Source: a virus
Virus record (IMG/VR): IMGVR_UViG_3300028829_003074
Location: 1 to 28,589 of that record
Length of the DNA stretch: 28,589 bases
Strand: one strand, 5' to 3'
Shown: piece by piece, positions 1 to 28,589 of the stretch
Layout of the letters: the number at the start of each line of letters is the position of its first letter
How positions within the stretch are numbered: position 1 is the stretch's first letter
Position numbers and translations under genes: made by a program
Notes under the pieces: generated by a model
Told to the model about the DNA's origin: nothing
The model's input: the letters and a program-made list of their open reading frames with translations, nothing else
Databases searched by the model: none

Positions 1-345
1 TGTAAACAATACGTCTTTCTTTAGTAGCTTAGACGTAGTACACAGGTATGTAACTTTATTTCTATCACTATCTCTTATATATATTTCAAATTCCACAGTT
101 TCCAAATAATTTATATTTAATATTTTACTGCTTGCCGCAAAAGGCAAAGAATTCCAATTTTCGTCAAATACCCCAATTTCATAATAACTCGCATCACTTC
201 TTCTATTAAACAATTTTAACGTGGCCGAGCTTATACCATCTACATGAGCCGGTGTTAACTTTGGATACGCCGGTGTCATTTCATGGCCGGATGCATAATT
301 TATATTTAGAGTGAATATCACTAAGAAATAATATAAAGTTTTCAT
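1..345 (-). CDS. Exported protein with pilus-chaperone-like N-terminus, partial (C-terminus beyond left edge)
   Basis: The reading frame starts at ATG 345 and runs off the left edge, giving 115 residues. The first ~19 residues are a hydrophobic signal peptide (MKTLYYFLVIFTLNINYASG). The rest has alternating short beta-strands and a late Cys (TYLCTTSK), a pattern that loosely resembles the first Ig-like domain of periplasmic pilus chaperones (strand motifs such as LKLFNRRSD and YYEIGVFDENW). It lies 2 bases after the stop of the next exported protein, so it is the distal gene of the same operon. The chaperone assignment rests on pattern only; an exported protein of unknown function is the safe reading. 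Confidence 0.6.
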   Translation of the reverse strand, partial: MKTLYYFLVIFTLNINYASGHEMTPAYPKLTPAHVDGISSATLKLFNRRSDASYYEIGVFDENWNSLPFAASSKILNINYLETVEFEIYIRDSDRNKVTYLCTTSKLLKKDVLFT

Positions 346-347
346 AA

Positions 348-851
348 TTATTTAGCGATACATTCTGCTGTCACTAAAGCATTATATGTACCAGCTGGGA
401 ACGATTTATTATACCCATAACTTGCGGTTGATGCTACACTAAACCATGTGCTGCCTGCTAATGTTAAATCAAATTCTGTAACATTATCGTATTCTATTTT
501 AGCATCGTTATAAGCGGACATTCCTGACACAGACGTTTGTGTTACACTTGTACTGCCAGACCAAGCCACCGTATCAGACAATGATGGGCCTGATGAAAAT
601 GATATTGGATGTGAAATCTTTGCTTTGAAAAAGTCAGCAGATGCAACATCATAGCGGATAACGGGTAGAACCCCGCCGTCAGAAGGAGTAGTACTTAGTT
701 TGTTTGGTAACGGGTTTCCGTAAATACCAGGTGTGTCTGTATATATTGAACACTTAGCTTCAACTGTACCGGTGATGGGCACGGACTCCGCTAACGTTGA
801 CCCGCCGATAACTGCTGCTGCTATTGTTAAAAGTAATCCATTTCTTAACAT
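348..851 (-). CDS. Exported pilin/spore-coat-U-like protein
   Basis: 167 aa. I chose ATG 851 rather than the upstream in-frame ATG 893 because GGAGA lies 7 bases before it and the signal peptide (MLRNGLLLTIAAAVIGGSTLA) begins there. The mature part is about 145 residues, rich in Ser, Thr, Gly and short beta-strands, with one Cys near the start (EAKCSI) and one at the end (TAECIAK). That two-cysteine layout and the terminal strand (AGTYNALVTAEC) are typical of secreted pilin-like proteins with one disulfide. The function in a phage is not known; it may be put on the infected cell surface or carried by virions. It overlaps no neighbour once the short start is used and is probably cotranscribed with the two exported proteins upstream. 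Confidence 0.65.
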   Translation of the reverse strand: MLRNGLLLTIAAAVIGGSTLAESVPITGTVEAKCSIYTDTPGIYGNPLPNKLSTTPSDGGVLPVIRYDVASADFFKAKISHPISFSSGPSLSDTVAWSGSTSVTQTSVSGMSAYNDAKIEYDNVTEFDLTLAGSTWFSVASTASYGYNKSFPAGTYNALVTAECIAK

Positions 852-882
852 ATGAATTTCTCCATTTCTTTTGTTTATTTTA

Positions 883-1773
883 CTAGTTATCATACTGTAA
901 TCTTACCATGGATCTATGGGCTGAATCCGATGCCAGGTTTCTCATAGCTCTAGCATTGTCGGGTAATTTTGTATCAGATAAAACTACCGACTCGTTATAC
1001 ACCCCACCTTGTATTTCCGTTACATAATATTGGTCAAATTTTTGAACAGATGCAAGCTGTTCTAAAATCTGTGCTTGGGCATTAGGGTCTGCAAGTTTAT
1101 CCAAACTAACTTCTCCATTTAAATCTTTTATTTCACTGCTTTCGTCTTCTTCATTTTCTGCCGTTTCAGTTTTTTCTTCATCATCTATTTCAGCGCTATT
1201 TTCTAATGCAGCCTGAACTAATTCGTCAAAGAACGGATCATTTGGATCCAAGTCATCTGTTAATAATCCATTTTCCTTAAGCCAGTCGTATAATGACTGA
1301 ACATATCCAGGACATGTAGGATCCGTGAGCGGTATGAAACAAGGATCGGTCATATAAGAATATAAAACTGTTGGATCAGTTACCGTCCCTTTACCTTCGG
1401 TTGCTATTTCTCCTAATCCAAAATATTCTATTGGTATGTTATCAATAGGAATTCCTTTATTAATTGTATTCCCAGGAACGCCTGACCAATCATCTGTTTG
1501 TTGAAATATGTACCCTTCACCTCGAGCATCTTCGTTTTGAATTGATACCGTAAAATCGTCTTCTGTTTGTTTTTCTACAGTATAGTTGTATACTATTCCA
1601 TTTATCTTAAGACCGCCAGGTATAGGGACTACGTCTTTCATATCCCACGTCATACCGTTCGCCGCGGCATTATTTGTTACTCCGTACTCAGGAACTGTTT
1701 CAGAGTAAGAGTAAGAGGAGAAGGGTCCCAATAAGACCACCGCCGATAAGAGTAGACTTCGTACCGTCATCAA
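883..1773 (-). CDS. Exported protein, acidic C-terminal half, function unknown
   Basis: 296 aa with a signal peptide (MMTVRSLLLSAVVLLGPFSS, cleavage near residue 24). Residues ~30-150 form a beta-rich domain with many Gly, Asp and aromatic residues (for example IFQQTDDWSGVPGNTINKG). A short Cys pair follows (DPCFIPLTDPTCPGY, about residues 143-157), then a strongly acidic low-complexity stretch (about 190-220, rich in E and D) and a charged C-terminus. I recall similar proteins in marine T4-like phages but no biochemical role. The start lies inside the 3' end of the preceding gene: a 74-base overlap in a different frame, so translation is probably coupled. No strong ribosome site is visible beyond AAAAGG about 12 bases upstream. 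Confidence 0.7.
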   Translation of the reverse strand: MMTVRSLLLSAVVLLGPFSSYSYSETVPEYGVTNNAAANGMTWDMKDVVPIPGGLKINGIVYNYTVEKQTEDDFTVSIQNEDARGEGYIFQQTDDWSGVPGNTINKGIPIDNIPIEYFGLGEIATEGKGTVTDPTVLYSYMTDPCFIPLTDPTCPGYVQSLYDWLKENGLLTDDLDPNDPFFDELVQAALENSAEIDDEEKTETAENEEDESSEIKDLNGEVSLDKLADPNAQAQILEQLASVQKFDQYYVTEIQGGVYNESVVLSDTKLPDNARAMRNLASDSAHRSMVRLQYDN

Positions 1774-2242
1774 ATTTCAATGCCTTTTTATTACCTGGTT
1801 GTTCGTCTTCGTTTTGTTTCCACATTGCTCGGGCTTGTTTGCCAATCATCCCATCATATGGACAGGGTGTTCCTGCCTGCATCATTGCATCAAAAATCCT
1901 TGGGTCTTGACACATAACAGATACCGCGGCAACCTTCATTCCCATATCATATAATGTTTTAGCATTTTTTAGTTTTTCACAGTTCAAATCACGTACAGTC
2001 TTTCCACCTGATATACCAAGTATTTGCGTTTGCACCGCGCCTGACACACCAACAGTACATAAGTCAGAATTAGAATTGTTAATTGAAGGGGAGATCGCCG
2101 AGGGTGGCGGCGAGTTAACAGTCGTATTAGACGTTGTGTCCGACTTAATTGTGCTTTCTGACGTGTTTTCAGTTACAATAGCCTGTGCTGATACAATAGT
2201 AGACATTAATATAAAACTTATAGTCAATAATAGCTTTTTCAT
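1700..2242 (-). CDS. Exported protein with C-terminal hydrophobic anchor
   Basis: 180 aa. Signal peptide at residues 1-20 (MKKLLLTISFILMSTIVSAQ), a Ser/Thr/Asn-rich linker with PPPSAISPS (about 48-56), a compact domain with four Cys (DLCTVGVSG, DLNCEKLK, VMCQDPR, GTPCPYDG; about 60-130), a charged stretch, and a C-terminal hydrophobic segment of Gly and Leu ending in seven Leu. The architecture fits an envelope-anchored or self-associating surface protein. It is the first gene after a late-type TATAAATA box (2283-2276), 34 bases upstream of its ATG, so it heads a late operon of exported proteins. I do not recognise an enzymatic domain. Confidence 0.7.
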   Translation of the reverse strand: MKKLLLTISFILMSTIVSAQAIVTENTSESTIKSDTTSNTTVNSPPPSAISPSINNSNSDLCTVGVSGAVQTQILGISGGKTVRDLNCEKLKNAKTLYDMGMKVAAVSVMCQDPRIFDAMMQAGTPCPYDGMIGKQARAMWKQNEDEQPGNKKALKFDDGTKSTLIGGGLIGTLLLLLLL

Positions 2243-2275
2243 TGCACTTATCCATGTTTTTCCATATATTGTAGC

Positions 2276-2283
2276 TATTTATA
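2276..2283 (-). promoter_or_regulatory. T4-type late promoter for exported-protein operon
   Basis: On the minus strand this reads TATAAATA, the exact T4 late promoter box recognised by gp55, which is encoded at 22564. It sits 34 bases before the ATG at 2242 and directly abuts the T-tract of the terminator after the porin-like gene. A second TATAAATA is at 2323-2316, before the terminator hairpin, so transcripts from it would be expected to stop there. Confidence 0.65.
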
Positions 2284-2310
2284 AAAAAAGAGGGGCTTGA
2301 GCCCCCCTTT
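2284..2310 (-). terminator. Rho-independent terminator after porin-like gene
   Basis: On the minus strand AAAGGGGGGC pairs with GCCCCTCTTT around the loop TCAA (ten pairs, one G-T), followed by an unbroken run of T. It lies 26 bases after the stop of the gene at 2337 and separates it from the exported-protein operon. Confidence 0.85.
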
Positions 2311-2336
2311 CACAGTATTTATATTATAGTTACTAA

Positions 2337-3134
2337 TTAGAAATTAAAACCAACAGTTACAGTTGGTGAAAATTCTTCTTTATCAATGTTATAGTTAACG
2401 CCTGTACCCAACTCAGCGCCGCCAATCATATATTCGTATTCGCCGCCGATATTTTGTAACATTTCAGCGTCATCACCGTTAACATAAGCAGTGACACCAA
2501 ACGCATCTCCGACAATTTCGTATCCAATTTTTTCATTGTCTACGTCATATGTTAATGCGCTACCAAGTTTACCGATGCCTAAATCGATTCCACCTACAGC
2601 ACCGCCGACAACGATGTTTTCGCTATCCATGTTATAGTCACCAGCTGCAGTTACAGCGAAGCGACCAAGATCTAATGTATATGCACCTTGGATATTGCTA
2701 ATGTCAGTAATATCTTTTGTCCAATCTGTAAAACCAACCGCAACCGTTGCATCGCCTACTGTTACCGCCAATGATTCTGTCATTGCTGGTGTTGCGAGTG
2801 TACCGTGAGTTGAATTTTCTGCTTCTACCATTACGCCGTTATCGTCACCTAAAGCAATACCGATACCTGCGAGGCCTGTGCCAACAGTCCAACTGTCTAG
2901 AGTAACAGCGTTTCCGTCAGTCGCGCTCAAGTCTAAATCAACAGTTGCCATTCCGGACGCGTTAATATCTAGATCCAAAGCCATAGCACCGCCCCATTTG
3001 TCATCGGCAGTTTCGGCAAACTTGAGTTCAACTTCGCCAGATAGTGTTGGGCCCATAGGAGCCGCATTGTCTTCAGCAAATGCACCGCTAGCGATTACTG
3101 ACGCGATTGCTGTTGTGATGAATAAATTACGCAT
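2337..3134 (-). CDS. Porin-like outer-membrane beta-barrel protein
   Basis: 265 aa. A classical signal peptide (MRNLFITTAIASVIASGAFA, cleavage after residue 20) is followed by ~245 residues of alternating polar/hydrophobic strands separated by Asp/Gly/Asn-rich turns. The chain ends in the strand PTVTVGFNF; a terminal Phe in an amphipathic strand is the usual outer-membrane insertion signal. Together these suggest a porin-like barrel of 12-16 strands in the outer membrane of the infected cell. Codon use is richer in G and C than the neighbours, hinting at a bacterial origin. A strong terminator follows. It could instead be a virion or secreted beta-protein; I am confident of export and beta structure, less of pore function. 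Confidence 0.65.
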   Translation of the reverse strand: MRNLFITTAIASVIASGAFAEDNAAPMGPTLSGEVELKFAETADDKWGGAMALDLDINASGMATVDLDLSATDGNAVTLDSWTVGTGLAGIGIALGDDNGVMVEAENSTHGTLATPAMTESLAVTVGDATVAVGFTDWTKDITDISNIQGAYTLDLGRFAVTAAGDYNMDSENIVVGGAVGGIDLGIGKLGSALTYDVDNEKIGYEIVGDAFGVTAYVNGDDAEMLQNIGGEYEYMIGGAELGTGVNYNIDKEEFSPTVTVGFNF

Positions 3135-3174
3135 AAATATTCTTTCCTTACTTTATTTAAGTTTATTTAAAATG

Positions 3175-3512
3175 CCACTTTTCTGTTGCTAAGCAAGTGG
3201 CCAGCTCCCTGTGTTATGCCGCTAGGGCGTAACCAGATGGTGCAAAATTATTGTTTGCATTTGTAGTTTTTGGCTTAATAACGTATGCCAACACGGTAAT
3301 CTACTCTCATCTCTCTACGCCAGTCGATCCTATTTCGACCCCATCATAAACACACTACTTGCAGTATCTTCCTCTGCGTAACCTCTATAGTAGGAGGTAA
3401 CTTAGTTTATTCGTAGCCTTGCCACTTCTAGTTCAAAGCAGTGTGTTTATGGTGGAGTCGCTGGGTACCGCCCCCAGGTCCTGTCCGCATGTTGAATTGT
3501 ATCAACGATTAC
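3175..3512 (-). ncRNA. ssrA: Circularly permuted (two-piece) tmRNA, alphaproteobacterial type
   Basis: Reading leftward, the acceptor piece comes first: T-arm CTGGG-GGCGGTA-CCCAG (within 3461-3480), then acceptor strand CGACTCC and an encoded ACCA ending at 3450. A processed spacer follows (3343-3449) whose ends pair over ten bases (agtgtgttta 3440-3449 with taaacacact 3347-3356). The coding piece begins at 3342 with GGGGTCGA; GGGGTCG pairs with CGACTCC over seven bases (one G-U), rebuilding the acceptor stem. The tag frame is 3258-3214: GCA resume codon, peptide ANNNFAPSGYALAA, stop TAA. The hydrophobic ALAA end is the usual protease signal. The RNA rescues stalled ribosomes. A hairpin with arms 3195-3200 and 3175-3180 closes the 3' end. 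Exact mature ends are estimates. Confidence 0.93.
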
Positions 3513-3516
3513 TAGA

Positions 3517-3546
3517 TATATATACAACTTTTAGTTAGAATGTCAA
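3517..3546 (-). promoter_or_regulatory. Sigma70-type promoter for tmRNA
   Basis: Minus strand TTGACA (3546-3541) followed after 16-18 bases by TATATA/ATATAT. The predicted start near 3508-3512 is just before the acceptor piece. It begins TTGACATTCTAACTA, like the promoter of the DNA polymerase gene. Confidence 0.7.
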
Positions 3547-3564
3547 TATTAAAAAAAATATTTT

Positions 3565-3675
3565 TTATACTGTTGCATTATTATCAATTATGTACTGCAT
3601 TATTTTGTAAGGCAAATAACATATGTACCCATACACAGCCCAAAATGCCAAATTATAAATTATTATTTCAACCAT
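3565..3675 (-). CDS. Small hydrophobic protein
   Basis: 36 aa (MVEIIIYNLAFWAVYGYICY, then LPYKIMQYIIDNNATV). The ATG overlaps the last codons of kdsA by 8 bases, which suggests translational coupling. The first ~20 residues could form one membrane helix. No family is recognised; the short length keeps the confidence modest. Confidence 0.4.
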   Translation of the reverse strand: MVEIIIYNLAFWAVYGYICYLPYKIMQYIIDNNATV

Positions 3676-4450
3676 TAGAAATATCTCCTGAATAAGAATA
3701 CTTAACAATATCACGCACAACATTTTCAAAATCTTTAAGATGTAACATGTTAGGACCGTCGCTTGGAGCGCTGTCTGGATAGGGATGTACTTCTAAGAAA
3801 AAACTAGTAATCCCAAGAGCGGCCCCAGCACGAGAAAGATGAGGAACATACTTACGATTTCCACCAGACGAGGTTCCGTTTGCTCCTGGTAATTGGACCG
3901 AGTGCGTAACATCATATACAAATCGTGGCCCAAGATTAGAAAGGAGATCGTGCATGCCAGCGAAATCATTAACCAAACGTCCGTACCCAAAACTTGTTCC
4001 TCTCTCAGTTATCCAAACTTCTTTTGCCTTCTTTGTTTTACTTAATATACCATCAACATCTTGAGGTGCAAGGAATTGTCCTTTTTTAATATTTACAATA
4101 GATCCAGTTAAACATGCTTCTACAATTAAGTCGGTCTGTCTACACAAAAAGGCTGGGATTTGTAATACATCTACTATATCTTTTAAATACCATACTTGTT
4201 CTTCTTGATGAACATCAGTTAATGTTTTAACGTTATACGTATCTTTTAGAACTGAAATGTCTTGTATGAATGACTGCAAGCCTACACCTCTAACGCCTTT
4301 TATGTTCGTGCGATTAGCTTTATCAAAACTTGCTTTAAATATATATTCAGCGCCGTACTTATCACACACACGTTTACATTCTTTAGCAATCATAGACGAT
4401 TGTGCAAGAGTTTCGTGTTGACATGGACCGGCAATAATTCTTATAGTCAT
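3668..4450 (-). CDS. kdsA: 3-deoxy-D-manno-octulosonate-8-phosphate synthase
   Basis: 260 aa, the usual length is ~260-285. It condenses phosphoenolpyruvate with D-arabinose-5-phosphate to KDO-8-phosphate, the first committed step to the KDO of lipopolysaccharide. Visible family motifs in order: AGPC (7-10), FKASFDKANR (38-47), TDVHQEEQ (78-85), QIPAFLCRQTDL (97-108), NIKKGQFLAPQ, GTSFGYGRLVNDF, DVTHSVQLPG, LEVHPYPDSAPSDGPN. Cys10 in AGPC, with the His of DVTHS, the Glu of LEVH and the Asp of PSDGPN, is the ligand set of the metal-dependent class of the enzyme. It follows the cupin gene with a TAATG overlap and precedes a 36-aa ORF. In a phage it would raise or redirect KDO supply during infection; that role is inference. 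Confidence 0.93.
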   Translation of the reverse strand: MTIRIIAGPCQHETLAQSSMIAKECKRVCDKYGAEYIFKASFDKANRTNIKGVRGVGLQSFIQDISVLKDTYNVKTLTDVHQEEQVWYLKDIVDVLQIPAFLCRQTDLIVEACLTGSIVNIKKGQFLAPQDVDGILSKTKKAKEVWITERGTSFGYGRLVNDFAGMHDLLSNLGPRFVYDVTHSVQLPGANGTSSGGNRKYVPHLSRAGAALGITSFFLEVHPYPDSAPSDGPNMLHLKDFENVVRDIVKYSYSGDISNG

Positions 4451-4806
4451 TATACCTGTGTGCCTATTGACCTACGTACAATATCATCGTGATTAAATTC
4501 AGCCCAATATAATTCAAATGCGACGCCGTCTTTAAGACCTTCAAACTGATGAATCTTACCAGGTTTTACTTGAGTAAAATCACCAGCATTAAGTATAGTT
4601 TCATCTACTAAACCTTCTTGGTCGTCGTCTTGCCAAACACGCACAATCATAGAGCCTGATTCAACAAAGAAGCCGTTCCATTTAAAACGGTGTTCATGCT
4701 CACTGCATTTAAATCCTTTATTAAATTCTATGCGATGAAATTCTAATACGCCATTTGCATGTACTAGTTCTGTTTTTCCCCAGATCTTTCCTGCCTTTAT
4801 GCCCAT
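4450..4806 (-). CDS. Single-domain cupin protein
   Basis: 118 aa, one cupin beta-barrel. First cupin motif around residues 34-53 (CSEHEHRFKWNGFFVESGSM: EHEH supplies metal-binding His, followed by Glu and Gly), second motif around 79-92 (VKPGKIHQFEG, with the third His). Small cupins of this kind include sugar isomerase-like and dioxygenase-like proteins; next to kdsA a sugar-phosphate role (mannose-6-phosphate isomerase-like) is attractive but not shown. The stop overlaps the kdsA start by one base, so the two are cotranscribed and probably coupled. Confidence 0.75.
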   Translation of the reverse strand: MGIKAGKIWGKTELVHANGVLEFHRIEFNKGFKCSEHEHRFKWNGFFVESGSMIVRVWQDDDQEGLVDETILNAGDFTQVKPGKIHQFEGLKDGVAFELYWAEFNHDDIVRRSIGTQV

Positions 4807-4839
4807 AAATGTTTCCTTTCTTATTCATCATAAAACTGC

Positions 4840-5337
4840 TTAATTCAACGAAAGCTTAATTCTAACTTTCTCACCAACATCGTACCTACGATCTGTATCT
4901 TGGGAATATGAAAAACCGTTATATGTATATTTTATACGATAGTATGATACTACAGGATCGTTAACAGATTTTTTTACCTTTTCACAACGTTCCTCGTACC
5001 TATATCCTGTGATTACTTGTTTACCAGCGTTTCCATTTTCTGCTGAAATAATACCTCCAAGTACTGCACCGGCCGCGGCGCCGCTATCTTTACCTGATAC
5101 GGTACCTCCTAGCAAACCACCTAAAATCATTCCGGCTAATACATCTCCACCTGACGCCCCACCACCTTGTGTTCTGCCATAGACAGGTACTTCAACATCA
5201 TAACACTCCGTTGTGTATGCAGTTACGTAGCGGTCAATGTATACCGGTTTCACTGAAGTGATTGTTGCGTAATCGTTGCCATTTGCGTGTGCTGGGGCAC
5301 ATGCCGCCAAAGCTAATGCAAACATTATTTTCTTCAT
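4840..5337 (-). CDS. Glycine-zipper surface protein (17 kDa antigen-like)
   Basis: 165 aa. Signal peptide MKKIMFALALAACAPAHA; LAAC at 10-13 could be a lipobox, or cleavage could be after residue 18. The centre (about residues 58-105) is a glycine zipper: GGGASGGDVLAGMILGGLL, then GKDSGAAAGAVLGGIISAENG, as in the 2TM domain of the rickettsial 17 kDa antigen. Flanking regions are beta-rich with Tyr and a Cys on each side (TECYDVEVPVYGR, YEERCEKVKK). The C-terminal half (ISYYRIKYTYNGFSY-like strands) resembles the same family. It is probably anchored in the outer membrane of the infected cell. A near-perfect sigma70 promoter lies 27-55 bases upstream of the ATG. Confidence 0.8.
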   Translation of the reverse strand: MKKIMFALALAACAPAHANGNDYATITSVKPVYIDRYVTAYTTECYDVEVPVYGRTQGGGASGGDVLAGMILGGLLGGTVSGKDSGAAAGAVLGGIISAENGNAGKQVITGYRYEERCEKVKKSVNDPVVSYYRIKYTYNGFSYSQDTDRRYDVGEKVRIKLSLN

Positions 5338-5363
5338 TTTAGTTTCTCCTAAATTACTTTCCT

Positions 5364-5392
5364 ATTATAATAGGATATGGCCCGAATGTCAA
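5364..5392 (-). promoter_or_regulatory. Consensus sigma70-type early promoter
   Basis: Minus strand TTGACA (5392-5387), 17-base spacer, TATAAT (5369-5364): both boxes match consensus exactly. The -35 box contains the TGA stop of the upstream sulfotransferase gene. The -10 box lies in a 14-base perfect palindrome (CCTATTATAATAGG, 5361-5374). It should drive the glycine-zipper gene, cupin and kdsA. Confidence 0.85.
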
Positions 5393-6027
5393 CAAAAATA
5401 TTCTCCCCATACATCATAATCATCTTTATATATTTTCTGTATAAGATTAATGTCTTTTTCTTTATCATCATAAACTGGTTTTTCTTTAGTTTTTCGGGCA
5501 GTCGTTTTTTCTAAAAATGCAGGAATATCTGGACATCCACTCGTGTCTGATATGATAGGTGTTAAAACATCATTAATATCCTCAGAACATATAACCTTTG
5601 TATATATACTAGGATCATAACCTATTTGATTGCATTGCGACTCAGTGTGAATTTTAATATCAGGGTTCTTTCTCGCATAATCTATATTATGAATAAATTT
5701 TGAAAACGTTTCAAGATGATCTTTTAAACCGCCTTTATTTCTTAAAACAACCCTATCCTTATATGCACTAAATAATCTATCTATTGGGTTTCTTACTATT
5801 GCTATTCTTATTGGATATTCATTAAGAATTGATTCATTCAAATCACTAAAACTGTATTCTTTCCAATAGCCCCACTCAAACATCTGTACTCGATCTTTTC
5901 GGCGATGAAAATATCCAAGGAGTGGATATCCTAAATTCATAATCATAGAAGTTGATCCACATTTAAGACTTGTGGCCACCATAATTTTATTCTTATTTTC
6001 GTATGTTACACATTGTATATTATTCAT
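5389..6027 (-). CDS. Sulfotransferase family protein
   Basis: 212 aa. The 5'-phosphosulfate-binding loop is LKCGSTSM (21-28) and the 3'-phosphate-binding motif is IVRNPIDRLFSAYKD (about 77-91), the two signatures of PAPS-dependent sulfotransferases. The C-terminus (IQKIYKDDYDVWGEYF) matches the end of the carbohydrate sulfotransferase group (Sulfotransfer_2), where IYxxDYxxF/W is common. The expected reaction is transfer of sulfate from PAPS to a sugar hydroxyl; the acceptor, perhaps a surface glycan, is unknown. The start is one base after the stop of the upstream gene. Its stop is inside the next promoter. Confidence 0.82.
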   Translation of the reverse strand: MNNIQCVTYENKNKIMVATSLKCGSTSMIMNLGYPLLGYFHRRKDRVQMFEWGYWKEYSFSDLNESILNEYPIRIAIVRNPIDRLFSAYKDRVVLRNKGGLKDHLETFSKFIHNIDYARKNPDIKIHTESQCNQIGYDPSIYTKVICSEDINDVLTPIISDTSGCPDIPAFLEKTTARKTKEKPVYDDKEKDINLIQKIYKDDYDVWGEYFC

Positions 6028-6028
6028 T

Positions 6029-6253
6029 TTATGTTTCCGCGATGAATGCGCCTTCAGGTTTTTTCATTGCAGTCATGAGCTCAAAATACATACGAGATGT
6101 CATAACCACAAGGTCATATGAATTTTGTTTTTCATTCCACTGTCGAATATATACTTCGGTATCATCCATAAAAACCTGAATATCTTCATAGCGGCCGCCA
6201 TCATCAAGAACTGTAATGATTGTTTCGTCCCAATCAAATTCATTCGTGAACAT
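6029..6253 (-). CDS. Conserved small phage protein, unknown
   Basis: 74 aa (begins MFTNEFDWDETIITVLDDGG). Acidic, with a beta-strand core (EDIQVFMDDTEVYIRQW) and a helical C-terminus. I recall similar short proteins in marine T4-like phages but no function. The start overlaps the preceding gene by 14 bases and no good ribosome site is visible, so it probably depends on coupling. Confidence 0.65.
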   Translation of the reverse strand: MFTNEFDWDETIITVLDDGGRYEDIQVFMDDTEVYIRQWNEKQNSYDLVVMTSRMYFELMTAMKKPEGAFIAET

Positions 6254-6512
6254 TTACGCCAATCTCTCTTAACATATTTTGTGCCATTGAAAGATCTCGG
6301 CTTGTAAGAATATCAGAGTCTTCATCCATAATAAGAGACGCATAAGCATTGTTATCATCTGAAAAAAATTGAAACGGTATATCAGGCGATAAAGGATATT
6401 TAAAAGATCCTTTGGCTTTTCCTTCTACATTAAAATAATCCATACCATGATCTTCATCAATTAGTTCTTCAAGTATTTTAAGTAAGCGTTTCCACTCGTC
6501 TTCTTCATGCAT
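6240..6512 (-). CDS. Small acidic protein, unknown
   Basis: 90 aa, acidic helical N-terminus (EEDEWKRLLKILEELIDED) followed by a beta-rich part (GKAKGSFKYPLSPDIPFQFF). No family recognised. It lies 18 bases after the Dps-like gene and overlaps the next start, so it belongs to the same late operon. Confidence 0.6.
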   Translation of the reverse strand: MHEEDEWKRLLKILEELIDEDHGMDYFNVEGKAKGSFKYPLSPDIPFQFFSDDNNAYASLIMDEDSDILTSRDLSMAQNMLREIGVNVHE

Positions 6513-6530
6513 TCTAAAAACTCCAACTTA

Positions 6531-6971
6531 TTACTCAGTAAATGAAGTAATTTGCCACTGCATTTTTTCGTGAAAGTCAATACGATCTTCAAGAAAACTT
6601 GCTACTCCAATTTGTTTTAATTGTTCAGCCATTCCATGTGCTTCTCTCAATTCAGCAAGAAATCTTTCGTTATCTTGACCTAAACGAACAAACATAAAGT
6701 TTGGACTTGGGATAGAAAGCTCATCTGATATAACCGACAGCTCAGAAAATCTTTTTAATGAACCTGGCGTAAATGAGTTAAGAGCACGAATATGTTCTGC
6801 GTAATCGTCAATAGCTTCAAATGTATTTTCATAATAATCAGAAAAGAAATCGTGGTATTGTTTAAAGTTTGGACCAGTTACGTTCCAATGATAATTGTGT
6901 GATTTTAAGTACAAAGAAAAAGCTGAAGCAAGTACAACTTTCAGCTTTTCTATTAGGACTTCAGTTTCCAT
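6531..6971 (-). CDS. Dps-like ferritin-fold protein
   Basis: 146 aa, a four-helix ferritin-like protein of the Dps family, which stores iron and can protect DNA as a dodecamer. The Dps signature is clear: HWNVTGPNFKQYH (28-40), then DDYAEHIRAL (55-64). Aligned by spacing with E. coli Dps, H28, H40, D55 and E59 match H51, H63, D78 and E82 of the ferroxidase centre, but the D67 position is S44 (D45 is adjacent). Iron oxidation may therefore be altered. A TATAAATA late promoter sits 32 bases upstream and AGGAG precedes the ATG. First gene of a late operon with the two small genes and the sulfotransferase. Confidence 0.87.
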   Translation of the reverse strand: METEVLIEKLKVVLASAFSLYLKSHNYHWNVTGPNFKQYHDFFSDYYENTFEAIDDYAEHIRALNSFTPGSLKRFSELSVISDELSIPSPNFMFVRLGQDNERFLAELREAHGMAEQLKQIGVASFLEDRIDFHEKMQWQITSFTE

Positions 6972-7002
6972 TATATTAACTCCTATAATTTAAAATACGT
7001 AT

Positions 7003-7010
7003 TATTTATA
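7003..7010 (-). promoter_or_regulatory. T4-type late promoter for Dps-like operon
   Basis: Minus strand TATAAATA, 32 bases before the Dps-like ATG and 5 bases past the terminator stem of the structured RNA upstream. Confidence 0.7.
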
Positions 7011-7015
7011 TCAAA

Positions 7016-7041
7016 GGGGAGCCCTACTGCAGTGGCTCCCC
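7016..7041 (-). terminator. Terminator of the structured RNA
   Basis: GGGGAGCC (7041-7034) pairs with GGCTCCCC (7023-7016) around a 10-base loop, followed by TTTGATAT. The T-run is short, so efficiency is uncertain. Confidence 0.65.
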
Positions 7042-7415
7042 TCTTATCTGCATTTCACGTATGCAGCAACCGACTGGGTTTCAATTCGGTACCAGCGAGT
7101 TTACCGACCTAAGTTAGAGGGCCGCTTCCATACTTAGGGCTTTGTTGGGTACGTTTAGCGAAATTGCTAGGCTTTCCCCTTTGCCTTTTATCTGGTTTTC
7201 ACGACACCGGTATTTCACGGGCGGTATATTCACCAGATATTCTATTTTGGCCCGACCTTATTTACTAACGACGCGCAGGCTACGTCAGACGATGTATCTC
7301 TTTACGTCATTTTTGATACTTTACGTATCTGAGGGTTTGACAACCTCATTAACATCGTCTTGCTAAGGAATGAGTTCTTATCGCCTGGTCGGATTTTCCT
7401 CATTCCTTATTGTGT
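7016..7415 (-). ncRNA. Structured noncoding RNA of unidentified family
   Basis: A ~400-base stretch without a convincing gene, much richer in complementary segments than neighbouring DNA. Leftward stems in order: 7408-7399 with 7374-7365 (ten perfect pairs, 24-base loop); 7360-7352 with 7295-7287 (nine pairs) enclosing a hairpin 7329-7325/7319-7315; 7239-7233 with 7195-7189 (seven pairs); 7138-7132 with 7114-7108 (seven pairs); 7066-7061 with 7053-7048 (six pairs); then the terminator at 7041-7016. CCGACC in the first loop is complementary to GGTCGG near 7255, a possible pseudoknot. The strand is chosen because of the terminator and the sigma70 promoter upstream at 7604-7576. A few segments recall RNase P RNA, but its universal core is missing. 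Family unknown. Confidence 0.6.
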
Positions 7416-7547
7416 TTATACGTCTACGTAAGGATTATCTTTTCCGTAGATTTCTTTAGCACTTGACCAACCAGAGCGGTTACCAAGAATATACCCAATA
7501 ACACCACTAAGAAAGATGATGCCACCCAAAGTAATAAACTGTTCCAT
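7416..7547 (-). CDS. Small single-pass membrane protein
   Basis: 43 aa: MEQFITLGGIIFLSGVIGYI, then a polar tail LGNRSGWSSAKEIYGKDNPYVDV. Residues 5-21 form a hydrophobic helix. It lies directly behind a sigma70-type promoter (7604-7576) with AAAAGGAAC before the ATG, and directly in front of the structured RNA, so both may be on one transcript. Function unknown. Confidence 0.6.
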   Translation of the reverse strand: MEQFITLGGIIFLSGVIGYILGNRSGWSSAKEIYGKDNPYVDV

Positions 7548-7575
7548 GTTAGTTCCTTTTCGATTTGATATAACT

Positions 7576-7604
7576 AATATAACTGATTCTCAATAGAATG
7601 TCAA
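7576..7604 (-). promoter_or_regulatory. Early promoter with internal palindrome
   Basis: Minus strand TTGACA, 17-base spacer, TATATT. The spacer holds the inverted repeat ATTCT-ATTG-AGAAT, shared with the promoter at 7866-7894 and nearly with that at 9062-9090. The TGA of the upstream gene is inside the -35 box. Confidence 0.8.
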
Positions 7605-7834
7605 CCACTAATTACCTTTTTTGCGTATTTAATTATTTGCTTGTCAAGAGGAGTGAGTCTATCCATAGAACCGGTTTCAGCCATTGTTTCACCAATATCG
7701 GAAAACCTGTTTAAGATTTCTAAAGGGATATGCATATAATCTCCTGATTCAGAAGCCCACATCATCTTACGCCCAAAAGCTGCAATAACGCGTTGCTGAG
7801 GAGTTTGTTCAAAAAACGTTAAGTTCATAGTCAT
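7601..7834 (-). CDS. Small protein, unknown
   Basis: 77 aa, largely helical (TPQQRVIAAFGRKMMWASES; DRLTPLDKQIIKYAKKVISG). It has its own early promoter (7894-7866) and AAAAAGGAA before the ATG, so it looks like an early host-takeover type gene, but no family is recognised. Confidence 0.6.
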   Translation of the reverse strand: MTMNLTFFEQTPQQRVIAAFGRKMMWASESGDYMHIPLEILNRFSDIGETMAETGSMDRLTPLDKQIIKYAKKVISG

Positions 7835-7865
7835 TGCTGATTCCTTTTTTCCATTTGATATATCT

Positions 7866-7894
7866 ATACTAACTGATTCTCAATAGAATGTCAA
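7866..7894 (-). promoter_or_regulatory. Early promoter with internal palindrome
   Basis: Minus strand TTGACA, 17-base spacer with ATTCT-ATTG-AGAAT, then TAGTAT. It stands 32 bases before the ATG at 7834. Confidence 0.8.
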
Positions 7895-7897
7895 TAG

Positions 7898-8056
7898 TTA
7901 ATTTAAACTTTTTTCATTTTTTTTGTATATTTTTTTACATTCCTTTGAACAAAACCAAATTTTATTATGCGTTTTATGACCACACCAAGCATCAATAGCC
8001 TGATGATCACCATTTTTAAGAGGTATGAAAAGTAAATGCTTCTTTTCGCATTTCAT
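7898..8056 (-). CDS. Small zinc-finger-like protein
   Basis: 52 aa. The centre WCGHKTHNKIWFCSKECKK (24-42) places Cys/His pairs CxxH and CxxxC around a W-F core, resembling small treble-clef or MYM-type zinc fingers. The C-terminus is very basic. It begins 1 base before the stop-to-start boundary of the upstream 61-aa gene. A nucleic-acid or protein-binding role is likely but unproved. Confidence 0.55.
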   Translation of the reverse strand: MKCEKKHLLFIPLKNGDHQAIDAWCGHKTHNKIWFCSKECKKIYKKNEKSLN

Positions 8057-8242
8057 TTATTTTGAACTTTTTTCATATATGCATACTGCCTGTGATCCTT
8101 CTAAAAAATATCCTGACCTACCAGACAATTCTTCACCTAGTTTCTCTCTTGCAAAGAAACAGTCTGTCATATTGTCATAAGCATCATACTTCACCGAAAA
8201 CGGTTCACCTGCATATAAGTATATAAAAACTAAAGTCCACAA
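8057..8242 (-). CDS. Small exported or membrane protein, paralogue of the gene at 9753
   Basis: 61 aa, begins MWTLVFIYLYAGEPFSVKYD. The hydrophobic N-terminus, a Tyr-rich strand, CF at residues 28-29, then a helix and a C-terminal strand ending in Cys-x-Tyr match the pattern of the 59-aa gene at 9753-9932. Similar MWxL proteins are common in marine T4-like phages; no function known. Confidence 0.55.
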   Translation of the reverse strand: MWTLVFIYLYAGEPFSVKYDAYDNMTDCFFAREKLGEELSGRSGYFLEGSQAVCIYEKSSK

Positions 8243-8259
8243 AACGTAATCCTTATTAT

Positions 8260-8326
<67 letters not shown>

Positions 8327-8336
<10 letters not shown>

Positions 8337-8494
8337 TTTCTTGTTATAAGATCAAGAACAATACTCAACTCATATATTGCTTTATCTAAAACTAAATGAG
8401 CGGTTTGATTATCATTCTTTTTCTTTTCTTCGTGAAGAAACTCTAACCTTACCTTTATATAGTTTTCTACTTCAGGTTTGTTTCCTCTACGCAT
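8327..8494 (-). CDS. Small basic/helical protein, unknown
   Basis: 55 aa, MRRGNKPEVENYIKVRLEFL followed by a charged helix and AHLVLDKAIYELSIVLDLI. Its last codons (GGAGATTAG) lie inside the first 10 bases of tRNA-Pro, so tRNA processing would remove the stop codon from the message. AAAAGGA precedes the ATG by a suitable distance. It sits between tRNA-Trp and tRNA-Pro. Confidence 0.5.
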
Positions 8495-8511
8495 AATATA
8501 TCCTTTTTATT

Positions 8512-8586
8512 TGGCATAGGTGCAAAGAATTGAACTCTGTCTTTCGGATTTGGAATCCGACGTGCAACCATTAACACTTCACCCAT
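8512..8586 (-). tRNA. tRNA-Trp (CCA)
   Basis: 75 bases with encoded CCA. Acceptor ATGGGTG/CACCTAT (one G-U), D-stem GTGT/GCAC, anticodon stem TCGGA/TCCGA with loop TTCCAAA (anticodon CCA), T-stem CAGAG/CTTTG with loop TTCAATT. Stems contain weak pairs, so it is more divergent than its neighbours, but all arms form. Confidence 0.88.
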
Positions 8587-8591
8587 ATTAT

Positions 8592-8668
<77 letters not shown>

Positions 8669-8674
8669 ATTTAT

Positions 8675-8751
8675 TGGTGCTCCCGGTAGGACTCGAACCT
8701 ACGACCGACCCGTTATGAGCGGGGAGCTCTAACCAACTGAGCTACAGGAGC
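8675..8751 (-). tRNA. tRNA with CAU anticodon (Met or Ile2)
   Basis: 77 bases with encoded CCA. Acceptor GCTCCTG/CGGGAGC, anticodon stem CCCG/CGGG with loop CTCATAA (anticodon CAT), T-arm GTAGG-TTCGAGT-CCTAC. It could be elongator Met or the lysidine-modified Ile tRNA for AUA; sequence alone does not settle it. Confidence 0.94.
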
Positions 8752-8760
8752 GTTATTAGC

Positions 8761-9033
8761 TTAAGCTGCTTTCTTCAACAAAGAAGGAGAAACCTTCCAA
8801 GTTACAAGAGGGGTTTTAACAACGATAGTTTTTTGATTGATCTTTGAGATCAGGCCTTCAACACGACCACGACGTTTCGCATCAAACCAAACTTTATCAC
8901 CAACGTTGAAAGAAGATCCAATGTCTTGTTGCATTTGACGTTGACGATTTTTAACTTCCGCGATAATTGCGTCAAGTGTAGCATTATCAGCGTTGCGGAT
9001 TGTTTTCAGTGTTGTTTGATTTAGATTTTTCAT
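8761..9033 (-). CDS. Conserved small protein with KOW/SH3-like segment
   Basis: 90 aa. A helical N-terminus (LKTIRNADNATLDAIIAEVK) is followed by a small beta-barrel-like segment, GDKVWFDAKRRGRVEGLISK, then INQKTIVVKT and WKVSPSLLKKAA; the G-D-x-V-x-F...G...V pattern recalls SH3-like/KOW folds that bind nucleic acid or ribosomal partners. I recall close relatives in marine T4-like phages, function unknown. It has its own early promoter (9090-9062), AAAAGGAAT before the ATG, and lies 10 bases before the tRNA cluster, so its transcript probably includes the tRNAs. Confidence 0.72.
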   Translation of the reverse strand: MKNLNQTTLKTIRNADNATLDAIIAEVKNRQRQMQQDIGSSFNVGDKVWFDAKRRGRVEGLISKINQKTIVVKTPLVTWKVSPSLLKKAA

Positions 9034-9061
9034 AACGTATTCCTTTTCATTTGATATAACT

Positions 9062-9090
9062 AATATAACTGATTCTCAGTAGAATGTCAA
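9062..9090 (-). promoter_or_regulatory. Early promoter for 90-aa gene and tRNA cluster
   Basis: Minus strand TTGACA, 17-base spacer with ATTCT-ACTG-AGAAT, then TATATT. One base differs from the palindrome in the promoters at 7576 and 7866. Confidence 0.82.
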
Positions 9091-9096
9091 TAGTTA

Positions 9097-9435
9097 TTAT
9101 GCGGCTAATGAATTTAAATTCATTTCAACTTCTTCAAAGCCGCGTTCTAGGCGTGAAGTATAGGTGTCAGTATAGAACCATGCTTCACCATCAAAAAGAT
9201 AAAGATAATCAGATCCACAATGTTTATCACCACACTGAAGGAAAGCTTTTACTGAACCATATTCAACAGGATCTTCAGTGTGAACTGCTGCTCGCAAATC
9301 GTGGTCAAGGTCGGTTGTTAAACTTGAAAGATAACCGGCGTTTGCTACGGCATTTGCTCGCTCAGGAGTGTTATATGACTCAACAAGAAGACGGCCGTTG
9401 TAGCTCAGATAACCATCATAATGGCAATATGTCGC
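9097..9435 (-). pseudogene. Phage YCHYDGY-type protein gene with 5' end lost by rearrangement
   Basis: The body (ATYCHYDGYLSYNGRLLVESY, about 110 residues in all, with YLSSL and a central CGDKHCG pair) resembles a common phage family whose members normally begin with ~15 residues such as MxTRSxI before YCHxDGY. Here that N-terminus is missing. Upstream of 9435 the frame runs into an inverted copy of bilin-reductase DNA; the only possible start there is TTG at 9468 with no ribosome site, and no ATG occurs until near the C-terminus. The original promoter seems cut too: TTGACA survives at 9589-9584 but the -10 box is gone. The gene is probably not expressed properly in this sequence. Confidence 0.65.
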
Positions 9436-9580
9436 AGTAACTGAAATAATTCGTATAGCTATAGACAATATGTATACTTATTTTGAACAAGTAGGTCTAT
9501 ATGATAAAAAAGGTGATCCAATGAGTATTGCTAAATGTCAAGATTACTATTGTCACAATCAGCAACAAAATCCTCATACC
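9436..9580 (+). repeat. Inverted duplicate of a bilin-reductase fragment
   Basis: 145 bases identical, in reverse orientation, to 10033-10177. On the plus strand it encodes the same residues as V133 to T180 of the bilin reductase. Left junction follows GTCGC at 9435; right junction at 9580/9581 joins CATACC to AAATGT, where the source has CATACCGCAAATGT, so microhomology is present. Confidence 0.95.
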
Positions 9581-9592
9581 AAATGTCAATAG

Positions 9593-9751
9593 TTAATTCT
9601 CTTCTTTTTTCTTTTTCTCTCTTAAGGCGTTATATAATGATTTAGGAATTACTTGGAGTTGTAAACCAGTTGGTTGTAAACGACTCTTAACATATTCTTC
9701 ATATGTTGAATATTCTACTGGGCGTTTTGGTGGCGTGCGATTTGTTTTCAT
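9593..9751 (-). CDS. Small basic protein, unknown
   Basis: 52 aa: MKTNRTPPKRPVEYSTYEEY, then VKSRLQPTGLQLQVIPKSLY and a Lys/Glu-rich tail. The ATG follows the upstream stop by one base (TAATATG), as in tight phage operons. Its stop lies just before the TTGACA that is left from the disrupted promoter. No family recognised. Confidence 0.55.
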   Translation of the reverse strand: MKTNRTPPKRPVEYSTYEEYVKSRLQPTGLQLQVIPKSLYNALREKKKKEEN

Positions 9752-9752
9752 A

Positions 9753-9932
9753 TTATTTAGATCCTACGTCAAGTTTATAACAGAGTGCTAATTCACCTGC
9801 TTCAAACTGTGTTTCAAGTATTGCCTTTTCAACAAAACAACTTAATTCGTTTTCGTATTCAGCGAACCTGGTCCACTTAATTTCTCCACCTTCAACAGTA
9901 AACACTGTATTCACTACAAAAAGTATCCACAT
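9753..9932 (-). CDS. Small exported or membrane protein, paralogue of the gene at 8057
   Basis: 59 aa, begins MWILFVVNTVFTVEGGEIKW. Hydrophobic N-terminus, then RFAEYENELSCFVEKAILE and a C-terminal LCYKLDVGSK. The MWxLF start, the central CF and the terminal Cys-Tyr match the 61-aa gene at 8057-8242. AGGAG precedes the ATG. Function unknown. Confidence 0.6.
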   Translation of the reverse strand: MWILFVVNTVFTVEGGEIKWTRFAEYENELSCFVEKAILETQFEAGELALCYKLDVGSK

Positions 9933-9948
9933 TATTTTCTCCTAACAT

Positions 9949-10572
9949 TTACTTTAATTTTGGAAATAGCATATCAGTACAAAATCTGTCTACATCCTTT
10001 TCAGGTAAACCAAGACTTTTCATAACATTTGCGGTATGAGGATTTTGTTGCTGATTGTGACAATAGTAATCTTGACATTTAGCAATACTCATTGGATCAC
10101 CTTTTTTATCATATAGACCTACTTGTTCAAAATAAGTATACATATTGTCTATAGCTATACGAATTATTTCAGTTACTAGTTCACGTTGTTTATTTGGGAC
10201 AAAGTGTTCTACACTTTTATAATAATCTTTTATCATATCGTGGTCAGGATCTACGCTTGGAGAGAAATCGTGAAAAGCACCAGTGATTTTATTTTCACCA
10301 GCAATTATATCAAATCCATATATAGGAGCAGGATTATGTAATTGTGGAAATATACAAACGTGCATCATCCATAAGCGTTTTGACTCACGAGCATCTACTA
10401 TATCTATATGAGCTCGACGTATACTATCGTTAGACCACACGCGATTTATCCATCCACCATCAGGTCTATTAAAATAATCTAATCCATCCTCATGTATTTC
10501 TATCGCCTGTTCGTCAAAAATCTTTATGATTTTATCTTGACAATCTATAAGCTTATCCCAAATAATGGACAC
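9949..10572 (-). CDS. Ferredoxin-dependent bilin reductase (PcyX/PcyA-like)
   Basis: 207 aa. The central block WMMHVCIFPQLHNPAPIYGF (68-87) followed by DIIAGENKITGAFHDFSPS matches the core of ferredoxin-dependent bilin reductases (PcyA: LHxVxFPRxxxxLPxFGxDIV...DLSP). H71 and D88 align with the catalytic His and Asp of PcyA. These enzymes reduce biliverdin with electrons from ferredoxin to open-chain pigments. The family PcyX, found in uncultured marine viruses thought to infect alphaproteobacteria, is PcyA-like and makes phycoerythrobilin; this gene fits that description, but the product cannot be read from sequence. No heme oxygenase is in the window. It is 3 bases behind the glycosyltransferase, in the topoisomerase-medium-subunit operon. 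Residues 133-180 are the source of the inverted copy at 9436-9580. Confidence 0.82.
   Translation of the reverse strand: MSIIWDKLIDCQDKIIKIFDEQAIEIHEDGLDYFNRPDGGWINRVWSNDSIRRAHIDIVDARESKRLWMMHVCIFPQLHNPAPIYGFDIIAGENKITGAFHDFSPSVDPDHDMIKDYYKSVEHFVPNKQRELVTEIIRIAIDNMYTYFEQVGLYDKKGDPMSIAKCQDYYCHNQQQNPHTANVMKSLGLPEKDVDRFCTDMLFPKLK
10033..10177 (-). repeat. Source copy of the 145-bp inverted duplication
   Basis: Lies inside the intact bilin reductase frame, so this is the original and 9436-9580 the copy. The two are identical at every base I compared and separated by 452 bases. Confidence 0.92.
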
Positions 10573-10575
10573 TTA

Positions 10576-11280
10576 TTACCACTCCCCTGTCCAATGAGAC
10601 ATGTTGAAGTCTTTATATAAGTCCCTTTTCATTTGTTCATGACCTTCGGTAATACCGTTTCTATATATGATTGTATCATATGGCGGATCTTCACGATATG
10701 TAGAAATAAAAGGTATGTCTTTAACGTGCTTACGGAAATCATTAAAGAATTCTACGCCAGGGTTTGTATCTACCCTTTTACCAATAAGTGATTCAGATAT
10801 AGCATGCATATATGTTTGTGGTCCTAAATAAAATACATGCTTATGACCGTTTCTTCTTCTCCATAGATTTAAACCAATTGCGGTACAAAACGCAGGATTA
10901 TTTGGAGTACTCAACATAAAATCTTGAGAGAAATCAGAATCTTTATATGTAGGTAATACCCACTGAGTTTCTTTATCAATTATTGACGAGAGTGGAATAT
11001 TACAGAGGCGGTCAACATCAATATATAAACCGCCTTCCATATAAATTTTTATGAGTCTCCAAAGATCTGATTTAGCAACAATATGATCTTCTTGAATAAG
11101 ACTATAATCAGATCCTAAATATTGTTTAAGATCTTGTTCTACTTCTGCATCATCATATACACGCAGTTCCCAATTTGGATTTAGCTCGGCGAGTTTCTTT
11201 AAACCGTTTTGAACCAGTGTAGAATTATTTTTAAGTATATCCTTAGTAGACCAAGTCGTATGAACGATCTTTGGTATCAT
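10576..11280 (-). CDS. Glycosyltransferase with DXD motif (GT32/OCH1-like)
   Basis: 234 aa. Starts MIPKIVHTTW, the standard opening of this family (IPKIIHxxW). The sugar-nucleotide-binding block is KSDLWRLIKIYMEGGLYIDV (70-89) with the DXD at 88-90 (DVD), as in capsular-polysaccharide and alpha-1,6-mannosyltransferase-like enzymes. Later conserved bits include NPAFCTAIGLNLW and GPQTYMHA. It should transfer a sugar from a nucleotide donor to a glycan; donor and acceptor unknown. GAGGAG precedes the ATG. Envelope modification fits the phage's kdsA, sulfotransferase and phosphomannomutase-like genes. Confidence 0.85.
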   Translation of the reverse strand: MIPKIVHTTWSTKDILKNNSTLVQNGLKKLAELNPNWELRVYDDAEVEQDLKQYLGSDYSLIQEDHIVAKSDLWRLIKIYMEGGLYIDVDRLCNIPLSSIIDKETQWVLPTYKDSDFSQDFMLSTPNNPAFCTAIGLNLWRRRNGHKHVFYLGPQTYMHAISESLIGKRVDTNPGVEFFNDFRKHVKDIPFISTYREDPPYDTIIYRNGITEGHEQMKRDLYKDFNMSHWTGEW

Positions 11281-11313
11281 AGTTTAGCTCCTCACAAGTT
11301 CGCAATAGTTTAA

Positions 11314-11469
11314 TTATGTTTTATTTACAGAACCTTTTTTGCCACAATGAGGACAATAAAATGTATATCTGTCAATACATAATTTCTCTTCCATTGTTGC
11401 ATAAGTAAACCATCCATTACAAGCCGAACACGTTAAGTGCCAAATAATTTCTTTATTGGCTTTAAACAT
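11314..11469 (-). CDS. Small zinc-ribbon protein
   Basis: 51 aa. Two knuckles, LTCSACNGW (12-20) and FYCPHCGKKG (38-47), form a C4 zinc ribbon, with Trp10 and aromatic residues between. Such small ribbons are frequent in phages and may bind nucleic acids or proteins. Start is 9 bases after the upstream stop. Confidence 0.7.
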   Translation of the reverse strand: MFKANKEIIWHLTCSACNGWFTYATMEEKLCIDRYTFYCPHCGKKGSVNKT

Positions 11470-11477
11470 GTTTATAT

Positions 11478-11849
11478 TTATATAGTTTTAGAAAATTTTT
11501 CCACAAGCGGTACCGCGTTTTTATATGCTTCCTTTTCCCACCATCTATCTTTATAAGAAACGTCTTTATTTGTATCCAAAAGCTCGCCTAAATCCTGTGT
11601 CATATATTGTTTTACATGGATCATTTCATGAGCCACGGTTGTGAATACACTAGCAAGATCACGATTTTTGTTTACAAGTATAATATATTCGCCATCATTC
11701 TCATCTATACACATTCCTGAGCTTTCTTCAAGATTATATTCTGTAATGAAAATTTTCCTTGGTAGAATACAATATTCTTTGCATATAAATTTTACAAATC
11801 GTTCTATCAATGTGTTGTAGGCAGGATCAAGGAAAACATCAATTTTCAT
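11478..11849 (-). CDS. Small zinc metallopeptidase-like protein
   Basis: 123 aa. The zinc-binding helix is AHEMIHVKQY (73-82; H74, E75, H78) and a second motif WWEKEAYK (103-110) offers Glu105 as third ligand, as in gluzincin-type peptidases. The protein is little more than the catalytic core. Substrate unknown. It shares both motifs with the gene at 12335-12748, so the two are diverged duplicates, separated only by the Api92-like gene. Its start overlaps the preceding stop by one base. Confidence 0.75.
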   Translation of the reverse strand: MKIDVFLDPAYNTLIERFVKFICKEYCILPRKIFITEYNLEESSGMCIDENDGEYIILVNKNRDLASVFTTVAHEMIHVKQYMTQDLGELLDTNKDVSYKDRWWEKEAYKNAVPLVEKFSKTI

Positions 11850-12334
11850 TAGTCGTCATCTTCATAATCTAATTCGTCATAATTCGTAACTTCACTATAT
11901 AAATCAAAGTGTTCTATCAAATCTTGAGGAATAACATTTATTGTTTCTAGGTCATTAAGATCATATTCATAAAGCGTATCTTCACCATCTATATATTGTC
12001 CAACAAAACACATGCCTGATTCGAAGTATCTTATTTCTACGGTGGTATCAGGATTTTCTAAACTGAATGTTTCAAAAACTTTAATCGGTGGACCCCATGC
12101 AGTATCTATTGTACCTGATATATAAGCTTCGCCACCGTCTTCTTCCATCACTAGATTTTCAGGGCTTGCATCCCACTTAACTCCCCATTCGTCAAGAGCT
12201 GCGTTATAATCCCATTCACCAATAGGAACCATAACCTCGAATAATCCACCAGTTTTTTCTATTTTATTATAAAGGTTTTCAATTTTATCCGTAGGTCCTT
12301 TAATAAGTACATCGTTCATACACCAGTTTGGCAT
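11849..12334 (-). CDS. Api92-like ferredoxin-fold protein (DUF1281-like)
   Basis: 161 aa. Begins MPNWCMNDVLIKGPTDKIEN, the characteristic opening of this phage and plasmid family (MPNWCxN...I.G), and continues with VPIGEWDYNAALDEWGVKWD (about 36-55), matching the WGxKWD motif. Predicted alpha/beta ferredoxin-like fold; biological role unknown. The C-terminus is strongly acidic. It lies between the two metallopeptidase-like genes with one-base spacing on both sides. Confidence 0.78.
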   Translation of the reverse strand: MPNWCMNDVLIKGPTDKIENLYNKIEKTGGLFEVMVPIGEWDYNAALDEWGVKWDASPENLVMEEDGGEAYISGTIDTAWGPPIKVFETFSLENPDTTVEIRYFESGMCFVGQYIDGEDTLYEYDLNDLETINVIPQDLIEHFDLYSEVTNYDELDYEDDD

Positions 12335-12748
12335 TTACTTAAATCCTTCTTGCTTAAAAATATCGTACATAATACATTCTAATTCAAATGCTTCCATTTC
12401 CCAAGGTAGTTCGTAATATGATACGTCATATGATTTACCATTCCACCTTGATAGAGATTTACCACAACCGTGTTGCAGTTCTCCTTTTAGGTATTGTTTC
12501 ACGTGAACCATTTCGTGAAAAAAGGTAGTGATGATTTCTTGTCTATTATAAGATGGGTTGATATATACAACAATCTCGTCATCATCAGGTTCATATTCAA
12601 CATAACCACAACACTTGTCATTAAATTCCCCATCAAAACATACTTCCATTTCACCATCAATTTGGAGAAAATTTGAAGCAAACTTAACCATATTATCCAT
12701 TAAAGAATTTGATATCTTTTTTGGTTTTCTATAAGTAACATAAAACAC
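12335..12748 (-). CDS. Small zinc metallopeptidase-like protein (second copy)
   Basis: 137 aa. FHEMVHVKQY (77-86; H78, E79, H82) and LPWEMEAFE (114-122; Glu117) match the paralogue at 11478-11849. Three Cys and an acidic middle (EYEPDDDEIVVYINPSYNRQ) precede the zinc helix. The start overlaps the stop of the topoisomerase gene by one base. Function unknown; the duplicated arrangement suggests two substrates or partners. Confidence 0.75.
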   Translation of the reverse strand: MFYVTYRKPKKISNSLMDNMVKFASNFLQIDGEMEVCFDGEFNDKCCGYVEYEPDDDEIVVYINPSYNRQEIITTFFHEMVHVKQYLKGELQHGCGKSLSRWNGKSYDVSYYELPWEMEAFELECIMYDIFKQEGFK

Positions 12749-14091
12749 TATTCACATACCTCATCCAAGTCAAGGATGAATTGTTTCTTTGGTGTTGTAC
12801 GTTCCCAATATTTTAGATTTTTCTCAGACTCTTTAATCTCCTTTGCGAGTTCTTTAACCATTTCATCAGTAAGACTTATAATGTTAATTCTGAGTAACCT
12901 GTCAGTATCTTCTGGTAATGCTGAAGTAACATTAAGGATTTGTTCAGATACGTTCTTTTTATTTTTACCTTTAAATAAAATCTTATCGTCAAGTACAGCT
13001 TGAACAAATTGCATCTTAACAGTTAACCAACGGGCAAGTTCTGTTGCCTCCTGTTTACGAAGCTCAATACGATCTTGAAGAACACCCATACGATAATCAC
13101 AAAAGTCTTTGATTAATAGACGTTCATCTTTATATTCTTTTAGCTTGCCTTCATGATTAATAACTGTTAGATTTTCAGTAAGAGGTTTTGCAAGTTTAAA
13201 TTTACGGATAATACGTTCATCAGGCCAACTCGAACTACCGGTTTGCTTTAGCTTAACTTCAAACCTAAATCCGTTTTTATCACAAAGATCTTCGTAGGAT
13301 ACGATATCCCCGTCATCTTCGAGCTTATCTAAAACCTTAATATAGCCTTCCCTGTCAAAGCCATATGGTACCTCAGTAATTTCTAATACTGTTTTGCTCT
13401 TCTTTTCAAAACAACCGACGACTGTGTATTTATCCTCAGTTTTATCGTAGTTTACTGTACCTTTGAAGTCCGGAAACGTCACTGAGAGCCTGCTGGCTAT
13501 ATTACCATTCAGCACATATTCGCGACAGGCACTAGAAAGCGCGTTAGGTGAGCGAGGAAGAATGTTTGTGGCAAAACCTGTGGCAATACCTTTAGTTCCG
13601 TTAGCTAAAACCAATGGAATGACTGGAAGGTAAAACGATGGCGGTTCGTGTTCAGGATCTTCGTGTACTGGAGACAACTCAAGGTCCTTAATATATTTAC
13701 TAAAGTTTTCATGAACTCGAGTATAGACGTAACGCGGCGCGCCTGCTTCTTGAACAAGTCGAGTACCAAATGATCCTCGACCTTCAACTAAACATATATT
13801 GTTATTCCATGTTGCGGCCATCAATTGTCCTGCACCAGCCGCTGATGCTTCTCCGTGGTTATATCCATAGTCAGATATAATACCAGCAACCGCAGATACT
13901 TTTTTGAAATCTTTCTTTGAATTGACCAAAGATGAATAGAGGTAAAATCGTTGAACCGGTTTTAAACCATCAATCATATTTGGAATTGCCCGTGATTCAA
14001 CCGTGTACATTGCGAACGATAACCATTCGTTTCTAGCGACTTTTGATATTGGATATTCGTTAGCTTCAGTTGTAAAATCTAAAAGGCTCAT
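12748..14091 (-). CDS. 52: DNA topoisomerase II medium subunit (T4 gp52-like)
   Basis: 447 aa, close to T4 gp52 (442 aa). This is the GyrA/ParC-like breakage-reunion subunit. Family landmarks: MYTVESRAIPNMIDGLKPVQ (28-47), GAGQLMAATWNNNICLVEGR (86-105), GSFGTRLVQEAGAPRYVYTR (106-125) with the active-site Arg120-Tyr121, and VLANGTKGIATGFATNILPR. A coiled-coil-like helical region fills the C-terminal third. It works with the gp39-like subunit at 14420-16252 to relax DNA during replication. Its start overlaps the preceding small ORF (ATGA). The unit is probably transcribed from the early promoter at 14288-14260. Confidence 0.95.
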   Translation of the reverse strand: MSLLDFTTEANEYPISKVARNEWLSFAMYTVESRAIPNMIDGLKPVQRFYLYSSLVNSKKDFKKVSAVAGIISDYGYNHGEASAAGAGQLMAATWNNNICLVEGRGSFGTRLVQEAGAPRYVYTRVHENFSKYIKDLELSPVHEDPEHEPPSFYLPVIPLVLANGTKGIATGFATNILPRSPNALSSACREYVLNGNIASRLSVTFPDFKGTVNYDKTEDKYTVVGCFEKKSKTVLEITEVPYGFDREGYIKVLDKLEDDGDIVSYEDLCDKNGFRFEVKLKQTGSSSWPDERIIRKFKLAKPLTENLTVINHEGKLKEYKDERLLIKDFCDYRMGVLQDRIELRKQEATELARWLTVKMQFVQAVLDDKILFKGKNKKNVSEQILNVTSALPEDTDRLLRINIISLTDEMVKELAKEIKESEKNLKYWERTTPKKQFILDLDEVCE

Positions 14092-14201
14092 TTAAAATAC
14101 GTCCCGTCTGTGTAGTGTGTACCACTGTTTTCAATTGCCCACCATAGGCAGTTTAATCTATTATACCTAGAGTACCAAGCACCTACATTAGTTACTCCCA
14201 T
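14088..14201 (-). CDS. Small Trp/Tyr-rich protein upstream of gene 52
   Basis: 37 aa: MGVTNVGAWYSRYNRLNCLW, then WAIENSGTHYTDGTYFK. An in-frame ATG at 14261 would add 20 residues, but it lies inside the -10 box of the early promoter and could not be on that transcript. The ATG at 14201 has AGAGGA 7 bases upstream and is preferred. The stop overlaps the start of gene 52 (ATGA), so it may couple translation. Function unknown. Confidence 0.55.
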   Translation of the reverse strand: MGVTNVGAWYSRYNRLNCLWWAIENSGTHYTDGTYFK

Positions 14202-14259
14202 TTCAATTCCTCTGATTCTCAATTCTCGATACCACCATATTAAATTAATGATTCTATCC

Positions 14260-14288
14260 ATTCTACAATATTAATCTCCAAATGTCAA
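14260..14288 (-). promoter_or_regulatory. Early promoter for gene 52 operon
   Basis: Minus strand TTGACA, 17-base spacer, TAGAAT. It overlaps the 3' end of the small membrane ORF at 14271-14423. The predicted start is near 14253, leaving a ~50-base leader before ATG 14201. Confidence 0.75.
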
Positions 14289-14423
14289 CCGATAATTACA
14301 ATAGGTATTCCATCCTTGATATATTCCATATGATATAACCGGGCCGATGAACGGAAAAAAGAAAAAGTTTAACATTAGCCATGCAAAGAATATAGATAAC
14401 AATATATCATACCACATAATCAT
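14271..14423 (-). CDS. Small membrane protein between genes 39 and 52
   Basis: 50 aa from the ATG that overlaps the stop of gene 39 (ATGA), or 48 aa from the next ATG. Residues 6-32 are very hydrophobic (LLSIFFAWLMLNFFFFPFIG), one or two membrane helices, followed by a short polar tail. Function unknown. Confidence 0.5.
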   Translation of the reverse strand: MIMWYDILLSIFFAWLMLNFFFFPFIGPVISYGIYQGWNTYCNYRLTFGD

Positions 14424-16252
14424 GCGAACATATACTCTTTACGTAAAGCTGAATCTTTACCAAACATCATTTGAAATACTGACGCATCATCTACAGTGAC
14501 AGTATCATATTGCGGTTGATTAATAATCTTATCATATTCAATTTCTTCGAGTGATCCCAAGCCTTTAATGTATCTATGTTTCCAACCTGAGTGTTTAGAT
14601 TTAAAATCGTTTGCTTCTTCATACGTATAGAACCATTTAACGTCTTTGTTTTTTGTTGAAATCATAATAGGAGTACGAGTGATTTTTACACGTTTTTCTG
14701 TTAGAAGGCGTGGCCAGAATTTGTAAAAGAAAGCAATCAGCAACGGGCTAATATGACCAATACCATCGTGGTCAGCATCGGTAAGTGTAGCAATATTTTC
14801 ATATGACATATCATCAATGCTATCAGGATCATTTATATTTAATCCAAGAACTGCAACTAATTCTGATAGTTCCTTATTCTTTAAAACATCAGCAGGTTTC
14901 ATATCCCACGTATTCATAATAACACCACGTAACGGATATGCGCCAACTTTGTTTGGATCTCGAACTTTAAGTAAGAAACCCATTGCAGAGTCTCCTTCAA
15001 CAATTTTAAGAGTTGCATTATCTTTGTTTGCGGATATGTGTTTTGCTACTTTAACTTTACGCAATTTCTTTTGTGCAAGAGTAGCTGCACGTTTATCCGC
15101 GGCCATCTTCTTTGCAAGTTGAGCTTCAACAATTGGCTCAATAATATCAGCGGCTGCGAATATCTTTTTAGCAATATAAGAAAAATCTTTTACGTTTGCG
15201 AGTTCGTAATGCTCTTTCACATTACCCATTGTGTTCGTAAGTCTTTCCTTTGTTTGACTATCAAATTTTGGATTTGTGAAATTGCGAGCAAACATTACAA
15301 ACGTAAGACCGCCTTTAATTGTATTCTTTGCAACCTCAACTTTATGTCGGCGTTTAATCAATACAGATAATTCTTCAACTATACCATTTACTATAAAATC
15401 AACATAGGCACCACCTTGTCGAGTATTCACACCGTTCACAAAACTGTTTGAACGAAATCCATCTTCTGACGATGTAAAGAAAAATGACAAATTATGAGAT
15501 ATGTCGGTAACAACAGAAGCGCCTTCAGCTGTAAACATATCAGCATATTTTTTAAGGCTGTTTACTTTAATTCGTTTTTTATTGAATGAAAATGCTATTT
15601 CAGGAAATGCCATCTGCAAACTAATTAGGCGATCTTCAATAAGTGATATGGTATCATAATCACTAAGGTTATCACATTCAAATAAATCAAAGTCAGGAAT
15701 GAACCATACTTCAGTTCCATTACCTTCTTTCTTAGAATATGTTTCAGATATATCTTCTGCGCCATTCTTACAAGTAACTGTAAGTTGTTTTCCATTTGAT
15801 ATTGATTTACCAACAAACTTAGAAGAAAGGAAATTTGTTGCTGCTGACCCAACACCGTTAGTACCAATTGTTACACGCTCATCATCAAAACTCGTACCTG
15901 CGTTTACTTTTGTCCATGCAGCTGTTGCCCTGGCGATATGAGTATCAGTTGTCTCATCATATACTTTTTCGTGTGGAATTCCACGTCCATTGTCGCTCAC
16001 AGTAACTTTATTATCTGTGATAGATACGTTGATCTTATTTGCATATTTGAAATTGGTACGAATTGCTTCATCAATTGAGTTATCTAAAATTTCGTCAATC
16101 ATTTTAGACAGAGCAGGAACGTACTTAACAGTTTTCCATTTACCTAGCACAAACCTTGAGATCGGTTCCATTGCACTCGATCCCATGTACATACCAATAC
16201 GTTCTCTGACGTGCTGGCGCGCAGTTAAAATTTTAAATTGTTCATTCACCAT
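14420..16252 (-). CDS. 39: DNA topoisomerase II large subunit (T4 gp39 plus gp60 in one chain)
   Basis: 610 aa. GyrB-like ATPase: DEILDNSIDEA, DNGRGIP and GTNGVGSAATNFLSS (first 160 residues). Then the transducer domain and the TOPRIM domain: KIVEGDSAMGFL with the catalytic Glu, and TDADHDGIGH with the metal-binding Asp residues. In T4 the equivalent of the C-terminal part is a separate gene (60); here it is one frame. I start at ATG 16252: GAGGA stands 8 bases before it, whereas the upstream in-frame TTG at 16276 falls at the predicted transcript start. It pairs with the gp52-like subunit. A dedicated early promoter is at 16310-16282. Confidence 0.95.
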   Translation of the reverse strand: MVNEQFKILTARQHVRERIGMYMGSSAMEPISRFVLGKWKTVKYVPALSKMIDEILDNSIDEAIRTNFKYANKINVSITDNKVTVSDNGRGIPHEKVYDETTDTHIARATAAWTKVNAGTSFDDERVTIGTNGVGSAATNFLSSKFVGKSISNGKQLTVTCKNGAEDISETYSKKEGNGTEVWFIPDFDLFECDNLSDYDTISLIEDRLISLQMAFPEIAFSFNKKRIKVNSLKKYADMFTAEGASVVTDISHNLSFFFTSSEDGFRSNSFVNGVNTRQGGAYVDFIVNGIVEELSVLIKRRHKVEVAKNTIKGGLTFVMFARNFTNPKFDSQTKERLTNTMGNVKEHYELANVKDFSYIAKKIFAAADIIEPIVEAQLAKKMAADKRAATLAQKKLRKVKVAKHISANKDNATLKIVEGDSAMGFLLKVRDPNKVGAYPLRGVIMNTWDMKPADVLKNKELSELVAVLGLNINDPDSIDDMSYENIATLTDADHDGIGHISPLLIAFFYKFWPRLLTEKRVKITRTPIMISTKNKDVKWFYTYEEANDFKSKHSGWKHRYIKGLGSLEEIEYDKIINQPQYDTVTVDDASVFQMMFGKDSALRKEYMFA

Positions 16253-16281
16253 ACTATATTCCTCAAAGTATTTCAATTATT

Positions 16282-16310
16282 AATCTATCTGATTCGCAAG
16301 AGAATGTCAA
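16282..16310 (-). promoter_or_regulatory. Early promoter for gene 39
   Basis: Minus strand TTGACA, 17-base spacer with ATTCT-CTTG-CGAAT (imperfect form of the shared palindrome), then TAGATT. Confidence 0.82.
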
Positions 16311-16315
16311 TAGAA

Positions 16316-16345
16316 AAAAGAAAGAAGGGTTATTAGCCCCTCTTT
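16316..16345 (-). terminator. Terminator after EF-hand gene
   Basis: Minus strand AAAGAGGGG / CCCTTCTTT around a TAATA-type loop (one bulge), followed by CTTTTTT. It lies 25 bases past the stop at 16370 and abuts the next promoter. Confidence 0.65.
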
Positions 16346-16369
16346 AATTGTTTTTATATATATTAAATC

Positions 16370-16753
16370 TTAGTAATCTTCATCACTTGATGAATTACTT
16401 TTTCCTTTTGCATAAGCATTGGCACCAAAGAAGGCAGCCACCAAGCCAGCAATAGCAACAAAGTATGTTGGTGCGATATCACTAATTAATCCTGCAGCAT
16501 CGTCTAATCCAAAGAACGATGTAACAAAAATGCCAAGCGGGTAAAGTAACATTCCCCAAAGAGCAAACCATGCCATCTGGCGAATTTGATCTTCTTTTGC
16601 ATCTTCATTTTCTTGCATTTTTTTCTTGTGTTCCCACTCCGCAATTTCTTTTGCGCGTGCCATTTCTTCGTCTGTAATAACACCGTCACCATCAGCATCA
16701 AGATGTGCATAGATTGAATCTGGCGCTAAACTCTTAGCTTTTTTTGCAGCCAT
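16370..16753 (-). CDS. EF-hand protein with two membrane helices
   Basis: 127 aa. A canonical 12-residue calcium loop DADGDGVITDEE (19-30) sits in a helix-loop-helix near the N-terminus, followed by a charged amphipathic helix (about 32-58). Two hydrophobic helices follow: MAWFALWGMLLYPLGIFVTS and YFVAIAGLVAAFFGANAYA. The tail is Ser/Asp-rich. A membrane protein with a cytoplasmic or periplasmic calcium sensor is expected; role unknown. A TATAAATA box 70 bases upstream suggests late expression and a terminator follows, so it can be its own unit. Confidence 0.75.
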   Translation of the reverse strand: MAAKKAKSLAPDSIYAHLDADGDGVITDEEMARAKEIAEWEHKKKMQENEDAKEDQIRQMAWFALWGMLLYPLGIFVTSFFGLDDAAGLISDIAPTYFVAIAGLVAAFFGANAYAKGKSNSSSDEDY

Positions 16754-16821
16754 ATTGTTTTTCTCCTATATTATAAACTGCATATTATATTAATAATATA
16801 GGAAAAGTCCAAATCACCTTC

Positions 16822-16829
16822 TATTTATA
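16822..16829 (-). promoter_or_regulatory. T4-type late promoter for EF-hand gene
   Basis: Minus strand TATAAATA 69 bases before the ATG at 16753, in the gap after the 44-aa ORF. Confidence 0.55.
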
Positions 16830-16836
16830 TAGAAAA

Positions 16837-16971
16837 TTATTCTTCTCTGACCATGAAGTGAATTTTAACAATATTGTCTTTTTGCTTTTTTATATAAAAT
16901 TCTAATTTATTTTCAGCAAGGATTTTGATTAATTCTTTGAGTGTAACATCACTGTGTTTATTCATGTCCAT
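16837..16971 (-). CDS. Small charged protein, unknown
   Basis: 44 aa (MDMNKHSDVTLKELIKILAE, then NKLEFYIKKQKDNIVKIHFMVREE). A helix followed by a two-strand pattern. The start overlaps the end of the upstream 59-aa gene in another frame. No family recognised. Confidence 0.5.
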   Translation of the reverse strand: MDMNKHSDVTLKELIKILAENKLEFYIKKQKDNIVKIHFMVREE

Positions 16972-17137
16972 TACACCAATGCCTCCGCTGATGCGCATTC
17001 TTAATTAATTCACTAAACCTATCAGCTATTCTCCTAAGTTCAGGACCAGATTCTTTATCATGTTGTTCCATAATACGTGCAGTGTTATGTAGTTGGTTCA
17101 GCATTTCTGAATCCATTTCCCATTGCTTATCACTCAT
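16958..17137 (-). CDS. Small helical protein, unknown
   Basis: 59 aa (MSDKQWEMDSEMLNQLHNTA...), mostly one long charged helix with HQRRHWCNGHE at the end. Its ATG overlaps the stop of the preceding gene (ATGA). Confidence 0.55.
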   Translation of the reverse strand: MSDKQWEMDSEMLNQLHNTARIMEQHDKESGPELRRIADRFSELIKNAHQRRHWCNGHE

Positions 17138-17313
17138 CTTGACACCAATGGCTTAGAATTAATTGCATCGTGATAATCGCCTGACTTGTAATAATCTCGG
17201 CTTGCTTCTTCTTTAATCATTATACCATTACGTATACGATAGGTAATAATTTCACGCCTGATTACGCCACCAGTGTCGGCATCAAACGCATTCTTAAACG
17301 GTCCTTCAGTCAT
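17134..17313 (-). CDS. Small conserved phage protein, unknown
   Basis: 59 aa (MTEGPFKNAFDADTGGVIRR...). A beta-hairpin-like start, then EIITYRIRNGIMIKEEASRD and a YYKSGDYHD segment that is common in small phage proteins. It overlaps the cytidylyltransferase stop by 8 bases. Confidence 0.55.
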   Translation of the reverse strand: MTEGPFKNAFDADTGGVIRREIITYRIRNGIMIKEEASRDYYKSGDYHDAINSKPLVSR

Positions 17314-17713
17314 TGCAAACTCTCTTTCTTAAATCAGATGTACTAAATCTATGATCTCGTTTATTGAAATATAATTCTATGCCGCGCTTACGACACATGT
17401 CTTTACCTGTAAAATCTTTTTCTTTGTATTCAACTCCAAGTACTCTAATGTCTATATGATACATTGATAATATATCTTCTAGATCTCGCTCGTATTGGTA
17501 TGGAATTATTTCGTCAACATATCTTACTGCTTTTAATTGAGTATAACGCTCAACAATAGTTTGGATAGGTGCATTCTTGTCTTGTCGCTCATCCGCAGGA
17601 TTTAACTGTAATCCTACAATCAAATAATCACACTGATCTTTTGCGTCTCTTAACATTTGTATATGACCTGCGTGAAGTAAGTCAAAGGCTGATGCGGTAA
17701 ATCCTACTTTCAT
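17306..17713 (-). CDS. Cytidylyltransferase-like nucleotidyltransferase
   Basis: 135 aa. Starts at ATG 17713, whose ATGA overlaps the stop of the upstream HAD gene; the longer in-frame start is inside that gene and is rejected. MKVGFTASAFDLLHAGHIQM carries the HxGH motif (14-17) of the glycerol-3-phosphate cytidylyltransferase (TagD)/RfaE-C type. The end, HRFSTSDLRKRV, corresponds to the ISTT-type loop that also contacts nucleotide. It should activate a sugar- or polyol-phosphate with CTP (or ATP). Together with the phosphomannomutase-like gene it suggests a short sugar-nucleotide route; substrate unknown. Confidence 0.82.
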   Translation of the reverse strand: MKVGFTASAFDLLHAGHIQMLRDAKDQCDYLIVGLQLNPADERQDKNAPIQTIVERYTQLKAVRYVDEIIPYQYERDLEDILSMYHIDIRVLGVEYKEKDFTGKDMCRKRGIELYFNKRDHRFSTSDLRKRVCND

Positions 17714-18414
17714 TTGGTAATTCTTTTCAAGATATCCCAAGCGTCTTTCCAATCCTTTACCTGGTAAAACTTACCTGGGTATTTAATTGCGTTTGCGAGA
17801 GGATAGTCATTCCCGCCTGGTTCTGTTTTATCACCAAAGAAAATGATGTGGTCAGAACCATTATCAAAGTCATCTAAAATTTGGCTTTTATCTCTGCCTG
17901 TATTATAAATGTCAATACCGGTTTCACCACCAATAGTTGCAGTAATATTTTTAAACTCAGAATTAATTTGATATGCAATGCTTTCACGTTCACGATTTGA
18001 TTTATCGTATATGACGTATTCAGCCCTTTGATACATATTAGCATTTCTACCTACGATACTAAAATTCCAAGTACCTGGCCGTTTTTCAATATGGTTACCA
18101 GTTCTTAATGGGAAAGGACTAGACTGAAGCCAACCTTCTAAAATATTCATAAGTTCAGGGTCAGGATCAAAGGACGCGGCGTTTACCACTTTACCACGAA
18201 AACGAGTTTGGTTACCGCTACAACTATAGCACGTAACAACATTTTCACAAATTTCTGTACCAAGCTGTTCTACTGTTTTTGGATAGTCAGAACCAGTTAC
18301 AAGCCATACTTTTTCTTTGTTTATAAAATTAAGAAACCACTCTTTAAATTGAGGATTCATTACTTGTCTACTTGGAGTAAGAGTACCATCAACATCAAAA
18401 ATATATTTTATCAT
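17710..18414 (-). CDS. HAD-family phosphomannomutase-like protein (eukaryotic PMM type)
   Basis: 234 aa. HAD motif I FDVDGTLT (6-13) with nucleophile Asp7 and acid Asp9. Further signatures typical of the eukaryotic-type phosphomannomutases: IEKRPGTWNFSIVGR (about 108-122), GGETGIDIYNTGRDKSQIL (about 159-177) and IIFFGDKTEPGGNDYPLANA. These enzymes interconvert mannose-6-phosphate and mannose-1-phosphate, the precursor of GDP-mannose. I start at ATG 18414 because it overlaps the stop of the small upstream ORF (ATGA) and has AAAAGGA before it; the longer frame begins inside that ORF. A plain sugar phosphatase remains possible. Confidence 0.85.
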   Translation of the reverse strand: MIKYIFDVDGTLTPSRQVMNPQFKEWFLNFINKEKVWLVTGSDYPKTVEQLGTEICENVVTCYSCSGNQTRFRGKVVNAASFDPDPELMNILEGWLQSSPFPLRTGNHIEKRPGTWNFSIVGRNANMYQRAEYVIYDKSNRERESIAYQINSEFKNITATIGGETGIDIYNTGRDKSQILDDFDNGSDHIIFFGDKTEPGGNDYPLANAIKYPGKFYQVKDWKDAWDILKRITK

Positions 18415-18545
18415 TTTTCCTTTTTCTCGTTTTTCATTTTTCCTATCCAAGGCGTAGCATCATCGCAAGGATCATCATAAGAAGTTATCGGCTTTTCAGT
18501 TTTTTCATTATTATCTTTTTCTGGGAATCTTCCATCCAAAACCAT
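18411..18545 (-). CDS. Small acidic/charged protein
   Basis: 44 aa (MVLDGRFPEKDNNEKTEKPI, then TSYDDPCDDATPWIGKMKNE and KKEK). It begins inside the DUF1289 gene in another frame with a strong AAGGAG ribosome site and ends in an ATGA overlap with the phosphomannomutase-like gene. Unknown function. Confidence 0.5.
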   Translation of the reverse strand: MVLDGRFPEKDNNEKTEKPITSYDDPCDDATPWIGKMKNEKKEK

Positions 18546-18664
18546 TCTGAGATCTCCTTCTGTGTTCTTTTACAACCAATGCAAACACCTGTAAAAGCAT
18601 CTATGCTACAAATGTTTATGCACGGGTTAATGAGTTCATTTGGTTTTTTGTTTTTTCTCCTCAT
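18485..18664 (-). CDS. DUF1289 small cysteine-rich protein
   Basis: 59 aa. The block NPCINICSID (13-22) with AFTGVCIGCKRTQKEISEWF matches DUF1289 (xPCxxxCxxDxxtgxCxGCxRTxxEIxxW), a family of short four-Cys proteins in proteobacteria, probably metal-binding. Role unknown. First gene of the operon that runs through the sugar genes to the small ORFs; a sigma70-type promoter ends 10 bases before the ATG. Confidence 0.78.
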   Translation of the reverse strand: MRRKNKKPNELINPCINICSIDAFTGVCIGCKRTQKEISEWFWMEDSQKKIIMKKLKSR

Positions 18665-18673
18665 CCTATATTT

Positions 18674-18702
18674 ATTCTATAACACAAGGAGAAAAATGTC
18701 AA
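18674..18702 (-). promoter_or_regulatory. Early promoter for DUF1289-sugar operon
   Basis: Minus strand TTGACA, 17-base spacer, TAGAAT. The predicted start is close to the ATG at 18664, so the leader is very short, or a downstream start is used. Confidence 0.7.
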
Positions 18703-18719
18703 CTAAATTATTCGCGGTC

Positions 18720-19070
18720 CTATGCGCACATTTGAGTTTGTTTATCTTTCCAAGCTGATAATACTTTGTAATACCAATCTTCATTCTTATTACGAAGAAT
18801 TTGAAGTGGAGAACTATCAAGACCTTCTTTGTTTCGTTCTGCAACATATTCTTCAACAGTAAAGTTTTTGATAAGTTCTTTGACGAACTTAGCTTTTGTG
18901 AATGGTCCACTATATTTGAACCGTGCGATAAACAATTCTTTAGGTGTACCTACACGTGATGGGTGACAGTTAGGAGCAACTTGATCCCAAGTAGGTTGAC
19001 CTTCGTAAGTACCTGTATACTCGAGATAACCGCCGTGGTATGTGAATTTTGTTTTATCGAACTGAGTCAT
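18720..19070 (-). CDS. Phage protein, unknown
   Basis: 116 aa. Opens with MTQFDKTKFTYHGGYLEYTG, then a middle helix (KAKFVKELIKNFTVEEYVAE) and SPLQILRNKNEDWYYKVLSA near the end. AAAAGGAA precedes the ATG and an early promoter is 33 bases upstream. It is the first leftward gene from the divergent region. No family recognised. Confidence 0.65.
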   Translation of the reverse strand: MTQFDKTKFTYHGGYLEYTGTYEGQPTWDQVAPNCHPSRVGTPKELFIARFKYSGPFTKAKFVKELIKNFTVEEYVAERNKEGLDSSPLQILRNKNEDWYYKVLSAWKDKQTQMCA

Positions 19071-19093
19071 AACTGATTCCTTTTTTCATTCCT

Positions 19094-19101
19094 TATAAAT
19101 A
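19094..19101 (+). promoter_or_regulatory. T4-type late promoter for tail gene
   Basis: Plus strand TATAAATA, 43 bases before the ATG at 19144, interleaved with the leftward early promoter in the divergent region. Confidence 0.7.
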
Positions 19102-19102
19102 T

Positions 19103-19131
19103 AATATATCGCGTTTTAAAGGCAATGTCAA
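19103..19131 (-). promoter_or_regulatory. Early promoter for 116-aa gene
   Basis: Minus strand TTGACA, 17-base spacer, TATATT. The spacer lacks the palindrome found in other early promoters here. Confidence 0.8.
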
Positions 19132-19143
19132 TAGGAAAATGTT

Positions 19144-19629
19144 ATGATAACAAATTTTATGTCACCATTAGAGTTTGTAGTTACGTTAAGTCGGCTGCCA
19201 AACGTTGAATTTTTTACTCAAAATGTTATTGTGCCATCCTTAAATATTCAGCAGATTGACCAACCGACTCCGTTCAAGCCGGTACCTGTTCCAGGAGATA
19301 GAATATCATATGGTGAATTACCTCTATCATTTATTATTGATGAATCTATGAACAATTATATTGAAGTTTTTAATTGGATAAAGGCCCTTGGGTTCCCAGA
19401 AAACTTTAATCAGTATGATCTTTTAAAAGATAGTAATGATGGCCTAACGACGGATATATCAATAGTAATCATGAACAGTCATAAAAATCCTAATGTGGAA
19501 ATGCAATTCTTTGACTGTTTCCCCTCGAGTTTATCTGATGTCCAGCTTGACACTACTCAGACCGATGTAGTATATCCTCAAGCAATTGTGAATTTTATAT
19601 TTAGGGATTTTAAAATAACACAGTTATAA
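19144..19629 (+). CDS. Tail-tube-fold structural protein (T4 gp19-like)
   Basis: 161 aa. The layout follows the T4 tail tube protein gp19: an N-terminal strand FVVTLSRLPNVEFFTQNV followed by the proline turn VPSL, then VPGDRISYGELPLSFIIDES (about 49-68; gp19 has a GDRxF/Y...DD pattern), a helix NYIEVFNWIKALGF, and a C-terminal strand pair with DCFPSSLSDVQLD and YPQAIVNFIFRDF. It may be a second tube-like or tube-initiating protein rather than the main gp19. A TATAAATA late promoter upstream and AGGAAAA before the ATG agree with late expression of a virion part. Confidence 0.7.
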   Translation: MITNFMSPLEFVVTLSRLPNVEFFTQNVIVPSLNIQQIDQPTPFKPVPVPGDRISYGELPLSFIIDESMNNYIEVFNWIKALGFPENFNQYDLLKDSNDGLTTDISIVIMNSHKNPNVEMQFFDCFPSSLSDVQLDTTQTDVVYPQAIVNFIFRDFKITQL

Positions 19630-19641
19630 GGAATTAGAAAA

Positions 19642-20130
19642 TTGGCAGAATTAAACCACAACGAATATGACGTAACAGTAATAAAAGTTGTAGACGGTGA
19701 TACCGTAGATGTAGATATTGATCTTGGGTTTGGGGTATGTTTAAAAGACGAAAGAGTACGTATCATGGGTATTGATACTCCTGAGTCAAGAACATCTGAC
19801 CGTGTAGAAAAATTGTTCGGATTAGCAGCTAAAAACAGATTATATGAACTCTTAAAGGAAGGTGCAAAACTTATCACAACCGAAAATAAACACGGTGAAG
19901 ATATGAAAGGTAAGTTTGGTCGAGTCCTAGGAGATTTTAAAGCTGCGGACGGTCGTCTTGTAACGCAAATAATGATTGACGAAGGACATTGTGTTCCTTA
20001 CTTTGGCGGTTCAAAAGAAGACACTTTTAATCAGCATATGATTAATCGAGAAAGACTTTTGAACGAAGGTATCGTTGACCACGAAGAGCATGCTAAAATG
20101 GTTGAAGCAGAGGCCAACGAAAAGAAATAA
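19642..20130 (+). CDS. Staphylococcal-nuclease-like thermonuclease
   Basis: 162 aa, starting at TTG 19642 with AAGGAAT upstream; no ATG is available before the catalytic core. All catalytic residues of the SNase family can be placed: VVDGDT (16-21, Asp20), R40 and D45-T46-P47-E48 in RVRIMGIDTPES, and R94 in KFGRVLGDF. It hydrolyses DNA or RNA with calcium, giving 3'-phosphates. No signal peptide, so it acts inside the cell, perhaps on host DNA. It lies 12 bases behind the tail gene, hence probably late; uvsY after it has its own promoter. Confidence 0.9.
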   Translation: MAELNHNEYDVTVIKVVDGDTVDVDIDLGFGVCLKDERVRIMGIDTPESRTSDRVEKLFGLAAKNRLYELLKEGAKLITTENKHGEDMKGKFGRVLGDFKAADGRLVTQIMIDEGHCVPYFGGSKEDTFNQHMINRERLLNEGIVDHEEHAKMVEAEANEKK

Positions 20131-20159
20131 TTGACATTTTCATACTAGTGTGATAAAAT
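20131..20159 (+). promoter_or_regulatory. Early promoter for uvsY-uvsW
   Basis: TTGACA (20131-20136), 17-base spacer, TAAAAT. It directly follows the nuclease stop codon. Confidence 0.82.
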
Positions 20160-20192
20160 TGTATTATATTATATAGAATGGAGAAGTATGTA

Positions 20193-20627
20193 ATGGATAT
20201 AGACGAGATCAACAAGTTGTGGGCTCAGGATTGTAAAATTGACGAAACAAATCTTTCAAGAGAGTCAGGCCGCATTCCTGAGTTACACAATAAGTACTAT
20301 AATCTATATTACCGTGAAGCCTTAAAGATACGTAAATTAAAGGCCGATCTCGTAGAACTCGAAAAAGCTAAAACTGAATATTACAATGGTTCTATGGATG
20401 AGCTCGAACTCCGTGACCGTGGGTGGAAACCTTTTTCACTAAAAGTATTGCGTAACGATTTAGATAAGTACATCCAAAGCGATAGAGACGTAATAGAACT
20501 TAGTCTTAAAATCTCATTACACGAAGAACGTGGGAAGTATTTGGAAAGTATTGTTAGACAGATAAATAATAGGAACTTCATAGTTAAAAACATGATTGAT
20601 TGGGTTAAGTTTCAGTCAGGAGGATAA
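20193..20627 (+). CDS. uvsY: Recombination mediator UvsY
   Basis: 144 aa, near T4 UvsY (137 aa). UvsY loads the UvsX recombinase on single-stranded DNA covered by gp32. The N-terminal signature is MDIDEINKLWAQDCKIDETN followed by a P-LH-KY motif (RIPELHNKYYNLYYREALKI), then a long helical region. ATG 20193 is preferred to the in-frame ATG 20178 because GGAG lies 9 bases before it. Gene order uvsY, small ORF, uvsW, gp55, gp47, gp46, gp43 is the usual marine T4-like arrangement. Confidence 0.9.
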   Translation: MDIDEINKLWAQDCKIDETNLSRESGRIPELHNKYYNLYYREALKIRKLKADLVELEKAKTEYYNGSMDELELRDRGWKPFSLKVLRNDLDKYIQSDRDVIELSLKISLHEERGKYLESIVRQINNRNFIVKNMIDWVKFQSGG

Positions 20628-20628
20628 A

Positions 20629-20934
20629 ATGAAGACAACAGCATCAGGTGGTATGCCTTTTGAAATACTTCAGGCGTTACATGCAAGTAAATATGGTCAT
20701 CCTAATGTATATCCAAATAGTGAAAATATAATTCCGCCGATAGAGAAAAAACGTATACGTGTAGTAGAAGCAGCAACACGTTCAGATCTTAAATTAGATC
20801 AAACTCGTCGAGTTGAAGAACGCATGAAAGAGATACAAGCATTAAGAGATCAGGCCGCTGCCAGATATGATAAAGACGGTCAAACAATAAGCCCAGGTGA
20901 AACACAAGGACAGTTTATAGATATAGAAGTATGA
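20629..20934 (+). CDS. Small protein between uvsY and uvsW, unknown
   Basis: 101 aa from ATG 20629, preceded by AGGAGG 5 bases before it, the strongest ribosome site in the block. Begins MKTTASGGMPFEILQALHAS, later a helical charged stretch (DQTRRVEERMKEIQALRDQA). The stop overlaps the uvsW start. Similar genes sit at this place in other marine T4-like phages; function unknown, perhaps linked to recombination. Confidence 0.75.
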   Translation: MKTTASGGMPFEILQALHASKYGHPNVYPNSENIIPPIEKKRIRVVEAATRSDLKLDQTRRVEERMKEIQALRDQAAARYDKDGQTISPGETQGQFIDIEV

Positions 20935-22469
20935 ATGATATAGTAAATGTAGAACCAATAAATTCGGTTCATATGAAAGTTACAGCAGATCCTGGTGTAC
21001 GTCAAGAGATAATGAATTACTTTTCTTTTCGACCACCGGGATATCAATTTTCTCCAAAATTTAAATCAAGAGTATGGGATGGTTATATACGTATGTACCA
21101 ACCTATGCGCCCAACTTTGTACGTTGGACTTATGAGTTACTTACAAAAGTTTTGTGCGGATCGAGAATATACACTCAACGTACCTGACGATATGGTAAAG
21201 AAAGAAGTTGTTCCTGACAATTATGGATATGAAATTGCCGAAGAAATAAATTGCAAGTTTACTCCTCGTGATTATCAAAATGACTATATAGTTAATGCTA
21301 TTCGTAGTGATCGTTCACTTTCTTTATCGCCAACATCTTCTGGAAAATCGCTAATCATATATTTACTACAGCAACATTATTATCAAGCATTTGGACATAG
21401 GACTCTTATTATTGTACCAACTATATCTCTTGTACATCAAATGGCTGGTGATTTTGTTGACTACGGATGTGATGAAAGTTTGATCTACAAGATACAAGGT
21501 GGGATAGACAAAAATACTTCTGCACCAATTGTTATTAGTACTTGGCAATCTCTTATTAAACAATCAAAAGATTGGTTCGATCAGTTTCGTGTGGTTCTTG
21601 GCGATGAAGCCCACTTATTCCAGGCGAAGTCACTTACAACGATTATGGAAAAATTGATAAATTGCGAATACAGACACGGCTTTACTGGTACCCTTAAATC
21701 TGAAGAAAGCAAAACACATCAGCTCGTCCTTGAAGGTTGCTTTGGACAAGTCAAAAGATTTGTAAGTACAAAGGATTTAATAGATGAAGGTACTGTCGCA
21801 AATTTTCAAGTAAAAGCACTAGTTCTCAAACATCCTATTGATAAGAAAAAACAATTCCGTAAAGCAATGAACTCAATAGAAGTAAAACAGAAAAAATATC
21901 CTGCTGAGCGTGAATACATTATCAACCATGAAAAAAGAAACCTTTTCATTCGAAACCTGTTATGGTCTCTTAAAGATCAAAATAATCTGGTGTTATTTGA
22001 CTTAGTTGAGAAACATGGAAAGGTGTTAGAGCCACTCCTTCGGAGAGACGATCGTGTCTTACATTTTGTATATGGTGGAGTAAAAGGAACTGAGCGTGAA
22101 GAAATACGGCATCTTGTTGAGAACGATCCTGTAAAACGACATGACATTCTTGCATCGTACGGTGTGTTCTCAACTGGTGTAAATATTAAAAGATTGGATA
22201 ATGTAATCTTTGCCTCCGGTTCTAAATCTGAGATTAAAGTACTTCAGTCAATTGGTAGATCATTACGAATTGGTTCTGATTCTGATCGTGCTACTCTTTA
22301 TGATATTGCTGATGATTTGTCTGTAGGTGCGTTTACTAATTATACTTTAAATCATTTTAAACCCATTCAAAATATATACAATACCTCTAGAATAAACTAT
22401 ATATCCATAACTCCCAGAATATTAATTCTGATTATAACACATCTAGCGGATATGTCAACAAAAAAATGA
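20931..22469 (+). CDS. uvsW: UvsW-type DNA/RNA helicase
   Basis: 512 aa (T4 UvsW 503). N-terminal ~100 residues are the DNA-binding domain. Helicase motifs: TPRDYQ (111-116), Walker A SPTSSGKS (133-140), DEAH in VLGDEAHLF (about 223-231), FTGTLKSEE, and motif VI SIGRSLRIGSD. UvsW unwinds R-loops, D-loops and branched DNA and helps shift replication from origins to recombination. The C-terminus (NHFKPIQNIYNTSRINYISI...) aligns with the family ending and then has a short hydrophobic extension. Promoter at 20131 and coupling with the preceding ORF (ATGA). Confidence 0.95.
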   Translation: MNDIVNVEPINSVHMKVTADPGVRQEIMNYFSFRPPGYQFSPKFKSRVWDGYIRMYQPMRPTLYVGLMSYLQKFCADREYTLNVPDDMVKKEVVPDNYGYEIAEEINCKFTPRDYQNDYIVNAIRSDRSLSLSPTSSGKSLIIYLLQQHYYQAFGHRTLIIVPTISLVHQMAGDFVDYGCDESLIYKIQGGIDKNTSAPIVISTWQSLIKQSKDWFDQFRVVLGDEAHLFQAKSLTTIMEKLINCEYRHGFTGTLKSEESKTHQLVLEGCFGQVKRFVSTKDLIDEGTVANFQVKALVLKHPIDKKKQFRKAMNSIEVKQKKYPAEREYIINHEKRNLFIRNLLWSLKDQNNLVLFDLVEKHGKVLEPLLRRDDRVLHFVYGGVKGTEREEIRHLVENDPVKRHDILASYGVFSTGVNIKRLDNVIFASGSKSEIKVLQSIGRSLRIGSDSDRATLYDIADDLSVGAFTNYTLNHFKPIQNIYNTSRINYISITPRILILIITHLADMSTKK

Positions 22470-22502
22470 ACAAAAAACAAAAAAAGTTCTCAAATTATAT
22501 TG

Positions 22503-22531
22503 TTGACATTCTCAGGTTTTAGTATTAATAT
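22503..22531 (+). promoter_or_regulatory. Early promoter for gp55-gp47-gp46
   Basis: TTGACA, 17-base spacer, TAATAT. The spacer begins TTCTCAG as in other early promoters here. Confidence 0.82.
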
Positions 22532-22563
22532 AAACTAACACATAAAAAATGAGGAGAGTAGCA

Positions 22564-23058
22564 ATGGCTCGAAGAGCAAAACGCAACTACGTCAACAACC
22601 CAGATCTTTTAGAGGCTCTTATAAAATACAAGAAGCAAATTAGAGATGCTGAGGATCAAGGTGACGAACCACCAAGAGTACCTAATTACATCGGCGATTG
22701 CATTTACCAAATATCAAATAGGCTGGCGACAAAACCAAACTTCTCAGGTTATACTTATAAAGAAGATATGATCATGGACGGTATTGAAAATTGTCTATTA
22801 TATATTAACAATTTTGATCCTAATAAATCTTCAAATCCATTTGCATACTTTACACAAATTATTTGGTACGCATTCCTTCGCCGTATTGCCAAAGAGAAAA
22901 AACAAATGTACATTAGATTTAAGTCTTCGCATAATTTGGTTGCAGCAGGAGGAACATATGAATCAAGCGAGGTACAGCTACATTTAAATACAAATGCTGA
23001 TTATATTAACAGCTTTATACAAGACTTTGAAGAAAAACTAAATAAGAATAAAAAATGA
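22564..23058 (+). CDS. 55: Late-transcription sigma factor gp55
   Basis: 164 aa (T4 gp55 185 aa). It replaces host sigma70 on RNA polymerase and recognises TATAAATA late promoters, several of which are in this window. Conserved stretch DCIYQISNRLATKPNFSGYT (about 46-65), then IENCLLYINNFDPNKSSNPF and AYFTQIIWYAFLRRIAKEKK, corresponding to the region 2-like core. ATG 22564 is chosen over 22549 because GAGGAGAG precedes it at the right distance and the earlier ATG would be about 10 bases from the predicted transcript start. Its stop overlaps the gp47 start (ATGA). Confidence 0.93.
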   Translation: MARRAKRNYVNNPDLLEALIKYKKQIRDAEDQGDEPPRVPNYIGDCIYQISNRLATKPNFSGYTYKEDMIMDGIENCLLYINNFDPNKSSNPFAYFTQIIWYAFLRRIAKEKKQMYIRFKSSHNLVAAGGTYESSEVQLHLNTNADYINSFIQDFEEKLNKNKK

Positions 23059-24119
23059 AAATAGCTATTATTACTGATATGCACCTTGGAGTTCGAGGTG
23101 ATTCAAAAGTATTTCTAGATCACCAGGAAAAGTTTTTTAACGAAATCTTCTTTCCATACATTGATGAAAATGACATTAAGATTGTTCTTGATTTAGGTGA
23201 TACTTTTGACCGACGCAAGTTTGTGAACTACGTGACTCTTGACAGAGCTAAGAAAATGTTCTTTGACCAACTTGCAAAACGCAATATCGAGTACCATGCA
23301 ATTGTTGGTAATCATTCCGTTTATTATACAAACACAAATGAAGTTAATTCAATGAATTTGCTTTTGCGAGAGTATTCAAACTTCAATATATATTGTGATG
23401 AAACAAAGGAATTGACATTTGGGTCTACTAATGTTATAATGGTACCGTGGATTACAAAGAACAACTCAGAAAACCTTATGAAGTCTATGGCAGAGTCAAA
23501 AGCTGATATCTGTATGGGACATTTTGCCATCCAGGGTTTTGAAATGCTAAAAGGTGCAATTAACGATCACGGTCTTTCAAAAGAAATATTTTCTCATTTT
23601 GAACAAGTATATTCTGGCCATTTCCATCATCCTTCTGTATATAATAACATTACATACCTTGGTGCACCATACGAAATGACTTGGTCCGATTATCAAGGTA
23701 GACGTGGTTTCCGAGTACTTGACACTGAAACACGAGATCTTGAATGGGTACTCAATCCATTTGCGATTTATCATAAAATAGATTATGATGATGCAGATAT
23801 GACTATTGAGGACATTACAAATTTAGATTTAACTAATATCAAAAACTCATATATTAAAGTGATTGTGAAAGATCGATCTAACGCATATATTTACGATATG
23901 TTTATGAATAAACTTACAGACGCTGGTGCTGTTGATGTAAAAGCAATTGAAGATAGTCTTAATCTTGAAAATGCTGGTGTTGATGAAATCCTCGACGAAA
24001 CAAAAGACACAAAGGATATATTACATCAGTACATTGAGTCAATTGACACAAAAGTAAACAAAGTGAGTATCCAAAATTTAATAGATGAATTATATATTGA
24101 GGCCCAACAACTAGGATGA
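23055..24119 (+). CDS. 47: Recombination endonuclease subunit gp47 (Mre11-like)
   Basis: 354 aa. Calcineurin-like phosphoesterase: DMHLG (8-12), LGDTFDRR (about 47-54), VGNHS (about 84-88), MGHFAI and SGHFHHP give the metal ligands. With gp46 it forms the Mre11/Rad50-type complex that resects DNA ends for recombination-dependent replication and helps degrade host DNA. It overlaps both neighbours by ATGA, so gp55, gp47 and gp46 form a tightly coupled operon. Confidence 0.95.
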   Translation: MKIAIITDMHLGVRGDSKVFLDHQEKFFNEIFFPYIDENDIKIVLDLGDTFDRRKFVNYVTLDRAKKMFFDQLAKRNIEYHAIVGNHSVYYTNTNEVNSMNLLLREYSNFNIYCDETKELTFGSTNVIMVPWITKNNSENLMKSMAESKADICMGHFAIQGFEMLKGAINDHGLSKEIFSHFEQVYSGHFHHPSVYNNITYLGAPYEMTWSDYQGRRGFRVLDTETRDLEWVLNPFAIYHKIDYDDADMTIEDITNLDLTNIKNSYIKVIVKDRSNAYIYDMFMNKLTDAGAVDVKAIEDSLNLENAGVDEILDETKDTKDILHQYIESIDTKVNKVSIQNLIDELYIEAQQLG

Positions 24120-25828
24120 AAATACAATTTAAAGAAGTACGATATAAGAATTTATTATCATCAGGTAATGCGTGGACAGTCATACCTTTAAACGATAATA
24201 GAACTACACTTATTAGTGGGACAAACGGTAGCGGAAAATCAACATTACTTGACGCTATCGTTTTTGGATTATACGGTAAAGCATTCCGTAAAGTAAACAA
24301 AGCACAACTTGTAAATAGTATTAACGGCCGTGAAACGATTGTAGAGATATCTTTTCAAGTAGGATCAAATCAATTTCTAATTCGCCGTGGTATCAAACCT
24401 AATGTATTTGAAATTTGGAAAAATGGTGAAATTATAAATCAGGACGCGGCGTCAAGGGATTATCAATCATATCTTGAACAAAACATTCTTAATTTAAACT
24501 ATAAATCATTTAATCAAATTGTTGTGTTAGGATCTGCGACATACGTTCCTTTTATGGAATTACCTGCTCATACCCGTCGTGATATTATTGAAGATCTTCT
24601 TGATATTCAGGTATTTAGTACTATGAACTTGTTACTTAAAGATAGAGTAAGTGGCAATAAAGAACATATTACAGAAAACGGTTATCAGATAGATCTAACT
24701 GCGTCTAAGTTAGAAAGTGCTAAAGAGCATAACGCTTCAATTCGCAAAATTCGTGAGGACGAAGTTGCCAAAGTGCGTGAGAAAATGTCTGAGCATATTC
24801 AAAAAATTGAAAACGAAAAAGAACAGATAGAAACTATCCAAACGAATATTGAAGAATTAATTAAAACTATTTCTGATAAACAGACCACAAAAGGAAAGGC
24901 CGATAAGGCAAACAAACTCAAAAGAGATTTGGAGATTACTTTATCAAATCATAATAAGGAATTAAATTTTTACCATGACCATGATAATTGCCCTACTTGT
25001 AAACAAGGTATTGAACACAAGTTCAAAGAAAACATTGTTACAGAAAAAAACGAAAAAGTAGAAGAGCTATCCAATGCTATAACTGAATTATCAAATAAGA
25101 TAGGAAAGCATGAACAAAGGTTAGAGGACATATCATTAGTTGAGGACGATGTTGCTAGTCGTAACTTAACTATTGGTGATCACCGAGCTACTATTAAAAT
25201 GTCAATTAATGCGCTTAATTCTTATAAGAGTGAGCTCGTACAGGCCGAAGAAGAAGTTGAAGCGGTTGATACGTCAAAACTTGAAGAATATACAATTACT
25301 CTTGAGAACTCAACAAAACAACAACACCAGTTATTTGAAGAAAAAGAAGTACTCAGCGTTGTGCAAACAATGTTACGTGATGGTGGTATTAAGACAAGAA
25401 TTATTCGCCAATATATTCCAGTTATGAATAAACTAATTAATAAGTATCTTGGTGCCTTTGATTTGTTTGTTGACTTTCAGCTTGATGAAAATTTTAATGA
25501 GATTATCAAATCGAGATTTCGAGATGCGTTTTCATACGCTTCATTCTCTGAAGGTGAGAAACTGCGGATCACATTATCAATTATGCTTGCCTGGAGATCT
25601 GTGGCAAAGCTCCGCAATTCTGTATCCACCAACTTATTGCTACTTGACGAAACTCTTGATGGCGCCCTTGACTCGGTTGGTATTGAGAACCTAATTGATA
25701 CATTACACAATCTAAACTCAGATGATAATATCTTTGTGATTTCACATCGTGGTCACCAGTTTGGAGATAAGTTTGATAACCATATTCGTTTTCAAAAGGT
25801 AAAGAATTTTAGTGAAATATCAGCATAA
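24116..25828 (+). CDS. 46: Recombination endonuclease subunit gp46 (Rad50-like)
   Basis: 570 aa (T4 gp46 560). ABC/SMC-type ATPase: Walker A GTNGSGKST (about 35-43), coiled-coil arms around a zinc hook CPTC (about 292-295), signature FSEGEKLRI (about 478-486), Walker B LLLLDETLD (about 507-515), and a His switch in VISHRG. Works with gp47. The C-terminal half carries usual family sequence (DGGIKTRIIRQYIPVMNKLI). Confidence 0.95.
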   Translation: MKIQFKEVRYKNLLSSGNAWTVIPLNDNRTTLISGTNGSGKSTLLDAIVFGLYGKAFRKVNKAQLVNSINGRETIVEISFQVGSNQFLIRRGIKPNVFEIWKNGEIINQDAASRDYQSYLEQNILNLNYKSFNQIVVLGSATYVPFMELPAHTRRDIIEDLLDIQVFSTMNLLLKDRVSGNKEHITENGYQIDLTASKLESAKEHNASIRKIREDEVAKVREKMSEHIQKIENEKEQIETIQTNIEELIKTISDKQTTKGKADKANKLKRDLEITLSNHNKELNFYHDHDNCPTCKQGIEHKFKENIVTEKNEKVEELSNAITELSNKIGKHEQRLEDISLVEDDVASRNLTIGDHRATIKMSINALNSYKSELVQAEEEVEAVDTSKLEEYTITLENSTKQQHQLFEEKEVLSVVQTMLRDGGIKTRIIRQYIPVMNKLINKYLGAFDLFVDFQLDENFNEIIKSRFRDAFSYASFSEGEKLRITLSIMLAWRSVAKLRNSVSTNLLLLDETLDGALDSVGIENLIDTLHNLNSDDNIFVISHRGHQFGDKFDNHIRFQKVKNFSEISA

Positions 25829-25831
25829 TGG

Positions 25832-25860
25832 TTGACATTCTAACTAATATAGATTACTAT
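25832..25860 (+). promoter_or_regulatory. Early promoter for DNA polymerase gene
   Basis: TTGACA, 17-base spacer, TACTAT. Begins TTGACATTCTAACTA, the same as the tmRNA promoter. Confidence 0.82.
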
Positions 25861-25888
25861 AGAAATTAACAAATGCAAAAGGAATTAT

Positions 25889-28420
25889 ATGTCTAATTTT
25901 TATACATCAGTTGAAAGATTTGGTAATACTATTTTGTGGCGCGGCTACGAAAACGGATCAAGATTTGAACGAAAAGTAAAGTATCAACCAACTCTTTTTA
26001 TTACAACACAAAAAGACTCTGCTTACCGATCTCTATTTACAGAGCAGCCAATTGCTCCAAAACGATTTGACAGTATGAAAGATGCTAAGGAGTTTACAGA
26101 TCAGTATAAAGGTGTACATGGTCTTGAGATATGTGGTAACACGAATTATGCGTCTCAGTTTATTCAAGAAAAATATCCTAACGATATAAAATTTGACTCT
26201 TCGTTGATTAATATAGTTTCATTCGATATTGAGGTTGACATCGCGGATGGATATCCTGATATGGATATTGCCGATAAAGAAATTACTTCTATTGCCTTTA
26301 AATCTTCAAAGTCAAGTACATATCATTTGCTCGGGCGTAAAGATTATGATAAGACAAAGACTCTAACTAATATTCCTCAAGATGATATTCAATTCATGAA
26401 GTTTGATACCGAGGAAGGTTTACTCCGTCGGTTTCTTCAGATCTGGGTAAACGACTATCCTGATATTGTTACAGGTTGGAACGTTGAGTTCTTTGATATT
26501 CAATACATTATTACTCGTATGAGAAATCTATTAGGTGAAGAAAGAATTAAAGATTTGTCTCCCTGGCGATCAGTTCGTCCTTATTCTCGAGAATTCTTTG
26601 GTAAAGAACAAGGTTCCTATCGCCTTGGTGGTATTGCCGTCATCGACTATATGGATGCTTTTAAAAAGTTTGGTTATAAGTATGGCCCTCAAGAGTCATG
26701 GAAACTCGATCATATTGCATATGTAGTCCTAGGTGAAAAGAAAATGGATTATTCTGATTATGGTAATTTAACAAACTTGTATGAACAAAATCCTCAATTG
26801 TACCTTGACTATAATCTTAAGGATACCTGGCTAATCCAAAGGTTTGAAGATGAAACATCATTACTTGAATTAGTTATGACAGTTGCTTATGGCGGTGGTG
26901 TTAACTACGGAGATGCATTTGGTACAGTTGGTATATGGGAGACAACATTATATCGTAAATTGATTAAAGAAAACCGTATCCCACCAGTTAAAGGTGGACC
27001 TGGTCAACGAGCTGGTGAATTAGTCGGTGGTTATGTTAAAGATCCTAAAGTTGGTATGCATCCTTGGATTGTATCGTTTGACTTGAACTCCCTGTATCCT
27101 CACTTGATGCTACAATACAATATGTCTCCTGAAACTTATCTCGAAGATGAACGTGAAAACGTATCACAGGATATGGTATTGAATGGCAAGTATCAAAGCC
27201 AAAGAACTGATATGTCGGTTGCAGCAAATGGCGCCTGCTTTACAAATAAACATATCGGTATCATTCCTGAAATTATTGACGAATACTATGGCAACCGTAA
27301 AATCATTAAACAGAATATGTTAGAAGTTGAACAACAACTTGAAAATGCAACAGACCCCGGTGAAAAAGATCGTCTTAAACGTGAAGCAAATCAACTACAC
27401 AATGCACAAATGGCTATTAAGATTAGTATGAACTCGCTTTATGGTGCAATGGCAAATATTTACTTCCTATATTATATTAATGATATGGCAGAAGCAATTA
27501 CAACCTCAGGTCAGTTGTCAATACGATATGCACAAAAATCTGTTAATGAATATATGAATAAAATTCTTAAAACTGATGAAGACTATATTGTGTATATTGA
27601 CACTGACTCTATCTATGTTGATATGTCTCCTATCGTTAAGGCAGCATTTGGTACAATAGATATTGATCGTAAGAAAGGTGAAGAATTTCTGGACAAAGTT
27701 TGTCAGATGAAAATTGAACCAATCATTGACGCAGGATATCAGGATCTGGCGAAACGTATGGGTGCATATCGTCAAGCAATGGGTATGAAACGAGAAAAGA
27801 TTACTGACAAATCTGTATTCATTGCTAAGAAGCGTTATATTATGAATACGCTAAACTCTGAAGGCGTTCATTACGAAGAACCAAAGATTTCGGTTACAGG
27901 TCTTGAGTCAGTACGATCTTCAACACCAGAAGTTTGTCGTGAGAAACTTAAGAAATCATTTAAAGTTATTATGAACGACGGTGAAGAAGCAATACAGAAA
28001 TTCATTGAAGATTTTCGTCAAGAGTTTCATCAACTACCTCCAGAGGATATTGGTCGTAACTCAGGTACTGATAACATTGATAAGTATAAATCTAAAGGTA
28101 CATATAAGAAAGGTTGTCCAATGCACGTCCGTGGTGCTATCTTATATAATAATCATTTAAAACAATTGAAGTTAGATAAAAGATATGATTCAATCGCCGG
28201 TGGTGATAAGATCAAGTTTGTCTATTTGAAAATGCCAAATCCAATTCGTGAAAATATCATTTCCTTTCCTGGCGTGTTACCAAAAGAATTTACCTTGACA
28301 AATTACATAGACTATGATAAACAATTTGAGAAGGTCTTCCTTAGTCCGATAGACTCTATTCTTCATGCTATCGGATGGAGCGCAGTTAAAGTTGATACGT
28401 TGGAAGACTTTTTTGTATAA
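25889..28420 (+). CDS. 43: DNA polymerase gp43 (family B, proofreading)
   Basis: 843 aa (T4 gp43 898). Exonuclease motifs: FDIEVD (112-117; Asp113, Glu115), NVEFFDIQYI and the Exo III block YNLKDTWLIQRFED. Polymerase motif A DLNSLYPHLM (about 399-408), motif B KISMNSLYGAM (about 510-520), motif C YIDTDSIYVD (about 569-578) with both catalytic Asp residues. All motifs are intact, with no intein or intron. AAAAGGAATTAT precedes the ATG. Replicates the phage genome. The C-terminus (DTLEDFFV) is compatible with the sliding-clamp-binding tail of gp43 proteins. Confidence 0.97.
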   Translation: MSNFYTSVERFGNTILWRGYENGSRFERKVKYQPTLFITTQKDSAYRSLFTEQPIAPKRFDSMKDAKEFTDQYKGVHGLEICGNTNYASQFIQEKYPNDIKFDSSLINIVSFDIEVDIADGYPDMDIADKEITSIAFKSSKSSTYHLLGRKDYDKTKTLTNIPQDDIQFMKFDTEEGLLRRFLQIWVNDYPDIVTGWNVEFFDIQYIITRMRNLLGEERIKDLSPWRSVRPYSREFFGKEQGSYRLGGIAVIDYMDAFKKFGYKYGPQESWKLDHIAYVVLGEKKMDYSDYGNLTNLYEQNPQLYLDYNLKDTWLIQRFEDETSLLELVMTVAYGGGVNYGDAFGTVGIWETTLYRKLIKENRIPPVKGGPGQRAGELVGGYVKDPKVGMHPWIVSFDLNSLYPHLMLQYNMSPETYLEDERENVSQDMVLNGKYQSQRTDMSVAANGACFTNKHIGIIPEIIDEYYGNRKIIKQNMLEVEQQLENATDPGEKDRLKREANQLHNAQMAIKISMNSLYGAMANIYFLYYINDMAEAITTSGQLSIRYAQKSVNEYMNKILKTDEDYIVYIDTDSIYVDMSPIVKAAFGTIDIDRKKGEEFLDKVCQMKIEPIIDAGYQDLAKRMGAYRQAMGMKREKITDKSVFIAKKRYIMNTLNSEGVHYEEPKISVTGLESVRSSTPEVCREKLKKSFKVIMNDGEEAIQKFIEDFRQEFHQLPPEDIGRNSGTDNIDKYKSKGTYKKGCPMHVRGAILYNNHLKQLKLDKRYDSIAGGDKIKFVYLKMPNPIRENIISFPGVLPKEFTLTNYIDYDKQFEKVFLSPIDSILHAIGWSAVKVDTLEDFFV

Positions 28421-28432
28421 ACGGAGTAAAAC

Positions 28433-28589
28433 ATGAATAAAGATAGTAAATTACACAGAATTCGTATTCTTAAAGATCAACATAAACACCAGCATAATTT
28501 AGTTGAAGCCTTAGAAGCCGAACGTGCCCCTGAAGAAGCAATTGCTAAAGCTAAAAGAAAAAAGCTAAGTTTAAAAGATGAAATTGTTT
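28433..28589 (+). CDS. DUF465/YdcH-like small protein, partial (right edge)
   Basis: 52 residues seen from ATG 28433; the frame is open at the right edge. KLHRIRILKDQHKHQHNLVE (6-25) and the closing KAKRKKLSLKDEI match the DUF465 (YdcH) pattern of a short helical hairpin ending in LKxxxLxLKDEI. GGAG precedes the ATG. It follows gp43 by 12 bases. Function unknown; only the last few residues should be missing. Confidence 0.65.
   Translation, partial: MNKDSKLHRIRILKDQHKHQHNLVEALEAERAPEEAIAKAKRKKLSLKDEIV

Follow-up and report, generated by a model that had tools for sequence, protein, structure and literature searches.

Two-piece tmRNAs encoded by permuted genes are already known from phages. 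A study of 2022 counted 133 distinct tmRNA structures from phages, 53 of them two-piece, and 50 of these 53 came from marine or aquatic phages, according to the passages of PMC9004378 that treat them. The same passages report the marine myophage Melnitz (a Methylophilales phage) and others among the carriers, in line with the earlier note on this DNA, which mentions tmRNAs in related marine phages. Among bacteria, Caulobacter has a two-piece tmRNA known to be functional, and processing by RNase P and tRNase Z has been proposed (reviewed in PMC3985003). The element described here is an ordinary further example of the phage-borne class. The novelty of the current study lies in the promoter, a composite element that, as judged from sequence, is common to most of the viral two-piece tmRNAs sampled, and which the literature passages on related phages, partial in their coverage, do not mention.

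The window, i.e. the whole stretch of DNA analysed, is the 28,589-base IMG/VR viral record IMGVR_UViG_3300028829_003074, and the tmRNA gene lies on its minus strand. The covariance-model search proposed in the earlier note gave matches above the Rfam gathering thresholds for both RF04321 (tmRNA_permuted; nt 3512–3214, 116 bits with a cut-off of 47, E 2.7e-22) and RF01849 (alpha_tmRNA; nt 3560–3171, 104.7 bits with a cut-off of 50, E 6.9e-28). ARAGORN reported four tRNAs in the window and missed the tmRNA gene. The gene order is permuted, with the acceptor piece encoded upstream of the coding piece and the ends of the two pairing as the acceptor stem. The acceptor piece (nt 3512–3450, minus strand) comprises a GTAATC helix strand, a T-arm (CTGGG/CCCAG), the acceptor 3' strand, the discriminator A and, as had been noticed, an encoded CCA, the 3' end reading CGACTCC-ACCA. 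Its CGACTCC (nt 3460–3454) forms seven pairs with GGGGTCG (nt 3342–3336) of the coding piece, which is the joining of the two pieces that the earlier note had claimed; these pairs include G3-U70, and the tmRNA therefore has both this alanine identity pair and the encoded CCA.

The two pieces are separated by a spacer of 107 nt (nt 3449–3343, minus strand), which is expected to be excised and has TGAT directly before the coding piece. Its closing stem of 10–14 bp, TAAACACACT/AGTGTGTTTA, consists of the ten Watson-Crick pairs seen earlier, embedded in a helix of 14 contiguous pairs when wobbles are counted; none of 20,000 shuffled spacers matched it. The coding piece, or mRNA-like RNA (nt 3342–3174, minus strand, 3' end approximate), begins with GGGGTCGAAATAGGATCGAC and carries a putative pseudoknot 5' of the tag (PK1, nt 3295–3271; CGTGT/ATACG and TGGC/GCCA), then the readable tag frame of the earlier note, ANNNFAPSGYALAA followed by TAA (nt 3258–3214, resume codon GCA at nt 3258), and a second pseudoknot (PK2, nt 3207–3174; GAGC/GCTT and GCCACTT/AAGTGGC) around the conserved CAACAGAA. 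The predicted fold of the minus-strand RNA has an energy of -104.4 kcal/mol, compared with -83.0 ± 5.0 in shuffles (z = -4.31). At the level of sequence, the element is confirmed as a complete permuted two-piece tmRNA gene of the alpha type.

Two pattern scans of viral contigs yielded more than 200 further viral two-piece tmRNAs among the matches listed. The first gave at least 120 matches; 123 motif copies were taken, a figure that counts one named phage as well as the window and its own copy, and 107 of them were called permuted. The second used a non-overlapping variant of the motif and brought the combined set to at least 241 permuted genes, among which are duplicates and a small number of bacterial copies. 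The relatives were sampled by alpha-type sequence patterns and are related to one another, so the counts given below are not independent events, and the IMG/VR contigs among them may contain some host DNA.

An explicit structure with 55 pairs, those of the pseudoknots among them, was scored on an alignment of 24 viral sequences, in which 88.6% of cells were paired, compared with 36–45% when the partners were slid. Changes on both sides were seen in 39 of the 55 pairs, a value as high as this occurring in 0 of 500 shuffles, and the cells with such changes numbered 208 as against 61.6 ± 7.1 in shuffles. In the same alignment the acceptor stem and T-arm were 100% paired, the spacer stem 94% and PK2 98% and 86%, while PK1, the weakest part of the model, was paired in about 64% of cells. 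The perfect acceptor pairing is in part due to construction, because the relatives were selected by an acceptor-stem criterion. Compensatory changes were found in all ten pairs of the spacer stem (helix 5), and at acceptor positions 5 and 6 among the permuted genes of the first set. Among the matches listed, all 134 permuted genes in the first set had G3-U70, 142 of 142 genes had the discriminator A, and 183 of 186 coding pieces had a PK2 hairpin of at least 5 bp. Taken from the alignments, this pattern indicates that the tmRNA structure is under selection.

The spacer stem has a median length of 10 bp, compared with 3.7 in shuffles (102 distinct spacers, among the matches listed), and nearly always sets the four 3'-terminal bases of the acceptor piece against a four-base leader, mostly TGAT. 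An equivalent stem is present on alphaproteobacterial replicons of Methylobacterium and Bosea; it is thus a property of the alpha type, and its interpretation as a phage-specific trait was ruled out. Spacer length varies among the relatives. Sinorhizobium phage Phosso (PV764938, L213) has an unannotated permuted tmRNA with a spacer of 410 nt, far longer than the others. At the other extreme, the Rfam match covers just 173 nt over the whole permuted tmRNA of loci L170–L174 (Rfam matches L210 and L211), which implies that both its spacer and the domains of its coding piece are much shortened.

The tag of the window, ANNNFAPSGYALAA, keeps the full ClpXP-type ending, ALAA. Among the matches listed, a few of them bacterial copies, 136 genes with a readable tag gave 91 distinct tags; 75 of these 91 end in LAA and all 91 in AA, the search rule itself having demanded the final A, and 60 begin with ANDN and 7 with ANNN. 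The host could not be named from this feature. A degenerate tag pattern had one match in 84,980 species genomes, and this source of evidence was dropped because the match itself lies on a phage-like contig, in a metagenome-assembled genome (MAG) labelled Muricauda. The phage-like contig L169 (NHBR02000136.1), with a clamp loader-type ATPase, Hsp20 and a permuted tmRNA, sits in the MAG labelled Muricauda sp. TMED12, apparently through a binning error. Similarity was rejected as a guide as well: identity does not exceed 44% between the gp43-type polymerase and those of cyanophages, or 49% between the topoisomerase and those of Vibrio phages, which leaves the window without a close named relative. 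Nor is there support for the view of the earlier note that the tmRNA identifies the host group: the alpha type does not fix the host, because Melnitz has an alpha-type tmRNA and infects OM43, which is not an alphaproteobacterium.

The suggestion that the gene has its own promoter agrees with the sequence upstream. A -35 box, TTGACA (nt 3546–3541, minus strand), in the same position as a box in the viral copies, stands 16 nt before the octamer TATATATA (nt 3524–3517, minus strand), which takes the place of the -10 element and agrees at 7 of 8 positions with the T4 late promoter octamer TATAAATA. The composite of the window is thus TTGACA-N16-TATATATA, with an octamer one base from exact. A simple sigma-70 scan of the window did not list it, because the -10 hexamer ends in A. 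Among the matches listed, exact TATAAATA was found in 117 of 205 distinct viral upstream regions (shuffles averaged 2.0, with a maximum of 6), nearly always 73–82 nt before the CCA end, while beyond 100 nt every 10-nt bin holds at most one octamer; TATATATA is the commonest variant with one mismatch (13 of 37). Exactly 17 nt 5' of these 117 octamers, again among the matches listed, an exact TTGACA or TTTACA occurs in 75 cases (95 with up to one mismatch), and no other spacing exceeds 11 copies. The composite, defined by boxes with at most one mismatch each and 16–18 nt apart, is found at one fixed place in 119 of the 205 regions among the matches listed, and only once elsewhere in those 400-nt regions. 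The same loci contain 349 further TATAAATA sites away from the called tmRNA genes; the -35 box was present at 17 nt in only 10 of them, and at least five of these 10 are, judged by the downstream sequence, tmRNA genes that the motif had overlooked. The combination of a host-type -35 box with a T4 late octamer is rare elsewhere in the loci examined. In L052 (reverse, near nt 9178) and L079 (reverse, near nt 4904) a TTGACA-N17-TATAAATA sequence lies about 1.5 kb from the tmRNA and precedes a short sequence of GTGCAGCTATTGCTGC type, which may be a further small RNA gene with a similar promoter.

The composite is a firm fact of the sequence, and the polymerase that reads it may be of one kind or two. 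It may have come with the gene as an ordinary sigma-70 promoter of host type, in which the -10 element happens to read TATAAATA; gp55 would then be uninvolved and the gene early, and this comes close to an even chance in our estimation. It would account for the exact 17-nt distance in those 75 of 117 copies among the matches listed, and for three large contigs (G005, G003 and G023) that carry the composite or a near copy, in which neither gp55 nor a T4-type polymerase was detected and in which the octamer shows no clear enrichment before other ORFs. It also agrees with the published annotation of Melnitz, given as an early promoter in passages of PMC9004378. A second late-sigma profile, phrog_12791, gave no match, but none in its controls either, and so is uninformative. 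The fixed -35 box and the sharing of the octamer by contigs without detectable gp55 weaken a pure T4 late promoter reading. Against a promoter of sigma-70 type only, however, the ordinary TTGACA-N17 promoters of the same loci mostly end in TATAAT, not TATAAATA, and the octamer is absent from the six alphaproteobacterial ssrA genes compared, all of them GC-rich. In addition, the octamer is enriched before ORFs in the window and in Melnitz, both of which have gp55: five of the six exact octamers in the window precede a same-strand ORF by 20–100 nt, one of them a tail-tube gene, as do 14 of 25 in Melnitz. Because of the former count, the window phage probably uses late promoters, and its gp55-type late sigma factor (nt 22549–23058, plus strand; phrog_234, E 1.7e-60) would use a promoter of this kind. 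We infer that a gp55 polymerase may use the composite promoter, and propose tentatively, with rather less than even confidence, that a single start site is served by the host sigma-70 polymerase early and by the gp55 polymerase late. The promoter pattern gives a direct prediction of when the tmRNA is made: if the dual promoter is real, the phage tmRNA would be produced throughout infection, and not early only, as published for Melnitz.

Whatever the timing, it is very probable that the window carries a working phage copy of an alphaproteobacterial-type permuted tmRNA gene, which would supply the rescue pathway of the host. A single precursor would be transcribed from the promoter at nt 3546–3517, and its ends would pair into the tRNA-like domain. 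In the spacer stem, ACCA and TGAT face each other across an internal loop, an arrangement expected to expose the sites of cleavage, and host tRNA-processing nucleases would excise the 107-nt spacer to give two RNAs that the acceptor stem and the long helix keep joined. Through G3-U70 the tmRNA would be charged by host AlaRS, host SmpB would bring it to ribosomes stalled on broken mRNA, where the tag is added, and the tagged product would be degraded by host ClpXP. The likeliest benefit would be that ribosomes are kept free while the host chromosome is shut down and mRNA fragmented. A search for SmpB was negative in all 15 phage records examined, Melnitz and the window (a 28.6-kb genome fragment) among them, while a control search was positive in ten bacterial genomes; the tmRNA therefore probably works with host SmpB. 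Since phage two-piece tmRNAs are common in public viral contigs and structurally intact, it may be argued that these phages keep ribosome rescue for themselves.

Alternatively, the phage tmRNA could divert trans-translation, its tag marking host proteins for degradation or the RNA out-competing that of the host. Tagging of host proteins has been suggested for Melnitz, in passages of PMC9004378, and the tag is an intact ClpXP-type degron. A tmRNA, however, acts on stalled ribosomes whatever the protein, so that there is no apparent way here in which it could single out host proteins for tagging; moreover the tag ending stays host-type, and the search of the 15 phage records revealed no partner protein. 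Diversion is for these reasons unlikely, and a supplement to host trans-translation is favoured by the intact degron, the intact acceptor and the lack of a detected phage SmpB.

The surroundings of the gene are those of a T4-like phage, as had been stated, with a gp43-type polymerase, gp46/47-type nuclease subunits, a UvsW-like helicase, a T4-type topoisomerase and gp55 in the same window. Directly downstream of the tmRNA, nt 2337–3134 encode a porin-like protein that apparently has a signal peptide, the first of four consecutive proteins of apparent signal-peptide type without Pfam matches (nt 348–3134, minus strand). The stretch from the tmRNA to the porin-like gene showed no terminator-like site, and hence the tmRNA and this gene run may share a transcript. 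Relatives of the porin-like protein are encoded by 31 viral contigs, and a permuted tmRNA was present in all nine of those searched with RF04321 and, where it could be placed, was found some 0.1 to 6 kb upstream in the same orientation; the tmRNA gene thus belongs to this phage lineage. The idea that a host ssrA was captured by chance, or that the contig is chimeric, could appeal to tmRNA genes as common integration sites and to the prophage exchange by which passages of PMC9004378 explain the Melnitz copy, but it is very improbable, being largely refuted by conserved synteny (in many viral contigs the tmRNA precedes the same membrane-protein gene and shares its strand) and by covariation showing selection on the structure, as well as by the phage genes that flank the tmRNA in the window.

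On the other side of the tmRNA is kdsA (nt 3668–4450, minus strand; NF003543, 316.5 bits, above cut-off), for 3-deoxy-8-phosphooctulonate synthase, a lipopolysaccharide Kdo enzyme; it adjoins a cupin gene. Relatives of 58–75% identity occur in 45 viral contigs, and the initial motif detected a tmRNA in none of these 45 kdsA loci; a looser motif found one in two contigs (L194 and L195), both also in the membrane-protein set. Further along, a nucleotidyltransferase (HldE-domain-II or glycerol-3-phosphate cytidylyltransferase-like) overlaps a HAD-IIB-like phosphatase (nt 17306–18450, minus strand), and this pair, together with KdsA, suggests remodelling of surface sugars. A sulfotransferase-family protein (PF03567) is encoded at nt 5389–6027 (minus strand).

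Compared with the described families, the window element matches both RF01849 and RF04321 over their full length, and differs in being phage-borne and in a 107-nt spacer longer than that of the RF01849 consensus. Phage DSS3_MAL1 (MN602268) likewise carries a permuted tmRNA, annotated as ssrA and with the tag ANTNAAPMEMAIAA, but unlike the window it showed neither gp55, nor a T4-type polymerase, nor the octamer. Early and late promoters that overlap, as in RB49 and S-PM2, embody the same idea of a host-type and a late promoter for one gene, although, in the passages of PMC2984593 that describe them, they serve homologues of T4 middle genes and not a tmRNA. Also among the closest counterparts is Melnitz (MZ577095; PMC9004378). 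It has a predicted glutamine riboswitch by ssrA, while none was detected beside the window tmRNA at E values up to 5, and its tag is ANDNYVPVDYALAA where that of the window is ANNNFAPSGYALAA. Its composite, TTGACA-N17-TATAAATA, has an exact octamer, as against the N16 spacing and one-base difference in the window. The two have in common a permuted alpha-type tmRNA, a T4-like marine myophage as its carrier and gp55, and they also share the same spacer-closing stem and a composite promoter at the same place.

Follow-up and report, generated by a model that had tools for sequence, protein, structure and literature searches.

A candidate multi-domain noncoding RNA with movable modules in a lineage of T4-like marine phages

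Introduction

GOLLD and ROOL are large, ornate phage RNAs whose function is not known. GOLLD (RF02032) lies near tRNA genes and sometimes has tRNAs inside it, and ROOL (RF03087), found in phages and prophages near tRNA islands, has several pseudoknots and forms an oligomer via kissing loops (PMC12286853). In both GOLLD and the RNA OLE, switching of a loop palindrome (GGCC to GAUC or AGCU) supported the intermolecular bridges seen by cryo-EM; in OLE the switching loop (GGCC/GAUC/AGCU) lies at the dimer interface (PMC12286853).

The phage element described here has in common with GOLLD a tRNA-adjacent location, a conserved 3′ region with a variable 5′ region, and palindromic loops that switch sequence, the last being a statistical signal seen in sequence alone. 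GOLLD is often over 800 nt long, whereas the new RNA spans about 110–400 nt and its modules are permuted between viruses. Like ROOL, it is a phage RNA near tRNAs with several pseudoknots; oligomers have been seen for ROOL and are predicted here from the loops, and the new RNA is smaller and has a different secondary structure. The loop of its module F switches as that of OLE does, although OLE is bacterial, not phage, and has no Rfam match in the window. We read the element as a previously undescribed class of large phage RNA that would work in a GOLLD- or ROOL-like manner while being unrelated to either in sequence.

Results

The window, the whole stretch of DNA analysed, is a 28,589-base IMG/VR contig from a T4-like virus known from metagenomes alone. 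It was assigned as T4-like from a gp39/gp52-type topoisomerase II, a gp46/47-type nuclease and a T4-family DNA polymerase. This polymerase is ∼44% identical to those of the Synechococcus phages topping the hit list, and no cultured phage was found at a DNA polymerase identity of at least 60%. The RNA is flanked by a 43-aa ORF on one side and a Dps-like gene on the other, all on the minus strand, and its first base is the one directly after the stop codon of the ORF.

3171-3560, minus strand: permuted tmRNA of alphaproteobacterial type
6971-6531, minus strand: Dps-like gene (phrog_3636)
7016..7415, minus strand (7415→7016): the whole structured RNA, ∼400 nt, with modules detected by nhmmer here and in other viruses
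ATG 7547, stop 7418-7416, minus strand: 43-aa ORF (MEQFITLGGIIFLSGVIGYILGNRSGWSSAKEIYGKDNPYVDV), between the promoter and the RNA and outside the RNA
7576..7604, minus strand: strong sigma70-like promoter, TTGACA-17-TATATT, 11/12 matches
7576-7604, 7866-7894, 9062-9090 and 16282-16310, minus strand: copies of the promoter TTGACATTCTATTGAGAATCAGTTATATT, which precede small ORFs and the RNA
8260-8751, minus strand: four tRNAs

The ORF gave no PHROG match. An early promoter had been predicted upstream of the RNA; the site itself stands, matching at 11 of 12 positions, but it is located upstream of the 43-aa ORF. Sites of this type occur four times on the minus strand of the window against 0.01 expected, and in several homologues a TTGACA/TATATT-like sequence was seen by eye immediately 5′ of the modules. 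Variants of the GAATCAGTTATATT type are also present in related contigs.

A structured RNA of ∼400 nt had been predicted for exactly this interval, and the fold agrees: the minus strand has a fold energy of −121.5 kcal/mol (z = −4.1), equalled by none of 100 shuffles, and compensatory changes were found in homologues, as detailed below. The plus strand of the same interval gave a fold z of −3.2. From 5′ to 3′ the modules form the chain A–B–C–D–E–F–G–T, and the helices present measure 11 bp in A, 8 bp in the closing stem of B, 4 bp in C, 8 bp in D, 7 bp in F, 6 bp in G and 8 bp in T.

7365..7410, minus strand: module A, an 11-bp hairpin with conserved loop GAAAAnnCGAnCAGGnnnUAAGAA, supported by covariation
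7288..7359, minus strand: module B, an 8-bp closing stem GACGAUGU/ACAUCGUC around conserved strands
7249..7287, minus strand: module C, a GACG(UAGCCUGCG)CGUC stem-loop, then UUAGUAAAYAAGGUCGGGC
7189..7240, minus strand: module D, a near-invariant self-closing domain of ∼48 nt, CUGGUGAAUAUACCGCCCGUGAAAUACCGGUG(A/U)CGUGAAAACCAG, that recurs in different RNA contexts
7144..7187, minus strand: module E, a small pseudoknot with a GGC/GCC stem and loop GGG pairing with downstream CCC
7108..7138, minus strand: module F hairpin, CCUAAGU..ACUUAGG, with a palindromic apical segment (GGCC here)
7070..7109, minus strand: H-type pseudoknot, UCGGUA/UACCGA plus GCUGG/CCAGU, supported by covariation
7043..7069, minus strand: module G hairpin, CUGCAU(ACGUGAA)AUGCAG, 97.5% paired, 4/6 pairs compensatory
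7016..7041, minus strand: module T, the 3′ hairpin GGGGAGCC-ACUGCAGUAG-GGCUCCCC with palindromic loop CUGCAG, 98.1% paired, 7/8 pairs compensatory

The window region was searched against Rfam 15 with permissive filters at E<=10 and gave no credible family match, the nine matches listed all being below gathering scores and of unrelated kinds. Likewise, neither covariance models nor ARAGORN called a tmRNA or tRNA within the RNA interval, the only ones in the window being those at 3171-3560 and 8260-8751. Twelve related loci at gathering thresholds returned just tRNAs (one a borderline tRNA-Sec) and tmRNA, and five further loci at E<=3 returned tRNAs and weak matches under gathering scores.

The first relative, L004, was found as a neighbour of a Dps gene, and the RNA blocks recur there in changed order. 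Homologues were collected by scanning viral contigs for patterns from the RNA blocks, followed by nhmmer, which gave 10 loci for A, 14 for B-C, 19 for D, 37 for E and 69 for F-G-T; the last correspond to 46 distinct sequences, all in uncultured viral contigs. Several scan patterns also gave chance matches in coding sequence, among them two related ones (L002, L003) to the exact pattern with the module A loop. The covariance model R1 detected F-G-T in 43 of 51 viral records, once in each, and the few second matches were weak, on the opposite strand and on the hairpins of the same element. No cultured phage was matched when the window region and two 3′ domains were used as blastn queries; queries from L018 and L009 matched at tRNA genes or tRNA positions among the matches listed (for L009, the first 20 of 1039 records), and none of these was followed into a structured module. 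Two fixed patterns, which diverged copies could escape, had no true match in 84,980 prokaryotes (one genome per species). L089, the sole match of a looser cellular pattern (the first pattern gave none), contained no module match and was taken as chance.

The 3′ domain was examined using alignment A5, containing 46 distinct sequences, and a 32-pair structure written from the window. Of the cells, 96.0% are paired, and 19 of the 32 pairs carry double changes (149 cells). On none of the five measures did any of 500 shuffles do as well, and sliding the structure left 32–46% paired. The H-type pseudoknot, absent from the original prediction, consists of UCGGUA/UACCGA and a second helix, GCUGG/CCAGU, which joins the loop of the first to a downstream strand. 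This second helix is 99.6% paired with three of its five pairs double-changed, becoming GCUAG/CUAGC in L004, L011 and L015 and CCGG/CCGG in L026. On inspection of individual sequences, the module E stem GGC/GCC changes to GAGC/GCUC and its loop-to-tail helix GGG/CCC to GAG/CUC.

Module A was paired in 93.5% of cells, with 5 of 11 pairs compensatory (0–1 of 500 shuffles) and a near-invariant loop. The closing stem of B has double changes in five of eight pairs, three of which are missing, as aligned, from three L018-type sequences. In C, two of four pairs are compensatory, GACG/CGUC being replaced by GUGG/CCAC in L027; RNAalifold on B/C folded C differently, and the stem supported by L027 was retained. 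These tests of A, B and C used only 7 and 10 sequences, and variation in D was too small for a covariation test. Covariation in homologues, which had been named as a check on the proposed stems, backs the 3′ domain structure strongly, including the H-type pseudoknot, and modules A, B and C more weakly.

Some details of the original prediction changed on comparison. Its closing terminator is a real hairpin, that of module T; the label is doubtful, since the window has no more than UUU after the hairpin, a strict terminator scan of the window found none, and a T4 run follows the hairpin in just 20 of 40 distinct homologous tails. Judging from the homologues, the 3′ hairpin is a conserved structural element with a U run after it only sometimes. 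A pseudoknot of CCGACC with GGTCGG was not supported; in F, GGUCGG takes part in the UCGGUA/UACCGA stem. The proposed pairing is lost in L018/L021, L026 and L027, the GGUCGG of F stays conserved in viruses without module A, and that of C is conserved in L010 and L022, both of which lack A. A hairpin inside B (GAUAC/GUAUC) was paired in just a third of cells as aligned and was likewise not supported.

The order of the modules varies between viruses, and tRNAs are often interleaved. The arrangements were as follows, in 5′ to 3′ direction.

Window: A-BC-D-E-FGT
L011, L013, L015: BC-D-A-E-FGT
L004, L012, L014: D-BC-tRNAs-FGT
L025, L073: H-tRNA-Pro-A-FGT, the H of L025 carrying a (diverged) D
L009: tRNA-Arg-tRNA-Met-E-FGT-H[D]
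L087, L061: tRNA-Arg-E-FGT-tRNA-Asn-tRNA-Met
L018, L021, L027: A-BC, then another 3′ half, without F-G-T
L030 and relatives: gp32-(E)-FGT, then a convergent gene

The same orders were recovered from different metagenomes, which argues against assembly error. Module D is found in the context C-D-E in the window, C-D-A in L011, before B in L004 and before another element in L026, and also inside a hairpin of a different RNA, H, in L009, L016 and L017. A short hairpin takes the place of D in the H of L006 and L057; D is diverged in the H of L025, L051 and L055, and shortened in L064. The absence of any credible Rfam 15 match, the homologues with compensatory changes, the module-specific distribution and the lack of an isolate together support the suggestion that this is a new phage RNA class.

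H is itself a second structured RNA of ∼135–185 nt near tRNAs in the same virus group. Its closing stem changes on both sides, its loop palindrome alternates between GAUC and GGCC, and D replaces one of its hairpin tips in some viruses; the one copy tested has no Rfam match.

L006, 1562-1696: RNA H
L016, 5107-5278: RNA H
L017, 6374-6543: RNA H
L025, 7129-7297: RNA H
L051, 5616-5782: RNA H
L055, 9888-10046: RNA H
L057, 3241-3370: RNA H

In other contigs, A and/or B-C are joined to a 3′ half of another kind, CACAUGCAC...GUGCAGCUG; the parts are in some cases split or in changed order, with intervening tRNAs, and the combination is probably a sister RNA class.

L018, 5880-6650: A and/or B-C with the different 3′ half
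L021, 7046-7450: the same combination
L022, 11850-11940: the same combination
L023, 3978-4081: the same combination

Elsewhere (L026 1031-1130, L064 2325-2394), D, in full or shortened to CUGGUGACGUGAAAACCAG, is followed by the conserved element GGACAGCCUGGGAGAGGUGUAACACACAGCCCGAAGUCC. Between B-C and the tRNAs, a tRNA-like sequence (GGTAACGATTGG...GGTTCGATTCCTTGGTTATC) lies at about 2550-2640 in L004 and at 14500-14620 in L010; Rfam calls no tRNA there in L012, which is the same contig as L004.

In all 46 sequences F has a self-complementary stretch near its apex, of which there are 14 different types: GGCC (19 sequences), CUGCAG, GGGCCC, GGUACC, CCCGUACGGG, CCUACGUAGG, CGCUCGAGCG, CGCGCGCGCG, CCUCGAGG, CCUUAAGG, the extended CAGCUGCAGCUG and three GCGC forms. 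The type switches ∼21 times on a rough tree. Having been spotted by eye, the palindromes were then tested. Summed over 14 representatives, the longest palindrome reached 106 against 59.3 +/- 6.8 in shuffled hairpins (0 of 20,000; z 6.9), and a conservative test, in which the hairpin was folded and only the apical loop scored, found palindromes in 16 of 20, where at most 8.0 would be expected (P = 1.3e-4). A chance value of (1/16)^13 was set aside, since selection of the palindromes had preceded the count. The claim rests on these two pooled tests, the dinucleotide test per hairpin being weak for single hairpins, and the GGCC of the window, its only F palindrome, is not significant alone. In CCC-GUAC-GGG-like hairpins the stem part of the palindrome is explained by the hairpin itself, which leaves the central tetramers to carry the argument. 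When the RNA is folded as a monomer, part of several palindromes is taken up by a hairpin stem that encloses a 4-nt palindromic loop, and no palindromic tetramer occurs in 4 of the 20 distinct predicted apical loops.

The loop of T has just two types, CUGCAG (31/46) and CCUAGG (15/46), and in the window it may pair locally. The HIV-1 dimer initiation site is a hairpin with a 6-nt self-complementary loop. The T loop, of the form ACUGCAGnA or ACCUAGGAA, resembles it, although that site is an unrelated element of a retroviral genome. That the palindromes of F and T switch and yet stay self-complementary suggests that copies may form homodimers or oligomers via kissing loops.

Discussion

The single copy, strong structure, movable 5′ part, tRNA neighbours and self-complementary loops, taken together, point to a self-assembling phage RNA. 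We read the element as a noncoding RNA of several domains that belongs to a marine lineage of T4-like phages. The analysis shows separately folding modules, a conserved 3′ domain of F-G-T with its H-type pseudoknot, often preceded by the E pseudoknot, a variable 5′ part whose modules A, B, C and D can be permuted and frequently have tRNAs among them, and a single copy per record. The early-type promoter at 7604-7576 would drive the RNA together with the small ORF, and the transcript would then be processed or protected to give a stable RNA. Copies would associate by kissing between the self-complementary loops at the tips of F and T, giving dimers or larger oligomers, and the interchangeable 5′ modules could serve as display or guest-binding domains, making the RNA a GOLLD- or ROOL-like phage scaffold produced near tRNA arrays. 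We regard this explanation as a whole as about an even prospect. More tentatively, and less likely than not, phages of this one uncultured lineage may possess a combinatorial system, in which large RNAs are assembled from a common stock of independently folding domains. These domains would be exchanged, reordered and inserted into hairpin loops in the manner of protein domains, upon a 3′ base that assembles with itself and whose palindromic loops switch, letting the RNA of each virus recognise its own kind.

The main rival of a self-assembling RNA is a cis-acting 3′-UTR element, since in one group the element directly follows gp32. E-F-G-T would then end or protect phage mRNAs, with the 5′ modules as adjoining separate small RNAs or leaders. 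RNAs cut from 3′ UTRs are common in bacteria, and the two readings are compatible. In about a dozen distinct loci (E-)F-G-T comes directly after a gp32-type gene. In one set of contigs (L029, L030, L038, L043, L047, L048, L060, L068, L072 and L074) it is preceded by the stop codon of such a gene, and a convergent gene lies 9–31 nt past the element except in L029, where the contig ends. The gene of L030, the sole one of the set compared with PHROGs, is a phrog_224 SSB. The window element likewise follows an ORF, of 43 aa, and a U run accompanies half of the T hairpins and is missing from the other half. A general mRNA-end element should recur, whereas each record has one copy; in many viruses the element sits among tRNA genes rather than after a long ORF; and a simple protector leaves the switching of self-complementary loops unexplained. 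We consider this alternative rather unlikely, if a serious one.

Loop switching also bears on a second alternative, that the RNA is a decoy or regulator whose modules are bound by proteins or RNAs of the host or the phage and are shuffled in an arms race, the palindromes being mere hairpins or sites for dimeric proteins. Strictly conserved single-stranded segments (the A loop, D, the C strand) would suit such a role, as would the exchange of modules between RNAs and a location in a variable region of tRNAs and small ORFs. A protein site would be expected to stay constant, but in the F palindrome it is self-complementarity that is kept while the sequence varies, and no target or partner was found. 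This seems improbable.

It is very improbable that the element is a diverged RNase P RNA or a diverged GOLLD or ROOL. The likeness to RNase P RNA type A (RF00010) consists of the short strings GAGGAAAAUCCG, GUCGGUU and GGCCAAAAUAG of the original prediction, where the first two were suggested to pair as in P4. These strings belong to different modules that move independently, the first two to A and F/G; most F-G-T loci lack GAGGAAAAUCCG, and the GU of GUCGGUU is engaged in a different helix of the 3′ domain, one that covaries. Moreover, the RNase P model matched neither the window nor 11 related records, whereas it detected its target in 11 of 14 control genomes, which largely refutes a derived RNase P. 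For GOLLD, the argument is one of layout, a conserved 3′ and variable 5′ region with tRNAs between (PMC12286853). None of the three families matched in the window at E<=10, and across the 12 records the RNase P, GOLLD (RF02032) and ROOL (RF03087) models gave nothing at E<=1; the latter two also matched in no control genome, which makes their negatives weaker than that of RNase P.

A mobile DNA repeat (a REP-like palindromic unit) would explain modules that move between loci, palindromic centres and intergenic position, and seems the least probable of all given the single copy per record, the strand-specific H-type pseudoknot and G-U-tolerant pairs, and the promoter that precedes the window element on its own strand, with TTGACA/TATATT-like sequence before the modules of several homologues.

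If true, the self-assembling reading would add a third, unrelated phage RNA class with the GOLLD/ROOL layout. Its core of ∼110–180 nt is small enough for easy biochemistry, and nature supplies variants with single domains missing, moved or swapped; domain shuffling in noncoding RNA is rarely this clear. The switching palindromes predict that loops of one type pair with each other, and that assembly should fail between loops that do not match.

The window and its relatives have further features. Permuted (two-piece type) tmRNAs, matched by both RF04321 and the alphaproteobacterial tmRNA model, are present in the window (3171-3560, minus strand) and in L023 (11042-11405, plus strand), which hints at a possible alphaproteobacterial link. 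Auxiliary genes of the window, all on the minus strand, include cysteine-dioxygenase-like (4450-4806), ferredoxin-oxidoreductase-like (9949-10572) and Dps-like (6531-6971) genes.
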